Of a DNA stretch of 64,000 nt, positions 1-64,000 are shown in pieces. Location: NCBI RefSeq assembly GCF_014197755.1, contig NZ_JACIGE010000016.1, positions 1-64,000 of the forward strand, in the 5' to 3' direction. Source of the DNA: Rhodocyclus tenuis. Its GTDB lineage: Bacteria > Pseudomonadota > Gammaproteobacteria > Burkholderiales > Rhodocyclaceae. Within the stretch, counting starts at the first letter, position 1, and each line of letters opens with the position of its first letter. Position numbers and translations under genes: made by a program. The notes beneath the pieces were generated by a model. It saw only the letters and a list, made by a program, of their open reading frames with translations, was not told the DNA's origin and ran no database searches.

Positions 1-24
1 TTCTTCGGTAAAGCGCTTCTTCAT
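1..24 (-). CDS. 5' end of an IS3-family transposase OrfA (runs off the window)
   Basis: Only eight codons lie in the window, reading MKKRFTEE, which is the usual opening of IS3-family OrfA helix-turn-helix proteins. A strong ribosome-binding site (AAGGAG on the minus strand, positions 32-37) sits seven bases before the ATG, so the start is well supported. The rest lies left of the window. OrfA normally makes the transposase together with OrfB by frameshifting. The assignment rests on a very short stretch plus the context of a broken neighbouring gene. Confidence 0.6.
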
Positions 25-64
25 GTCCAATCTCCTTGTCGTCGTGGATTGGACTCTAAAGTCA
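1..64 (-). mobile_element. End of an IS3-family insertion sequence
   Basis: Read on the minus strand, the sequence from about 64 downward begins TGACTTTAGAGTCC and leads through a ribosome-binding site into an OrfA start. IS3-family ends commonly begin with TG. The tnsA-like reading frame to the right stops at the TGA that would be the first bases of the element, as expected if the IS inserted into that gene. The other end and the target duplication are outside the window, so the exact border is inferred. Confidence 0.5.
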
Positions 65-385
65 CGCGCTACTCAATTCGGGGGGGACGTCGGCGGCGTA
101 ATGGACGACTACATCGGGGGTGTATTCCTTGACGTTCCCTCCCTCAGAAGTCGTCCAGCGCAGGGTGATTGGCTGAACACCGATTCGCACCACCCTTGGG
201 GCGATGTCCAGCAAAATGAGGAAATCGCGCTCAAGCAGCGATTCAAACGCCTGCGACTGTGCGGCCTTGCGCGTGGAGACACGGCCGGTGTTCTTGACCG
301 GACTCGGACCAATTTTCCGAGTGGGGGTGGTGCCAGCCAAACTGCCAAAGGATTCAAGCCAGTGATATTTAAAATATCTAGCCAT
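62..385 (-). pseudogene. tnsA: Truncated TnsA-like transposon endonuclease
   Basis: A 107-residue frame resembling the N-terminal part of TnsA, the restriction-like nuclease that cuts the 5' ends of Tn7-family transposons and works with TnsB and TnsC. Visible family features are ESLLERDFLILL, with the first catalytic Glu, and YTPDVVV, with the catalytic Asp. The catalytic Lys region and the C-terminal domain are missing, because the frame ends where the IS3 element begins. Full TnsA proteins are roughly 220-270 residues. The ATG at 385-383 lacks a clear ribosome-binding site. tnsBCD would lie to the left if still present. Family identity is from motif recognition only. Confidence 0.6.
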
Positions 386-552
386 GGTCGCGCCCTAGTG
401 CCCGGCAAGATCATAGTACAAATGCGTAAATAGTGCCTAGCTGCGTACAGGAGGCTGAGAGCTAGGAAGCTGTGCGCGAAGAACTCTAAGTAGCAGTCTG
501 AACGATGATCAGGCTGTTCGCAGTTATCATGATTTGAGTTCGCAAATATCGA
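386..552. mobile_element. Presumed right end of the Tn7-like element, upstream of tnsA
   Basis: These roughly 160 bases separate the tnsA start from the point where the comEC frame becomes recognisable. In Tn7 relatives the stretch between tnsA and the transposon tip carries several TnsB-binding repeats of about 20-22 bp. Here GTTCGCAGTTATC (516-528) and GTTCGCAAATATC (538-550) match at 11 of 13 positions with a 22-bp spacing. A clear terminal TGT/ACA was not found, so the tip is not fixed. The region looks less GC-rich than the genes to its right. Confidence 0.35.
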
Positions 553-1940
553 TGTTGTTTGGACTGTGGTCGGGGCGTCACTTCGGTGCGGCGCGCACCT
601 TGCTGCTCGCCTTGCTGGTCGTTCTGCTGCTCGATCCGTGGGCGGTGCTGGCAGCAGGCTTCTGGCTGTCATTCGGCGCCGTCGGCGTGTTGCTCTACAT
701 TGGCGTGCCGCGCATCGGCGTCGTCTCGGGCTGGCGCGAGCGGATCATGCACTGGGGGCTGACACAGTGGGCGGTGACGGTCGGCAGCGTACCGCTGCTG
801 CTCCTGCTCTTCCAGCAGTTTTCGCTGGTGTCGCCGCTGGCCAACGCGCTGGCGATTCCGGTGGTGAGCTTCGTCATCACACCGCTCGCCTTGCTCTACG
901 CCGTGCTGCCGTGGCCGCCGCTGATCGCTCTCGACCACGAGTTGCTGGCGCTCCTGATGCGCTGGCTCGAAGCGCTCGGCGACTGGCCGCAGTGGCAGCA
1001 AGCAGCGCCACCCTTGCCGGCGGTTCTGCTGGCCGTGCTTGGCGTCGCCTGCCTGCTGCTGCCGCGCGGTTTTCCGGCGCGCTGGCTCGGTGCGGTCCTG
1101 CTTCTGCCGGCCTTACTGACGCCGCCGCTGCGTCCGCCGGCGGGCGAGGTGTGGCTTGATGTGCTCGATGTCGGCCACGGTCTGGCGGTGGTCGTGCGCA
1201 CGCAGACGCATGCGCTGCTTTACGACACCGGTCCGCGCTACGGCGGCGACGCCGACGCCGGCCAGCGTGTCGTCGTTCCCTTCCTGCGCGCGGCCGGTGT
1301 CGAGCGACTCGATACGCTGCTCGTTTCGCACCGCGATAACGACCACGCCGGCGGCACCGAGTCGGTGCTTGGCGCGGTTCCGGTTGCGCGCGTGCTTTCG
1401 TCGGTGGCCGGGCTGGCCGGTGAGCGCTGCGTCGCCGGGCAGGCGTGGGACTGGGACGGCGTGCGTTTTCGCGTGCTGCATCCGTTGGCGGCGGCGTATG
1501 AGAAGTCGACGGCGAGCAACCATCTTTCCTGCGTGCTGCGCATCGACAGCGCTGGCGGGCGTTCAGCGCTGCTGGTCGGCGACATTGAAACACCCGACGA
1601 GGCGGCGTTGCTGGCGCGCGCGGCAGCAGCGACCGCTGCCGCTGGCCCAAGGACAGCTTCGCCGCTCAACAGCGACGTGCTGGTCGCGCCGCACCACGGC
1701 AGCCGCACTTCGTCCTCGCTGCCCTTCGTTGCTGCGGTTGCGCCAAGCGAGGTGGTGTTTACCGTCGGCTACCGCGACCGCTTCGGCCACCCGGTGCCCG
1801 AAGTGGCGGCGCGCTACGCCGCGGCGCGGCAGTGGCGTAGCGACCGCGACGGCGAGCTGAGCTTCGTTCTCGCCGGAAGCGTGAGCGCGGCCGCGTGGCG
1901 TCAGCAATACCGGCGCTACTGGCACTGGCGCGAGCAATGA
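534..1940 (+). pseudogene. comEC: ComEC/Rec2 DNA-uptake channel, 5'-truncated
   Basis: ComEC forms the inner-membrane channel that brings single-stranded DNA into the cell during transformation. This 468-codon frame holds only the later membrane segments of the competence domain (recognisable from LWSGRHFG near 561 onward) and the complete C-terminal metallo-beta-lactamase-like domain with its metal motif SHRDNDHAGG and DVGHG. Intact betaproteobacterial proteins are about 750-850 residues, so the N-terminal OB domain and first helices are gone. The possible starts (TTG 534, ATG 552) are accidental. The lost half is replaced by transposon-like DNA, so transformation through this gene is probably abolished. 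Confidence 0.8.
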
Positions 1941-2027
1941 GCTGACGGTGGCGCCAGCTTCGTTCGCTCGCGTGTGCGTGCCGGCAATGCGCTGCTAGAC
2001 TGTGCGCAGGCAAATCCGGAGACGACG

Positions 2028-2927
2028 ATGGGCAGCGATCAGTCGGGTCAGGCAGACGGCGCCGGCCGCTTTCCCGCGCGCGAGCATGAGGTGCGCTGCG
2101 TCTCGGCGGCCGGCATTCATCGCATGGCCTATCGCGAGTACGGGCCATGCGACGCCGCGCGCACGCTGCTCTGCGTGCATGGGCTGACGCGCAATGGCCA
2201 CGATTTCGAGCCGCTGGCGCAGCGGCTGGCCGCCGATGGCTGGCGGGTCGTCTGTCCGGACGTCGTCGGCCGCGGCCACAGCAGCTGGCTGGCCGATCCG
2301 CGCCACTACGAATTCCCGCAGTACGTCGCCGACATGATGCTGCTGCTGGCGCGGCTCGACCTCGACTCGGTGTCCTGGCTCGGTACCTCGATGGGCGGGC
2401 TGATCGGCATGATCATCGCCAGCCTCGACGATTCGCCGGTCGAACGCCTGATCCTCAACGACGTCGGGCCTTTCGTGCCGGTCGAAGCCTTGCGCCGCAT
2501 CGGCGAATACGTCGGCCAGGCGCCGAGCTTCGCCAGCGTCGACGAGGCCGAGCGTTTCCTGCGCTTCGTCTGCGCGCCCTTCGGCGATCTTGGCGACGCT
2601 GGCTGGCGCCGGCTGACCGAGACGAGCATCAAACCCGTCGCCGACGGTCGCTGGAACATGCGCTACGACCCGCGCATCGCCGAGAACTTCCGCGCCCAGG
2701 CGGCGGGTGGCGACATCGACCTGTGGCCGATTTACGAACGCATCCGCTGCCCGACGCTGGTCATCCGCGGCGCGCGCTCCGATCTGCTCGGCGCCGACAC
2801 GCTGGCGCAGATGGCGCTGCGCGGGCCGCTTGCGCAGACCGCCGAGATCGCCGGTGTCGGCCATGCGCCGATGTTCTTTGACGACGCGCAGATCGGGCTG
2901 CTGCGGGCGTTTCTCGCCGGGCACTGA
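2028..2927 (+). CDS. Alpha/beta-fold hydrolase
   Basis: A 299-residue cytoplasmic alpha/beta hydrolase. The nucleophile elbow is GTSMGG (Ser near residue 123), the oxyanion region is LCVHGLTRNG, and the catalytic His is in GVGHAP near the C terminus. The acid is probably in the RGARSDLL segment. No signal peptide is seen. The ATG at 2028 follows a weak GGAGA; a longer frame from 1974 has no support. Substrate cannot be inferred. It lies just downstream of the broken comEC and before a chemoreceptor gene, with no obvious functional link to either. Confidence 0.8.
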   Translation: MGSDQSGQADGAGRFPAREHEVRCVSAAGIHRMAYREYGPCDAARTLLCVHGLTRNGHDFEPLAQRLAADGWRVVCPDVVGRGHSSWLADPRHYEFPQYVADMMLLLARLDLDSVSWLGTSMGGLIGMIIASLDDSPVERLILNDVGPFVPVEALRRIGEYVGQAPSFASVDEAERFLRFVCAPFGDLGDAGWRRLTETSIKPVADGRWNMRYDPRIAENFRAQAAGGDIDLWPIYERIRCPTLVIRGARSDLLGADTLAQMALRGPLAQTAEIAGVGHAPMFFDDAQIGLLRAFLAGH

Positions 2928-3049
2928 ACGCTCAGGCATCCCGGATGGTCGCTACAAGAACGCTGGCAAGCGTCGAAGAATCGCTGCTATCGCCAGTCTT
3001 GACTGCTGTGGCATGATGCCGTCCAAATTTCTGCCGTGAGGGGCTCACC

Positions 3050-4675
3050 ATGATTGACCGACTTTCCGTGAAAGCGCGCCTCGCCGTTCTGGTGTCGATT
3101 CTCTCGTTGCTCATGCTCGCGGTTGGCGGCCTTGGCCTGTTCGCTGCCGCGTCAATCAAGGACCGCTTGCAGACGGTTTACGAAGACCGCACCGTTACCG
3201 CTTTCCAGTTGGCGATCGTGATGGACAACCTGCACCGTTCCCGCGGTCGTATCTGGGCGGCGATGCTGGTCGATGATCCCGAGAAGGCGGCCAGGGAAGT
3301 CGAAGGAATCGCCGGCTTCCTGAAACTGAGCGACGGGCAGTGGAGCGCCTATCAGGCGACCTACCTGACGCCCGAGGAAAAGGTTCTGGCGACGAGTTTC
3401 GATGCCCATTACCAGGAATTCAAGCGCACGCTGGCGACACTCGGCCCCGTAGCCGCCGGCGGCGACCGCGCGCGGACCGCCGAGGCGGATGCCGCGTCGG
3501 GCTTCCGCAAGACCTTCACCGCGGCACGCGAGGAGCTGAACAAACTTGTCGAACTGCAGGCACGCGTCGCCCGCGAGGAATACGACGCGGCGATCGGCGA
3601 TTACCAACAGCTCCGCCTGGCTGCAGGCGCGCTGATCGCTTGCGGATTGCTGCTCGGTATCGGCATCGCCTGGGTGATCATCCGCTCGATCACGCAGCCG
3701 CTCGACGCCGCCGTCGCCTCGGCGCAGCGCATCGCCCAAGGTGATCTGACGCAGCCGGTGCCGCCCGGCGCCGGCGCCGAACTCGGGCGCCTGCTCGACG
3801 CCATGGGCGAGATGCAGTCGGCGCTCAAGGGCGTCGTCGCTGCCATCACGCAGGACGCGACACGCGTTGCCGAGACGGCACAGCAGCTGGCGACCTCGTC
3901 GACAGAAGTGGCCATGGCCTCGGGCATGCAGAGCGAAGCGACGGCGGCGATCGCCGCCTCGGTCGAAGAGATGACGGTCAGCATCAGCCACATCAACGGC
4001 CGTACCGCCGATACGCGCGAGCTGTCGCAGCGGGTCGGCGAACTGTCGGAGAACGGCGCGCAGGTTACCGCACGCGCCACCGGCAGCGTCGAGGGAATCG
4101 CCAGCAGCGTCGATCTGGCGTCGGCGCAGATCGATGACCTCAGTCACAAGATCGACCGGGTGTCCGGCATCGTCAAGGTAATCAGTGAAATCGCCGATCA
4201 GACCAACCTGCTGGCGCTCAATGCCGCCATCGAGGCGGCGCGTGCCGGCGAGCAGGGTCGAGGTTTCGCCGTGGTCGCCGACGAAGTGCGCAAACTCGCC
4301 GAGCGTACTGCGACGTCGACGCAGGAAATCAGCGCGGTCATCGGCGAAATCCTCGCCTCTGCCAGCGACTCGGTCTCCAGCATGAAACAGAGCGTCGGGC
4401 AGGTGGCCGTCGGTGTGCGGCTGTCCGGTGATGCCGGCGAGGCGATCCGGCAGATCCAGACGCTGGACCGCGAGCTCGGCAGCGCAGTAAACGAGATCGC
4501 CGAGGCGCTGCACGAACAAAGCCAGGCCAGCACGGAAATCGCGCGGCAGGTGGAGCGGATCGCGCAGGCGACCGAGGAAAATAGCGCCACCATCAAGGCG
4601 ACGGCCGAGGCATCGGAAAATCTGAACGCGCTCGGCCAGTCGCTGGTGCGCTCGGTGTCGGCGTTCCGCGTCTAG
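3050..4675 (+). CDS. Methyl-accepting chemotaxis protein
   Basis: A 541-residue chemoreceptor. Membrane helix 1 is at about residues 10-34, followed by a roughly 150-residue periplasmic helical domain of four-helix-bundle type, helix 2 at about 188-210, a HAMP domain to about 262, and the long coiled signalling domain. The conserved hairpin tip ([20 protein letters not shown], near 380) binds CheA/CheW. The C terminus ends in SAFRV and lacks an NWETF-type tether for CheR/CheB. It is a single gene without che neighbours; the ligand is unknown. Confidence 0.93.
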
Positions 4676-4703
4676 CTTGCAGCGGCAAACACCGGTGCTG
4701 CTA

Positions 4704-5228
4704 TCAGCCGAGCAGACGTTGCGGCCGGATTTCGGCGCCATCTAGGTAAACCGTGCCTTCCTGGATCGTCCACGCGAGCTTCATGTTGCGCTCGGCCAGC
4801 CGGGCCAGCTGTTCGCCGTCGTCGCTGCCGAGCTGGATCACCGTCAGGTTGCGGTAGCGCTGCAGCGCGTCGGCGTTCTGCTTCCACCACAGGCCGGCGC
4901 GGCTGCCGTAGACGATCAGCACCAGCCGCTCGGCGCGGCCGCTGGCTTTGCGCAGGCGCGCTTCGTCGGGCAGGCCGACCTCGATCCACAGGCGGATGAC
5001 GCCGGCCGGGTCGATCTCCCACAGTGCGGCGTCCTCGACTGACGACAGTCCGTTGCCGAAGCGCAGGTCCTCGCTGGCGTAGAGGGCAAAGGCCAGCAGC
5101 CGTACCATCAGGCGTTCGTTGGTTTCCGACGGATGCTGCGCCAGCGTCAGCGTGTAGTCGCCGAAGTGGTTGCGGTCAAGGTCGGCGAGCTGCAGCTGGG
5201 CCTTGAAGACTGTCGATTTGAGTGCCAT
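4704..5228 (-). CDS. yaeQ: YaeQ family protein
   Basis: A 174-residue protein that matches YaeQ along its length, beginning MALKSTVFKAQLQLAD and containing HPSETNERLMVRLLAFALYA and LWIEVGLPDE. YaeQ has a PD-(D/E)xK nuclease-like fold, but its cellular role is not established; it was once proposed as an RfaH-type antitermination suppressor. No membrane segment is seen. It is convergent with the chemoreceptor gene, only 28 bases away, and lies downstream of mtfA on the same strand with a short gap. Confidence 0.88.
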   Translation of the reverse strand: MALKSTVFKAQLQLADLDRNHFGDYTLTLAQHPSETNERLMVRLLAFALYASEDLRFGNGLSSVEDAALWEIDPAGVIRLWIEVGLPDEARLRKASGRAERLVLIVYGSRAGLWWKQNADALQRYRNLTVIQLGSDDGEQLARLAERNMKLAWTIQEGTVYLDGAEIRPQRLLG

Positions 5229-5274
5229 TGCCGCTTCCGCAAAAGGCGCGATTATCGCACCGGCTGTGCGGCGG

Positions 5275-6150
5275 CTACGCCTCGCTGGAGCAGCGCGTCA
5301 GCGGATTCTGGCGGTAGAAGGCGGTGAACAGGCGATAGAGCCCGGGAAAGCGCTCGCTGAGCAGCGCCGGTGTCTCGAAAAAGGCCTCGCTCATCACCGC
5401 GAAAAACTCGGCCGGACTCTCGGCGCCGTAGGGGTCGAGCCCAGAGGGCAGGGCGAACTCATCAGCGGCGGTGTCGCTGGCGTCGTCATCGCCTTCGTTG
5501 TCGCTTGCGAAAGACGTCCGCTCGTAGTCTTCCTCGGCCGCATCGACTTCGGCACAGAAGTCTTCCCAGGCGCCGAGCAGCGTTTCTTCCCACGCCGCAT
5601 GCGAAATGCCGCGCGGCAAGGGCGGCACGCCATCGGCCGGGCCGTTCTGCATGTCGAGCTTGTGCGCGAATTCGTGGATGACGACGTTGTAGCCGTCGCC
5701 GGCCATCTGCGCATCGCGCCAGGAAATGAGCAGCGGGCCGCCTTCCCAGGCTTCGCCGGAGGCGACTTCGTCGTATTCGTGCACCACGCCGAAATCGTCC
5801 TCGATGCGTCGCGGGATGACGAATTCGTCAGGATAGACGACGATGCCGACCCAGCCGGCGTAGGCGCTGAGGCCGAGATTGAGGATCGGCAGGCAGCCCT
5901 GCGCGGCGATCGAGACGCAGATCGCGTCGGAAAGCTCGAGCCCGCCGGCGGTAGTGAACTCCTTTTCGCCGAGGAAGGCTTCACACAGGCCGCGCAGCCG
6001 CTGCTGCTCGTCGGCGGCGAGCGCCGCCAGAAAAGGCAGCGTGGCGAGCGTTTCGTGCCAGAGCGCCTCGGGCACGGTCACCGCTTCGCGCCGTCCGAAA
6101 ATCTGGCCGAGCGTGCTGCCGACCATGTCGCCGAATAATTTGCCGATCAC
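5275..6150 (-). CDS. mtfA: MtfA-like zinc-dependent peptidase
   Basis: A 291-residue member of the MtfA (Mlc titration factor A) family. In E. coli MtfA binds the glucose repressor Mlc and has aminopeptidase activity. The zinc motif is HEFAHKLD, and a further ligand is expected in the ESPAEFFAVMSEAFFE segment. An acidic insertion (DNEGDDDASDTAADE) precedes that segment. The start is taken as GTG at 6150, whose last bases overlap the TGA of the upstream exporter gene (GTGA), a typical translational coupling. An ATG at 6126 is the alternative. No Mlc gene is in the window. Confidence 0.85.
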   Translation of the reverse strand: MIGKLFGDMVGSTLGQIFGRREAVTVPEALWHETLATLPFLAALAADEQQRLRGLCEAFLGEKEFTTAGGLELSDAICVSIAAQGCLPILNLGLSAYAGWVGIVVYPDEFVIPRRIEDDFGVVHEYDEVASGEAWEGGPLLISWRDAQMAGDGYNVVIHEFAHKLDMQNGPADGVPPLPRGISHAAWEETLLGAWEDFCAEVDAAEEDYERTSFASDNEGDDDASDTAADEFALPSGLDPYGAESPAEFFAVMSEAFFETPALLSERFPGLYRLFTAFYRQNPLTRCSSEA

Positions 6151-7052
6151 GTTTTTTTCAGGCCGGGCAAGGCCGCAGTCGTCAGATAGATGCCGGTGAA
6201 GATGAGGCCGATACCGACGTAGTGGTAGATCTGCGGAATCTCGTTGAGGAAGATCGCCGAGAGCAGGGTGCCGAACACCGGCATCAGGTGGATGAACAGG
6301 CTGGCCTTGCTGGCGCCGACTTCGCCGACGGCGCGGTTGTAGAAAACATAGCCGAGAAAGCCCGGCAGCACGCCGGTGTAGACGATTCCAGCGAGCGAAG
6401 TGGTGTGCAGGTGGATCACGCGGCCCTGCATGATTTCCCAGAGATAGGCTGGCGCCAGCACGAGCAGGCCGACGGCGGTCATCGCCGCCAGCATCAGCAT
6501 CGGATGCACCCCGGCCGGACGCCATTGCAGGCCGATGGTGTATACCGCCCAGGTGAGCACGGCAACGAGCATCCAGACGTCGCCGATGTTGAGCGAGAGG
6601 CCGGCGAGCATTCCCGGATCGCCGCGGCAGACGATGGTGGCAACGCCGATCAGCGAGATGAGCACGCCCAGCCATTCGATGCGATGCAGTTTCTTGTGCA
6701 GGAACAGCCACGACAGCGCGATGGTGGCGACCGGGATGAACGAGTTGAGCAGCACGGCGTTGGTCGCCGCCGTGTATTGCAGCGCGATGTAGGCGAGCGT
6801 GTTGTAGCCGCCGACGCCGATCACGCCGAGTATGACCACGGCTTTCCAGCCGCGACGCAGTTGCGGCCACTGCGTTTTCAGGTGCGGCAGCGCCAGCGGC
6901 AGCACCAGCAGGAAGGCGATCGTCCACCGCCAGAAAGCCAGCGACATGGGCGGCACGTCGTCGCGGATGGCGCGGCCGACGACCATGTTTCCCGACCAGA
7001 ACAGCGTGGTCAGTACGAGCAGCAGATAGGGATGAGCGAAGCGTTCGAGCAT
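6147..7052 (-). CDS. EamA/DMT-family transporter
   Basis: A 301-residue inner-membrane protein with about ten hydrophobic helices arranged as two EamA repeats, typical of drug/metabolite exporters of the RhaT/YdcZ superfamily. Examples are LLLVLTTLFWSGNMVVGRAI at the N terminus and GASKASLFIHLMPVFGTLLS in the second repeat. The start at 7052 (MLERFAHPYLL) removes an unsupported basic extension. It is divergent from relA across about 200 bases and coupled to mtfA by a 4-base overlap. Substrate unknown. Confidence 0.85.
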   Translation of the reverse strand: MLERFAHPYLLLVLTTLFWSGNMVVGRAIRDDVPPMSLAFWRWTIAFLLVLPLALPHLKTQWPQLRRGWKAVVILGVIGVGGYNTLAYIALQYTAATNAVLLNSFIPVATIALSWLFLHKKLHRIEWLGVLISLIGVATIVCRGDPGMLAGLSLNIGDVWMLVAVLTWAVYTIGLQWRPAGVHPMLMLAAMTAVGLLVLAPAYLWEIMQGRVIHLHTTSLAGIVYTGVLPGFLGYVFYNRAVGEVGASKASLFIHLMPVFGTLLSAIFLNEIPQIYHYVGIGLIFTGIYLTTAALPGLKKT

Positions 7053-7253
7053 GCGGGCGGCCGGAAGTAGGGCGACATTATCACTGATAACCCGGCTCGC
7101 CCGCCGGTTCCGCCGGGTACGAAATAGTTGGCCGTTAGTTTTGCCCTGCACTCAAGCGCCTGCGCGTTCGTCCGCTCGCGAGGCTTGCATAGCGCAGTGC
7201 CGCTAGCGCCGCAAGTCTCCCCGCCCGGCCGCGGATCGGGGATAATCCGCGGC

Positions 7254-9488
7254 ATGGTTTCAGTCGTCCATTCGGTCGCCGCACAGAGCGACCCCGAAGT
7301 GTCCATCGCCACCCTGAGCGAAGGACTGTCTGCGGAAGAGTGCGTCCGCCTGCGCGCTGCCGCCGACTTCGCCCGTGTCTGCTACGGCGACGAGGCGCTG
7401 GGCACCGGCGAGGGAGTCTGGCCACACGCGCTGGGCATGGCGCTGATCGTTGCCGGCCTGCGCCTTGATGTCGATTCGCGCTGCGCCGCGCTGCTCTTTG
7501 CCGTGCCGGGCCTGCTCGCCAAAGGCGACGAAGCGGTGGCGCAAGAGCAGATCGAGGCGCACTTCGGTCGTTCGGTCGCGCAGCTGGTCGCCGGCGTCAC
7601 CCGTCTCAACCGGCTGCGGCCGATCGCGCGCGGTTTTCTCAGCGACCCTGGCGAAGACCCGCAGGAGGCGAAAGCGCAGATCGAAGTGCTGCGCAAGATG
7701 TTGCTGGCGATGGTCGAGGACATCCGCGTCGTCCTGCTGCGCCTGGCGTCGCGTACGCAGACGCTGCGCTATTACGCCGCGCATCCGGCCGAACTGCGCG
7801 CTACCGTGGCGCGCGAGACGCTCGAACTTTACTCGCCGCTGGCCAACCGCCTCGGCGTCTGGGAGCTGAAGTGGGAGCTGGAAGACCTTTCCTTCCGTTT
7901 CCTGCATCCCGATCTGTACAAGAAGATCGCCGTCCAGCTCGACGAGAAACGCATCGAGCGCGAGCAGTTCATCACCGATGCCATCGCCCGGCTGCGTACC
8001 GAGCTGGCGACGGTCGGCGTTGCCGACGCCGAGATCTACGGCCGGCCCAAGCACATCTACAGCATCTGGAACAAGATGCGCAAGAAGTGCGTCGAGTTCT
8101 CGGAGGTGTACGACGTGCGCGCGCTGCGCGTCATCGTCGACGAGGTGAAGGACTGCTACACCGTACTCGGCATCGTGCATAACCTGTGGACGCCTATCCC
8201 GAAGGAGTTCGACGACTACATCTCGAACCCGAAGGGCAACTACTACCGTTCGCTGCATACGGCGGTGCGCTGCCCCGACGGGCGCAGCCTCGAAGTGCAG
8301 GTGCGCACGCGCGACATGCACCGCCACGCCGAACTCGGTGTCGCCGCGCACTGGCGCTACAAGGAAGGCAGCAAGGCGCCGAACGCCGAGGATTACGACG
8401 AGAAGATCGCGCTGCTGCGCCAGTTGCTGCAGTGGAAGGACGAAGTCGCCGATTCGGCCGACTGGGTGCGCCGCTACAAGCAGGCTGAACTCGACGAGAC
8501 GATCTACGTGCTGACGCCGCAAGGGCGTGTCGTTCCCTTGCCGCGCGGCGCGACGCCGCTCGATTTTGCCTACCGCGTGCATACCGATCTCGGCCACCGC
8601 TGCCGTGGTGCGCGCGTCAACGGCGCGCTGGTGACGCTCAATACGCAACTTGAAAACGGTCAGCGCGTCGAGATCATTTCCGCCAAACAGGGCGGCCCCT
8701 CGCGCGACTGGCTCAACCCGGCGCAGGGCTACCTGACGACGCCGCGTGCGCGCGCCAAGGCGCGGCAATGGTTCGCCAGTCTGGCGCAGGAAGAGTCGCT
8801 GGCCGAAGGGCGCACGCTGGTGATGCGCGAACTGCAGCGCATCGGCATGGCCAATGCCAATCTCGACGAGGTGGCTGGCCGTCTCGGACTGGCCGGCAGC
8901 GACGAAATGCTGGTCGCCTTCGCGCGTGGCGAGGTCGGGCCGCGCGCGCTGCAGGTGGCGGCGCGTGGCGAGGCGCCGGTCGAGGCAACGCCCGAGCTGG
9001 CGTCGCCGATACGCAAGCCGAAGGCCAAGGATGGCGATTCGGGAATCCTCATCGTCGGCGTCGACAAGCTGCTGACGCAGCTCGCCGGTTGCTGCAAGCC
9101 GGCGCCGCCCGACGCGATCGTCGGCTTCGTGACGCGCGGCAAGGGCGTCTCGATCCACCGCGCCGACTGCTCGAATGTCGCCAACATGTCGGCGCGACAC
9201 CCCGAGCGGCTGATCGAGACGGCCTGGGGCAATGCCAGCAAGGGCAGTGGCAGCGGCGTCTTTGCCGTCGATGTCGTGGTCGAGGCCAACGACCGGCAGG
9301 GATTGCTGCGCGACGTTTCCGAGGTTTTTTCGCGCGAAAAGATCAACGTCACTGCGGTGAACACCTTGTCGCGCGCGGGAATGGCGCGCATGGGCTTTAC
9401 CGTCGAGATCGGCGACATCACGCACCTGAAGCGCACGCTGGGGCTGATCCGCGAGGTGTCCGGCGTCGTCGGCGCGCGTCGCGCCTGA
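7254..9488 (+). CDS. relA: RelA, (p)ppGpp synthetase of the stringent response
   Basis: A 744-residue RelA/SpoT homologue, close to the usual RelA length. The N-terminal hydrolase domain lacks the HD pair and is probably inactive. The synthetase domain has GRPKHIYSIWNKM, NYYRSLHTAV and the RelA-type EFDD (ExDD) motif in PKEFDDYIS, rather than the RxKD of SpoT-like enzymes. A TGS domain (TPQGRVVPLPRGATPLDFAY) and a C-terminal ACT domain follow. RelA makes (p)ppGpp on ribosomes with uncharged tRNA. The ATG at 7254 is preferred over a TTG at 7128 that would add 42 residues of non-homologous sequence. It converges on ppk1. Confidence 0.93.
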   Translation: MVSVVHSVAAQSDPEVSIATLSEGLSAEECVRLRAAADFARVCYGDEALGTGEGVWPHALGMALIVAGLRLDVDSRCAALLFAVPGLLAKGDEAVAQEQIEAHFGRSVAQLVAGVTRLNRLRPIARGFLSDPGEDPQEAKAQIEVLRKMLLAMVEDIRVVLLRLASRTQTLRYYAAHPAELRATVARETLELYSPLANRLGVWELKWELEDLSFRFLHPDLYKKIAVQLDEKRIEREQFITDAIARLRTELATVGVADAEIYGRPKHIYSIWNKMRKKCVEFSEVYDVRALRVIVDEVKDCYTVLGIVHNLWTPIPKEFDDYISNPKGNYYRSLHTAVRCPDGRSLEVQVRTRDMHRHAELGVAAHWRYKEGSKAPNAEDYDEKIALLRQLLQWKDEVADSADWVRRYKQAELDETIYVLTPQGRVVPLPRGATPLDFAYRVHTDLGHRCRGARVNGALVTLNTQLENGQRVEIISAKQGGPSRDWLNPAQGYLTTPRARAKARQWFASLAQEESLAEGRTLVMRELQRIGMANANLDEVAGRLGLAGSDEMLVAFARGEVGPRALQVAARGEAPVEATPELASPIRKPKAKDGDSGILIVGVDKLLTQLAGCCKPAPPDAIVGFVTRGKGVSIHRADCSNVANMSARHPERLIETAWGNASKGSGSGVFAVDVVVEANDRQGLLRDVSEVFSREKINVTAVNTLSRAGMARMGFTVEIGDITHLKRTLGLIREVSGVVGARRA

Positions 9489-9539
9489 TGTTCTTTTGCC
9501 TGTCCGTCGTCGTTTTCGCGGGGTCGTAGGCGAACTTCG

Positions 9540-9637
9540 GGAGCGAGGGGGCGAGCGCTGACGGGGTTCCCGCTCCTCGCTCCTGTAGCTGAATCGCTTG
9601 CCGCTTCCCGCTCGCCGGTCTGTTGCGGCAGACCGGC
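9540..9637. terminator. Two hairpins between convergent relA and ppk1
   Basis: The gap holds two inverted repeats. GGAGCGAGG (9540-9548) pairs with CCTCGCTCC (9575-9583). A compact nine-base stem, GCCGGTCTG (9614-9622) with CAGACCGGC (9629-9637), encloses a six-base loop. Neither is followed by a T run, so intrinsic termination is uncertain. The position between convergent genes suggests a two-way transcription end. Confidence 0.5.
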
Positions 9638-9654
9638 GCTCCGATCTGCCGCGG

Positions 9655-11730
9655 CTAGGGTTGCAGCAGTTCGATCAGTTCGCCCTGCGCCGAGCGCGGC
9701 TTGGCGCGCGAATTGCGCCGCGGGTGGTAGCCGCCGTTGCCGTCCATTTCCCACGCCTGCTGGTTGTCGGCAAGGTAAGTCTGCAGCCCCTCGAAGATGA
9801 CGCGGCGTTTCAGCTTGCGGTCGAGGATAGGGAAGGCGAGTTCGATGCGGCGGAAGAAGTTGCGGTCCATCCAGTCGGCCGAAGACAGATAGACCTGCTC
9901 TTCGCCGCCGGCGTGAAAGTAGAAGACGCGGTGGTGCTCGAGAAAACGGCCGATGATCGAGCGCACGCGGATGTTCTCTGACAGCCCGGCAACGCCGGGA
10001 CGCAGTGCGCAGACACCACGCACGATCAGGTCGATCCTGACACCGGCCTGCGAGGCTTCATAGAGCGCGGCGATCGTTTCCGGCTCGAGCAGCGAGTTCA
10101 TCTTGGCGATGATGCGCGCGCGCTGGCCGGCGCGCGCGGCGATCGTTTCGGCGCGGATGGCGGCAATGATGTTCGACTGCAGCGTGAACGGCGCTTGCCA
10201 CAGGTGGTGCAGCGTCTGCGCGCGGCCAAGGCCGGTCAGCTGCTTGAACACCTCGTTGACGTCGCCGCCGATCTCCTCGTTGCAGGTCAGCAGGCCGAAG
10301 TCGGTGTACATGCGCGCCGTGCGCGGATGGTAGTTGCCGGTGCCGAGGTGGATGTAGCGGCGCAGCGTGCTGCCTTGCTCGGTTTCCTCGCGACGGACGA
10401 CCATCAGCATCTTGGCGTGTGTCTTGTAGCCGACGACGCCGTAGACGACGTGCGCGCCGACTTCTTCCAGTTTGGTCGCCCAGCCGATGTTCGCTTCCTC
10501 GTCGAAGCGCGCCATCAGTTCGACGACGACGGTCACTTCCTTGCCGTTCTGCGCAGCGCGCAGCAGCGACTGCATCAGTACCGAGTCGGTGCCGGTGCGA
10601 TAGACGGTCATCTTGATGGCGACGACGCGCGGGTCGTCGGCCGCCTGGTCGAGCAGGTTGATCACCGGCGTGAAGCTCTGGTACGGGTGGTGCAGCAGGA
10701 TGTCGCCAGCGCGCATGCTGTCGAAGATGCTGTGCGTTTTCTGCAGCACCTTCGGCTTGCCGGGGTGGAAAGTGGAGAACTTCAGGTCGTCGCGCGGCAC
10801 CCAGTCGGGAACCTGCATCAGGCGGACCAGATTGACCGGGCCGGCAACGCGGTAGAGGTCGCTCGCGGAGAGATTGAACTGGCCGAGCAGGAACTCGGTC
10901 ATCGCCGGCGAGCAGTTGTCGGCCACCTCGAGGCGGACGGCATCGCCGAAGTGGCGCTGCGGCAGTTCGCCCTGGATCTTGGTGCGCAGGTTCTTCACCT
11001 CTTCTTCATCGACGAAGAGGTCGCTGTTGCGCGTGACGCGGAACTGGTAGCAGCCGAGAACGTTCATGCCGGCGAACAGTTCGCCGACGAAGTCGTGCAG
11101 CACTGACGAGAGGAAGACGAAGGCGTATTCGCAGTCGCACAGCTCGCGCGGCAGGCGGATGACGCGTGGCAGCACGCGCGGCGCCTGCACGATCGCCGCG
11201 TCCGAACTGCGGCCGAAGGCGTCCTTGCCTTCGAGTTCGATGGCGAAATTGAGGCTCTTGTTGAGCACGCGCGGGAAGGGGTGCGAGGGGTCAAGCCCGA
11301 TCGGCGTCAATACCGGCATCACCTCACGGAAGAAGAAGCCGCGGATCCACTCGCGTTGCGCATCGGTCCAGTTCGAGCGGCGCAGGAAGCGGATGCCCTC
11401 GGCGTCAAGGCCGGGCAGGATCTCGTTGTTGAACAGCGCGTATTGCGCGTCGATCAATGCCCGCGCTTCGTCGCTGACGCGCCGGAAGACTTCCTGCGCG
11501 CTCAAGCCGTCGGTGGTGATCGCCAGCGAGCCGAGCTTGAGCTGCTCTTTCAGGCCGGCGACGCGGATTTCAAAGAATTCGTCGAGATTGCTGCTGACGA
11601 TGCACAGAAAGCGCAAGCGTTCGAGCAAGGGGTGCCGCGGATTCTGCGCTTGCGCCAGCACCCGCCGGTTGAACGCGAGCAGACCCAGCTCGCGGTTGAG
11701 ATAGTTCTCCGGAGGGAAGTGCTGTGTCAT
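9655..11730 (-). CDS. ppk: Polyphosphate kinase 1
   Basis: A 691-residue PPK1, which polymerises the gamma phosphate of ATP into polyphosphate at the membrane. The N domain (NYLNRELGLLAFNRRVLAQA), the two phospholipase-D-like catalytic domains with the phosphorylated His in GYKTHAKM, and HLGTGNYHPRTARMYTD are all present. An ATG ten codons upstream (11760) is possible; 11730 matches family starts better. Polyphosphate and (p)ppGpp are metabolically linked in other bacteria, so convergence with relA is suggestive, but no shared regulation is visible. PPK1 alone does not prove a polyphosphate-accumulating lifestyle. Confidence 0.95.
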   Translation of the reverse strand: MTQHFPPENYLNRELGLLAFNRRVLAQAQNPRHPLLERLRFLCIVSSNLDEFFEIRVAGLKEQLKLGSLAITTDGLSAQEVFRRVSDEARALIDAQYALFNNEILPGLDAEGIRFLRRSNWTDAQREWIRGFFFREVMPVLTPIGLDPSHPFPRVLNKSLNFAIELEGKDAFGRSSDAAIVQAPRVLPRVIRLPRELCDCEYAFVFLSSVLHDFVGELFAGMNVLGCYQFRVTRNSDLFVDEEEVKNLRTKIQGELPQRHFGDAVRLEVADNCSPAMTEFLLGQFNLSASDLYRVAGPVNLVRLMQVPDWVPRDDLKFSTFHPGKPKVLQKTHSIFDSMRAGDILLHHPYQSFTPVINLLDQAADDPRVVAIKMTVYRTGTDSVLMQSLLRAAQNGKEVTVVVELMARFDEEANIGWATKLEEVGAHVVYGVVGYKTHAKMLMVVRREETEQGSTLRRYIHLGTGNYHPRTARMYTDFGLLTCNEEIGGDVNEVFKQLTGLGRAQTLHHLWQAPFTLQSNIIAAIRAETIAARAGQRARIIAKMNSLLEPETIAALYEASQAGVRIDLIVRGVCALRPGVAGLSENIRVRSIIGRFLEHHRVFYFHAGGEEQVYLSSADWMDRNFFRRIELAFPILDRKLKRRVIFEGLQTYLADNQQAWEMDGNGGYHPRRNSRAKPRSAQGELIELLQP

Positions 11731-11927
11731 GTGGCGTTCGGCAAGAGTGTGCGGAGGCATGGAAGGATTGGATCAGTATATGCCGCAAAGGGCAACGAGC
11801 CATTATGTTGCGAACATGTTACGGCAATGTTTCAGCGACGCTGCCGGCAGGATTGCGCTGGTCGCCAGCCCGCGAGCGCGGGCCGTGCCTTGGCCGGTCG
11901 CCGGGCGATGGCCGGAGGTGGTCGGCA

Positions 11928-11936
11928 TGGTAGAAT
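11928..11936 (+). promoter_or_regulatory. Candidate extended -10 promoter for gyrA
   Basis: TGGTAGAAT matches an extended -10 element (TGn plus TAGAAT) 58 bases before the gyrA ATG. No good -35 lies at 16-18 bases, as is common for extended -10 promoters. The same nine bases occur before typA. Confidence 0.45.
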
Positions 11937-11994
11937 TCCGCCCTTTAGCGAGCTCTGCGGCATTCGCCCAGGCCCAGCTGTTACCGGATAGAAG

Positions 11995-14604
<2,610 letters not shown>

Positions 14605-14610
14605 AAGACG

Positions 14611-15705
14611 ATGTCACGCGTATGGAACTTCAGTGCCGGCCCGGCGGTGTTGCCGCTGCCGGTGCTTGAGCAGATCCGCGAGGAGCTGACCGACTGGCAA
14701 GGCGCCGGCATGGGCGTGATGGAAATGAGCCATCGCGGCAAGGCCTTTACCGGCATCATCGAGGCCGCCGAGGCCGACCTGCGCAGCTTGCTCGGCGTCC
14801 CCGGCAACTATCGCGTGCTTTTCCTGCAGGGCGGCGCGACGCAGCAGTTTGCGCAGATCCCGTTGAATCTGCTCGGAACAGGAGGAGATGGCTCGGCCGA
14901 CTACATCGTCACCGGTTCATGGTCGAAGAAGGCCTTCGGCGAGGCTGCGCGTTTCGGTCGTGTGCGTTGCGCCGCCTCGACCGAAGCGGACAGGTTTACC
15001 CGCCTGCCGACGGCGGCGGAATACGCTTTCGACCCGGCTGCCGCCTACGTGCATCTTTGCACCAACGAAACGATTCACGGCGTCGAGTTTCCGGCGGAAG
15101 TGACCATGGCGACGCCGGCGCCGCTGGTCGCCGACATGAGCTCGCATCTGCTGTCGCGCCCTTTTGACGTCAGCCGTTTCGGCCTGATCTACGGTGGCGC
15201 GCAGAAGAACGTCGGCCCGGCCGGGCTGACGCTGGTGATCGTTCGCGACGACCTGCTCGGCAAGGCCGCCGCACACATCCCCTCGGTGATGGATTACGCG
15301 GTGATGGCGGCCAACGGCTCGATGCTGAATACGCCGCCGACTTTCGCCATCTACGCCGCCGGTCTGGTCTTCAAGTGGCTGCAGGCGCAGGGAGGCCTCG
15401 CCGGCATTGCCGGGGTCAACGCGCAGAAGGCCGCGTTGCTCTACGCCTGCATCGACGGCAGCGGCGGTTTCTACCGCAACAACATCGCTGCCGACTGCCG
15501 CTCGCGCATGAATGTGCCGTTTACCCTGAGTGATCCGGCGCTTGATGCGGCTTTCCTTGCCGACAGCCAGGCGGCCGGTCTGATCGGCCTGAAGGGACAC
15601 AAGTCCTTCGGCGGCATGCGCGCGTCGATCTACAACGCACTGCCGCTCGACGGCGTGCGTGTGCTGGTCGACTTCATGAACGATTTCGCCAAGCGGCACG
15701 GGTGA
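14611..15705 (+). CDS. serC: Phosphoserine aminotransferase
   Basis: A 364-residue class V aminotransferase that converts 3-phosphohydroxypyruvate to phosphoserine and also acts in pyridoxine synthesis. It opens with the typical MSRVWNFSAGPAVLP. The PLP lysine is in IYGGAQKNVGPAG, and HKSFGGMRASIYNA is the family C-terminal signature. A GGGAG ribosome site lies inside the gyrA stop region, so translation probably follows gyrA closely. Its place beside pheA and tyrA is the normal betaproteobacterial arrangement. Confidence 0.96.
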   Translation: MSRVWNFSAGPAVLPLPVLEQIREELTDWQGAGMGVMEMSHRGKAFTGIIEAAEADLRSLLGVPGNYRVLFLQGGATQQFAQIPLNLLGTGGDGSADYIVTGSWSKKAFGEAARFGRVRCAASTEADRFTRLPTAAEYAFDPAAAYVHLCTNETIHGVEFPAEVTMATPAPLVADMSSHLLSRPFDVSRFGLIYGGAQKNVGPAGLTLVIVRDDLLGKAAAHIPSVMDYAVMAANGSMLNTPPTFAIYAAGLVFKWLQAQGGLAGIAGVNAQKAALLYACIDGSGGFYRNNIAADCRSRMNVPFTLSDPALDAAFLADSQAAGLIGLKGHKSFGGMRASIYNALPLDGVRVLVDFMNDFAKRHG

Positions 15706-15712
15706 GCGAGCG

Positions 15713-16804
15713 ATGAGCGAAGAGTTGCGCAAGGCGATCGGCGGCGTCCGCGACGAAATCGACGCGATTGACAACGAGCTGCTGGCGCTCCTCAACCGGC
15801 GCGCCAGTTGCGCGCAGCGCATCGGCGAAATCAAGGCGCAGCATGGCGAGGCCGGCTTCGTCTATCGTCCCGAACGCGAGGCGCAGATCCTGCGCCGTCT
15901 GCAGGAACTGAATCCCGGCCCGCTCGGCAACGATAACGTCAGCTGGCTGTTCCGCCAGGTGATGTCGCTCTGCCTGTCGCTCGAACAGCCGCTGTCGGTC
16001 GCCTTTCTCGGTCCGCTCGGCACTTTCTCGGAAAGCGCCGCCGTGCGCCATTTCGGCCACGCCGCGCGACTGTTGCCGCAAGTGTCGATTGACGACGTTT
16101 TCCGCGAAGTCGAGGCCAACCATGCCGACTTTGCCGTCGTGCCGATCGAGAACTCGACCGAGGGCGCCATCGGCCGTACGCTTGACCTGCTGCTGACGAC
16201 GCCGCTGAAAATCTGTGGCGAAGTCGTGCTGCGCATTCATCAGCACCTGCTCTCCAATGCGCCGTCGCTGGGCGAGGTACGCCGCGTCTACTCGCACGCG
16301 CAGTCGCTGGCGCAATGCCACGAATGGCTGAACCGTTCGCTGCCGGGGGCGCAGCGCATTCCCGTCGGCAGCAACGCGCAGGCAGCACAGCAGGCGGCGG
16401 CCGAACCCGACGCCGCCGCCATCGCCGGCGACGCGGCGGCCGAACGCTACGCGCTGCCCAAACTCGCCGCGAGCATCGAGGACGAGCCGAACAACACCAC
16501 CCGATTCGTCGTCCTGGGCCGGCACGAAGCCGGTATTTCGGGGCGCGACAAGACCTCGCTGGTGATGTCGGCACCGAATCGTACCGGCGCGCTCAGCTAC
16601 CTGCTGGCGCCATTCACCGACAGCGGCGTGTCGATGACGCGTCTCGAATCGCGTCCGGCCCGGCACACGCTGTGGGAGTACGTTTTCTTCGTCGATATCG
16701 ATGGTCATCGCGACGAACCGGCGGTGCAGGCAGCGCTTGAGGAGCTTTCCCGGCGCGCTGCCTATCTGAAGACACTCGGTTCCTATCCCGCCGCCGTCTT
16801 CTGA
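15713..16804 (+). CDS. pheA: Bifunctional chorismate mutase / prephenate dehydratase
   Basis: A 363-residue P-protein for phenylalanine synthesis. The AroQ-type chorismate mutase is at about 5-90 (RDEIDAIDNELLALLNRRA), the dehydratase at about 94-270 (FLGPLGTFSESAA; VPIENSTEGAIGRTLDLL), and a C-terminal ACT domain has the feedback motifs GALS and ESRP, which bind phenylalanine. Length and domain order are normal. It starts seven bases after serC. Allosteric inhibition by phenylalanine is expected from the intact ACT motifs. Confidence 0.96.
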   Translation: MSEELRKAIGGVRDEIDAIDNELLALLNRRASCAQRIGEIKAQHGEAGFVYRPEREAQILRRLQELNPGPLGNDNVSWLFRQVMSLCLSLEQPLSVAFLGPLGTFSESAAVRHFGHAARLLPQVSIDDVFREVEANHADFAVVPIENSTEGAIGRTLDLLLTTPLKICGEVVLRIHQHLLSNAPSLGEVRRVYSHAQSLAQCHEWLNRSLPGAQRIPVGSNAQAAQQAAAEPDAAAIAGDAAAERYALPKLAASIEDEPNNTTRFVVLGRHEAGISGRDKTSLVMSAPNRTGALSYLLAPFTDSGVSMTRLESRPARHTLWEYVFFVDIDGHRDEPAVQAALEELSRRAAYLKTLGSYPAAVF

Positions 16805-16981
16805 CGCGGCTGCACCGAAGACGAAATTCATGGCCCTCTGCGAGTCGCCTCCTTCCGATCGCCGCGCTGCCTTGATCCGCCTGCCAGACGCTTTGCGCGG
16901 CCGCTTGGCACGCTCCGCTGTGAGCATCAGGCACCATGGCCGATGCGCCGGCTTCCCTGTCGCATCGCCGAGGGGGCGATC
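16805..16981. other. Intergenic gap where hisC is often found
   Basis: These 177 bases between pheA and tyrA hold no credible gene, although the flanking genes are otherwise tightly packed. In many betaproteobacteria a histidinol-phosphate/aromatic aminotransferase gene (hisC) lies between pheA and tyrA. Nothing recognisable as a remnant of it is visible here. Confidence 0.5.
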
Positions 16982-17959
16982 GTGAGCCAGCCACCCCTTG
17001 TCGCCGCTGCCGCATCGGATTCAGGTTTGAGCGGCGTGCGGCCTTCCTTCGGCAAGGTCCTGGTGTTCGGCGTCGGCCTGATCGGCGGTTCGTTCGCGCT
17101 GGCCTTGAAGGCAGCGGCCGAGGTCGAGGAAATCGTCGGTTTCGGACGCAGCCTCGGTTCGCTGAAAGAGGCGCTGGCGCTCGGCATCATTGATCGCGTC
17201 GGCGCCAACGCCGCGCAGGAGGCGATGGACGCTGACCTGATCCTGATCGCGACGCCGGTCGGTGCCATCGGCGAAGCGCTGGCGCGCATCGCGCCGACGC
17301 TTGGCGCAAATACGGTGGTCACCGATGCCGGCAGTACCAAGAGCGACGTCGTCGCCATCGCGCGCGCGGTGCTCGGCGAGCGCAGCGGCCAGTTCGTTCC
17401 GGCGCATCCGATTGCCGGCGCCGAGAACAGCGGTGCCGCCGCGGCGCGCGCCGAGCTTTACCGCGGACGCAAGGTCGTGATCACGCCGCTCGCTGAAAAC
17501 AGCGCGGCGGCGCTGGCGCGCGTGCGCGCGGCCTGGGCAGCCTGCGGCGCCGATCTGCGCGAACTGACGCCGGCCAGGCACGACGAGGTCTTTGCCGCCG
17601 TCAGCCATCTGCCGCATCTGCTCTCGTTCGCCTTGGTGCATGACCTCGCGCTGCGCGACGAGCACGACACGTTTTTCACCTACGCGGCCAGCGGTTTTCG
17701 CGATTTCACGCGCATTGCCGCCAGTCACCCGGAAATGTGGCGCGACATCTGCCTCGCCAACCGCGCGGCGCTGCTCGGCGAACTCGACCGTTACCGCGCC
17801 GAACTCGACGATTTGCGCGCAGCGCTGCAGGCAGGCGACGGTGATCGTCTGCAGGCGGTCTTCGACGTCGCGCGCAGGGCACGGCGCGCCTGGGCTGAAG
17901 GTGCCGGCGCCGAAGTCGCCGCCAGCACGCCGGCCGCCACCCCGCACATCGCTTCCTAG
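16982..17959 (+). CDS. tyrA: Prephenate/arogenate dehydrogenase
   Basis: A 325-residue NAD(P)-dependent dehydrogenase for tyrosine synthesis. The Rossmann fold is [18 protein letters not shown], the catalytic His region is [12 protein letters not shown], and [12 protein letters not shown] is also conserved. The start is set at GTG 16982 because GAGGGGG lies six bases before it; an ATG at 16943 would add 13 residues without a ribosome site. There is no fused chorismate mutase domain. It precedes aroA-cmk by 11 bases, so the two are probably co-transcribed. Confidence 0.92.
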
Positions 17960-17970
17960 GATTTTTCCTG

Positions 17971-19986
17971 ATGGATTTCATCGATCTTCCGCAATGCATG
18001 GGGGCGAACGGTAGCGTCCGTCTGCCGGGTTCCAAGAGCATTTCCAACCGCGTGCTGCTGCTCGCCGCGCTCGCCGACGGCGAGACCGAGGTGCGCGATC
18101 TGCTCAGCTCCGACGACACCGCGCGCATGCTCGACGCCTTGCGCACGCTCGGCGTCGACATCGGCGAGGTCGAATCCGCAGCGGACGCCGGAATGCCAGC
18201 GGACGGCATCGGCGCAGGCAGCGCTGCCGGCTGTGCTGGCAAGCTGCTGCGCATCCGTGGCGTCGGCGGCAGCTTTCCGGTGCGCGAAGCCGATCTCCAT
18301 CTCGGCAACGCCGGCACCGCTTTCCGCCCGCTGACCGCCGCGCTGGCTTTTGCTGGCGGCAACTACCGCCTGAGCGGAACGCCGCGCATGCACGAACGGC
18401 CGATCGGCGATCTTGTCGATGCGCTGCGTCAGGCCGGTGCCGACATTGAGTATCTCGGCAACGAGGGCTATCCACCGCTGGCCATCCGGCCGGCTAAGAT
18501 TGATGCCAGCCGCACGATCAGCGTCCGTGGCGATGTCTCCAGCCAGTTCCTCAGCGGCCTGCTGATGGCACTGCCGCTGGCCGGCGGCGGCAGCATCGAG
18601 GTGGTCGGCGAACTGATTTCACAGCCGTATATCGACATCACGCTGGCGACGATGCGGCGCTTCGGCGTCGTCCCGCACAGCGAGGGCAAGTCGCGTTTCG
18701 AGGTGCCGGCAGCGACCTACCGCTCGCCCGGTGTCGTTCACGTCGAGGGCGACGCGTCGGCGGCTTCGTATTTCCTGGCGCTCGGTGCGCTGGCCGGCGG
18801 CACGGTGCGCGTCGACGGCGTCGGCAGCGATTCGGTGCAGGGCGACGTGCGTTTCGCCGATGCGCTGGCGCTGATGGGCGCGCGCATCAGCATGGGTGAG
18901 AACTGGATCGAAGCGGCGCCGCCCGCTGCTGGCCGACTGCGCGGCATCACGCTTGATTGCAACCACATCCCCGACGCGGCGATGACGCTGGCGCCACTGG
19001 CGCTCTTCGCCGACGGCCCGACCACGCTGCGCAACATCGGTAGCTGGCGCGTCAAGGAAACCGACCGGCTCACCGCAATGGCGACCGAGCTGCGCAAGCT
19101 TGGCGCCGAGGTCGAGGAGGGCGTCGACTACCTGCAGATCAAGCCAGTTTTGCCTGGCTCACTGCGTCCGGCGACGATCGACACTTACGACGACCACCGC
19201 ATGGCGATGTGCTTCTCGCTGGCGGCCTTCGGTGCACCACTGCGTATCAATGATCCGGGCTGCGTCGCCAAGACCTTCCCCGACTATTTTTTGCACTTTG
19301 CGGCGCTGACGCAGGCGGTGCCGGTAATCGACATCGACGGCCCGTCGGCGTCGGGCAAGGGCACTGTCGCTGCGCGCGTGGCGGCGGCGCTCGGCTGGAA
19401 TTACCTGGATTCCGGCGCGCTCTATCGCCTGACGGCGCTCGCTGCACAACGCGCCGGCGTCGCCTGGAACGACGAGCCACGCGTCGCCGCCGTTGCTGCC
19501 GGACTGGACGTGGTTTTCGGTGTTGACTCGATCCTGCTCGCCGGCGAAGAGGTCGGCGAAGCGATCCGCAGCGAGGAAATATCGTCGGGCGCCTCGCAGG
19601 TCGCTGCTTTGCCGGCGGTGCGCACCGCCTTGCTCTTCCGCCAGCGTGCTTTCCGGCGGGCGCCCGGCTTGGTCGCCGATGGCCGCGACATGGCGTCGGT
19701 CGTCTTTACCGATGCCGTCAGCAAGGTCTTTCTCACGGCAAGCGTCGAGGCACGCGCCGAAAGGCGCTATAAGCAGTTGATCAGCAAAGGAATCGCTGCT
19801 AAACTCCAGCCTCTTTTGCAGGAGATGCGTGAACGTGACGAACGCGACCGTGGTCGCAGCGTCGCGCCGCTTCTGCAAAGCGCGGATGCCCGTCTGCTTG
19901 ACACTACCGAACTCTCCATCGAGGCGGCGGTGGCGCAGGTGCTGGCGTGGGCGCGTCCCCTACTGCCGGCACAGACCTGTCGATAG
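17971..19986 (+). CDS. aroA-cmk: Fused EPSP synthase / cytidylate kinase
   Basis: One 671-codon frame encodes two enzymes. Residues 1 to about 447 are 3-phosphoshikimate 1-carboxyvinyltransferase ([58 protein letters not shown]). From about 450 the frame continues into CMP kinase ([19 protein letters not shown] with the P-loop, [24 protein letters not shown]). The join is [17 protein letters not shown], with almost no linker and no stop or start between the parts. The usual state is two adjacent or overlapping genes, aroA and cmk. Both active sites look intact. Aromatic synthesis and pyrimidine nucleotide supply would be made 1:1. Confidence 0.93.
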
Positions 19987-20200
19987 CAAGGAACGCGTTC
20001 CGGAGCAGCTCCGCGGCAACACCGGACGGCTTGCGCCTGTCGTCCGTTCAGGTGTCGTCCGTCTGACGCGCCGTGCTGTCGGAATCCCGCTGTTTGCGGG
20101 GTTTTGATCGTCCGGCGCCCGTCTTTTCGAGCTTGCCGACGAAGACGGTCGATCGTGTTCAATCCAACCCGCCAACGTGCGGTCAGGTCCCTCAATCCAA
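19987..20200 (+). promoter_or_regulatory. rpsA leader with palindromes and a terminator-like hairpin
   Basis: This 214-base gap contains the perfect palindrome GGAACGCGTTCC (19990-20001), a second inverted repeat CGGAGCAGCTCCG (20001-20013), and a GC stem CCCGC/GCGGG followed by GTTTT (20086-20105) that could end or attenuate transcription from aroA-cmk. No strong ribosome site precedes rpsA. In E. coli S1 represses its own mRNA through a structured leader lacking a normal Shine-Dalgarno sequence; a similar role here is inference. Confidence 0.45.
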
Positions 20201-21898
20201 ATGTCTGCCAATCCCATCATGCAAGAAAGCTTTGCCGCGCTTTTCGAAGAAAGCCTCACCCGCCAGGAAATGCGCCAGGGCGAAGTCATTACCGCCGAAG
20301 TCGTCCGTGTTGACCAGAACTTTGTCGTGGTCAATGCCGGTCTGAAGTCGGAAAGCTACATCGATGTCGAAGAATTCCTGAACGATCAGGGCGAACTCGA
20401 AGTTGCCGCTGGCGATTTCGTCCAGGTCGCCATTGAGCAGCTCGAAAACGGCTTTGGCGAAACGCGCCTGTCGCGCGATCGCGCCAAGCGTGTCGCTGCT
20501 TGGAATGCCCTTGAGCAGGCATTGAACGATGGTTCGCTGGTTACCGGCGCCATCACCGGCAAGGTCAAGGGCGGTCTCACCGTCATGACGCACGGCGTAC
20601 GCGCCTTCCTGCCCGGTTCGCTGGTCGACATGCGTCCGGTCAAGGACACCACGCCGTACGAAGGCAAGACCTTCGAATTCAAGGTTATCAAGCTCGACCG
20701 CAAGCGTAACAACGTGGTCGTTTCCCGCCGTGCCGTTCTCGAAGCGAGCGTCGGTGAAGAGCGCGAAGCGCTGCTGGCCAACCTCAAGGAAGGCAGCATC
20801 GTCAAGGGTATCGTCAAGAACATCACCGACTACGGCGCGTTCGTCGACCTCGGAGGCATCGATGGTCTGCTGCACATCACCGATCTGGCCTGGCGTCGTG
20901 TTCGTCACCCGTCCGAAGTTCTGGCCGTCGGCGACGAAGTGCAAGCCAAGATTCTCAAGTTCGACCAAGAGAAGAACCGCGTTTCGCTCGGCTTGAAGCA
21001 GCTCGGCGAAGATCCGTGGGTCGGCATCTCGCGTCGTTACCCGCAAGGCACGCGTCTGTTCGGCAAGGTCACCAATCTGACCGACTACGGCGCGTTCGTC
21101 GAAATCGAGCAGGGCATCGAAGGTCTGGTGCACGTCTCGGAAATGGACTGGACCAACAAGAACGTCCATCCGTCGAAGGTCGTCCAGCTCGGCGACGAAG
21201 TCGAAGTGATGATCCTCGAAATCGACGAAGACCGTCGCCGTATCTCGCTCGGCATGAAGCAGTGCGCGGCGAATCCGTGGGACGACTTCTCGATGAACCA
21301 CAAGAAGGGCGACAAGGTTCGCGGCGCGATCAAGTCGATCACCGACTTCGGCGTGTTCATCGGCCTGCCCGGCGGCATCGACGGTCTGGTGCACCTGTCC
21401 GACCTGTCGTGGTCTATCCCTGGCGAAGAAGCGATCCGCAACTTCAAGAAGGGTGACGAAGTCGAGGCCGTCGTTCTGGCGATCGACACCGACAAGGAAC
21501 GCATCTCGCTGGGCATCAAGCAGCTCGAAGGCGATCCCTACACCAACTTCATCGCCACCCACGAGAAGAACACCATCGTTCGCGGCACGATCAAGTCGAT
21601 CGACGCGCGCGGTGCCGTGATCAACCTCGACGGCGACATGGACGGCTACCTGCGTGCGTCCGAAGCCTCGCGCGACCGTATCGACGACCTGCGTACGCTG
21701 TACAAGGAAGGCGATACGATCGAGGCGATGATCATCAACGTTGATCGCAAGTCGCGTTCGATCAATCTGTCGATCAAGGCCAAGGATCAGGCTGAACAGC
21801 ACGAAGCGCTGCAGAAGTTCGCTTCGGACAGCAACCTGAACTCGGGCACGACGAATCTCGGCGCGCTGCTCAAGGCCAAGCTGAACAACCCGCAATAA
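20201..21898 (+). CDS. rpsA: 30S ribosomal protein S1
   Basis: A 565-residue S1 with six S1/OB repeats, recognisable from recurring segments such as [33 protein letters not shown] and [19 protein letters not shown]1 brings mRNAs lacking strong ribosome sites to the 30S subunit. The start is ATG 20201 ([17 protein letters not shown]); ATG 20219 is close behind. GTG 20177 would add eight unlikely residues. Its codon use looks typical of a highly expressed gene. ihfB follows after ten bases. Confidence 0.97.
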
Positions 21899-21908
21899 GG
21901 CGATCAGC

Positions 21909-22193
21909 ATGACCAAATCCGAGCTGATCGCGCGGCTGGCTGAGCGCTTTCCTCAGCTGGTGGCGAAGGATGCTGATTTCGCGGTCAAGATGATTCTTGA
22001 TGCGATGTCCGAGGCTCTGGCCAACGGTGATCGCATCGAGATCCGCGGATTCGGCAGCTTCGCGTTGAACTACCGGCCGCCACGTGTCGGCCGCAACCCG
22101 AAGTCCGGCGACAAGGTGAGCGTTCCCGAAAAATGGGTGCCTCACTTCAAGGCCGGCAAGGAGTTGCGCGAGCGCGTCGACAGCGCGCTCTAA
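21909..22193 (+). CDS. ihfB: Integration host factor subunit beta
   Basis: A 94-residue member of the HU/IHF DNA-bending family. IHF-beta is indicated by [17 protein letters not shown], the position after rpsA (as in E. coli and most proteobacteria), and the arm segment with [12 protein letters not shown], whose Pro intercalates between base pairs. It works as a heterodimer with IHF-alpha, whose gene is not in the window. A strong terminator follows. Confidence 0.95.
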
Positions 22194-22217
22194 GGGTTCC
22201 AGCTGTGGTAGATTCAG

Positions 22218-22249
22218 GGGCGGTGACGTGAGTCACCGCCCTTTTTTTT
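22218..22249 (+). terminator. Strong intrinsic terminator after ihfB
   Basis: A perfect ten-base stem GGGCGGTGAC / GTCACCGCCC with a GTGA loop is followed by eight T residues. It ends one base before the ATG of the next gene. A promoter-like TGGTAGATT sits just before the stem (about 22206-22214). Confidence 0.92.
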
Positions 22250-22250
22250 C

Positions 22251-22544
22251 ATGAGCGAAAACGCCATGATGCGTGGCTTGCTGTGGGCGACGAGACTGTT
22301 CATCTTCCTCTTCCTGTTGGCGTTCGCGCTGAAGAACAGCGATACCGTCAGCATTCGTTTCTTTTTCGATACGAACTGGCAGGCGCCGATGATCATCGTC
22401 GTTCTCGCCTTCTTCGCCGGCGGCGCCCTGCTCGGCATTCTTTCCCTGCTTGGCATCGTCTATCGCATGCGGCGCGAGTTGGGGAGCTTGCGCCGCGACG
22501 CGTCCAGCCGTGCCGCGGCGGACATCCCATCCTCGCCTCTCTGA
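22251..22544 (+). CDS. lapA: LapA family inner-membrane protein
   Basis: A 97-residue protein with two membrane helices (RLFIFLFLLAFALKNSD and IIVVLAFFAGGALLGILSL), fitting the LapA/DUF1049 family. LapA sits with LapB in the inner membrane and helps coordinate lipopolysaccharide assembly. The ATG at 22251 directly follows the T run of the ihfB terminator and has no ribosome site; ATG 22266 or 22269 are alternatives. It lies seven bases before lapB and is probably translated with it. Confidence 0.85.
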   Translation: MSENAMMRGLLWATRLFIFLFLLAFALKNSDTVSIRFFFDTNWQAPMIIVVLAFFAGGALLGILSLLGIVYRMRRELGSLRRDASSRAAADIPSSPL

Positions 22545-22551
22545 TTGCGCA

Positions 22552-23721
22552 ATGATCGAATTCGAATACTGGCAGCTGCTGCTTTTTCCCCTGTTTTTCG
22601 GTCTTGGCTGGGCAGCCGCCCGAGTAGACATCCGTCATCTGGTCAAGGAATCGCGCTCCTTGCCGCGCTCCTACTTCCAGGGACTCAATTTCCTGCTCAA
22701 CGAACAGCCCGACCGGGCGATCGAAGCTTTTGTCGATGCGGTGAAGGTTGATCCGCAGACGGTCGAACTGCATTTCGCACTGGGTGGGCTGTTCCGCCGC
22801 CGTGGCGAGACCGAACGTGCCATCCGCATGCACCAGAATCTGGTCGATCGCGAGGATCTGCCGCAGCATCTCAAACTGAAAGCGCTCGCCGAACTCGGCC
22901 AGGACTTTCTCAAGGCCGGTCTGCTCGACCGCGCAGAGGCGATTTTCGACAAGCTGCGTGGCACCGCCGAAGACGAGGACGCCAAGCGCAACCTGCTCGA
23001 GATATACCAGCTGGAGCGCGACTGGGAAAAGGCGATCGCCATCGCCGCCGAATTGCCCGACGTCGCGTCGCAGAAGGAAATCGCCGAGTACTACTGTGAG
23101 CTGGCGGCGGCCGAGATGATGCGCTCGCATCGCGATCTGGCGCGCCAGCACCTGCAGACGGCTTTGGAGCGCAATCGCAAATGCGTTCGCGCCAGCCTGC
23201 TGCAGGGCGACCTCGAAGCACAGGCAGGCAATGACCTGCTGGCCATCGACTGGTGGCAACGCATCGAGCAGCAGGATCCCGTCTATCTGGCGCTGGTGGC
23301 GCAACGCCTGCTCGACGCCTATCGCCGGCTCGACCGGCGCGACGAGGGTCTGCAGCTCCTGCGCGGCTACCTCGAACGTTATCCCTCGCTCGATCTGCTC
23401 GATGTCGTCTTTCAACTGGTACTGGAGAGCGACGGCGCTGACGCGGCGTACCGGCTGGTGCGCGACGAACTCAAGCGCAATCCGACGCTGCTCGGTTTTG
23501 ACAAGCTGCTGGAAGCGCGACTGCTGGTCGCGCCGCCGGAAACGCGCGCCGATCTCGATCTCGCCAAGGGCATCGTGCAGGGCTACACGCGCCGTCTGGC
23601 GCGCTATCAATGCGATAATTGCGGCTTCAAGGCGCGCCAGTTCTATTGGCGCTGTCCGGCTTGCGGTGGCTGGGAAACCTACCCGCCGAAGCGCACCGAA
23701 GAATTCGATCTGACCCCCTAG
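22552..23721 (+). CDS. lapB: LapB (YciM) lipopolysaccharide assembly regulator
   Basis: A 389-residue protein with one N-terminal membrane helix, a run of TPR repeats ([20 protein letters not shown] and following) and a C-terminal rubredoxin-type metal site, [21 protein letters not shown]. In E. coli LapB is the adaptor that presents LpxC to the FtsH protease and so sets the lipopolysaccharide level. All elements are present. The true start is ATG 22552, not the upstream frame. Its stop codon lies within the ribosome site of the next gene, so translation is probably coupled. Confidence 0.94.
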
Positions 23722-23729
23722 GAGCAATC

Positions 23730-25055
23730 TTGAAAGTCACCGTAGTTGGCACCGGCTATGTTGGTCTGGTGAGCGGCGCCTGCCTCGCTGAAGTTGGCAA
23801 CGATGTCCTCTGTCTCGACGTCGATCCGGCAAAAATCCGCATCCTCAAGGAAGGCGGCATTCCGATTTTCGAGCCGGGGCTGCTCGAAATGGTCCGCCGC
23901 AACGTCGCGGCGGGGCGCCTGCGCTTCACCACCGACGTAGCCGAATCCGTGGCGCATGGCACGATCCAGTTCATCGCCGTCGGCACGCCGCCGGACGAGG
24001 ATGGTTCCGCCGATCTGCAGTACGTGACTGCCGCCGCGCGCGCGATCGGCCGGCACATGGACGAATACAAGGTCATCGTCGACAAGTCGACGGTGCCGGT
24101 CGGTACCGCCGACAAGGTGCGGGCGGCGGTTGTCGACGAACTGGCCAAGCGCGGCCTGCGCGGCGATTTCTCGGTCGTTTCCAATCCTGAGTTCCTCAAG
24201 GAAGGTGCTGCCGTTGATGACTTCATGCGCCCCGACCGCATCGTCGTCGGCGCTGACGAAGCGCGCGCGATCGAACTGATGCGCGCCTTGTACGCGCCGT
24301 TCCAGCGCAACCACGAACGCCTGATCATCATGGACGTGCGCTCGGCCGAACTGACCAAGTACGCGGCCAACGCCATGCTGGCGACGCGTATCAGCTTCAT
24401 GAACGAGCTCGCCAACCTCGCCGAAAAGCTCGGTGCCGATATCGAAATGGTGCGCCAGGGAATCGGCTCCGACCCGCGCATCGGCTACCACTTTCTCTAT
24501 CCCGGCTGCGGCTACGGTGGCTCCTGCTTCCCCAAGGATGTGCAGGCGCTGCAGCGCACGGCGCGTCTCGACGCAGGCATCGAACTGAAAGTGCTGAACG
24601 CCGTCGAGGAAGCCAACGACGAGCAGAAGCGCGTGTTGACGCGAAAGGTCAAGGCACGTTTCGGCGACGACCTCTCCGGTCGGCGTTTCGCGATCTGGGG
24701 GCTGGCGTTCAAGCCGAACACCGACGACATGCGCGAGGCGCCGAGCCGCCAGCTGATCGCCGACCTGTTCGCTGCCGGTGCCGTGGTTTCCGCCTACGAT
24801 CCGGTCGCCATGCACGAAGCGCAGCGCATCTTCGCCGGTGAAACGCGCCTGAACTTCACGGAAAGCCCGCTCGATGCGCTCGACGGTGCCGACGCGCTGA
24901 TCATCGTCACCGAGTGGAAGGAATTCCGCAGCCCGGATTTCGCGGTGGTCAAGGAGCGCCTGAAGCAGGCGCTGATCTTCGACGGCCGTAATCTCTACGA
25001 ACCGAAACTGCCGCGCAGTTTCGGCATCGAGTATCACGCGATCGGACGTCTCTGA
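23730..25055 (+). CDS. udg: UDP-glucose 6-dehydrogenase
   Basis: A 441-residue NAD-dependent enzyme that oxidises UDP-glucose to UDP-glucuronate for polysaccharide synthesis. It has the Rossmann motif [32 protein letters not shown], and the catalytic Cys in [12 protein letters not shown]. The start is an unusual TTG at 23730, supported by AGGAG five bases earlier and by homology beginning exactly there ([10 protein letters not shown]). It sits between lapB and the heptose genes; its stop overlaps the next ATG by one base. Confidence 0.95.
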
Positions 25056-25999
25056 TGCAGTTGCCTGATTTTTCCGCCGCGCGACTGCTCGTCGTCGGCG
25101 ATGTGATGCTCGATCGTTACTGGTTTGGCGAGGTTTCACGAATTTCGCCGGAAGCGCCGGTGCCGGTGGTCAAGGTGGAGCGCAGCGAAGAACGTCCCGG
25201 TGGTGCCGCCAACGTTGCCCGCAACGCGGCGGCACTTGGCGCGCGCGTCGGACTGCTGTCGGTCGTCGGCGACGACGAGCCCGGACAGACGCTTGGCCGC
25301 ATGATGCGCGAGGGCGGCATCGACGCCGGCCTGCACATCGATCGCGAGATCAGCACCACGGTCAAGCTGCGCGTCATCGGGCGCCAGCAGCAACTGCTGC
25401 GCATCGATTTCGAGACGGCGCCGTCGCACGAGACGCTGCGCGCCAAGCTTGCCGAATACACGCGGCGCCTGCCCGACTGCGACGTCGTTGCGCTCTCCGA
25501 CTACGGCAAAGGCGGTCTGGTCCATATCGAGGAAATGATCCGTCTGGCGCGCGCCGCCGGCAAGAAGGTGCTGGTCGACCCGAAGGGCGACGACTATTCG
25601 CGCTACGCCGGGGCAACGCTGATCACGCCGAATCGCGGCGAGTTGCGCGAAGTCGTCGGACGCTGGAAGGACGAGGACGATCTGCGTCGGCGTGCCGAGG
25701 CACTGCGCGCCGAACTTGGCCTCGAAGCGCTGCTGGTGACGCGCAGTGAAGAGGGGATGACGCTGTTCCATGCCGGTGGGGTGATCCACCAGGGGGCGGT
25801 GGCGCGCGAGGTTTATGATGTTTCAGGTGCCGGCGACACCGTCGTGGCAACGCTGTCGGTGATGCTGGCACAGGGCGCCGGCTGGGCCGAAGCGATTCAC
25901 GCCGCCAACGTGGCTGCCGGTGTGGTTGTCGGCAAGCTGGGCACTGCCACCGTGTCGCGCGCCGAACTGGCTGGCGCACTCGAAGCTGCACCGATTTAA
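25055..25999 (+). CDS. hldA: D-glycero-beta-D-manno-heptose-7-phosphate kinase
   Basis: A 314-residue PfkB-family sugar kinase matching the kinase half of HldE/RfaE: RLLVVGDVMLDRYWFGEVSR, PGGAANVARN, DPKGDDYSRY and the catalytic DVSGAGDTVVA. It phosphorylates heptose-7-phosphate at C1 on the way to ADP-heptose for the lipopolysaccharide inner core. The adenylyltransferase half found in E. coli HldE is absent, so a separate HldC is needed and is not in the window. It overlaps udg by one base and hldD starts nine bases later. Confidence 0.94.
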   Translation: MQLPDFSAARLLVVGDVMLDRYWFGEVSRISPEAPVPVVKVERSEERPGGAANVARNAAALGARVGLLSVVGDDEPGQTLGRMMREGGIDAGLHIDREISTTVKLRVIGRQQQLLRIDFETAPSHETLRAKLAEYTRRLPDCDVVALSDYGKGGLVHIEEMIRLARAAGKKVLVDPKGDDYSRYAGATLITPNRGELREVVGRWKDEDDLRRRAEALRAELGLEALLVTRSEEGMTLFHAGGVIHQGAVAREVYDVSGAGDTVVATLSVMLAQGAGWAEAIHAANVAAGVVVGKLGTATVSRAELAGALEAAPI

Positions 26000-26008
26000 G
26001 GAATTTGC

Positions 26009-27004
26009 ATGTACACCATCGTTACCGGCGCCGCCGGCTTCATCGGCTCGAATATCGTTCGCGCGCTCAACAAGCGTGGCGAGAAGAACATCATCGCCGT
26101 CGATAACCTGACGCGCGCCGACAAGTTCAAGAATCTGGTCGATTGCGAAATCGCCGACTACATCGACAAGCAGGAATTCATCGAGCGCCTGCTCGCCGGC
26201 GATTTTGACGGCGACGTCGAGGCCATCCTGCACGAAGGCGCCTGCTCCGATACGATGGAGAGCGACGGCCGCTACATGATGGAAAACAACTACCGCTACT
26301 CGGTGCAGCTGCTCGACTGGTGCCTCGATCAGGAAGTGCAGTTGCTCTACGCGTCGAGCGCGGCAACCTACGGCGGTGGCGGCGTTTTCCGCGAGGATCG
26401 CGCCTGCGAGTCGCCGCTCAACGTCTATGGCTATTCGAAGTTCCTGTTCGACCAGATCGTTCGCCGGCGTTTGCCGGACGCTTCCTCGCAGGTGGTCGGC
26501 TTCCGCTACTTCAACGTCTACGGGCCGGGCGAAACGCACAAGGGGCGCATGGCCTCGGTGGCTTTCCACCATTTCAACCAGTTCCGTAGCGAGGGTCGCG
26601 TGCGCCTGTTCGAGGGCTGCGACGGTTACGCCAATGGCGCGCAGCAGCGAGACTTCATTCACGTCGACGACGTCGTCGCGGTCAATCTGTGGTTCCTCGA
26701 CCATCCGCGCAAGTCGGGAATCTTCAACCTCGGCACCGGCCGGGCGCAGAGCTTCAACGACGTCGCCGTCGCCGGCGTCAATGCGCAGCGCGCGCGTGCC
26801 GGCGAAGCGGCTTTGCCGCTGGCTGATCTGGTCGGGCACGGACTGATCGAGTACATCGCCTTCCCCGACGCGCTCAAGGGCAAGTACCAGAGCTTCACGC
26901 AGGCCGACCAGACGCGTTTGCGCGAGGCCGGTTACGACGCGCCTTTCATGACGGTCGAGGAGGGCGTCGGCAAGTACGTCGAATGGCTGCATGAGCATGT
27001 ATAA
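26009..27004 (+). CDS. hldD: ADP-L-glycero-D-manno-heptose-6-epimerase
   Basis: A 331-residue extended short-chain dehydrogenase with the NADP-binding GAAGFIGSN, the catalytic YGYSK and FNVYGPGE, typical of HldD/RfaD. It performs the last step of ADP-heptose supply. It is immediately downstream of hldA. Its last 14 bases overlap cysM, which suggests coupled translation. Confidence 0.95.
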
Positions 27005-27896
27005 GACACTCGCCGAATACGTCGGCGGCACACCGCTGGTCCGTCTGCAACGCTTGCCCGGAGCGCTGGCTGCGGCGCGCGGCAACGTGCTGCTGGCCAA
27101 GCTCGAAGGCGACAACCCGGCCGGCTCGGTAAAGGACCGGCCGGCGCTGTCGATGATCATGCGCGCCGAAGCGCGCGGCGACATCCGCCCCGGCGACACG
27201 CTGATCGAGGCGACTTCGGGTAACACCGGCATCGCGCTGGCGATGGCGGCGGCCATTCGCGGTTACCGCATGGTGCTGGTGATGCCGGAAAACCAGAGCG
27301 TCGAGCGCCGGCAGACGATGCGCGCCTATGGCGCCGAACTGGTGCTGACGCCGCGTGATGGCGGCATGGAACTGGCTCGCGACGTAGCGCAGCGGCTGCG
27401 CGAGGAGCGGCACGGCGTGATCCTCGACCAGTTTGCCAACCCGGACAATCCGCTCGCGCACTACGAAGGTACGGGCCCCGAGATCTGGCAGCAGAGCGAA
27501 GGCCGCGTCACGCATTTCGTCAGCAGCATGGGAACGACGGGAACGATCATGGGCGTTTCCCGCTATCTCAAGGAACAGAATCCCGCCGTCTGCATCGTCG
27601 GCTGCCAGCCCGAAGACGGTTCGCAGATTCCTGGCATCCGCAAATGGCCGGAGGCTTATTTGCCGAAGATTTTCGAGCGTTCGCGGATCGACCGGATCGA
27701 GTCGGTGAGTCAGGCCGATGCCGAAGAAACAACGCGGCGTCTGGCGCGCGAGGAAGGCATCTTCGCCGGCGTCTCGTCGGGCGGCGCGCTGGCGGTGGCG
27801 CTGCGACTCGCTGCCGAGCTGGAAAACGCGACCATCGTCAGCATCATCTGCGACCGCGGTGACCGCTACCTGTCGACCGGTGTATTCCCTGCCTGA
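26991..27896 (+). CDS. cysM: Cysteine synthase B
   Basis: A 301-residue PLP enzyme of the O-acetylserine sulfhydrylase family. The PLP lysine is in [12 protein letters not shown], the substrate loop is [15 protein letters not shown], and the phosphate-binding loop is [21 protein letters not shown] and the short C terminus fit CysM better than CysK. It makes cysteine from O-acetylserine with sulfide or thiosulfate. It overlaps hldD by 14 bases (ATG 26991; 26997 is an alternative). Confidence 0.9.
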
Positions 27897-27909
27897 GCCG
27901 TTTGTTGCC

Positions 27910-28704
27910 ATGAAGCCAGTTCTCGTCTTCGACATCGAAACAATTCCCGACGTCGCCGGTCTGCGGCGGCTGCACGGGCTCGATGCAACGCTCTCGGATA
28001 TCGAGGTCGCCGAACTCGCCTTCCAGCAGCGCCGCGTGCAGAACGGTACCGATTTTCTGCCCTTGCATCTGCAGCGCATCGTCGTCATCTCCTGCGTGCT
28101 ACGCGCCGGACGCGATTTCCGCGTCTGGTCGCTGGCCGAGCCCGAGCAGGGCGAAGGCGAGATCATCCAGCGCTTTTTCGACGGGATCGAGAAGTTCACG
28201 CCGCAGATCGTTTCCTGGAACGGCGGCGGCTTCGATCTGCCGGTACTGCACTACCGCGGGCTGATTCACGGCGTCGCCGCGCAGCGTTACTGGGATCTCG
28301 GCGACGGCGATTACGCCGACAGCCGCGACTTCAAGTACAACAATTACATCAGCCGCTACCACACGCGCCATCTCGATCTGATGGACCTGCTGGCGATGTA
28401 CCAGCCGCGCGCCAGCGCACCGCTCGACGATCTGGCCAAGCTGATCGGTTTCCCCGGCAAGCTCGGCATGGACGGCAGCAAGGTGTGGGAAGCGTGGTGC
28501 GAAGGGCGTAGTGCCGAAATCCGCGACTACTGCGAAACCGACGTTGTCAATACCTATCTCGTGTCGACGCGCTTCCGTCTGATGCGCGGCGAACTGTCGC
28601 GCGCGGAATACGATGCCGAAGTGGCTTTCGTGCGCAGCGAACTGGCGCGTCTCGACAAGGCGCACTGGCGTGAGTATCTATCCGCCTGGGGCGATGCAGA
28701 CTAG
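27910..28704 (+). CDS. PolB-like 3'-5' exonuclease
   Basis: A 264-residue DEDD-type exonuclease resembling the proofreading domain of family B DNA polymerases, without a polymerase. The metal-binding acids are in VFDIETIPD (ExoI), SWNGGGFDLPVL (ExoII) and YCETDVVNTY (ExoIII). Such stand-alone proteins are widespread in betaproteobacteria but poorly studied. The start at 27910 gives the family's normal N terminus. It is last in the lap/hld cluster, 13 bases after cysM, and its DNA role is not explained by that context. Confidence 0.85.
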   Translation: MKPVLVFDIETIPDVAGLRRLHGLDATLSDIEVAELAFQQRRVQNGTDFLPLHLQRIVVISCVLRAGRDFRVWSLAEPEQGEGEIIQRFFDGIEKFTPQIVSWNGGGFDLPVLHYRGLIHGVAAQRYWDLGDGDYADSRDFKYNNYISRYHTRHLDLMDLLAMYQPRASAPLDDLAKLIGFPGKLGMDGSKVWEAWCEGRSAEIRDYCETDVVNTYLVSTRFRLMRGELSRAEYDAEVAFVRSELARLDKAHWREYLSAWGDAD

Positions 28705-28820
28705 GGCAGCATAAGTCGAAGGCTCGCCTTCAGTTGCTGGCGCCAGCCCGACGTCGCTGCAGCATTCCTTTCCCAGGTTGCGGGGATTTCAGGCAGCCGC
28801 TTGGCCGTTGGCGCGGGGAC

Positions 28821-29720
28821 TCAGAACTCTCGCTGCCAGACCCACGGCAAAGCCGCAAGCGCGGCGAAAAAGACCAGAAGATGGAAGATCGCCCAGTACA
28901 GGTAGCGCCGGGCGATGCCTTTCGGATCAAGGTTGGCAACCAGATGAAGCTTTCCGTCCGCCGGTCGGCCGAGCAGGTGGATGTCGGCCGCCGCACGCAG
29001 TTCGACTTGGCGCCTGGACACCTCTCGCCGCGCCGCCTGACGCGCCAGTTTCCACTCCTGCATGCTCAGTTCGCCGTCGCCGTCCAGATCAAAGCGGCTG
29101 ACCAGGGTCTTCTGATCCTCTTTCCAATCGGCGAGAAGCGCGCGCGTATCGTTGGCGGCATCGAGTTCAAGGGCAGCGCCGCCGATCGTCCGGAATTCGC
29201 CGATGGCGTAGATCGGGTCGCCGATCTGCAAGGTCCATTCGCTGTGACGCCGACTGCCGATCGTCCGCACTTCCTTGTGCCGCGACATGATTTCGGCGCG
29301 CTCAGGGTCGATGACGCATTCGCCGCTGTCATCATCAAGAAGGAAGGACGATTTGCTTTCGCCGCGTTCGACCGTGCGCCATTTGCCGTCGTGGTCCTTC
29401 GTTTCAATCTGGAAGCGGTACCAGAGACAGGGAAATCCCGTCAGCGGCGAAAACAGCGGTGTCCCATCAAGCGCCTTGCCCCTGCCGCCCAGTTCGACAT
29501 AGCCTTGCGCCGCGGAGGCGATGCGTGAAGTCGGCGTATCAGTGATCGTCCGTCGGCGACGTACTGCCGACAGCCACGCGAACAGGCTCAGCAAGGCCAG
29601 CAGGGCAAGGCAGATCAGCCAGCCCTCGCGCGACTCGATCTCGATGCCGAAGACGAGGATGACGAGTTGCGCGCCGGAGGTGACGAACTGGCCGTACTCG
29701 CGCTGCCAGCGGACCATCAT
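28821..29720 (-). CDS. GIDE-domain membrane protein with an EF-hand
   Basis: A 299-residue protein with two N-terminal membrane helices (about 9-28 and 35-53), a beta-rich GIDE-like domain (PLTGFPCLWYRFQIE, RTIGSRRHSEWTLQIGDPIY), an EF-hand calcium loop DLDGDGELSMQEW near residue 209 and a last membrane helix near the C terminus. GIDE domains also occur in the mitochondrial ubiquitin ligase MUL1; bacterial versions have no known function. There is no RING domain. lemA is directly upstream (ten-base gap), a pairing that recurs in bacteria and implies a shared membrane role. Ca2+ binding is predicted only from the loop residues. Confidence 0.75.
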   Translation of the reverse strand: MMVRWQREYGQFVTSGAQLVILVFGIEIESREGWLICLALLALLSLFAWLSAVRRRRTITDTPTSRIASAAQGYVELGGRGKALDGTPLFSPLTGFPCLWYRFQIETKDHDGKWRTVERGESKSSFLLDDDSGECVIDPERAEIMSRHKEVRTIGSRRHSEWTLQIGDPIYAIGEFRTIGGAALELDAANDTRALLADWKEDQKTLVSRFDLDGDGELSMQEWKLARQAARREVSRRQVELRAAADIHLLGRPADGKLHLVANLDPKGIARRYLYWAIFHLLVFFAALAALPWVWQREF

Positions 29721-29730
29721 CGCCCGGGGT

Positions 29731-30303
29731 CTAACTGAACAGTTGTTTCAGATCGACGTCGGCTTTTTCGGCGGTGGAAAACTCGAGCAGAGGCTTGGCT
29801 TCGAAGCTGAAGGCGCGCGCCACGATGGCGTCGGGAAACTGTTCAACGCGCACGTTGTTGATGTTGACCGCTTCGTTGTACAGCTCGCGGCGGTCGGCGA
29901 TGGCGTTTTCCAGACCGGTGATGCGCTGCTGCAACTGCATGAAGTTGTCGTTCGTCTTCAGCTCGGGGTAGGCCTCGGCGACGGCGAACAGCTGGCCAAG
30001 ACCGCTGCGCAGCGAATTCTCGGCACGGCCCAGCGCGCCGACATCCTGCGCTTCACGCGCCGTCTGCACGCGCGAACGTGCTTCGATCACTGCCTGCAGT
30101 GTCTGCTGTTCGAACTGCCGGTACTGCCTGCAGGCTTCGACCAGCTTCGGCAGCTCGTCATGGCGCTGCTTGAGCAGCACGTCGATGTTGGCCCAGGCCT
30201 TGGCGACGTTGTGCTTGAGACCGACGAGGCCGTTGTAGATGAGCACTGCGTAGAGCGCGACAACTGCTAAGGCGCCCAGGAAAAGCAGCGTGCCGATGGC
30301 CAT
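29731..30303 (-). CDS. lemA: LemA family protein
   Basis: A 190-residue LemA-family protein with an N-terminal membrane anchor (TLLFLGALAVVALYAVLIYN) and a coiled helical domain (NVAKAWANIDVLLKQRHDELPKL, then ELKTNDNFMQLQQRITGLEN). The family is widespread and its function is unclear. GGAGG lies five bases before the ATG. It is first in a two-gene unit with the GIDE protein. It should not be confused with the Pseudomonas sensor kinase once also named LemA. Confidence 0.92.
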   Translation of the reverse strand: MAIGTLLFLGALAVVALYAVLIYNGLVGLKHNVAKAWANIDVLLKQRHDELPKLVEACRQYRQFEQQTLQAVIEARSRVQTAREAQDVGALGRAENSLRSGLGQLFAVAEAYPELKTNDNFMQLQQRITGLENAIADRRELYNEAVNINNVRVEQFPDAIVARAFSFEAKPLLEFSTAEKADVDLKQLFS

Positions 30304-30496
30304 GTCATCCTCCCTGATGAATGTCTTTTTGCCAGTGCACTGATGATAACCGAAGGCGCCGGCTGCAGTTGTCCGGCATGAACGGCGTCAGGCTCGCGCA
30401 GCTGCGTCGCGCGAGATGCGCCTATCTGCGTATTTCGGAGAAAGGCTTATGGTCATGGCGTAACGCCACGACCCGCGGCAGCTGCGGGACAGGCGC

Positions 30497-31417
30497 CTAT
30501 TTGTCCGCGATCGGCGAAGTGCCCGCGGAGTGTGCCGGAGTTGCGTCGGGCGTGCCGGAGAGCATGCTTTCTTCGCTGCTGGCGAGCAGTGCGATCTCTT
30601 CGGGCGGCAGCCGCAGGCGGTTCAGCAGTGTTTCCTTGCTGATGTGCAGCAGTTTCTCGATCGCCGTGAAGTCGTCGGGAAGCGCGGCATCGTCCCAGCC
30701 ATTGGCCGAATGGCGTGCCAGATTGACGGCCAGCGCCACGTTCTGCACGCGCGGCAGATGGCTGTTGGCATCGTCCATCAGCGTCTTGAGTAGTTCCGGC
30801 AGATGCCATTCGCTGCACAGGGCCAACTGAACGTCGGACAGGCGCAGGTTGAGCACCATTTCCTGCGCCGTGGCGCTGCGCAGGGTGTGGTCGGTTTGCT
30901 GCAGCGAACGGATCTTCATCGCCAGTCGTGGCGCGAAGCACCATAGCAATACCTCGGCCAGATCGTGCAGCAGCGCTGCCAGCGCCACTTCCTCCATGTT
31001 CATGTCGTGCCGGGCGTAGGCCCAGTCGTGGGCATAGTGCGAGGCGCGCTGCGCTCGGCGGATGACCTGCAATACGCCGAGCAGGGCATGCGGCTCGTCG
31101 TGCAGCAGGCTCTCGATGGTCAGCGGGTTTTCGAACTTGCGGAAGAAGGGCTCGACGCCGAGCATCATCACGGCACTGCCGATGGTGGTGATGTCCGAGC
31201 GCAGGTAGCGCCCGCGATAGGGCTGGATGTAGGCGAGTACACGTACCGCCATCAGCGGATCCTGCAGGACGATGGCGGCGATGTCGCGACCGTTAACATC
31301 GTCAATCCTCTCCCTGGCCTGTTCGAGGCGGCGGGCAGTCTGGCGCAGAATCGGCATTTCCGCGCCGCTGTAGAACAGGACCCAGGATTCGATATCCTTC
31401 AAGGCTTGTTCGATCAT
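30497..31417 (-). CDS. HDOD-domain signalling protein
   Basis: A 306-residue cytoplasmic protein made largely of an HDOD domain, a degenerate relative of HD phosphohydrolases. Segments seen are IVLQDPLMAVRVLAYIQP, ITTIGSAVMMLGVEPFFRKF and LAALLHDLAEVLLW. HDOD proteins usually act as non-enzymatic scaffolds in signalling and motility control. The last 25 residues are a disordered Ser/Thr/Pro tail. It stands alone between DUF1841 and lemA with about 160 and 190 bases on either side; no promoter could be assigned with confidence. Confidence 0.85.
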   Translation of the reverse strand: MIEQALKDIESWVLFYSGAEMPILRQTARRLEQARERIDDVNGRDIAAIVLQDPLMAVRVLAYIQPYRGRYLRSDITTIGSAVMMLGVEPFFRKFENPLTIESLLHDEPHALLGVLQVIRRAQRASHYAHDWAYARHDMNMEEVALAALLHDLAEVLLWCFAPRLAMKIRSLQQTDHTLRSATAQEMVLNLRLSDVQLALCSEWHLPELLKTLMDDANSHLPRVQNVALAVNLARHSANGWDDAALPDDFTAIEKLLHISKETLLNRLRLPPEEIALLASSEESMLSGTPDATPAHSAGTSPIADK

Positions 31418-31577
31418 TGCCGGCCTCTTAAATGACTGCCTTAGATAAGTTCGCTAATAGTTTGATTTCAGGTGGGACGATTAGTTCGCTGCTCATCTTA
31501 CCCGTAGCCGATGGGCGCTCGCAAGCTGCTCCCGGGCCGGCATCATGCTTCGCGCTCAAGGCTGCAAATCCTTGTGC

Positions 31578-32000
31578 TCAGCCGCGCGCACAGCGCCGGA
31601 TAGCGTCGAGGTAGCGTTCGCCATCGGGCGCTGTTCCATCCTGTCCGGCTTGCCAGACGATCTCGGCGAGGCAGTCCATCAGCCGATGTTCGGCGGTGTG
31701 CGGGTCAAGTCGGGCGCATAGCGTGGCGCGTGCCGCACGGATGCCTGGCGGCTGGTCGATCGACAGTTGCTCGGCGATCGCCAGATGCAGCGAGAGATGC
31801 AGGAACGGGGCGGCACCATCGGCAGTCGTCCCTGCCGCCAGCGCCAGCTCGGGACTGTCGAGCAGTGCGTGATATTCGGGGTGAATGTCGATCACCGCCG
31901 CAGCGAGGGCCTCGGCGGCTTCCAGAGGCAAGCGCTCGCGCTGTTTGCGCCGGGCGGCACAGAAGAAATGTCTTACCTGTTCACGCGTGGGATTGAACAT
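31578..32000 (-). CDS. DUF1841 family protein
   Basis: A 140-residue protein matching DUF1841, seen mainly in beta- and gammaproteobacteria: MFNPTREQVRHFF, IHPEYHALL, FLHLSLHLAIAEQLSIDQP and a conserved C-terminal LAEIVWQAG. No catalytic motif is evident and no membrane helix is present; the function is unknown. The His-rich central segment is the most conserved part. It overlaps the FIST gene by 20 bases, so the two are probably translated together as the tail of the rnf operon. In other genomes it is often near nth, which fits here. Confidence 0.85.
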   Translation of the reverse strand: MFNPTREQVRHFFCAARRKQRERLPLEAAEALAAAVIDIHPEYHALLDSPELALAAGTTADGAAPFLHLSLHLAIAEQLSIDQPPGIRAARATLCARLDPHTAEHRLMDCLAEIVWQAGQDGTAPDGERYLDAIRRCARG

Positions 32001-33147
32001 CAGTCGAACCCTTCGTTCGGGAGAGCGTGGCGGTGACGACGCAGTTGTGCAAGGAGCGGTTGTCGCCGTCGCAACCGGGGGCGAGCTGACCGGTGCCGTA
32101 AACACCGAGCAGCGGCATTCCGGGAAAACGCTTGACCAGCAGCGCGCGATCCTCGTCGTCACCGCCGTAGAAGTAAGGGCCGCGGCCGATGCAGGAGAAG
32201 GCCAGCGCAGCCAGCGGTTCGCTGGCTGCCGCAGCGAGTCGCGCCAGGGTGCGCCGCATGTCGGCAATGCCGGTATCTGGCTCGCGCATCGCCCAGGCAA
32301 TACGCTGGCCGGGGTGAGCGCGTTCGGCCAGCGTCAGCGAGTCATCGGCATTGACGGCAACGATCGGCACTGGTCGGAAGCGTCCTTCAGCGAGCGCGGC
32401 CTGCGTATCGCCACCAGCGCTGTCGTCAATGAGCACGGCGCACAGGTGATGCAGCGGTAGCGGCAAGTGTTCAGGGCTGCTGGACGCGTACCAGGCGCTC
32501 TGCAGGGCGTCGGGCAAGGCCCGCAGCAAGCTGAGCAGCGCGCTGCGGCCGCCGATTTCTTCGATGTCGTAGGCGCAGACCAGATCGATGATTTGCGCCG
32601 GTGCCAGTAGACGCAGCCCGGAAGAAACACCGAGATCGACGCGTGCGCCGGAAAAAGCGAGGCTGCAGCGCCGGCTTGCGCAGATCCGGCTGCCCTGCCA
32701 GACGACGGGCTCGAAACCACCACCAGCGCCGCAGAAACTGCCGCCGAAGCGTGCCGGGTGTTCCTTCCAGTCGGCAACGAATGCGCTGGCGGTGTAGGAA
32801 AGAAGACTTCTCGTGCTGTTGTCAGCCGCAGTGTTTTCGCTATCGTCCGCCGCGCTCAGGGCGATACCGCCACCGAAGACCATGGCCGCCGCTGCCGGTC
32901 GGTCGAGTACCCAGCCTTCTTCGGTAAAAACACCGGCAGCGATGCCGCCACCGACTTGCAGCGACGACGCGGCGCGGGCAGCGGCGGTCACGGCAAGTTG
33001 CGCATGGCGCGCGAAATCGGGGGTGAGGAAGAGCAGCACGCTCTCGGCGCTGGCCAGCCCGGCTTTGTCCAGTGCCGCACGCACGGCCGCTTCGGCCAAC
33101 TGCGGCGAGGCTTCGTCGCCGCTGATCAGTGCCGTGGCAATACTCAC
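31981..33147 (-). CDS. FIST-domain sensor protein
   Basis: A 388-residue protein with FIST N- and C-domains, a small-ligand-binding module proposed to sense amino acids or other metabolites. The C-domain end is recognisable (FSCIGRGPYFYG, FPGMPLLGVYGTGQLAPGCDG). There is no output domain and no signal peptide, so it would act through partners. The GTG start at 33147 overlaps the nth stop codon (GTGA), so it belongs to the rnf-nth operon. Confidence 0.85.
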   Translation of the reverse strand: MSIATALISGDEASPQLAEAAVRAALDKAGLASAESVLLFLTPDFARHAQLAVTAAARAASSLQVGGGIAAGVFTEEGWVLDRPAAAAMVFGGGIALSAADDSENTAADNSTRSLLSYTASAFVADWKEHPARFGGSFCGAGGGFEPVVWQGSRICASRRCSLAFSGARVDLGVSSGLRLLAPAQIIDLVCAYDIEEIGGRSALLSLLRALPDALQSAWYASSSPEHLPLPLHHLCAVLIDDSAGGDTQAALAEGRFRPVPIVAVNADDSLTLAERAHPGQRIAWAMREPDTGIADMRRTLARLAAAASEPLAALAFSCIGRGPYFYGGDDEDRALLVKRFPGMPLLGVYGTGQLAPGCDGDNRSLHNCVVTATLSRTKGSTDVQSHA

Positions 33148-33800
33148 GAGGCTTCGCTCCCGCCGGGCGGCGCTGTCTTGCCGCGGTAGCTACAGAGATC
33201 GGCGACCGGACAGCGCCAGCACTCTGGCCGGCGCGCCTTGCAGATGTAACGCCCGTGCAGGATCAGCCAGTGGTGCGCGTGCTCACGGAATTCTGCAGGA
33301 ACACAGCGCAGCAGTTTCTCTTCGACGGCCAGCGGCGTTTTGCCCGGGGCGAGGCCGGTGCGGTTGCCGACACGGAAGATGTGCGTGTCGACGGCGATGG
33401 TCGGTTCGCCGAAAACGACGTTGAGGACGACGTTGGCGGTCTTGCGGCCGACGCCGGGCAGCGCTTCGAGCGCCTCGCGCGTCGCCGGCACCTCGCCGCC
33501 GTGGCGTTCGAGCAGCAGGCAGCAGGTGGCGACGACGTTCTTCGCCTTGCTGCGGTAGAGGCCGATGCGGTTGATGTAGTCCATCAGGCGCTCCTCGCCG
33601 AGCGCGGCCATCGCCGCCGCGTCGGGCGCGTCGGCAAAGAGCCGGCGCGTGGCGAGGTTCACGCTGCGGTCGGTCGCCTGCGCCGAGAGGATGACGGCGA
33701 TCAGCAGCTGGAAGGGCGTGGCGTAGGCGAGCTCGGTTTTCGGCGCCGGGTTGGCGGCGCGCAGGCGGGCGAAGAATTCGCTGCGCCCGGCGGCGTTCAT
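33144..33800 (-). CDS. nth: Endonuclease III
   Basis: A 218-residue DNA glycosylase/AP lyase removing oxidised pyrimidines. The helix-hairpin-helix with the catalytic Lys is LPGVGRKTANVVLN, the catalytic Asp is in VDTHIFRV, and the C-terminal 4Fe-4S site has the usual C-x6-C-x2-C-x5-C spacing (CKARRPECWRCPVADLC). It overlaps the stop of rnfE by four bases (ATGA); rnf-nth linkage is also seen in E. coli. It is coupled to the FIST gene downstream. Confidence 0.95.
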   Translation of the reverse strand: MNAAGRSEFFARLRAANPAPKTELAYATPFQLLIAVILSAQATDRSVNLATRRLFADAPDAAAMAALGEERLMDYINRIGLYRSKAKNVVATCCLLLERHGGEVPATREALEALPGVGRKTANVVLNVVFGEPTIAVDTHIFRVGNRTGLAPGKTPLAVEEKLLRCVPAEFREHAHHWLILHGRYICKARRPECWRCPVADLCSYRGKTAPPGGSEAS

Positions 33801-34519
33801 GCGGCCGGGCCGGCGTCGGCAGCGCGTTCGGCCGCGGTGTTCCCGGACAGCGGCGGCGCGGCGGGTGGCGCCTGACGGCGGCGTTCGGCGGCGCGCGCTT
33901 CGACCCAGTTCTTCCACGCGATCAGGCAGCCGAGCAGGATGAAGGCGCCCGGCGGCAGCGCGGCGAGCAGGAAGCCCGGATAGTCGGCCGGCAGCAACTG
34001 CAGCGCTTCAAGACCCGGGATCACCATGTCGATGCCGGAAAAGAGCGTGCCGCCAGCGATGAATTCACGCAGGCCACCGAGCAGGGCGAGCGTCCATAGC
34101 ATGCCGACGCCCATGAACACACCGTCGAGCGCCGACTGCAGTGGCGGATTCTTGGCGGCGAAGGCTTCGACGCGCGCCAGCACGATGCAGTTGGTGACGA
34201 TCAGCGGGATGAAAATGCCGAGTACCAGATACAGCTCGTGCAGGTTGGCGTTGAACAGCAGGTCGACGATCGTCACCAGTGCGGCGACGATGAGGATGAA
34301 CACCGGGATGCGGATCTCGTGTGGAATGAAGTTGCGCAGGCTGGCGATGACGCCGCCGGAAATGGCCATGACCAGGATCGTCGCCAGCGACAGCATGACG
34401 CCGTTGACCAGATTGGTGGTCACCGCCAGCAGCGGGCACAGGCCGAGAATCTGCACCAGGCTGGTGTTCTGCTTCCAGATGCCGTTGCCGGCGATCTGGC
34501 CGAATTCGCCCTGTTTCAT
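33797..34519 (-). CDS. rnfE: Rnf complex subunit E
   Basis: A 240-residue integral membrane subunit with about six helices, homologous to RnfE/RsxE and NqrD (NTSLVQILGLCPLLAVTT, FIPHEIRIPVFILIVAALVT). Together with RnfA it forms the membrane pair thought to hold a 2Fe-2S cluster through paired Cys residues (one is in LGLCPLL). The start at 34519 (MKQGEF) is chosen because AGGAGG lies nine bases before it; ATG 34528 would sit directly against that ribosome site. The C terminus has a Pro/Ala-rich tail of about 25 residues. Confidence 0.94.
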   Translation of the reverse strand: MKQGEFGQIAGNGIWKQNTSLVQILGLCPLLAVTTNLVNGVMLSLATILVMAISGGVIASLRNFIPHEIRIPVFILIVAALVTIVDLLFNANLHELYLVLGIFIPLIVTNCIVLARVEAFAAKNPPLQSALDGVFMGVGMLWTLALLGGLREFIAGGTLFSGIDMVIPGLEALQLLPADYPGFLLAALPPGAFILLGCLIAWKNWVEARAAERRRQAPPAAPPLSGNTAAERAADAGPAA

Positions 34520-34571
34520 GCTGCGCATCCTCCTGTCAGCGGCGCTGACGACGCGTCGGTGCCGGCGCGCG

Positions 34572-35222
34572 TCACTGGAACACCTGCTCGCGGTTTTCCG
34601 CCACCCAGCGCGCCGCCTTGCCGACGGCCTTGACCACCGCGCGCGGCGTTACCGTCGCCCCGGCGTTGGCGTCGAAGCGGCCGCCGTCCTTCTTGACCCG
34701 CCACTCGCGCTCGCTGAACGTCGTCGGCGACAGGCCGTTGAACTGGGTGATCCACGGCCGCGCCTTGTTCTTGTCCTTCTTCGGCTCGATGTAGTCGCCG
34801 AGCCCCGGCGTTTCGCGGTGCTGGGTGACGCGCACGCCGTAGATGCTGCCGTCGACGCCGACCGCCAGCAGGAGGCGGATCTTGCCCGAATAACCGTCGG
34901 GCGCGACGGCCTCGACCACCGCCGCCGTGGCCGCGCCGCCGCGGCGCGCTCGGTAGATCGTCGACGGCTCGTCGAGACCGAGCGCGGCCGCCGCCGGCAC
35001 TTGCAGGGCATCCTTGAGCAGGTCGTTGTCGTAGGCGTCCTTGGGCAGCACCTCGTCGATCAACCTCATCTTCTCGGCCAGCGCCGTCGCCTCGAGCGCA
35101 GGTTTGGTGGCGAGATACGAGGCCGAGAGCAGGCCGGTGAAGATGGCGACGAAGACGATCAGGATCACCGCGGTGCGCGCGGCCATCAGCGGTGCGCTCG
35201 TTGGCTTGGGCGTATCGCTCAT
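34572..35222 (-). CDS. rnfG: Rnf complex subunit G (covalent FMN)
   Basis: A 216-residue protein with an N-terminal membrane helix (AVILIVFVAIFTGLLSASYL) and a periplasmic FMN-binding domain. The flavin attaches to Thr of the S/T-GAT motif, here AGATVTPRAVV; GLGDYI is also typical. It carries electrons within the Rnf chain between ferredoxin and NAD. It overlaps rnfD by four bases and leaves 52 bases before rnfE, the largest gap in the rnf genes. Confidence 0.94.
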   Translation of the reverse strand: MSDTPKPTSAPLMAARTAVILIVFVAIFTGLLSASYLATKPALEATALAEKMRLIDEVLPKDAYDNDLLKDALQVPAAAALGLDEPSTIYRARRGGAATAAVVEAVAPDGYSGKIRLLLAVGVDGSIYGVRVTQHRETPGLGDYIEPKKDKNKARPWITQFNGLSPTTFSEREWRVKKDGGRFDANAGATVTPRAVVKAVGKAARWVAENREQVFQ

Positions 35223-36247
35223 TTCGCCCCCTTCAAGCCGAAGATCGCCGGTTGCGAATAGCGGTCGATCAGCGGCGCGCAGATGTTGAGCAACAGCACG
35301 GCGAAGGCGACGCCGTCAGGATAACCGCCGAAAACGCGAATCAGATAGGCGAGGATGCCGGCGGCAAAGCCGAAGATCAGCTGGCCGCGCGGCGTCGTGC
35401 AGCCGCTCACCGGGTCGGTGACGATGAAGAAGGCGCACAGCAGCGAACCGCCGGAAAACACATGGAACAGCGGGCTGGCGTAAGCGTCAGGCTGCCACAG
35501 CCAGAGGCCGCCGGAAATCGCGATCAGGCCGATGAGGAAGGCCGCCGGCGCTTGCCAGCGGATGATGCCGCGCCACCACAGCCAGAGGCCGCCGAGCAGA
35601 TAGCCGGCAGTGATCCATTCCCAGCCACGACCGGCGAAATGGCCGAAAACCTCGGCGTTGGCCAGCAGCGACGGCACGCTGGCGTTGCCCTCGTTGAGCT
35701 TGAGCGCGGTCTTCAGTGCGTCGAGCGGCGTCGCGCCGTTCATCGCGTCGACGCGCGGTAGCAGACCGAACACCGCCTGCAACTGCACGCCGAAGCCGGC
35801 CTTCAGGTCGACCGGCGGCCATGTCGACATCAGCGCCGGGAAAGCGACGATGCACGCGGCGAAGGCGATCATCGCCGGATTGAACGGGTTCTGGCCGAGT
35901 CCGCCATAAAGCTGCTTGGCGATGACGATGGCGAACAGTGCGCCGACCGCGGTCAGCCACCACGGCGCCAGCGGCGGGAAGGCGAGCACGACCAGCCAGG
36001 CGGTGACCAGCGCGCTGCCGTCGCCGAGGAAGAGGCCGAGCGGCTTGCCGCGCGCCTTGAGCATCAGCGCTTCGCCGGCCAGCGCGAAGACGCTGGCGAT
36101 CGCCAGCTGGACGAGGATGATCGCGCCGAACACCCAGGCGTAAGCGGCGATGCCCGGCAGCAGGCCGGCCAGCACCATGAGCATGATGCGGCGGACGCTG
36201 TTGTTGCCGAGCTGGTAGGGCGAAGTGGCGGGGGCCATGGGCATCAT
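35219..36247 (-). CDS. rnfD: Rnf complex subunit D (covalent FMN)
   Basis: A 342-residue membrane subunit with about ten helices, homologous to RnfD/RsxD and NqrB. The expected FMN-threonine site is NGATPLDALK near residue 170. Other family segments are GLGQNPFNPAMIAFA and FFIVTDPVSGCTTPRGQLIF. It overlaps both rnfC and rnfG by four bases. It probably forms part of the ion path across the membrane. Confidence 0.95.
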   Translation of the reverse strand: MMPMAPATSPYQLGNNSVRRIMLMVLAGLLPGIAAYAWVFGAIILVQLAIASVFALAGEALMLKARGKPLGLFLGDGSALVTAWLVVLAFPPLAPWWLTAVGALFAIVIAKQLYGGLGQNPFNPAMIAFAACIVAFPALMSTWPPVDLKAGFGVQLQAVFGLLPRVDAMNGATPLDALKTALKLNEGNASVPSLLANAEVFGHFAGRGWEWITAGYLLGGLWLWWRGIIRWQAPAAFLIGLIAISGGLWLWQPDAYASPLFHVFSGGSLLCAFFIVTDPVSGCTTPRGQLIFGFAAGILAYLIRVFGGYPDGVAFAVLLLNICAPLIDRYSQPAIFGLKGAK

Positions 36248-38046
36248 GAACGGGACTCCGGAGCAGCGTCGGCCGGCGTGGTTTCAGCGACGCTGGCGGC
36301 AGTGCTCACGGGCGCAGCAGCGGTTTCGTGAGCGCCAGTCGCGGCTGCCGGGGCGGCGGCCGGGTCAATGGCTGGGTTGGTGGCCGGGGGCGTTGCAGCG
36401 CTGGCCGCAGCGCCTTCTGCCGCCTTGGCGGCCACCACCTCGCGTTGCAGACGGGCGCGCTCGACGGCGGCGGCGATGGTCGCACGACGGGCGGCATCGG
36501 CGTCAGTGCTTGTCGGCGTGCCGGCAGTCGCGGCAGGCGCTGCCGCGGTCGACGGCGTCGAAGCTGGCGCAGGTGTTGCGGCAGCCGGTTTTGCCGGCGC
36601 TGCCGCGGCCTCGGCCGCCTTGGCCGCGGCGGCACGCGCCAGACGCTCGGCTTTTTCGGCCTTTTCGCGTTCGTCGCGCGCGTTGCGGAACTCGAAGCGC
36701 GCCTTGGCCGCTTCCGATGCTTTCTTGTCGCGTTCGCGCGACCAGATTTCGCCCTTGGCGAAGCGGAAGTACTGCACCAGCGGAATGTGCGAGGGGCAGA
36801 CGAAGCTGCAGCAGCCGCACTCGATGCAGTCGAACAGATGGTACTGCTGCGCCTTACCGAAATCGTTGGCACGTGCGTGCCAGTACAGCTCGAAAGGCTG
36901 CAGTTCATGCGGGCAGGCGCGCGCGCAGGAGCCGCAGCGGATGCACGGCATTTCCGGTGGTACCGGCGGGAACAGCGCCGGCGAGCTGGCAATGATGCAG
37001 TTCGAGGTCTTGATCAGCGGTGCTTCGACACTGGGCAGGGTGATGCCCATCATCGGCCCGCCCATCAGGTAGCGGTCGGTATCAGCCTTCGGCCGGCCGA
37101 GCTTGATGAACTCCTCGATCGGCGTGCCGACCAGCGTTTCCCAGTTGCCGGTCTGCTCGACGTTGCCGGTGAGCGTGACGACGCGCGAGATCATCGGCTC
37201 GCCGAAAGCGACGGCGCGATGCACGGCATACGCAGTGCCGACGTTGAAGCACTGCACGCCGAAATGGAAGCCGAGCTTGCCGAAGGGGATCTCGATACCG
37301 GTGAGCACGCGGATCAGCTGCTTCTCGCCACCGGCCGGGTAGCGCGTCGGCACGGCGATAACGCTGATGCTGGCGTCGGCCGCGTCGCTCGCCGCCTGCT
37401 GCATCGCGGCGACGGCTTCCGGCTTGTTGTCCTCGATGCCGACGAGCACGCGGCTGGCGCCGAGGACGTCGCGCAGCACCTGCGCGCCGGCGATGATGGC
37501 CGGCGCGCGCTCGCGCATCAGGCGGTCGTCGCAGGTGATCCACGGCTCGCATTCGGCGCCGTTGATGACCAGCGTCTCGATTCTCGCCACCCCCGGCGAT
37601 AGCTTGACGTGGCTCGGGAAGCCGGCGCCGCCGAGGCCGACGATGCCGCTATTGCGCAGATGCTGGCGAATCTGGTCGGGCGTCGCCTGTGCGCGGTCGA
37701 GCGGCCGCAGTTCGCACCAGCGCTCTGCGCCATCGGTTTCGATGATGATGCGTGGCACCGGCAGCGCGGAAGGATGCGGATAGGGGCCGTCGTCGATGGC
37801 GCGTACGACACCCGAGGTCGGCGCATGGATCGCCGTTCCCATCATGCCGTCGGCGCTGGCGATGCGCTGGCCCTTGAGCACGCTGTCGCCGACGGCGACA
37901 CAGGGCTGCGCCAGCGTGCGCGCCGACAGGCGCAGCGGGAGGTACAGGTGCATCGGCAGCGGCGCCGGACGGATTGCGGCCGAGGACGATTCGGTCTTGT
38001 GCGATGCCGGCTTGACGCCGCCGCGGAACTTGAACAGCTGGATCAT
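36244..38046 (-). CDS. rnfC: Rnf complex subunit C with a long Ala-rich tail
   Basis: A 600-residue soluble subunit that binds NAD(H) and FMN ([28 protein letters not shown]) and two 4Fe-4S clusters ([12 protein letters not shown] near residue 367 and [12 protein letters not shown] near 405). After about residue 430 comes a charged helical stretch, then roughly 130 residues rich in Ala, Pro and Thr. Similar but variable tails occur in proteobacterial RnfC. The ATG at 38046 overlaps the rnfB stop (ATGA). Confidence 0.94.
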
Positions 38047-38585
38047 GACACTTGCCGCAAGGTGATCACGGGTCGCTGCCATTTCCACGTGTCGATGTCG
38101 GGATTGAGGGTCTTCATGCTGATGCATTCGACCGGGCAGGGCTTCAGGCACAGCTCGCAGCCGGTGCACAGGCTGCCGACCACGGTATGCAACTGCTTGG
38201 CGGCGCCAACGATGGCATCGACCGGGCAGGCCTGGATGCACAGCGTGCAGCCGATGCAGCGCTGCTCGTCGATGCGCGCGGTCTGCTTGGGCTTTTCCTC
38301 GGCGTCGAGCGGCTTGGCCTCGCGGCCGAGCAATTCGGCGAGTTTCTGCACGCCGTCGGCGCCGCCCGGCGGGCAGCGGTTGATGTCCGCTTCGCCCTTG
38401 GCAATGGCTTCGGCGTAAGGGCGGCAGCCCGGATAGCCGCATTGTCCACACTGCGTTTGCGGCAGGATGGTCTCGATCTTCTCGACCAGCGGATCGCCCT
38501 CGACACGGAACTTGACGGCAGCAAAGCCGAGCGCTGCGCCGAGAATGACGGCGCCGAGCGCCATGATCAGGATTGCGGAAATCAT
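38043..38585 (-). CDS. rnfB: Rnf complex subunit B (ferredoxin-like)
   Basis: A 180-residue iron-sulfur protein: an N-terminal membrane anchor ([19 protein letters not shown]), a 4Fe-4S domain with CGQCGYPGC, and two ferredoxin clusters ([16 protein letters not shown] and [16 protein letters not shown]). It is the likely entry point for electrons from ferredoxin. It starts within the stop of rnfA (TAATG) and overlaps rnfC by four bases. Confidence 0.95.
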
Positions 38586-39169
38586 TACTGGTACTTGTCG
38601 AGGCCGGCAAAGCCCATGAACGCGAGGCTCATCAGCCCGGCGGTGACCATGGCGATGGCGGTTCCCTTGAAATAGCGCGGTACGTCGGCTCCCTCGATGC
38701 GTTCGCGGATGCCGGCGAAGAGCACCAGCACCAGCGAGAAGCCGAGCGCGCTACCGGCGCCGAAGAGCAGCGAATCGACGAAATCGTGCTTGTTGGCGAT
38801 GTTGAGCAGCGGCACGCCGAGCACCGCGCAGTTGGTGGTGATCAGCGGCAGGTAGATGCCGAGCACTTGGTGCAGCACCGGGCTGGTCTTCTGGATGACC
38901 ATTTCGGTGAGCTGGACGATCGCCGCGATAGTGACGATGAACGATAGCGTGCGCAGATACTCCAGCCCGAACGGCAGCAGCAGGTAGTGATCGATGACGT
39001 AGCTGGCGCCAGTGGCGACGGTGAGCACGAAAGTCGTCGCCGCGCCCATGCCGAAGGCTGTTTCCAGCTTCTTCGACACGCCCATGAACGGGCACAGGCC
39101 GAGGATCTTCACCAGGACGACGTTGTTGACGAGAACGGCGCCGATGAGGATGAAAAGATAATGGGTCAT
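38585..39169 (-). CDS. rnfA: Rnf complex subunit A
   Basis: A 194-residue protein with six predicted helices, homologous to RnfA/RsxA and NqrE ([38 protein letters not shown]). It pairs with RnfE in the membrane. It is the first gene of rnfABCDGE-nth-FIST-DUF1841, with all junctions overlapping or short. The 130 bases upstream, to pyrD, must hold its promoter; an AT-rich patch around 39235-39260 is the best place for it. Confidence 0.95.
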
Positions 39170-39299
39170 GGTGGGGGCGGCTTCGGGGAGGCGCGATTAT
39201 CCCCTAAGGGAAGCCCCGGTTCAACCACGCTGCCAGTAGATGTATATGATTTTCTGACTGATTTCCTGCTGGCCGCGATCTGCTGCCAATTTGCCGCGA

Positions 39300-40346
39300 T
39301 CAATCGCCCTTTGCAGCATTCGCGGCAGCGATGGCGCGCGCCGCTTCGCCGATCAGTTGCGGGCCGCGATAGATGAAACCGGAATAGAACTGCACCAGGC
39401 TGGCGCCGGCGGCGATCTTTGCGGCGGCGTCGGCACCGTTCATGATGCCGCCGACACCGATGATCGGCACTTCGCCGGCGAGCGCCGTCGCCAGCTTGCC
39501 GATGACTGCGGTCGAGGCGGCGAGCAGCGGCGCGCCGGAAAGGCCACCGGCCTGCTCGGCATTGTTCAGCCCTTCGACGCCGGCGCGCGACAGCGTCGTA
39601 TTGGTGGCGATGACGCCGTCCATGCGGTGCCGGCGCAGCAGGTCGGCGATGGCGGCGATCTGTGTGTCGTCGAGGTCGGGGGCGATCTTCAGCGCCATCG
39701 GCACGTAGCGGCCACGGCGCTGCGCGAGATCGGCCTGCGCCGCCTTCAGGCGGCCAAGCAGGTCGTCGAGTGCGTCGTCGCGCTGCAGGTCGCGCAGGTT
39801 CTTGGTGTTCGGGCTGGAGATGTTGACGGCGATATAGCTGGCCGCGTCGTACACCTTGTCGAGACAGATCAGGTAGTCGTCGGCGGCCTTGTCGATCGGC
39901 GTGTCGAAATTCTTGCCGATATTGATGCCGAGAATGCCGCCGCGCCTCGAAAACTGCGCCGCAGCAACATTGGCGAGCAGGGTGTCGACGCCTTCGTTGT
40001 TGAACCCCATGCGGTTGACGATCGCCTGGCGCTCGGGAATGCGGAACAGACGTGGCTTCGGATTACCCGGTTGCGGCCGCGGCGTCACCGTGCCGACTTC
40101 GATGAAGCCGAAGCCCAGTGCGGCGAGCGCGTCGATGTGGTCGCCGTTCTTGTCGAGCCCGGCGGCGAGGCCGACCCGATTGGGAAAGCGCAGGCCCATG
40201 ACCTCGGCCGGGCAGCCGGGAACCTTGCCCGAGAGCAGGCAGGAAATCCCCGCCGAGTGCGCGAAATCGAGGCCGGACATGCCGATGCCGTGGGCAGTCT
40301 CGGCGTCGATCGAGAAAAAGAACTGACGAATGAGCGGATAGAGCAT
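39300..40346 (-). CDS. pyrD: Dihydroorotate dehydrogenase (quinone)
   Basis: A 348-residue class 2 enzyme for pyrimidine synthesis, membrane-associated through its N-terminal helices ([20 protein letters not shown]) and passing electrons to quinone. FMN and substrate motifs are [23 protein letters not shown], the catalytic Ser in [18 protein letters not shown] and [11 protein letters not shown]. It is unlinked to other pyr genes here. In an organism with menaquinone the acceptor could be either quinone. Confidence 0.96.
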
Positions 40347-40469
40347 CGGCGGATTTTACCGTATCGCCGCCTGCAGCCGCCAAGGGCTTTCTCATCGACC
40401 GTCGCTGGTCCTGTTGGCGGATGGCCGTTTTTCTTCTGCTTGCTAGCTCGCCAAGTGAAACATGGCGCC

Positions 40470-41216
40470 TCAGCAGTCGCTGTCGTCAGCCGGAAGCTCG
40501 CGCCACTGCCCGTCAAACAGGCCCTCGATCGGCCGGAAGCGCGACTTGTACGACATCTTGCGGCTGGCGCCTATCCAGTAGCCGAGATAGAGGTGCGGCA
40601 GACTGTTGGCCACGCAGCGTTCGATCTGCCAGAGAACGTTGTACACGCCGAAACTGGCGCCGCGGACGTCAGGGTCGAAGAAGGTATAGACCGACGACAG
40701 TCCGTCACTGAGCACGTCAACGATGCTGACCATGCGCAGCACATCGCCTTCCGAGAAGGTGACGAGGCGCGTGTCGACGCGGCTTTGCAGGAGGAAATGC
40801 GCGTACTGCTCGCGGTTGTCGTGGTCCATGCCGCCACCGGCGTGGCGCGCTGCCTGGTAGCGCTGGTAGAGAGCGTAGTGCGCCGGGTCGAAGGCAAGCG
40901 GCACTTCGCGCGCGACCAGACCGGCGTGCGCCTTCAGACTGCGCCGTTGCGCGCGATCAGGCCGGAAGCGTTCGGTCGGGATGCGTACGGGGACGCAGGC
41001 ATGGCACTCGTCGCACAGTGGGCGGTAGGTGAACACACCGCTGCGACGAAAACCGGCGCGTACCAGTTCGCCATAGACCTCGGTGTTGATCAGATGCGTC
41101 GGCGTCGCGACTTGCGAGCGCGCCTTCTCGGCGGACAGGTAGCTGCAGGCGTAAGGCGCCGTCGCGTAGAACTGCAACAGCGAGAAGGGCAGTCCGCCGT
41201 CGTCAAGATGCGACAT
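40470..41216 (-). CDS. bpt: Aspartate/glutamate leucyltransferase
   Basis: A 248-residue member of the arginyltransferase-like family. Bacterial Bpt adds leucine to proteins with N-terminal Asp or Glu, marking them for ClpS/ClpAP. It has the conserved cysteines ([12 protein letters not shown]) and the core [20 protein letters not shown] and YLGYWI. It overlaps aat by 14 bases; together they cover the primary and secondary destabilising residues of the N-degron pathway. Confidence 0.93.
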
Positions 41217-41925
41217 CTGCGCTCCAGGGCAGGCCGGCGGCGTGCGCAGGCCAGCGGCAAGGGGAGGGGCCGCTCGCCGTGAGCGCGTGCAGGCGGGCGA
41301 GAAAATCGGTGCGCGAAATCTCGCGCGCCCCTAGCGAGGCAAGGTGTGGTGTGTTCATCTGACAGTCGATCATGCCGAAACCCTCTGCGACAAGATGCCG
41401 GGCGAGATGGGCGGCCGCGACTTTTGAAGCGTCGCTTGCGCGCGAAAACATCGATTCGCCATAGAACATTCCGCCGATGGCAATGCCGTAGAGACCGCCG
41501 ACCAGCCGTCCATCATTCCACGTTTCGACCGAATGCGCGAAGCCGAGTTCGAACAGGCGCAGATAGGCATCCTGCATGGCTTGCGTGATCCAGGTGCCGT
41601 GCTGGCCCCGACGCGGCGTTTCGGCGCAAGCGCCGATCACTGCGGCGAAAGCCGTGTCGAGGCGTACCTCGAAGCGGCCGCTGCGCAGCGTCCGGCGCAG
41701 CGAGCGCGAAATGCGGAATTCGTCCGGAAAAAGCACCATGCGCGGGTCCGGACTCCACCACAGGATCGGGTCGTCGGCCGAGAACCACGGAAATATCCCC
41801 TCGCGGTAGGCGGCGAGCAGGCGTTGCGGCGAGAGGTCGCCACCGGCACAGAGTAGTCCGTTTGGCTCACGCAGCGCGCGATCGGGGGCTGGAAAACCCG
41901 TATCGCCGATCAGCCAGGGAATCAT
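41203..41925 (-). CDS. aat: Leucyl/phenylalanyl-tRNA-protein transferase
   Basis: A 240-residue Aat that transfers Leu or Phe from tRNA to proteins with N-terminal Lys or Arg. It has [62 protein letters not shown] and [14 protein letters not shown]. The ATG at 41925 overlaps the stop of the iron-transport ATPase gene (ATGA), so this pair is probably expressed with that gene. Confidence 0.95.
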
Positions 41926-43034
41926 GCGGCTTTGACGCGGCTGGCCGCCTCGGGAACGGTCGCGCCAGTCTGCTCGCTTGGAAAAGCAACGACGTGGTCG
42001 ACATCGAGACGGATGCCGATCAATTCGCCGAGCGCATGGTTATGGTGCGAAGGAACCAGCGACAGCAGTTCGGCGCCACTGGGCAGGCGCAGCGTGTACA
42101 GGATGTCGGCGCCGCGGAATGCCTTGTTCGTCACCTCGGCGCGCAGCGCACTGGCGTCGTCATGCACGATGTCGTCTGGCCGCAGCAGGACATCGAGATG
42201 GCAGTTCTGCGCGCAGCCGGCGCAACCGGAACGGCAGCCCAGCGGCAGTTCTGATTCGAGGATGCCGAGCTCGATCTGCACCTGCCGCCCGTCAAGCGCG
42301 ACGCCCGGCAGAAAAACGCCCTTGCCGACAAAATCGGCGACGAAGCGCCCAGCCGGCCGATGGTACAGCTTGTACGGGGTGTCCCACTGCTGCAGCTGGC
42401 CGCCGTGCACGACACCGATCTCGTCGGCGATGGCGAAGGCCTCGTTCTGGTCGTGGGTGACCAGTACGGCAGTGATTGCAAGGCGCTTGAGGATGTCGCG
42501 GACTTCGAGCGAGAGGCGTTCGCGCAGTTCGACGTCGAGGTTGGAGAAGGGTTCGTCGAGCAGCAGCAGTTGCGGTTGCGGCGCCAGTGCGCGTGCCAGC
42601 GCCACGCGTTGCTGCTGCCCGCCGGAGAGTTCGTGCGGATAGCGGCTGCCCTGGCCGGCAAGGCCGACGATGGCGAGCAACTCCTCGACGCGCGCCTGGC
42701 GTTCGCCGCGCGGCAAGGCATCGAGGCCGAAAGCGATGTTGCCGACGGCTGTGAGGTGCGGAAACAGCGCGTAATCCTGAAAGACCATGCCGATGCGCCG
42801 CTTTTCCGGCGGCAGCGAGAAGCCGGGGCGGCTGACCACCGCGCCGGCGATGCGGATTTCGCCACCGAGCAGCGGTTCGAAGCCGGCGATGCAGCGCAGC
42901 AGCGTGGTCTTGCCGCAACCGGAAGGGCCTAGCAGACAGGCGATGCTGCCGGCTTCAACGGCAAGGCTTACGCCGTTGACGACGGTGTTGCGGCCATAAC
43001 GCTGGCTGACGTGATCAAGTTCGAGGTGCGGCAT
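41922..43034 (-). CDS. fbpC: Iron(III) ABC transporter ATP-binding protein with a Cys4 motif
   Basis: A 370-residue ABC ATPase: Walker [10 protein letters not shown], signature [15 protein letters not shown], Walker [14 protein letters not shown]-loop [11 protein letters not shown], then a TOBE-type regulatory domain. It matches the FbpC/SfuC type, and the neighbours encode a ferric permease and binding protein. The regulatory domain carries four cysteines, C267-x3-C271-x2-C274-x3-C278 ([12 protein letters not shown]), which could hold metal or an iron-sulfur cluster; this is not seen in the E. coli MalK model. The start is ATG 43034. It is divergent from the permease and coupled to aat. Confidence 0.88.
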
Positions 43035-43107
43035 CGGCGCTCGCGGTGCTGGCAGTAATTCGTGAATTATCGCTGATCGACGTCTCCGGCGCAGCCGCAG
43101 GCTCACC

Positions 43108-43113
43108 TATAAT
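43108..43113 (+). promoter_or_regulatory. Candidate -10 box of the iron permease gene
   Basis: A perfect TATAAT lies 15 bases before the permease ATG in the short divergent gap with the ATPase gene. No good -35 is found at 16-18 bases, which fits a promoter needing an activator or a weak basal promoter. The transcript leader would be very short. Confidence 0.45.
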
Positions 43114-43127
43114 TGCAAAACGTTCTC

Positions 43128-44756
43128 ATGAAGAATATTTCGCCCCTTTCGCTTGCCTTTGGCCTTGTCGCCGCACTCATCGCCTTGCCGGTGGGGAGTG
43201 TGCTCGCCAATCTGTTTGCCAGCGGCGGCGGCGCGACGATTGCGCATCTGGCGGCGACGATCCTGCCGGAAACGGTCGTCAATACGCTGCTGCTCTGCCT
43301 GTATGTCGGCGGCGGCTGCATCCTGCTCGGCGTCGGCGCCGCCTGGTTGACGACGGTCCTCGATTTTCCCGGGCGCCGCTTCTTCGAATGGGCATTGGTG
43401 CTGCCGCTGGCGGCGCCCGCTTACGTGCTGGCCTATGTGTACACCGACGTGCTGCAGTTCGCCGGGCCGCTGCAGGGCGCGCTACGCGAGGCCTTCGGCT
43501 GGCGTTATGGTGACTACTGGTTTCCCGAGGTGCGCAGCCTGGGCGGCGCGGCGCTGATGTTCATCGCGGTGCTTTATCCCTACGTCTATCTGCTGGCACG
43601 AACTGCCTTTCTCGAACGTGGCGGTACCCTGCTGGAGGCGGCACGGACGCTGGGGTTGGGGCCATGGCGGGCTTTTGTGCGCGTGTCGTTGCCACTGGCG
43701 CGGCCGGCAGTTGTCGCCGGTGCAACGCTGGCGCTGATGGAAACGCTCGCCGACTACGGGACGGTCGCTTATTTCGGCGTGCCGACTTTCACCACCGGCA
43801 TCTATCGCGCCTGGTTTTCGCTCGGCGACCGTCTGGCGGCGGCACAGCTGGCGGCGACGCTGCTCGGTTTTGTTGTCCTGCTGCTGGCGCTGGAACGCTT
43901 GGCGCGCGGCCGGGCGCGATTTTCCGAGGCCGCGGCCCGTCGGCCGGCGGCCGTCGGCCGCCGACTGACGGGCCTGCGCGCGGTCGCCGCGATCATCGCC
44001 TGCTGTCTGCCGCTGTTCGCCGGATTCCTGCTGCCGGCGCTGCTCCTGCTGCGCCTGGCGCTGCTTGAGGGCGATGCGCAGTTTGGCACGCGCTTTCTTA
44101 CGCTGGCGCAGAACAGTTTCATGCTGTCCGGGCTTACCGCCTTGCTCGGCGTTTTCATTGCGCTCTTGCTGGCGTATGGCGAGCGCCTCGGGGGTGGCTG
44201 GGCGGCGCGCGCCGCCGTGCGCATTGCCGGTCTTGGCTACGCGGTTCCCGGTGCGGTGATTGCCGTCGGCGTGCTGATCCCGGTGACACGTCTCGATCAC
44301 TGGCTCGGTGAGCAGTGGGAGGCCTTTTCCGGCGTCAATCCGGGGCTCTTGCTCACCGGTGGCGTAGCCGCGCTGATCTACGCGTATCTCGTGCGCTTCC
44401 TAGGCATTGCCTTGCAGACGATCGGGGCCGGCCTGGCGCGCATCCGTCCGAGCATGGACGATGCGGCGCGCAGTCTCGGTCTTGGCCGTGGCGCGACGCT
44501 GCGCCGGGTGCACCTGCCACTGCTGCGTGGCAGTCTGCTCACCGCCGGCCTGCTGGTCTTTGTCGATGTGATGAAGGAACTGCCGGCAACGCTGGTGATG
44601 CGTCCGTTCAATTTCGACACGCTAGCGACGCAGACCTACATGCTCGCTGCCGACGAGCGTCTGGCCGAGGCGTCGACGGCAGCGCTGGCGATCGTCGGTG
44701 TCGGCCTGCTGCCGCTATTCGTGTTGTCGCGGCAGATCGCGCAAGGGCGCCGCTGA
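43128..44756 (+). CDS. fbpB: Iron(III) ABC transporter permease
   Basis: A 542-residue inner-membrane protein with about twelve helices in two homologous halves, as in FbpB/SfuB. Each half has an EAA loop for the ATPase (LLEAARTLGLGPWRAFVRVS and MDDAARSLGLGRGATLRRVH). It moves ferric iron delivered by the periplasmic binding protein. The start at ATG 43128 (MKNISPLSL) is preferred to 43113, which lies inside the promoter-like TATAAT. It is on the opposite strand to both partner genes. Confidence 0.92.
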   Translation: MKNISPLSLAFGLVAALIALPVGSVLANLFASGGGATIAHLAATILPETVVNTLLLCLYVGGGCILLGVGAAWLTTVLDFPGRRFFEWALVLPLAAPAYVLAYVYTDVLQFAGPLQGALREAFGWRYGDYWFPEVRSLGGAALMFIAVLYPYVYLLARTAFLERGGTLLEAARTLGLGPWRAFVRVSLPLARPAVVAGATLALMETLADYGTVAYFGVPTFTTGIYRAWFSLGDRLAAAQLAATLLGFVVLLLALERLARGRARFSEAAARRPAAVGRRLTGLRAVAAIIACCLPLFAGFLLPALLLLRLALLEGDAQFGTRFLTLAQNSFMLSGLTALLGVFIALLLAYGERLGGGWAARAAVRIAGLGYAVPGAVIAVGVLIPVTRLDHWLGEQWEAFSGVNPGLLLTGGVAALIYAYLVRFLGIALQTIGAGLARIRPSMDDAARSLGLGRGATLRRVHLPLLRGSLLTAGLLVFVDVMKELPATLVMRPFNFDTLATQTYMLAADERLAEASTAALAIVGVGLLPLFVLSRQIAQGRR

Positions 44757-44767
44757 CACTGCACAAC

Positions 44768-44789
44768 AAAAACGCCCGCTCCGCGGGCG
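44768..44789 (-). terminator. Intrinsic terminator of the iron-binding protein gene
   Basis: On the minus strand a CGCCCGC/GCGGGCG stem with a three-base loop is followed by five T residues. It lies about 50 bases after the fbpA stop and also just after the convergent permease gene. Confidence 0.8.
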
Positions 44790-44837
44790 CGGGACGGGCG
44801 TGTCGGGAAAAACGCCGAAGGCGGTCGTCGGGAGCGT

Positions 44838-45869
44838 TCAGCGATAACCGACGCGATCGAAGATCATCTGCGCCTTGGCGCGGTACATCGCCAGCGATTT
44901 GACCGGCAGCGTGTCAGCCTTGAATGGCCCCAGCGCGGCGAGTGCCGGATTGTCGATGCGCGCGCCGGTGACGGCCGGCCATTCGTTGTTGCCGTCGGCG
45001 AAATAGCGCTGGGCACTGTCGCTGGCAAGATACTCAAGGAAGCGTTCAGCCGACTCACGATGCGGGGCGTATTTCAGGATGCCCGCACCGGAAATGTTGA
45101 TGTGCGTGCCGGCTCCTTTCTGATCGGGCCAGACGACGCCGATCTTTTCCATGATGGCGCGGTCCTCTGCTTTGTCCGAGCGCATCAGGCGGGCCAGGTA
45201 ATACGTGTTGGCGACGGCGACGCCGCACTCGCCAGCGGCAACGGCCTTGATCTGGTCGGTATCGCCGCCGCGCGGCGGCCGCGCGAAGTTGGCGACGACG
45301 CCGCGCGCCCAGGATTCGGCCTTCGCTTCACCTTCATGGGCAATGATCGACGCCATCAGCGACAGGTTGTACGGATGCGATCCCGAGCGCGAACAGACCT
45401 TGCCCTTCAATTTTGGCTGCGCGAGATCGGCGTAGTTGGCGACATCGCTGGCCTGGACGGAATCCTTGGCATAGACGATGACGCGCGCGCGCGTCGAGAA
45501 GGCGATCCAGTCGTCGGTGCGCAAGTGTGCCGGAATCTTCGCTTCCAGTTTCTTCGAGGCAATCGGCTGGAAGAGTCCCATTTCGTCGGCGGTGGACAGG
45601 CGCGCGGCATCGACGGTGATCAGCACGTCGGCGGGGCTGTTGCGACCTTCGTTGCGGATGCGTTCGAGCAGTTCGTCTTCCTTGCCCTCGATGCGGTTGA
45701 TGCGGATTCCCGTTTGGCGGGTGAACTCGGAGTAAAGCGCTTCGTCAGTCTGATAATGGCGTGCTGAGTAGAGATTGAGCGTGGCAGGGTCGCCGGCAGC
45801 AGCGGCTCCGCCCGAGATGGCGGCGAGCAGCATCAGCATGGACAGGCGAGGGCGCAGGGAGTGGCTCAT
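44838..45869 (-). CDS. fbpA: Periplasmic iron(III)-binding protein
   Basis: A 343-residue periplasmic binding protein. The signal peptide is MSHSLRPRLSMLMLLAAISG followed by GAAAAG, cut probably around residue 26. The mature part starts LNLYSARHYQTDEALYSEF and has the paired tyrosines (ANTYYLARL) that bind ferric iron in the FbpA family. AGGAG lies five bases before the ATG. Frames extending upstream to 46022 cross the promoter and are not used. Expression is probably iron-controlled. Confidence 0.9.
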   Translation of the reverse strand: MSHSLRPRLSMLMLLAAISGGAAAAGDPATLNLYSARHYQTDEALYSEFTRQTGIRINRIEGKEDELLERIRNEGRNSPADVLITVDAARLSTADEMGLFQPIASKKLEAKIPAHLRTDDWIAFSTRARVIVYAKDSVQASDVANYADLAQPKLKGKVCSRSGSHPYNLSLMASIIAHEGEAKAESWARGVVANFARPPRGGDTDQIKAVAAGECGVAVANTYYLARLMRSDKAEDRAIMEKIGVVWPDQKGAGTHINISGAGILKYAPHRESAERFLEYLASDSAQRYFADGNNEWPAVTGARIDNPALAALGPFKADTLPVKSLAMYRAKAQMIFDRVGYR

Positions 45870-45881
45870 ATTGGCTCCTAG

Positions 45882-45899
45882 TGATGAGAATGAGTCGCG
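45882..45899. promoter_or_regulatory. Possible Fur-like operator before fbpA
   Basis: TGATGAGAATGAGTCGCG sits between the promoter -10 and the fbpA ribosome site. The half TGAGAAT resembles the Fur 7-1-7 half site TGATAAT, but the other half is poor. The place is right for a repressor; the sequence match is weak. Confidence 0.25.
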
Positions 45900-45909
45900 T
45901 TTCAGAGTC

Positions 45910-45938
45910 ATCATAACCGGCAGCCGTCGCCTTGCCAA
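45910..45938 (-). promoter_or_regulatory. Sigma-70 promoter of fbpA
   Basis: On the minus strand TTGGCA (45938-45933) and TATGAT (45915-45910) are separated by exactly 17 bases, close to consensus. The transcript would have a leader of roughly 30 bases with AGGAG before the ATG. Confidence 0.7.
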
Positions 45939-45944
45939 GAGGCG

Positions 45945-45967
45945 AAAAAAAAAGACGCCGCGGCGTC
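45945..45967 (-). terminator. Intrinsic terminator of the NlpC/P60 gene
   Basis: The palindrome GACGCCGCGGCGTC (45954-45967) is followed on the minus strand by nine T residues, 24 bases after the stop of the hydrolase gene. It isolates that gene from the fbpA promoter just beyond. Confidence 0.85.
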
Positions 45968-45990
45968 GTTTTCCTGGGGGCTGAGCGGGC

Positions 45991-46494
45991 TCAGCGCTCG
46001 ACCACGCGCCTGCCACCGTCAAAGCGCTTTACCCAGTAACTCTGGCGCATGTCCTCGACGCGAACTTCGGCGCCGGTGCGCGGCGCGTGCAGGAAGCGGT
46101 TGTCGCCGAGATAGATGCCGACGTGCGAGAAGGCGCGGCGCATGGTGTTGAAGAAGACGAGGTCGCCGGGCTTCAGTTCGTTCTTGTCGACGACGTCGCC
46201 GACCTGGCTTTGCTCGCGCGCAGTACGCGGCAGCACGAGGCCGACGGCTTCGCGATAGACCAGCTGGACGAAGCCGCTGCAGTCGAGACCGGTATCAGGA
46301 TTGGTGCCGCCGCGGCGATAGTTGATGCCGACGAGTTCAAGGCCTTTGAGGATCAGATCTTGCGCGCTATTGGTGTAGCGCTCGAACAGCGACATTTCGT
46401 CTGCCGCCTTTGGTTGTTCCGTTGGCGCGGCGATCGCCGAGGTGGCGAGCAGGCTGGCGAGCAGGAGGGCGGAGAGCAGGCGTTGGACAGACAT
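45991..46494 (-). CDS. NlpC/P60 cell-wall endopeptidase
   Basis: A 167-residue secreted C40 peptidase. The signal peptide is MSVQRLLSALLLASLLATSA followed by IAA. The catalytic Cys is in LDCSGFVQLVYRE, the His in FSHVGIYLG, and the third polar residue is probably the His in FLHAPR. Such enzymes cut stem peptides of peptidoglycan. There is no lipobox. A possible promoter TTTACA-17-TAAATT (46531-46503) would give an almost leaderless transcript, so another upstream start is likely too. Confidence 0.9.
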   Translation of the reverse strand: MSVQRLLSALLLASLLATSAIAAPTEQPKAADEMSLFERYTNSAQDLILKGLELVGINYRRGGTNPDTGLDCSGFVQLVYREAVGLVLPRTAREQSQVGDVVDKNELKPGDLVFFNTMRRAFSHVGIYLGDNRFLHAPRTGAEVRVEDMRQSYWVKRFDGGRRVVER

Positions 46495-47024
46495 GGGTCC
46501 GGAATTTAGTTGAAAACCCTATGCATGTAAACACCGCTGTCGTGGTTATAGCAACAAACCGCTTTAGAAAAATGAGTTAACAACTTGAATATAAATGATA
46601 GTACGAGAATTAAACAGTGTGCGGTGTTTTGTGGTCGGGTGGTGCAGATCGCCGCAAGCTCGTGCCGCGGGCAAACCGGGCAGTTCGCCATCCCCTTGCG
46701 CCAATTTGGTGAGGCTTTCATTTATACTTAAACGTAATTATGAAAAAGGTCTGACGCTGCTGAATTTCGGCGCGATCACGACCTTCATCGGCAGTGGGGC
46801 AGCGTCGCGGTTGCAAGGAGCGGGCATGAGTCCCTTCAGGAATGGTCAGGTCGACGTACGGAGTTGCAGTCCTGTGCCGCCTTCGCGGGCGGGGGCTTGG
46901 CGCATTGCTGTCGGTTCGCCGAGCGTTTCCGGCAGCCTGTTACGCATTTTCGCAGCAAACCCATCGGCGCGACAGGCGCGCTTGTCGCGACCAGGAACGA
47001 TCGAGTCATGATGGTATTGTTGCG
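46495..47024. other. Long AT-richer intergenic region before the response regulator gene
   Basis: These 530 bases between divergent genes are the longest gene-free stretch. 46500-46620 and 46720-46750 are AT-rich compared with the flanks (TATACT at 46723). GACGCTGC near 46754 and GCAGCGTC near 46800 could form an eight-base stem. A 61-codon frame starts at ATG 46826 after AAGGAG and ends at 47011, 14 bases before the regulator gene. It has no recognisable family and a biased, coding-unlike composition, so it may be a leader peptide or chance. No known riboswitch was recognised. Confidence 0.4.
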
Positions 47025-48134
47025 ATGAGTCTGCCGGAGATTGATACGCCGCTGCCGCGCGTGCTGATCGTTGATGACTCGCGCATCGTCCGGGCGACTT
47101 TGATCAAGCGTATCCGCGACCGTTACGATTTTCGCGAGGAGGCCAACGGCGAAGCCGGCTGGCAGGCGCTCGTTCTCGACCATTCGATCCATCTGCTGAT
47201 CACCGATATTTCAATGCCGGTGCTCGATGGCTATGGTTTGCTCAAGCGCATTCGCGAATCGAAGCTGGCGCGCTTGCGCGACCTGCCGGTGCTGATGCTG
47301 TCCGGCGACGAAGACGAAAACGCGCTGGAACATGCCAAGGCGCTCGGCGCCACCGATTTCATCGGCAAGGGCGTCGGCGGGGCTGAACTGCTGGCACGCA
47401 TCGACTCCCTGGTGCGCTTGTCGCAGGCGCAGCATCTGCTCAAGGAAAATCGCGCGCTGCAGGTGCAGGAAGAAGAAACCGGCCTGTTTACGCGCAAGTA
47501 CATCGAGTTGCAGGCGGCGCAGGCGCTGTCGCTGGCGATGCGGCACGACAGCCGGCTGAGTGTGATGGTCGTCGCTTTTGACCGCGTCGCATCCTTGCTG
47601 GAGGAACAAGGCGAGGACATGGTGCGCCAGCTTGAGCTGCGCTTCATCCGCATGCTCGCCGGCAAGACGCGCAAGGAGGACAGCTTGGGCCGTTATGCCG
47701 GCAGTCAGTTCGCGCTGGTTTCGCCGGGTACGCCTTACCCCGCCTGCGAATCTTTCGCCAACCGTTTGCGTGAGGCGATCGAGGTCGCCAACATCACCGC
47801 GCACGGACAGCGGCTCAATCTTTCCATCAGTGTCGGCGTGGCCAACAGCCCCGTCGACACGGTTACCTCGGCTGGCGCCTTGCTCGAACTTGCGGGCGCC
47901 CGGCTGAAAGCTGCCCAGCAGTCGGGCGGCAATCGCGTCATTGCGTGTCAGGCTAGATCGGAGGCCGACCTGGTCGTCCCCAAGCTGGCGCACGCGATCG
48001 ATCTCATCAAGGCAGGCCACGAGCAGGCGGTGATCCCGCACCTCGACACGCTCGGCGAACAGATCACGCCCTTGCTGCGCCTGCTGGAAAGGGAACGAAA
48101 CTTCTGCTGGCCGCCGGCCGGCGGAAAGCCATGA
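47025..48134 (+). CDS. Response regulator with a degenerate GGDEF domain
   Basis: A 369-residue protein. The receiver domain (about 10-130) has the acidic pair VLIVDDS, the phospho-acceptor in LLITDISMPVLDGYG and the conserved Lys in DFIGKGVGG. A GGDEF-like domain follows (about 145-305), but the signature is AGSQF in LGRYAGSQFALVSPG, so cyclic-di-GMP synthesis is not expected. It may bind GTP or act by protein contacts. The C-terminal roughly 50 residues are helical. No partner kinase gene is adjacent. The start at ATG 47025 gives a normal receiver N terminus. Confidence 0.85.
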   Translation: MSLPEIDTPLPRVLIVDDSRIVRATLIKRIRDRYDFREEANGEAGWQALVLDHSIHLLITDISMPVLDGYGLLKRIRESKLARLRDLPVLMLSGDEDENALEHAKALGATDFIGKGVGGAELLARIDSLVRLSQAQHLLKENRALQVQEEETGLFTRKYIELQAAQALSLAMRHDSRLSVMVVAFDRVASLLEEQGEDMVRQLELRFIRMLAGKTRKEDSLGRYAGSQFALVSPGTPYPACESFANRLREAIEVANITAHGQRLNLSISVGVANSPVDTVTSAGALLELAGARLKAAQQSGGNRVIACQARSEADLVVPKLAHAIDLIKAGHEQAVIPHLDTLGEQITPLLRLLERERNFCWPPAGGKP

Positions 48135-48213
48135 AAACCCGACCGGAGTGCGCACGCATCCGGCGGAATAAGCCTGTACGAGCAGGCACATCATCCATTG
48201 CAAAAGGAGTTTC

Positions 48214-50106
48214 ATGAGCACGATCAAGGAGTTTCACCGACAGTCCATCGATCAGCCCGACGTTTTCTGGGCCGAGCAGGCCAAGCTGATCGACTGGGAG
48301 ACGCCCTACGAAAAGACGCTCGATTTCTCGCGTCCGCCTTTCGCCAAGTGGTTTGTCGGCGGTCGTACCAATCTCTGTTTCAACGCGGTTGACCGGCACG
48401 CTGCCAAGCGTCCCGACGCGCGCGCGCTGGTCTATATCTCGACCGAGACCAACGAAGAGAAGAGCTATTCCTACGCCGAGTTGAAGCGCGAAGTCGAGCG
48501 CACGGCGGCGATCATGCAGAGTCTCGGCGTTGGCCGTGGTGACCGCGTTCTCATCTACATGCCGATGATCGCCGAAGCGGCGTTCGCCATGCTCGCCTGT
48601 GCGCGTATCGGCGCGATCCACTCGGTGGTGTTCGGTGGCTTCGCTTCCGGTTCGCTGGCAACCCGCATTGACGATGCGACGCCGAAGCTGATCGTTTCGT
48701 CCGACGCCGGCATGCGCGGCGGCAAGGCGGTTCCCTACAAGCATCTGCTCGACGAAGCGATCAATCTCGCCGGGCACAGGCCGGCGCACGTGCTGATGGT
48801 CAACCGTGGCCTCGATCCGGCGTTCAATCGCGTCGAGGGCCGCGACGTCGACTACGCGACGCTGCGTCAGCAGTTCCTCGACGCCGAAGTGCCGGTGACC
48901 TGGCTCGAATCGTCCGAGCCGTCGTACATCCTGTACACCTCGGGTACCACCGGCAAGCCGAAGGGCGTGCAGCGCGACACCGGCGGCTACTGCGTCGCAC
49001 TGGCGTCGACGATGAAGCACATCTACTGCGGTGGCGAGGGCGAGACGATGTTCTCGACCTCCGACATCGGCTGGGTCGTCGGCCACTCGTACATCATCTA
49101 CGCGCCGCTGATCGCCGGCATGACGACGATCATGTACGAAGGCACGCCGCTGCGCCCGGACGCCGGCATCTGGTGGAAAATCGTCGAGGACTACAAGGTC
49201 AACGTCATGTTCTCGGCGCCGACTGCTGCGCGCGTGCTGAAGAAGCAGGACCCGGCGTTCATGCACAAGTACGACCTGTCCTCGCTCAAGCACCTGTTCC
49301 TCGCCGGCGAGCCGCTCGACCAGCCGACGCACGAGTGGATCATGGGCGAACTGAACCTACCGGTGATCGACAACTACTGGCAGACCGAAACCGGCTGGCC
49401 GATCCTGGCTGCCATGCCCGGCGTCGAGCAGACCAAGATCAAGTACGGCACGCCGAGCTTCCCGGTCTATGGCTACAACCTGAAGATCTTCCGCGAGGAC
49501 GGCTCCGAGTGCGACGCCAACGAAAAGGGCATCGTCGGCATCGTTCCGCCGCTGCCGCCAGGTTGCCTGTCGACGGTGTGGGGTGACGATGATCGCTTCG
49601 TATCGACCTACTTCTCGCTGTTCCGCGAGCCGCTGGTGTATTCGTCCTTCGACTGGGGCATCCGTGACGATGAGGGCTATCACTTCATCCTCGGCCGTAC
49701 CGACGACGTGATCAACGTTGCCGGCCATCGCCTTGGCACGCGCGAGATCGAGGAGGCGGTGCAGGGGCACTCGGCGATCGCCGAAGTGGCGGTGGTCGGT
49801 GTTGCCGACCCGCTCAAGGGGCAGATGCCGATGGCTTTCGCGGTGGTCAAGGACGCCAGCCGCGTCGCCACGGCCGAGCAGCGTCTGGCGCTGGAGAAGG
49901 AAGTCTTCAAGAAGGTCGACGAAAGCCTCGGCGCCATCGCCCGGCCGAGTCGCGTGCACTTCGTGACCGTACTGCCGAAGACGCGTTCCGGCAAGCTGCT
50001 GCGTCGTTCTATCCAGGCGCTCGCCGAAGGTCGCGATCCCGGCGATCTGACGACGATCGAAGACCCGGCAGCGCTCGAGCAGCTGAAGCAGGCGCTCGGC
50101 GTCTGA
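48214..50106 (+). CDS. prpE: Propionyl-CoA synthetase
   Basis: A 630-residue acyl-CoA synthetase of the ANL family. The adenylation motif YTSGTTGKPKGVQRDTGGY is the PrpE type, and the motif YWQTETGWP and the C-terminal catalytic lysine in PKTRSGKLLRR are intact. It activates propionate (and acetate less well) with ATP and CoA. AAGGAG lies five bases before the ATG. The other genes of the methylcitrate or methylmalonyl route are not adjacent. Acetyl-CoA synthetase is the main alternative, but the motif and length favour PrpE. A long palindromic terminator follows. Confidence 0.92.
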   Translation: MSTIKEFHRQSIDQPDVFWAEQAKLIDWETPYEKTLDFSRPPFAKWFVGGRTNLCFNAVDRHAAKRPDARALVYISTETNEEKSYSYAELKREVERTAAIMQSLGVGRGDRVLIYMPMIAEAAFAMLACARIGAIHSVVFGGFASGSLATRIDDATPKLIVSSDAGMRGGKAVPYKHLLDEAINLAGHRPAHVLMVNRGLDPAFNRVEGRDVDYATLRQQFLDAEVPVTWLESSEPSYILYTSGTTGKPKGVQRDTGGYCVALASTMKHIYCGGEGETMFSTSDIGWVVGHSYIIYAPLIAGMTTIMYEGTPLRPDAGIWWKIVEDYKVNVMFSAPTAARVLKKQDPAFMHKYDLSSLKHLFLAGEPLDQPTHEWIMGELNLPVIDNYWQTETGWPILAAMPGVEQTKIKYGTPSFPVYGYNLKIFREDGSECDANEKGIVGIVPPLPPGCLSTVWGDDDRFVSTYFSLFREPLVYSSFDWGIRDDEGYHFILGRTDDVINVAGHRLGTREIEEAVQGHSAIAEVAVVGVADPLKGQMPMAFAVVKDASRVATAEQRLALEKEVFKKVDESLGAIARPSRVHFVTVLPKTRSGKLLRRSIQALAEGRDPGDLTTIEDPAALEQLKQALGV

Positions 50107-50152
50107 GTCAACGCCGCCGGCCGCTCATCGCGGTCGGCGCAAGTATCCTGAA

Positions 50153-50186
50153 CAATGAAATCGGCCCCGCGGGGCCGATTTCATTG
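50153..50186. terminator. 34-bp perfect palindrome between prpE and menD
   Basis: CAATGAAATCGGCCCCG (50153-50169) is followed directly by its reverse complement (50170-50186). It lies 46 bases after prpE and overlaps the stop codon of the convergent menD. It has a GC core with A/T outer arms, so it can act as an intrinsic terminator in both directions. Confidence 0.85.
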
Positions 50187-52004
50187 GTGCTGTTCCCACC
50201 ATGCACGATGCCGGGCAACGCTGTGTTCGCGGTCGATCACCGCTTCGATCAGGCAGGGATCGCCGCGCTCGATCGCGGCAAGGCCCAGTTCGAGGGCGGC
50301 TGCGAAAGCGCTGCGCGTTGCCGCGCGCTGATAGCCGATTCCCCAGGTGGCCGCCATATGCGCGAAATCGGCGTCCGCCGGCGTCAGCCAGCCGCGGGCG
50401 AACTCGGGCAGGGCCGCAGCCGGCAGGTACTCGAAAATGCCGCCGCCGCCGTTGTTGATGACCACGACCAGCAGCGGCCGGCCGCGCGCCAGTGCCAGAC
50501 CGCCGATGTCGTGCGTGCACGTGAGGTCGCCGACCAGCGCCAGCGTCGGCCCGGCGGCGGCGATGCCGGCAGCGGTCGACATGTTGCCGTCGATGCCGCT
50601 GGCGCCGCGGTTGGCAAAGAACGCGAGCGGCTTGCTGCCGCCGCCGGAAAAACTGTCGAGGTCGCGGATCGCCATCGAGGCGCCGCAAAAGACGCGGAAG
50701 CCGGCCGGCAGGCGCGCGAGCAACGCCGGAATCAGTACGCCTTCCCAGAAGTCGGCGTCGCTGCCGGGGAGTCGATCTGCTTCGTCGGTGAGCGCTGCAG
50801 CAGAATCCGGAGCAGCCAGTTTGGCGGCGAGCGCTTCGGCTGCAGCCTCGGCGCGGACAAAGGATTGGCGCCATGCCGCCGCTGCCGGTGCGTTCACGGC
50901 CTGCGTCAGCGCTGCGATGATGTGCAGCGCGTCACCGTGCAGGACGCGTGTCGCCACGTGCTGCGGATCGTTCCAGCGGCCCGGCGGCGCGATGACGATC
51001 TGCTCGGCGGCAGCGCAGCCGCTCAGCCACTGCTGCAGCTGTCGCGTCACCGGAAAATCGCCGCAGCGCATTACCCAGTCGGGGCGTGCGCTGGCGACGA
51101 AGCTGCTGTCGCGCAGGAAGGACTCCTGGCGGACGCAAAGCTGACTGCGCTCAAGCGCCGCGAAGCGCAATCCGGACAGCGGCTCGGCGAAGAGCGGGCA
51201 GTCGAGTGCTGCGGCGAGGGCGAGCAACGCCTCGGCGAACGCCGGCGGGAAGGCACCGCCGCCGCAGACGATGACGCCGCGCCGTCCGGACAGCGAGGCG
51301 GCGGTGGCGGCGATTGCCGCCGGGTCGGGCAGGCAGGTCCAGCCGGGCGCGTAGGTGTCGGCGGAAAAAGCTTCGGAGAAGGCGGCGGCCGGCGAGGGCA
51401 AGGGCAGTTCCGCCGCCTGCGGCCACTCGCGCGGATCCGCCGCGGGCAACAGCGGCTCGCGGAAAGGCAGGTTGAGGTGCACCGGCCCCGGCTGCGGCGC
51501 CAGGCTCTCGGCGACGGCGCGCGCGGCCAGTCGCTGCAGCCAGCCGCTGGCGAAACCCGCCTGCGGTGCTTCCAGCGCGTGGCTGGCGCGTACATGACTG
51601 CCGAACAGGCGCAACTGGTCGATCGTCTGGTTGGCGCCCCAGCCGTGCAATTCGGCGGGACGGTCGGCCGAGAGCAGCAGCAGCGGCGTGCCGCCCTGGG
51701 CGGCTTCGATCACCGCCGGATACCAGTTGGCCGGCGCCGAACCCGAGGTGCACAGCAGCGCCACCGGCCGGCCGCTCGCCTTGGCGCGGCCGAGCGCGAA
51801 GAAAGCGGCGCAGCGCTCGTCGATGGCGACCGTGCAGTTGATCGCCGGCTGCCGCAGGAAAGCCAGCGCCAGCGGCGTCGAGCGCGAACCGGGCGAGATC
51901 ACCGCGTCGCGGACGCCAGCGGCGGCCAGCGCATCGACCAGCGTCTGCGCAAAATGCAGATTGACGAGGCCATGATCGGTGGCGGGAGTGGCGCTGAGGC
52001 TCAT
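50181..52004 (-). CDS. menD: MenD, SEPHCHC synthase
   Basis: A 607-residue thiamine-diphosphate enzyme that adds 2-oxoglutarate-derived succinyl to isochorismate, the first committed menaquinone step. The N-terminal segment HFAQTLVDALAAAGVRDAVI with SPGSRSTPLALAF, the active-site region IDERCAAFFALGRAKASG, GANQTID, and the cofactor motif starting GDLTCTHDIGG and ending INNGGGGIF are conserved. It is last in the men cluster; its ATG overlaps the menF stop (ATGA). Confidence 0.96.
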   Translation of the reverse strand: MSLSATPATDHGLVNLHFAQTLVDALAAAGVRDAVISPGSRSTPLALAFLRQPAINCTVAIDERCAAFFALGRAKASGRPVALLCTSGSAPANWYPAVIEAAQGGTPLLLLSADRPAELHGWGANQTIDQLRLFGSHVRASHALEAPQAGFASGWLQRLAARAVAESLAPQPGPVHLNLPFREPLLPAADPREWPQAAELPLPSPAAAFSEAFSADTYAPGWTCLPDPAAIAATAASLSGRRGVIVCGGGAFPPAFAEALLALAAALDCPLFAEPLSGLRFAALERSQLCVRQESFLRDSSFVASARPDWVMRCGDFPVTRQLQQWLSGCAAAEQIVIAPPGRWNDPQHVATRVLHGDALHIIAALTQAVNAPAAAAWRQSFVRAEAAAEALAAKLAAPDSAAALTDEADRLPGSDADFWEGVLIPALLARLPAGFRVFCGASMAIRDLDSFSGGGSKPLAFFANRGASGIDGNMSTAAGIAAAGPTLALVGDLTCTHDIGGLALARGRPLLVVVINNGGGGIFEYLPAAALPEFARGWLTPADADFAHMAATWGIGYQRAATRSAFAAALELGLAAIERGDPCLIEAVIDREHSVARHRAWWEQHQ

Positions 52005-53482
52005 TGCGTTCCAGTGCGCGCTGCGCTTTCGTCCGCCGCGAGTGCCGTCGCGGGTTCGGCATGGCTGAGCGCGTCGATGGCGGCAGCGAGCTTGACTTCG
52101 GTTTCGGCGAATTCCTGCGCCGGGTCGGATCCGGCGACGATGCCGGCGCCAGCATCGCAAGCGGCGTGGCGGCCGGCGATGCGCGCGCAGCGCAGGGCAA
52201 CGACGACTTCGCCGTCACCGGTAGCGTCGATCCAGCCGACGCCGCCGCTGTACCACGCCGCGCGTCGCTCGCGACGGGCGCGCAGCCAGGCGCGTGCGGC
52301 ATGCGTCGGCGTACCGCCGACGGCGGGCGTCGGATGCAGCGCGGCGATCAGCTCGAACAGTCCGACATCGTCGGTCAGCTCGCCGGTGAACACCGTGCGC
52401 AGATGCTGCAGATCGCGCAGGCGCAGCACCTCGGGCGTCTGCGATTGCGTCAGCCTGCGGCACAGCGGCGTCAATGCTGTGCGTACCGCGTCGACAACAT
52501 GGCCCTGTTCGCGGCTGTTCTTGTCGTCCTCAAGGCGCAAGGACGCGGGCGCTGCAGCAGCCGCTGGCGCGGTGGTCGCGTCGCTTGTCTTTTCCGCTGC
52601 CGGGCGCGCCGCCCAGGATGTTCCGGCCAGCGCATCGGCGCGGGCGATCCCCGCGGAGAGCGCGACCAGCCGTTCCGGTGTGGCGCCGACGAAAGCGAAT
52701 CCCGGCCGGCTGACGGCGTAGAGCGTACATGCCGGATGGCGCGCGGCGAGTGCCGCGAGCACTGGCGCGATGGCGATGGCGTGTTGCGCTTCGAGGCGGA
52801 CGCTGCGCGAAATGACCAGTTTCTGCAGGCGGCCGGCGGCGATGCCAGCCAGCGCGGCGCGCACCCGGGCGATGAAAGCGCGGTCGGCGAGCGGGTTTTC
52901 CTGCCGCAGCAGCTGCTGGCCGGCGCTGCGCTCGGCGCGTTTGCCGTGCCGCGAACGACCGAGCGCACTCAGCTCGTGCACCCAGCCGTCGACCGCTGCT
53001 TCGCTGTCACGGCCGCTGCAACTGAAGGTGGCGGAGAGCCGGCCGTGCCGACTGACGAGCAGTACGGCCGGAACGACCAGACGCGCGTTCGGCAGCTGTT
53101 CCTGCTCCTCGTCGTCGAAAGCGAAGCCCAGATGCGCCGCCGGCTGCAGGCCGGTGGCGTCGGCGTCGCAATGCAGCCAGTCCGCGGTGAGTCCGGCGTA
53201 GGCGGCGCGCAAGGCCGGGAAGCGATTGGGGCCGGCGCTGGCGACGATCAGCGCCTGGCCGAGCGCAAGGCGCCATTCGTCGCTTTCCGGGCGCGCCCAC
53301 CAGAACGCCTGCGCCGAGGTGAAATCGGTATCGAGCCAGTCGCAGCGGCCATAGCCGAGGTCGAGCGTGATGCTGATCGCACCATGCGCCGGCACCCCGG
53401 CGAGCAGCGGCGACAGGCGTGCGTTGAGGCGACGACGCAGTTCGCTGCGTTGCGCAACTTCAAGCAAGGGCGGCAGGCTCAT
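52001..53482 (-). CDS. menF: Isochorismate synthase
   Basis: A 493-residue chorismate-binding enzyme converting chorismate to isochorismate. The family C-terminal half has KLVISRSVRL, FVGATPERLV, HPTPAVGGTP, WYSGGVGWID and RCARI. Roughly 40 residues of Ala-rich sequence interrupt it around residues 310-345, between TPERLV and the segment leading to HVVDAV. The start is ATG 53482, overlapping the menE stop (ATGA). An entC-type siderophore role is less likely given the four men neighbours. Confidence 0.93.
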   Translation of the reverse strand: MSLPPLLEVAQRSELRRRLNARLSPLLAGVPAHGAISITLDLGYGRCDWLDTDFTSAQAFWWARPESDEWRLALGQALIVASAGPNRFPALRAAYAGLTADWLHCDADATGLQPAAHLGFAFDDEEQEQLPNARLVVPAVLLVSRHGRLSATFSCSGRDSEAAVDGWVHELSALGRSRHGKRAERSAGQQLLRQENPLADRAFIARVRAALAGIAAGRLQKLVISRSVRLEAQHAIAIAPVLAALAARHPACTLYAVSRPGFAFVGATPERLVALSAGIARADALAGTSWAARPAAEKTSDATTAPAAAAAPASLRLEDDKNSREQGHVVDAVRTALTPLCRRLTQSQTPEVLRLRDLQHLRTVFTGELTDDVGLFELIAALHPTPAVGGTPTHAARAWLRARRERRAAWYSGGVGWIDATGDGEVVVALRCARIAGRHAACDAGAGIVAGSDPAQEFAETEVKLAAAIDALSHAEPATALAADESAARTGTQ

Positions 53483-54927
53483 GCGGCCTCTCCGGCCATG
53501 GCACGCAGCGCCTTGCGGTCGATCTTGTCCATGGCGTTGCGCGGCAGGCGGGCGACGCGCAGCACGCGGCGCGGACGTTGTGCCGAGGCGAGATGCTGGC
53601 GCGAAAAATCGTGGACGAAACCCGATTCGGCAGCGCCGACGAACAGCGCCACGAGCAGGTCGCCCCACACCGGATCGGGCAGCGCCGTGACGGCGACATC
53701 GTCTACGCCGGGGCAGGCGGCGAGGCGCGCCTCGACTTCGACCGGATGCACGTTGACGCCGCCGCTGACCAGCATGTCGTCGGCGCGGCCGAGAACGACG
53801 ATATTGGCGCCGTTTGCGCTGGTTTCGATCCGGCCAAGGTCGGAAGTGACGAACCAGCCGTCATGCAGGCCGAGTCCAGGCGTGAGCTCGGGGTTGAGGT
53901 AGCCGAGCATGATCTGCGGCCCGCGCAGCGCCAGCCGGCCGTCGGCCTCGACGCGGCATTCGAGGCCGTCGAGCAGGGTTCCGGCTTCGCCTTCGTGCCA
54001 GTCATCGATGTTCTCGACACGGGTCGCCGCCTGCGCTGCCGATTCGCTCATTCCCCAGCTCGGCCGCAGCGGCCAGCCGGCAGCGCGCGCGCGCGCGAAC
54101 AGCGCCCGCGACAGCGCGGCACCGCCGACCAGGGCATGGCGCAGGCGCGCTGGCGGCGCTGCGTCGGCGACGTCGAGCAGGCGCGCCAGCATCGCCGGCG
54201 TCAGCGAGACGTGGCTGACATCGCCGCTGGCGATCTCGTGCCAGACGGCGAGGGCATCGAAGCGTTCGTGCAGCGAAATGGCCGCGCCGGCATGCAGGCA
54301 GCGGTGAATGATCGAGATGCCGCCGATGTGATTGAGCGGCAGGCAGGCGAGCCAGACGTCGCCTTGCCCGAGTGGCAGCCGCTGCCTGGCCGCATGCGCG
54401 GCAGCGGCAAGACTGGCGGCCGAGAGCATGACCGCTTTCGGTGTTCCCTCGCTGCCGCTGGTGGCGATCACCAATGCGGGTTTTTCGTGCTCGGCCGACG
54501 CCGCGTGCTCGGCCGACGCCGCGTGCTCGCGCAAGGCGGCAGCGTGGGCGCTGGCGTCAGCGACGCCGTCGGCGAGGGCGGCGGCGGAGAAGTCGCCCTC
54601 GCCGGCGGGCAGCGATGCCTGGCGCAAGCGTTTTCCGCCAAGCGCCAGCAAGGCCGGCAAGCGCGTTGTCGCGCTGGCCGGGTCGAGCGGTGCCAGAGCG
54701 ATGCCGGCCAGCGCGCACGCCAGCGTCGCGCGCAGTAACTCGTCGGTGCCAGCTGCGATGGCGGCGATGTCGCCGGCGGCGAAACCCTGCGCCCGCAGTG
54801 AGGCCGCGTCGCTGGCAGCCTGCGCCGCCACTTCGGCGCACGAACGCGTGCCTTGCGCGCTGCGCAGCAACTCCGCGTCGGGCTGCGTGCGGGCGAGTTC
54901 GGCGAGGATGTCGGCGAGGGCGTGCAT
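53479..54927 (-). CDS. menE: o-Succinylbenzoate-CoA ligase
   Basis: A 482-residue ANL-family ligase. It has the nucleotide loop VIATSGSEGTPKAVMLSA, PLNHIGGISI, the motif SWGMSESAAQ and the C-terminal lysine in NAMDKIDRKALR. It makes OSB-CoA for MenB. The start is uncertain: ATG 54927 fits the usual N terminus, ATG 54963 would add 12 residues, and neither has a clear ribosome site. A six-residue tandem duplication lies near residue 140. About 160 bases separate it from menC, so an internal promoter is possible. Confidence 0.92.
   Translation of the reverse strand: MHALADILAELARTQPDAELLRSAQGTRSCAEVAAQAASDAASLRAQGFAAGDIAAIAAGTDELLRATLACALAGIALAPLDPASATTRLPALLALGGKRLRQASLPAGEGDFSAAALADGVADASAHAAALREHAASAEHAASAEHEKPALVIATSGSEGTPKAVMLSAASLAAAAHAARQRLPLGQGDVWLACLPLNHIGGISIIHRCLHAGAAISLHERFDALAVWHEIASGDVSHVSLTPAMLARLLDVADAAPPARLRHALVGGAALSRALFARARAAGWPLRPSWGMSESAAQAATRVENIDDWHEGEAGTLLDGLECRVEADGRLALRGPQIMLGYLNPELTPGLGLHDGWFVTSDLGRIETSANGANIVVLGRADDMLVSGGVNVHPVEVEARLAACPGVDDVAVTALPDPVWGDLLVALFVGAAESGFVHDFSRQHLASAQRPRRVLRVARLPRNAMDKIDRKALRAMAGEAA
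54487..54522. repeat. 18-bp tandem duplication inside menE
   Basis: GTGCTCGGCCGACGCCGC occurs twice in direct succession, with a partial third copy after it. It keeps frame and duplicates six residues (EHAASA) in a surface-like Ala-rich stretch of MenE. It is probably a replication-slippage product. Confidence 0.85.
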
Positions 54928-55090
54928 CGGTGCGAGTTGTACCTGTGGGCGTGCGGATGACATGAAAAGCGGAAAAGCCCGTACGCTGGATTGACGCAGC
55001 GAACGGAAGACTGAGCGAAGCGCGCGAGCGTAAGCAAAGAGCGGAATTATAACCAGCCAGACGCCACGGTCTCCGGTCGCAGCTGCTTGT

Positions 55091-56242
55091 TCAGGCGAAG
55101 AATGTGTCCAGCGGCTGAAAGCCGAGGCCATGCGCGGCGGGTAGAAACAGCCTGCCCTCGGCGAGTACTGGCGCCGCGCCGGTGTCACTGGCCAGCCAGG
55201 GCGAGGTGGCGAGGCCGTGCGTCAGCGCTGCGCTGCCACGGGTGCGGCGCTCGGCGTCGATAACGGCCGCCAGCTGGGCCACGGCGAGGACGCCGCAGGC
55301 GCTGTCGACGCTGCTGGTGACGACGACATCCATGCCGCTGGCGGCGGCGCTGCGCGCGAGCGCGAGCGCGGGCAGCAGGCCGCTGTGGCGTGGCGGCTTG
55401 ACGATCAAGCGATGTACCGGCGGTGCGGAGAAAAAACTCTCGGCCGCGTCGGCAAGCCGTGGCCAGGACTCGTCGATGGCCAGCGGAAATGTCGCCCTGT
55501 CCTGCAAGCGACGCAAGGTGGCGAGGAAGGCTGCTTGGTCGGCAGAGTCCGCCAGCGGCTCTTCCAGACTGTCGATCGGCATTCCGGCGCAGGCTTCGAT
55601 GAATTGTTCCGCGCAGCACTCGTCCCACGCGCCGTTGGCGTCGAGACGCAGCCGGCAATCTGCGGGCAGAAGGGCGGCAAGGCTGCGCAGGCGAGAGGCT
55701 TCCGCGGTGGCGGCGGCGACGCCGACCTTCAGCTTGAATACGCGATAACCCTTAGTGATGGCATCACTGATGCCGGCGGCGAGTGCCGTGTCGGAGAGGT
55801 GCGCCAGTGCGCCGAGCGTGGCATTGACGGCGACGCTGTCGGTCAGTTCGGGCGCGGGGCGACTCGCACAATTTCGCGCCAGCCAGCCGCGCAGCGACAA
55901 GCCGGCGGCTTGCGCCAGCAGGTCAAGCAATGCGCACTCGACGGCTGCGCAAGCTGCCGGCGCCTGCGCGGCGAGTGGCGTCTGCTGCAGGCCGGCAAGC
56001 GCGTCTGCGAGCGATTGAGCGGGCAGCTGCTCGCGCCAGCGCTCAAGCGCCTGTCCCGCGACGGCACTCGATTCGCCGACCAGCCCCGGCAGCGGCGCGC
56101 AATCGCCGAAGCCGCTGCGCCCGTCTTCGCTGTCGATGCGCAGCAGCCAGCCTTCACGCGCAGTAAAACCTCCGAGCGCGCTGGTCCACGCGGCGACCAG
56201 CGGCAGCCGGTAGGCCTGCAGGCGGACGGCGGCGATGCGCAC
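55091..56242 (-). CDS. menC: o-Succinylbenzoate synthase
   Basis: A 383-residue enolase-superfamily enzyme that dehydrates SHCHC to o-succinylbenzoate. The catalytic Lys pair is in FKLKVG; metal ligands are in RLDANGAW, EEPL and AIDES; the second Lys is in LIVKPPR. Motifs are complete. It starts three bases after the menB stop, so translation is probably coupled. N-acylamino-acid racemase activity is a known side function of the family but the men context decides the call. Confidence 0.94.
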   Translation of the reverse strand: MRIAAVRLQAYRLPLVAAWTSALGGFTAREGWLLRIDSEDGRSGFGDCAPLPGLVGESSAVAGQALERWREQLPAQSLADALAGLQQTPLAAQAPAACAAVECALLDLLAQAAGLSLRGWLARNCASRPAPELTDSVAVNATLGALAHLSDTALAAGISDAITKGYRVFKLKVGVAAATAEASRLRSLAALLPADCRLRLDANGAWDECCAEQFIEACAGMPIDSLEEPLADSADQAAFLATLRRLQDRATFPLAIDESWPRLADAAESFFSAPPVHRLIVKPPRHSGLLPALALARSAAASGMDVVVTSSVDSACGVLAVAQLAAVIDAERRTRGSAALTHGLATSPWLASDTGAAPVLAEGRLFLPAAHGLGFQPLDTFFA

Positions 56243-56244
56243 GC

Positions 56245-57093
56245 CTAGGGCCGGCGGCGGTACTTGGCGAAGTCGGGCGCGCGCTTTTCCAGCCAGGCGT
56301 TACGGCCTTCGAGCCCTTCCTCGCTCATGTAGAAAAGCCCGGTGGCGTTGCCGGCAAGTTCCTGGATGCCGGCCAGACCGTCGGTGTCGGCGTTGAAACC
56401 GGCCTTGATCATGCGCAGCGCCATCGGCGACAGGCGCAGCATGTCCTGACACCAGCGCACGGTTTCTTCTTCCAGTTCGGCGAGCGGCACGACGGTGTTA
56501 ACCAGCCCCATGTCGAGCGCCTGCTTGGCGTCGTACTGGCGGCAGAGCAGCCAGATTTCCTTGGCTTTCTTCATGCCGATGGTGCGCGCCAGCAGGCCGG
56601 CGCCGAGACCGGCGTCGAAGCTGCCGACACGCGGGCCGGTCTGGCCGAAGCGCGCGTTGTCGGCGGCGATCGACAGATCGCAGACGAGGTGCAGCACGTG
56701 GCCGCCGCCGATGGCGTAGCCGGCAATCATCGCCACCACGGGTTTCGGACAGCGGCGGATCTGCATCTGCAGGTCGAGCACGTTGAGATGCGGCGTGCCG
56801 TCCTCGTCGTGGTAGCCGCCATCGTCGCCGCGCACCGTCTGGTCGCCGCCCGAGCAGAAGGCTTCGTGGCCGGCGCCGGTGAGGACGATGACGCCGACCT
56901 CGCGGTCGAATTGCGCGCGGTGCATGGCGTCGATCAGCTGGCTGACCGTCTCCGGGCGGAAGGCGTTGCGCTTGTGCGGCCGGTTGATGGCGATACGGGC
57001 GATGCCGTCGGCGAAGTCGTAGGTAATGTCGGAGTAGCTGGCGCGCGGCTGCCAGGCGAGCGCGGCGCGGATCGGATTGCTCATGTTGGTCAT
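56245..57093 (-). CDS. menB: 1,4-Dihydroxy-2-naphthoyl-CoA synthase
   Basis: A 282-residue crotonase-family enzyme closing the naphthoquinone ring from OSB-CoA. Signature segments are [59 protein letters not shown] and the C-terminal [13 protein letters not shown], all typical of MenB rather than general enoyl-CoA hydratases. It is the first gene of menB-C-E-F-D. Starts at 57093 (MTNMSNP) and 57084 are both possible. Confidence 0.96.
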
Positions 57094-57281
57094 GTTTCTT
57101 TCACAAAGCGGCGGTAAAAGCGTGCTGTCGCGAGGCAGGCCGCGCGGCAACACGAGGCGCGTGCAGATTACCGGCTGCGCCGCACCTTGCCAAGGCAGGG
57201 GCTTGATGCGGGCGGCTGCGCAAGCGGACGGCCGGAGCTGCGGCAAGCCGATCTTCGTGCGCGACGGCGGTGCTCTGTCTG

Positions 57282-57290
57282 TGGTAGAAT
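57282..57290 (+). promoter_or_regulatory. Candidate extended -10 promoter for typA
   Basis: TGGTAGAAT lies 28 bases before the typA ATG and is followed by a GCGCCC-T run. It is identical to the element before gyrA, and a one-base variant occurs before lapA. Confidence 0.5.
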
Positions 57291-57318
57291 CTGCGCCCTT
57301 TTTCAAGGTCTTGCCTAC

Positions 57319-59157
<1,839 letters not shown>

Positions 59158-59209
59158 GCGGCAACGGGGGGCCGCGTCTTCGGCCCTCGCTCTGCTTCGT
59201 TTGCAGTGG

Positions 59210-59229
59210 AGAGGCGCTTCGGCGCCTCT
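59210..59229 (+). terminator. Hairpin after typA
   Basis: AGAGGCGC and GCGCCTCT pair around a TTCG tetraloop 53 bases after the typA stop, followed by TCGCGTTTC. The stem is strong, but the T tract is weak. Confidence 0.65.
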
Positions 59230-59411
59230 TCGCGTTTCTGGCCTTTCCTGGTATCTGGCCTGGCCAGGCCAGCTAGCGGCGAGCCAGGGAAAACCGGGGA
59301 AAAGCCGGGAAAACCCCCGCGTCTGGCCAATATTCGATATTTTCGCCAGGCAAGCGGTTTGAAACAGCGCCTCTGCAGCCTTTCCTGTTCAACTCTCGCT
59401 CCCTGAAAAGC

Positions 59412-59433
59412 AAAAAACCATCCCGCAGGATGG
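59412..59433 (-). terminator. Intrinsic terminator of the PhnA-type gene
   Basis: On the minus strand CCATCC/GGATGG with a four-base loop is followed by six T residues, about 70 bases after the stop codon. Confidence 0.8.
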
Positions 59434-59504
59434 CTTTCGCTTGGCTGACATTGCGGCCGCGGCCGCGCCCAGCAGGCATCGGCAATTCCGACTGCCGCAG
59501 GCGC

Positions 59505-59843
59505 TTACGCCTTTTTCACGAATTCCGACTTCAGGCTCATCTGCCCGATGCCGTCGATCCTGCAGTCGATGTCGTGGTCGCCGTCGACCAGGCGGATGTT
59601 TTTCACTTTGGTGCCGACCTTGACTACCAACGAAGATCCTTTAACCTTCAGGTCCTTGATCACCGTGACCGTGTCACCTTCCTGAAGGGCGTTGCCGTTG
59701 GCATCGTATACGACGCGTGGCTGATCGGTGCTTTCGCTGGCGGTACTTGACCATTCGTGCGCGCACTCGGGGCAAATGTAGGTGCCCTTGTCTTCGTAGG
59801 TGAATTCGGAATTACACTGCGGGCAATGGGGCAGGGTGCTCAT
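59505..59843 (-). CDS. yjdM: YjdM/PhnA family zinc-ribbon protein
   Basis: A 112-residue protein: a zinc ribbon ([21 protein letters not shown]) and the PhnA C-terminal domain ([35 protein letters not shown]). The family was named for alkylphosphonate utilisation, but E. coli YjdM is not phosphonoacetate hydrolase and its role is unclear. Annotation as an enzyme would be unsafe. ATG 59843 gives the family N terminus [10 protein letters not shown]. It lies downstream of tRNA-Asn on the same strand but beyond that gene's terminator. Confidence 0.92.
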
Positions 59844-59932
59844 GAAGGTCTTCCGGGAGGGGCGGGTCTGTGCCGGAATCGCCGGCAATACAGAGCACGC
59901 CAATGAAACGCAAAAATGGAACTTTGAAAAGC

Positions 59933-59958
59933 AAAAAGCCAACCCCGAAGGATTGGCT
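59933..59958 (-). terminator. Intrinsic terminator of tRNA-Asn
   Basis: On the minus strand a nine-pair stem AGCCAATCC/GGGTTGGCT (one G-T pair) with a TTCG tetraloop is followed by five T residues, 15 bases after the tRNA 3' end. Confidence 0.88.
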
Positions 59959-59973
59959 GAATGCTTGAATCTT

Positions 59974-60049
59974 TGGCTCCCCGACCTGGGCTCGAACCAG
60001 GGACCTACGGATTAACAGTCCGGCGCTCTACCGACTGAGCTATCGAGGA
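59974..60049 (-). tRNA. tRNA-Asn (GTT)
   Basis: A 76-base cloverleaf. The acceptor TCCTCGA pairs with TCGGGGA (one G-T pair), followed by discriminator G and an encoded CCA end. The T loop is GGTTCGAGCC and the anticodon GTT lies at 60016-60014, decoding AAC/AAT as asparagine. It is transcribed away from the AsmA-like gene, has its own terminator, and is intact with no sign of an integrated element at its 3' end. Confidence 0.97.
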
Positions 60050-60107
60050 ACAACGAAGCGCGCATGATAAAGATGGATTGCAGTTTCGTCAACAATTCCG
60101 GGAAAAA

Positions 60108-61907
60108 ATGGATTCGTCTCTGATTTTCGAAAAAACGGCGGCTGGCGAGGAGGCGATGCACCAGCGCACGCGCGTCGTTCAGCGCAACCAGCGCATGGTG
60201 CTTATCTTGGTTGACGGCAAGTCCAGCGTGGCCGAACTGTGCACGCGCGCCGGCAACATGGAAATGGTCGAACGGGCACTGGCCGAGCTTGAACAGGGCG
60301 GATTCATTCAGGTACGGGCAGAAACCGGCTCGGCATGGGAGCAGCGCCGGCAGGCGGTGCGAGAGATTGGCTCGGCGGCGCTGGAGCAGGTGTCGCAGTT
60401 TTCGACCTTCAGCCAGAAGCCGGCGGAGCTGAAGGCCAGGCGCAGTGAATCGCCGGCTGCCAGCGGCGCTGATGACAGTGCCAGGCCACCGGCCGCTGCG
60501 CGCGCGGAGCCGGGCTTGGCGGATCTGCCGGTCGAGGATATTTCCATTTTCGGTCTCGAACCCGATTTCAATCCGCCACCGGTTGCGCCTGCAGCGGCAG
60601 AGCCGCGCGGCGGTTTTCTCTCGGCGCTGCTGACGGGCAAGGGCTCCCCGGATAAGGTGCACATCAAGCCGATCCGGCGCGGCAATCGCGAGCCAGCGCT
60701 CGGCTGGCCGGCGCGCATCGGCCTGGCTGCGGGTGCTCTCGCCGTACTGCTCGGCTTGCTCGTATTTCTGTTCCCTTACGAGCGTTATCGTCCCGAGCTT
60801 GAAGCGAGCTTGTCGCGGCTGGCCGGACAGCCGGCAACGGTCGGCGCGCTGCGTGTGAGTTTTTCACCAAGGCCCGCGCTGGAGCTCGACAACGTGCGCG
60901 TTGGCGCCGATGGCCACGCACTGCGCATTGGCGCCGTGCGCCTCGTGCCGACGCTTTCCGCGCTGGCCGGTGGCGACCCGGTCTTCCGTGAGCTGCGCAT
61001 CACCGGCGCCAGCGTGCCGGCGGAGATGCTTGGCGTGCTGGCCTCTGTTTTCGGCAGCGGCATCAGTGGCAGCAATCTGCGTTTCGAACGGGTGATACTC
61101 GAAGGCCTTACTCTCGATCTCGGCGGCCTGACGCTGCCGGCGATGGACGGAGAGGTGCAGCGGGCGGCGGACGGCAGTTTCGCCACGTTAAATCTGCAAA
61201 CACCCGGGCGCAGTCTGCAACTGACGGCGCAAGCGCGCGATGCGGCATTCGCGCTGACGCTTGAGGGCAGCAATTGGCGGCTGACGAACGCCTCGCCCTG
61301 GCTTTTCGACTCGCTCGTCGTCAAGGGCGTTCTCCAGGGGCGGGCTTTCGCCATCAGTGAAATGGAGTTGCGGCTGCTCGATGGCATTGTGCATGGCACG
61401 GCGCGTGTTGGCGGCGAGGCTACGCCCTTGCTCAGTGGCAGCATCGACTTCGAGCGCATCAGCGCGCGTCGCTTCGGTCAGGCACTCGGCCTTGGCGAAC
61501 TGCTCGCCGGAGACATCGACGGGCGCTTGCAGTTTGTCGCACGGGCGGCTGAGTGGAGCGATCTGCCGGCAGCGCTGGAGGGCAGCGGCAGCGTCGCCGT
61601 CAAGCGCGGCAGCGTGATCGGCATCGACCTCGCCGAGGCGGCGCGGCGGGTATCGAAGAAAGCGGTGGTCGGTGGCTCGACGCGTTTCGAGCTGCTCACC
61701 GCCAACCTTCGTCTGACGCCGGATCTGGTGCGCTTCAATCCCTTGGTGGTCAGTTCCGGGCTGATGCAGTCGGTCGGCCGCCTTGATGTCGACCGGCAGC
61801 TCCGCCTCTCGGGCGCGATCGATATTGAAATGAAGGGAACGAACCGCCTGCGCGTGCCGATGAGTTTTGCCGGCACACTGCGTTCGCCTGAACTCGATCT
61901 GCGCTAG
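60108..61907 (+). CDS. AsmA-like membrane protein with a cytoplasmic winged-helix-like domain
   Basis: A 599-residue protein in three parts. Residues about 15-70 resemble a small winged-helix domain (QRMVLILVDGKSSVAELCTR, VERALAELEQGGFI). A linker rich in Ala and Pro runs to about 200, with SDK-type charged patches. A single membrane helix (about 203-224, GLAAGALAVLLGLLVFLFPY) leads to a periplasmic AsmA-type domain (ELRITGASV, LDGIVHGTARVGG, SGSIDFERISARRFGQAL, DIEMKGTNRLRVPMSFAGTL). AsmA-family proteins are linked to outer-membrane lipid transport. The function of the fusion is unknown. GGGA precedes the ATG at 60108; the longer TTG start at 60078 is less likely. Confidence 0.75.
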   Translation: MDSSLIFEKTAAGEEAMHQRTRVVQRNQRMVLILVDGKSSVAELCTRAGNMEMVERALAELEQGGFIQVRAETGSAWEQRRQAVREIGSAALEQVSQFSTFSQKPAELKARRSESPAASGADDSARPPAAARAEPGLADLPVEDISIFGLEPDFNPPPVAPAAAEPRGGFLSALLTGKGSPDKVHIKPIRRGNREPALGWPARIGLAAGALAVLLGLLVFLFPYERYRPELEASLSRLAGQPATVGALRVSFSPRPALELDNVRVGADGHALRIGAVRLVPTLSALAGGDPVFRELRITGASVPAEMLGVLASVFGSGISGSNLRFERVILEGLTLDLGGLTLPAMDGEVQRAADGSFATLNLQTPGRSLQLTAQARDAAFALTLEGSNWRLTNASPWLFDSLVVKGVLQGRAFAISEMELRLLDGIVHGTARVGGEATPLLSGSIDFERISARRFGQALGLGELLAGDIDGRLQFVARAAEWSDLPAALEGSGSVAVKRGSVIGIDLAEAARRVSKKAVVGGSTRFELLTANLRLTPDLVRFNPLVVSSGLMQSVGRLDVDRQLRLSGAIDIEMKGTNRLRVPMSFAGTLRSPELDLR

Positions 61908-61918
61908 CTTGAAACGAA

Positions 61919-61955
61919 AACGCCGGCTGCGAGGGCGTTCCCCGCAGCCGGCGTT
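61919..61955. terminator. Terminator between the AsmA-like gene and tyrB
   Basis: AACGCCGGCTGCG and CGCAGCCGGCGTT form a 13-base perfect stem with an 11-base loop. Four As precede it on the left, giving a T run for the minus strand; the plus-strand side is GTTCTGATT. It probably serves both convergent genes. Confidence 0.85.
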
Positions 61956-61974
61956 CTGATTGGCAAGGCTTCGC

Positions 61975-63177
61975 TCAGAGCACCGCGGCGATCGCGTCGG
62001 CGACGTAGTCGATGTTCTTGGTGTTGAGCGCTGCCAGGCAGATACGGCCGGTGCTGACGGCGTAGATGCCGTATTCCGCCTTCAGCCGTTCGACCTGCGC
62101 CGCCGACAGGCCGGTGTAGGAGAACATGCCGCGCTGGCGGACGACGAAGGAGAAGTCCTGCGCGACGCCGCGCGCGGCCAGCTTGTCGACCAGACCCGTG
62201 CGCATCGCGCGGATGCGCAGGCGCATGCCGGCGAGTTCGTCTTCCCACTGCTGGCGCAGTTCGGTGCTGGCGAGAACACTGGCGACGATGGCGCCGCCGT
62301 GCGTCGGCGGGTTGGAGTAGTTGGTGCGGATGACGCGCTTCAACTGCGACAGCACGCGTGCGGACTCGTCGCGCGTGGCGGTGACGATCGACAGTGCGCC
62401 GACGCGTTCGCCGTAGAGCGAGAACGACTTCGAGAACGAACTGGAGACGAAGAACTGCAGGCCGGACGCGGCGAACAGGTCGAGTGCGACCTTGTCTTCG
62501 GTAATGCCGTCGGCGAAGCCCTGGTAGGCCATGTCGATGAAGGCGACCAGATTGCGTTCGCGGATCGCTGCGATCACTTCCGCCCATTGCGCAGCGTCGA
62601 GGTCGGCGCCGGTCGGGTTGTGACAGCAGGCGTGCAACAGGACGATCGAGCCGGGCGTCAGCGTAGCCAGACAGGCCTTCATCGCCGCGAAATCGACGCC
62701 GCGCGTGGCAGCGTCGTAGTAGGGGTAGGTGGCGACCGGGAAACCGGCGGCTTCGAACAGCGCACGGTGGTTTTCCCAGCTCGGGTCGCTGATGTAGACG
62801 GTGGCGTTCGGCAGCAGCTGCTTCAGATAGTCGGCGCCGATCTTCAGCGCGCCGGTACCGCCGAGCGCCTGCGCGGTGACTACACGGCCATCGGCGAGCA
62901 GCGCCGAGTCGGCGCCGAAGATCAGCTTCTGCACGCCCTGGTTGTACGCCGGCGTGCCTTCGATCGGCTGATAGCCGCGCGGCGGGGCAGCTTCGAGGCG
63001 CGTCTTTTCGGCGGCGCGGACGGCGCCGAGCAGCGGGATCTTGCCGTTGTCGTCGAAATAGACGCCGACGCCGAGGTTGACCTTGGTCGTGCGCGTATCG
63101 GCGTTGAAGGATTCGTTGAGGCCGAGGATCGGGTCGCGCGGAGCCATCTCCACGGCGGCGAAAATCGAGGAAGTCAT
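61975..63177 (-). CDS. tyrB: Aromatic-amino-acid aminotransferase
   Basis: A 400-residue class I aminotransferase (PLP fold type I) close to TyrB/Asp[34 protein letters not shown], the PLP lysine in [18 protein letters not shown], and [13 protein letters not shown]. It can make phenylalanine, tyrosine and aspartate from the oxoacids. TyrB and AspC cannot be fully separated by eye. It could supply the final aromatic transamination, since no hisC-type gene accompanies pheA and tyrA. It is divergent from uvrB. Confidence 0.92.
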
Positions 63178-63353
63178 TAGCGCTCCTGTTGGCGCAAGTG
63201 CACGCCGTTAGTGCAGCGCGCCGGCGACGGCCAAAAGACGCCGTGCTTCGCGCCGCGATTTACGAAATAATGCGGAACCTCCGGCTGCCGCCTGGCGCCC
63301 AATGCGAGGTTGCCATCCGGCCAGCCGGCCGTGAAAAACCCGCGAATTCTACC

Positions 63354-64000
63354 ATGCCCGAAACATCGAACCCTGCGCCGTCTGCCCCTCTGAAGTCCTC
63401 GCGGCCCGCCCGCGCCGCCAAACTGCCGCCACCGGCCGAACCCGGCGCAGTCTTGCCAGCCGGCGAGAATCCGGTCGTCACTTTTCCCGGCAGTCCTTTC
63501 CGCCTGCACCTGCCTTTCCAGCCAGCCGGCGACCAGCCGGAAGCGATCCGTCTGCTGATCGAGGGGATCGACGACGGCCTGCTCTACCAGACGCTGCTTG
63601 GCGTGACCGGTTCGGGCAAGACCTTCACCATGGCCAACGTCATCGCGCGTATGGGCCGGCCGGCCCTGATCCTGGCGCCGAACAAGACGCTGGCGGCGCA
63701 GCTGTATTCGGAGTTCCGCGAGTTCTTCCCGGAAAACGCCGTCGAGTACTTCGTCTCCTACTACGACTACTACCAGCCCGAGGCCTACGTGCCGGCGCGC
63801 GATCTGTTCATCGAGAAGGATTCGTCGATCAACGAGCACATTGAGCAGATGCGCCTGTCGGCGACGAAAAGCCTGCTCGAACGGCGCGACTGCATCATCG
63901 TCGCGACGGTGTCGTGCATCTACGGTATCGGCGACCGCGACGAATACCACCAGATGATCCTGACCATGCGCGTCGGCGACCGCATGGGCCAGCGCGAGAT
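63354..64000 (+). CDS. uvrB: UvrABC system protein B, N-terminal part (runs off the window)
   Basis: The first 215 codons of UvrB, the helicase-like damage-verification subunit of nucleotide excision repair. Seen are [20 protein letters not shown], the Walker [15 protein letters not shown], the beta-hairpin region [16 protein letters not shown] and [18 protein letters not shown]. The ATG at 63354 gives about 43 extra residues, rich in Pro and Ala, before the usual family start at VTFPGSPF; no closer start codon is seen. No LexA-type CTGT-N8-ACAG box was found in the gap to tyrB. Confidence 0.95.

Follow-up and report, generated by a model that had tools for sequence, protein, structure and literature searches.

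The window (the whole stretch of 64,000 nucleotides that was analysed) opens with the end of an IS3-type element, part of a tnsA-like gene and a comEC gene that begins in mid-protein. The product of comEC is the DNA-import channel of natural transformation, and the locus raises the question of whether a Tn7-like transposon broke this gene and, if so, whether it landed there by accident or at an attachment site. An earlier note on this DNA had proposed such an insertion, followed by inactivation through the IS or by loss of material. We consider it likely that a Tn7-like lineage uses comEC as its attachment site and that the window holds the right-hand stump of a site-specific insertion. The relevant features of the window are as follows.

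1–92, minus strand: left end of the IS3-type element, present in nine copies, running leftward off the contig (orfA ATG at 22–24, minus strand; terminal repeat reaching 92)
92–385, minus strand: first 98 codons of tnsA, which the IS truncates shortly past the TPD motif (from NF033179 and identity to TnsA of genome G995)
93–563, no strand: right-hand remnant of the Tn7-like element, outer terminus at 563, reading inward TCCAAACAAC (from the duplication and the matching TNCAAACAAC ends)
517–522, minus strand: inner TGCGAA end repeat, a putative second site of the transposase-binding type, 42 from the terminus
539–544, minus strand: outer TGCGAA end repeat, lying 20 bp inside the terminus
564–568, no strand: right copy of the 5-bp target duplication CTGTG (left copy at C22:2948–2952; empty site in G450)
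564–1940, plus strand: 3′ part of comEC, with the rest of the Competence domain and a metallo-beta-lactamase-type domain (PF03772, PF00753)

Position 1 of the window is the end of a contig of the host genome, G000 (G000:C16:1), so that the assembly itself breaks off at the IS border. Nine left ends of this IS, all at contig ends and including that of the window, are identical up to position 92 and different beyond it, which places the IS end at 92 and not at 62. The earlier note was right that an IS3-type end abuts the tnsA-like frame, and the IS does cut tnsA; the border has to be moved from 62 to 92. The last residues of the 62–385 frame (to 62) lie inside the IS and the real tnsA codons are those of 92–385. 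The nine right ends in G000 are 99–100% identical. The ends themselves were seen, as were 4-bp duplications at six copies, and orfA is known from a diverged copy on C14, where it carries Pfam HTH_Tnp_1 (E 7.6e-24). According to PMC8649781, no other mobile elements are found nested within Tn7-like transposons as often as those of the IS3 type, which occur in ~30% of them. At 902–984 of L006, within the transposon stump on contig C22, lies a diverged end from a related element of the IS3 type, with 84% identity to the multicopy IS.

The suggestion that 62–385 be searched with TnsA profiles gave a divided result: NCBIfam NF033179 hit the fragment (E 1.6e-10; 40.8 bits, below the full-length cut-off of 110), whereas Pfam PF08722 stayed below its cut-off (19.8 bits against 26.5; E 0.0012; 35 residues matched), and a PF08722 search of the genome listed three other loci and not this frame. 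The fragment is 79% identical over 91 residues (80% in the family search) to the full-length TnsA of G995, which precedes tnsB, tnsC and tniQ. The FEVKPR stretch that follows the TPD motif in the latter is missing from the window; we take the part of TnsA that contains it to have a catalytic role. As in other Tn7-like elements, the IS-truncated gene lies near one transposon end and reads inward. Matches to the fragment were obtained in 31 of 395 genomes of the family (G995 far ahead, the next at 52%) and in 27 of 349 genomes of the order, G000 being included in both counts; no relatives were found in viral contigs, and the TnsA relatives in 23 plasmid records were all less than 60% identical to it.

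The claim that comEC begins mid-protein is correct, with its first letters at 564 and not at the TTG at 534. This 3′ part scored 104 bits with PF03772 and 39.5 bits with PF00753. The 5′ half, which the earlier note reported missing, has not been lost through a simple deletion: it is present on contig C22 (L006) at 2948–4059, minus strand, where it carries PF13567 and positions 1–95 of PF03772 and ends at the other transposon end. The empty site, proposed to be sought in a close relative, is seen in the same-genus genome G450, in which the two halves abut with exactly five shared bases; CTGTG (564–568) is therefore a 5-bp target duplication, as expected of a Tn7-like element. It ends 44 bp past the start of the conserved QRT codons of comEC. 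The C22-side junction reads GCGCTGTG then TACAAACAAC and the window-side junction GTTGTTTGGA then CTGTGGTCGG. With both junctions, the duplication and a gene that is unsplit in two congeners (G450 and G402, where comM is unsplit as well), a Tn7-like insertion in comEC is confirmed.

The terminus at 563 was set by the duplication and by the TNCAAACAAC match to the element's own left end and to the G995 element. The spacer of about 160 bases that had been noted between tnsA and comEC does exist, at 178 bp (386–563), and proves to be the transposon end rather than filler. Putative transposase-binding repeats, [TC]GCGAA, occur at 20 and 42 bp from the right terminus and at 20, 40 and 60 bp from the left one, several near each end as in Tn7-like transposons; the copy 20 bp from the terminus is CGCGAA in the left end, and TGCGAA stands at this distance in the comM element of G000 as well, at its right end (see below). 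The usual termini of Tn7-like elements are TGT...ACA, but those of the comEC elements are not TGT: they are TAC and TCC in G000, and TGC and TAC in G995.

The other side of the insertion was located on C22.

C22:93–2947: left stump, with the left end, a 109-aa ORF, a 217-aa ORF and ORF1
C22:96–701, minus strand: ORF1, cut by the IS, from a family of ~530–580 aa

Neither the 109-aa nor the 217-aa ORF gave a significant family match; 256 plasmid records contain relatives of the 217-aa ORF. ORF1 is probably a TnsE-type protein, an assignment better supported by gene order than by structure. Among the 84,980 species of the genome collection 29 relatives were found, and in 13 of these loci tns or tniQ genes lie within 10 kb, on the opposite strand in 10 and the same strand in three. 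Two of the three same-strand relatives directly follow tniQ, which is the tnsABCDE order of Tn7, and the opposite-strand placement is the Tn6022 layout in the part of PMC10293859 that describes it. That account, of a divergent TnsE on the opposite strand with a PriB-like N part, fits ORF1. A model of an ORF1 relative (pLDDT 75) aligned by VIA-align with PriB (Z 5.5 and 5.3; residues 91–283) and with the TnsE C-terminal domain (Z 5.0, 4.8 and 4.7; residues 414–528), both of which are weak alone. Foldseek returned nothing at E <= 0.001; 21 proteins of the family gave nothing better than E 0.028 against Pfam/NCBIfam, and the family nothing better than E 0.59 against PDB sequences. On Deinococcus gobiensis plasmid P3 (NC_017771.1, 228473–18944 across the origin), tnsABC-tniQ on one side and an ORF1-family protein on the other face each other over ~22 kb, which reproduces the convergent arrangement in a distant phylum.

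Apart from the tnsA fragment, the core of the element is absent from both stumps, and the IS gap between them is unsequenced. Genes close to tnsB, tnsC and tniQ of G995 were not found in the loci of G000 that were examined, the five from the TniQ family search included; the best matches (tnsB 43.6% over 195 residues, tnsC 45.6%, tniQ 31%) all lie in the comM element. Six of the nine left IS ends have the same 4-bp flank as a right end (GGAG, CGAG, AGAG, ACGC, CCCT and GAAT), and in our reading these flanks pair contigs. The flanks of the C16 end (CCGC) and the C22 start (AGAT) match no other end: no IS right end in the assembly begins with CCGC, as a continuation of tnsA would, and no left end carries the AGAT expected beyond the ORF cut on C22. 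The simplest reading is that recombination between two IS copies of the same orientation inside the transposon deleted its middle; since the gap is unsequenced and three left ends and three right ends of the IS have no partner, we infer this deletion rather than observe it, and the join of C16 to C22 is likewise one of logic, with other joins possible among those ends. Inactivation by the IS, as the earlier note had it, is correct insofar as an IS3-type element cut tnsA, and its alternative of lost material is likely, no IS flank continuing tnsA and no close tnsB, tnsC or tniQ having turned up in those loci.

The G995 element sits at the same place in comEC.

G995 C10:856383–856889: comEC 3′ part, beside the element
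G995 C17:32473–32772: comEC 5′ part, on another contig, broken at the same profile position as in G000

Its junctions read GCGATGT then TGCAAACAACC, and GGTTGTTTGTA then GATGTTGTCC, with the 5-bp duplication GATGT. The insertion lies 1 bp 5′ of the G000 break and in the same orientation, the tnsA side facing the comEC 3′ part in both. In order the element carries tnsA, tnsB, tnsC, tniQ (386 aa) and a TnsE-type gene, and two ORFs separate tnsA from the transposon end; the TnsE-type ORF stands 111 bp beyond tniQ and no tnsF (tniE) follows. Identity between the two elements is 77.8% over 63 bp at the left ends and 74.5% over 47 bp at the right. Between their TnsE-type genes it is no more than 37.6%, and these genes also differ in orientation (opposite to tnsA in G000, provided C16 and C22 join, and on the core strand in G995), so the elements are not simple copies. 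This TnsA type occurs in G000 and G995 only among the 395 family genomes, and comEC is split in both. The recurrence at comEC comprises these two cases only.

A comEC match was present in 194 of 199 family genomes and, among the matches listed, an insertion-split gene was shown in G000 only; this survey gave positions for part of the matches, the rest being judged from match number and E-value. Of 35 genomes picked for TnsA relatives, G995 alone has an element-split comEC; in 33 others there is a single full match, accompanied in G1051 by a second, weak one. The remaining one, G467, was rejected as a split: its gene, in a single-contig genome, is a single open frame of 925 aa with an in-frame insert, ~260 bp, in the Competence domain (G467:C1:3036410–3037492). 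Other genomes with two matches were also rejected, G387, G407, G421 and G523 having a full-length match each and G500 two; G498 was left out of the count, its main match beginning at the edge of a contig and the first residues lying on a different one. No comEC was found beside ORF1 relatives (0 of 29 loci) or TnsA relatives (0 of 12 loci, and 0 of 57 within 1.5 kb, that of G995 being further off), and neither comEC nor comM in 20 further stretches of 1.3 to 15 kb.

An accidental landing in comEC, untargeted or of the replication-linked TnsE type and perhaps taken because comM was already occupied, would fit the probable TnsE-type nature of ORF1 near the left end, the occupied comM of G000 and its being the sole genome of the 199 with a shown insertion in comEC among the matches listed. 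We regard it as improbable, because the closest relative inserted within 1 bp and in the same orientation in another genus, and because the only two of the 395 family genomes with this TnsA type both have comEC split. TnsE is an unlikely guide, since the core and ends are shared while the TnsE-type genes are so dissimilar and differently placed. That the two genomes instead inherited one ancestral insertion, or that it moved together with flanking comEC DNA so that they are not independent, is suggested by the almost identical sites and by the sister position of the elements in the TnsA tree. Against this stand the duplications, which differ and are offset by 1 bp, a protein identity of only 54% between the comEC 3′ parts, and a comEC that is unsplit in those congeners of either host that were sampled (two of the genus of G000 and six of that of G995), all of which speak for two separate insertions; the TnsE-type genes, too, differ in sequence and orientation, and we hold a single event to be very improbable. 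Insertion through a CRISPR-associated RNA guide appears scarcely credible: most of the element is gone, and a guide could have gone with it, yet the one near match of 24 nt between remnant and comEC (21/24) is at chance level (5 of 226 control windows are as good) and ~180 bp away, and by eye there is no cas gene among the ORFs listed in the tnsA-B-C-tniQ-tnsE segment of G995.

If other Tn7-like elements are a guide to how the comEC site is chosen, TniQ, or a partner, would recognise a conserved comEC sequence and recruit TnsC, and TnsAB would join the ends there. In a motif-free measure of comEC conservation (69 loci offered, 64 distinct rows) the block from −53 to −23 ranked fourth, at 0.822 against a mean of 0.712, and the top three windows overlap within +51 to +116 of the break (0.83–0.85). 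A first count was discarded as biased, its rows having been picked by the motif itself (39 of 63 kept and 24 dropped, plus two split sites). The upstream block, 23–53 bp from the break, would presumably suit a TnsD-like footprint as in Tn7. IS3-type copies would have entered the element later, and the loss of the tnsA end, tnsBC, tniQ and the cargo is most likely due to IS–IS recombination or to a deletion next to an IS. The outcome would be a dead element in a split comEC, costing the host its DNA-import channel; the element would likely have gained in that the cell could no longer delete it by transformation.

The earlier note compared the locus with Tn6022-type islands in comM, and this parallel has become stronger: among TnsA relatives whose target is known, the next closest sit in comM. 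Of 57 TnsA relatives, 21 have comM no more than 1.5 kb from tnsA (9 of the 28 loci from the family and 12 of the 29 from the order); in longer stretches comM also appears at L053, L188 and L191. In a TnsA tree of 56 rows, in which the window row fills 37% of the columns and the G995 row is full length, the comEC pair (support 100/96) joins two elements in comM at codon ~76 (99/95, then 100/98); beyond the 100/98 branch lie 23 rows from the usual comM site and 29 without a known target. The root is a drawing choice; if it falls outside those four rows, comEC is nested among comM-users. The two codon ~76 elements, L118 (G028:C7, 5500–13815) and L217 (G417:C38, 12880–14133), are themselves Tn7-like and stand away from the usual codon ~280; comM of G028 is split a second time ~7 kb further on. 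They resemble the comEC elements as nearest TnsA neighbours in a competence gene with its 3′ part on the tnsA side, but their target is comM and, by eye, their ends are apparently TGT, unlike TNCAAACAAC. The G995 sister at the same comEC site and the split comM of G000 itself add to the parallel; the latter is listed here.

G000 C1:393464–393748 and 417939–418295: the matches to comM, which is split, with no full match

The element between them (within C1:393464–418295; L142, L143 and L009) has tnsABC, tniQ (337 aa), a gene of the ORF1 family (27% identical to ORF1 over 188 aligned positions), the duplication GGCGG and TGT ends. Its cargo includes JetA/JetB (Wadjet), a WYL regulator and the candidate defence gene PDC-S06. 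Each of two transformation-pathway genes of G000 is thus interrupted by its own element, and the two elements are distinct though related.

The insertion, its duplications, the recurrence and the tree are established at the level of sequence. As the comEC lineage groups with comM-inserted elements in the tree, the lineage has probably exchanged one transformation gene for another as its attachment site, comM for comEC; descent of the comEC lineage from comM-using, Tn6022-like ancestors is the best reading, with the direction of the shift inferred. It is conceivable, and we put it forward tentatively, that protein-guided insertion, once aimed at comM (at the usual site and at codon 76), was redirected to comEC, with the result that the pathway and not the DNA sequence is what is conserved, members repeatedly choosing genes whose loss stops transformation. 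It is rather unlikely, though to be taken seriously, that comEC is merely a conserved and dispensable landing site whose loss brings no advantage through blocked transformation; conserved blocks flank the break on both sides, as would be expected for any protein-recognised site. The placing of known-target relatives in comM at two positions would then be a coincidence, although 29 of the 56 rows have no known target. A shared attachment sequence between the usual comM site and comEC was rejected: a gapped score of 30 was equalled by 4 of 1014 control windows and is in the wrong register, and in the same register identity is 36/120 against a background of 33.8. The codon-76 site compared with comEC in codon register gave identities of 24–32 of 60 (rank 3 to 16 of ~780 offsets), other offsets being as high or higher and three of four comparisons with the G995 register at background, which makes this likeness a lead only.

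Among known systems, the Tn6022/AbaR-type elements in comM, as described in part of PMC10293859, share with the comEC elements the TnsA-type core, the opposite-strand TnsE-type gene (in G000, provided C16 and C22 join), the duplications and a transformation-gene target; they differ in that the target here is comEC, the termini are TNCAAACAAC and the G000 copy is a stump. The G995 sister also departs from the Tn6022 group, in which a short tniQ is followed by tnsF, in having no tnsF after its tniQ. Canonical Tn7 is guided by TnsD to attTn7 at glmS and lands harmlessly downstream of that gene. TnsA, the layout of end repeats, the 5-bp duplication and attachment near conserved coding sequence are common to both, but the comEC lineage splits its own target gene. 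A mefA cassette in pneumococcal comEC is presumably not Tn7-like. This unrelated Streptococcus element also breaks comEC and blocks transformation, according to sections of PMC4774983, so that a mobile element in comEC is not new; the same sections argue for escape from deletion by transformation as the benefit to the element. A passage of PMC11472951 indicates that inactivation of comEC drops strains below the transformability threshold used there. No Tn7-like element in comEC was found in the open-access literature searched, and the word comEC is absent from the main texts of PMC10293859 and PMC8649781.

Elements in comM are a standard example behind the view that mobile elements disable transformation to avoid curing, and a related lineage at a fixed site in a second, more decisive gene offers a natural test of this view. 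It adds comEC as a newly named attachment site, and the TniQ of G995 could serve in the study of how a Tn7-like selector is re-aimed. G000 contains two further loci with TnsA and TniQ (C14:10943–15579 and C15:18382–22237), and thus at least four Tn7-like elements or remnants. Two adjacent TniQ-family genes, with no TnsA match nearby, are located at C1:212469–213809.
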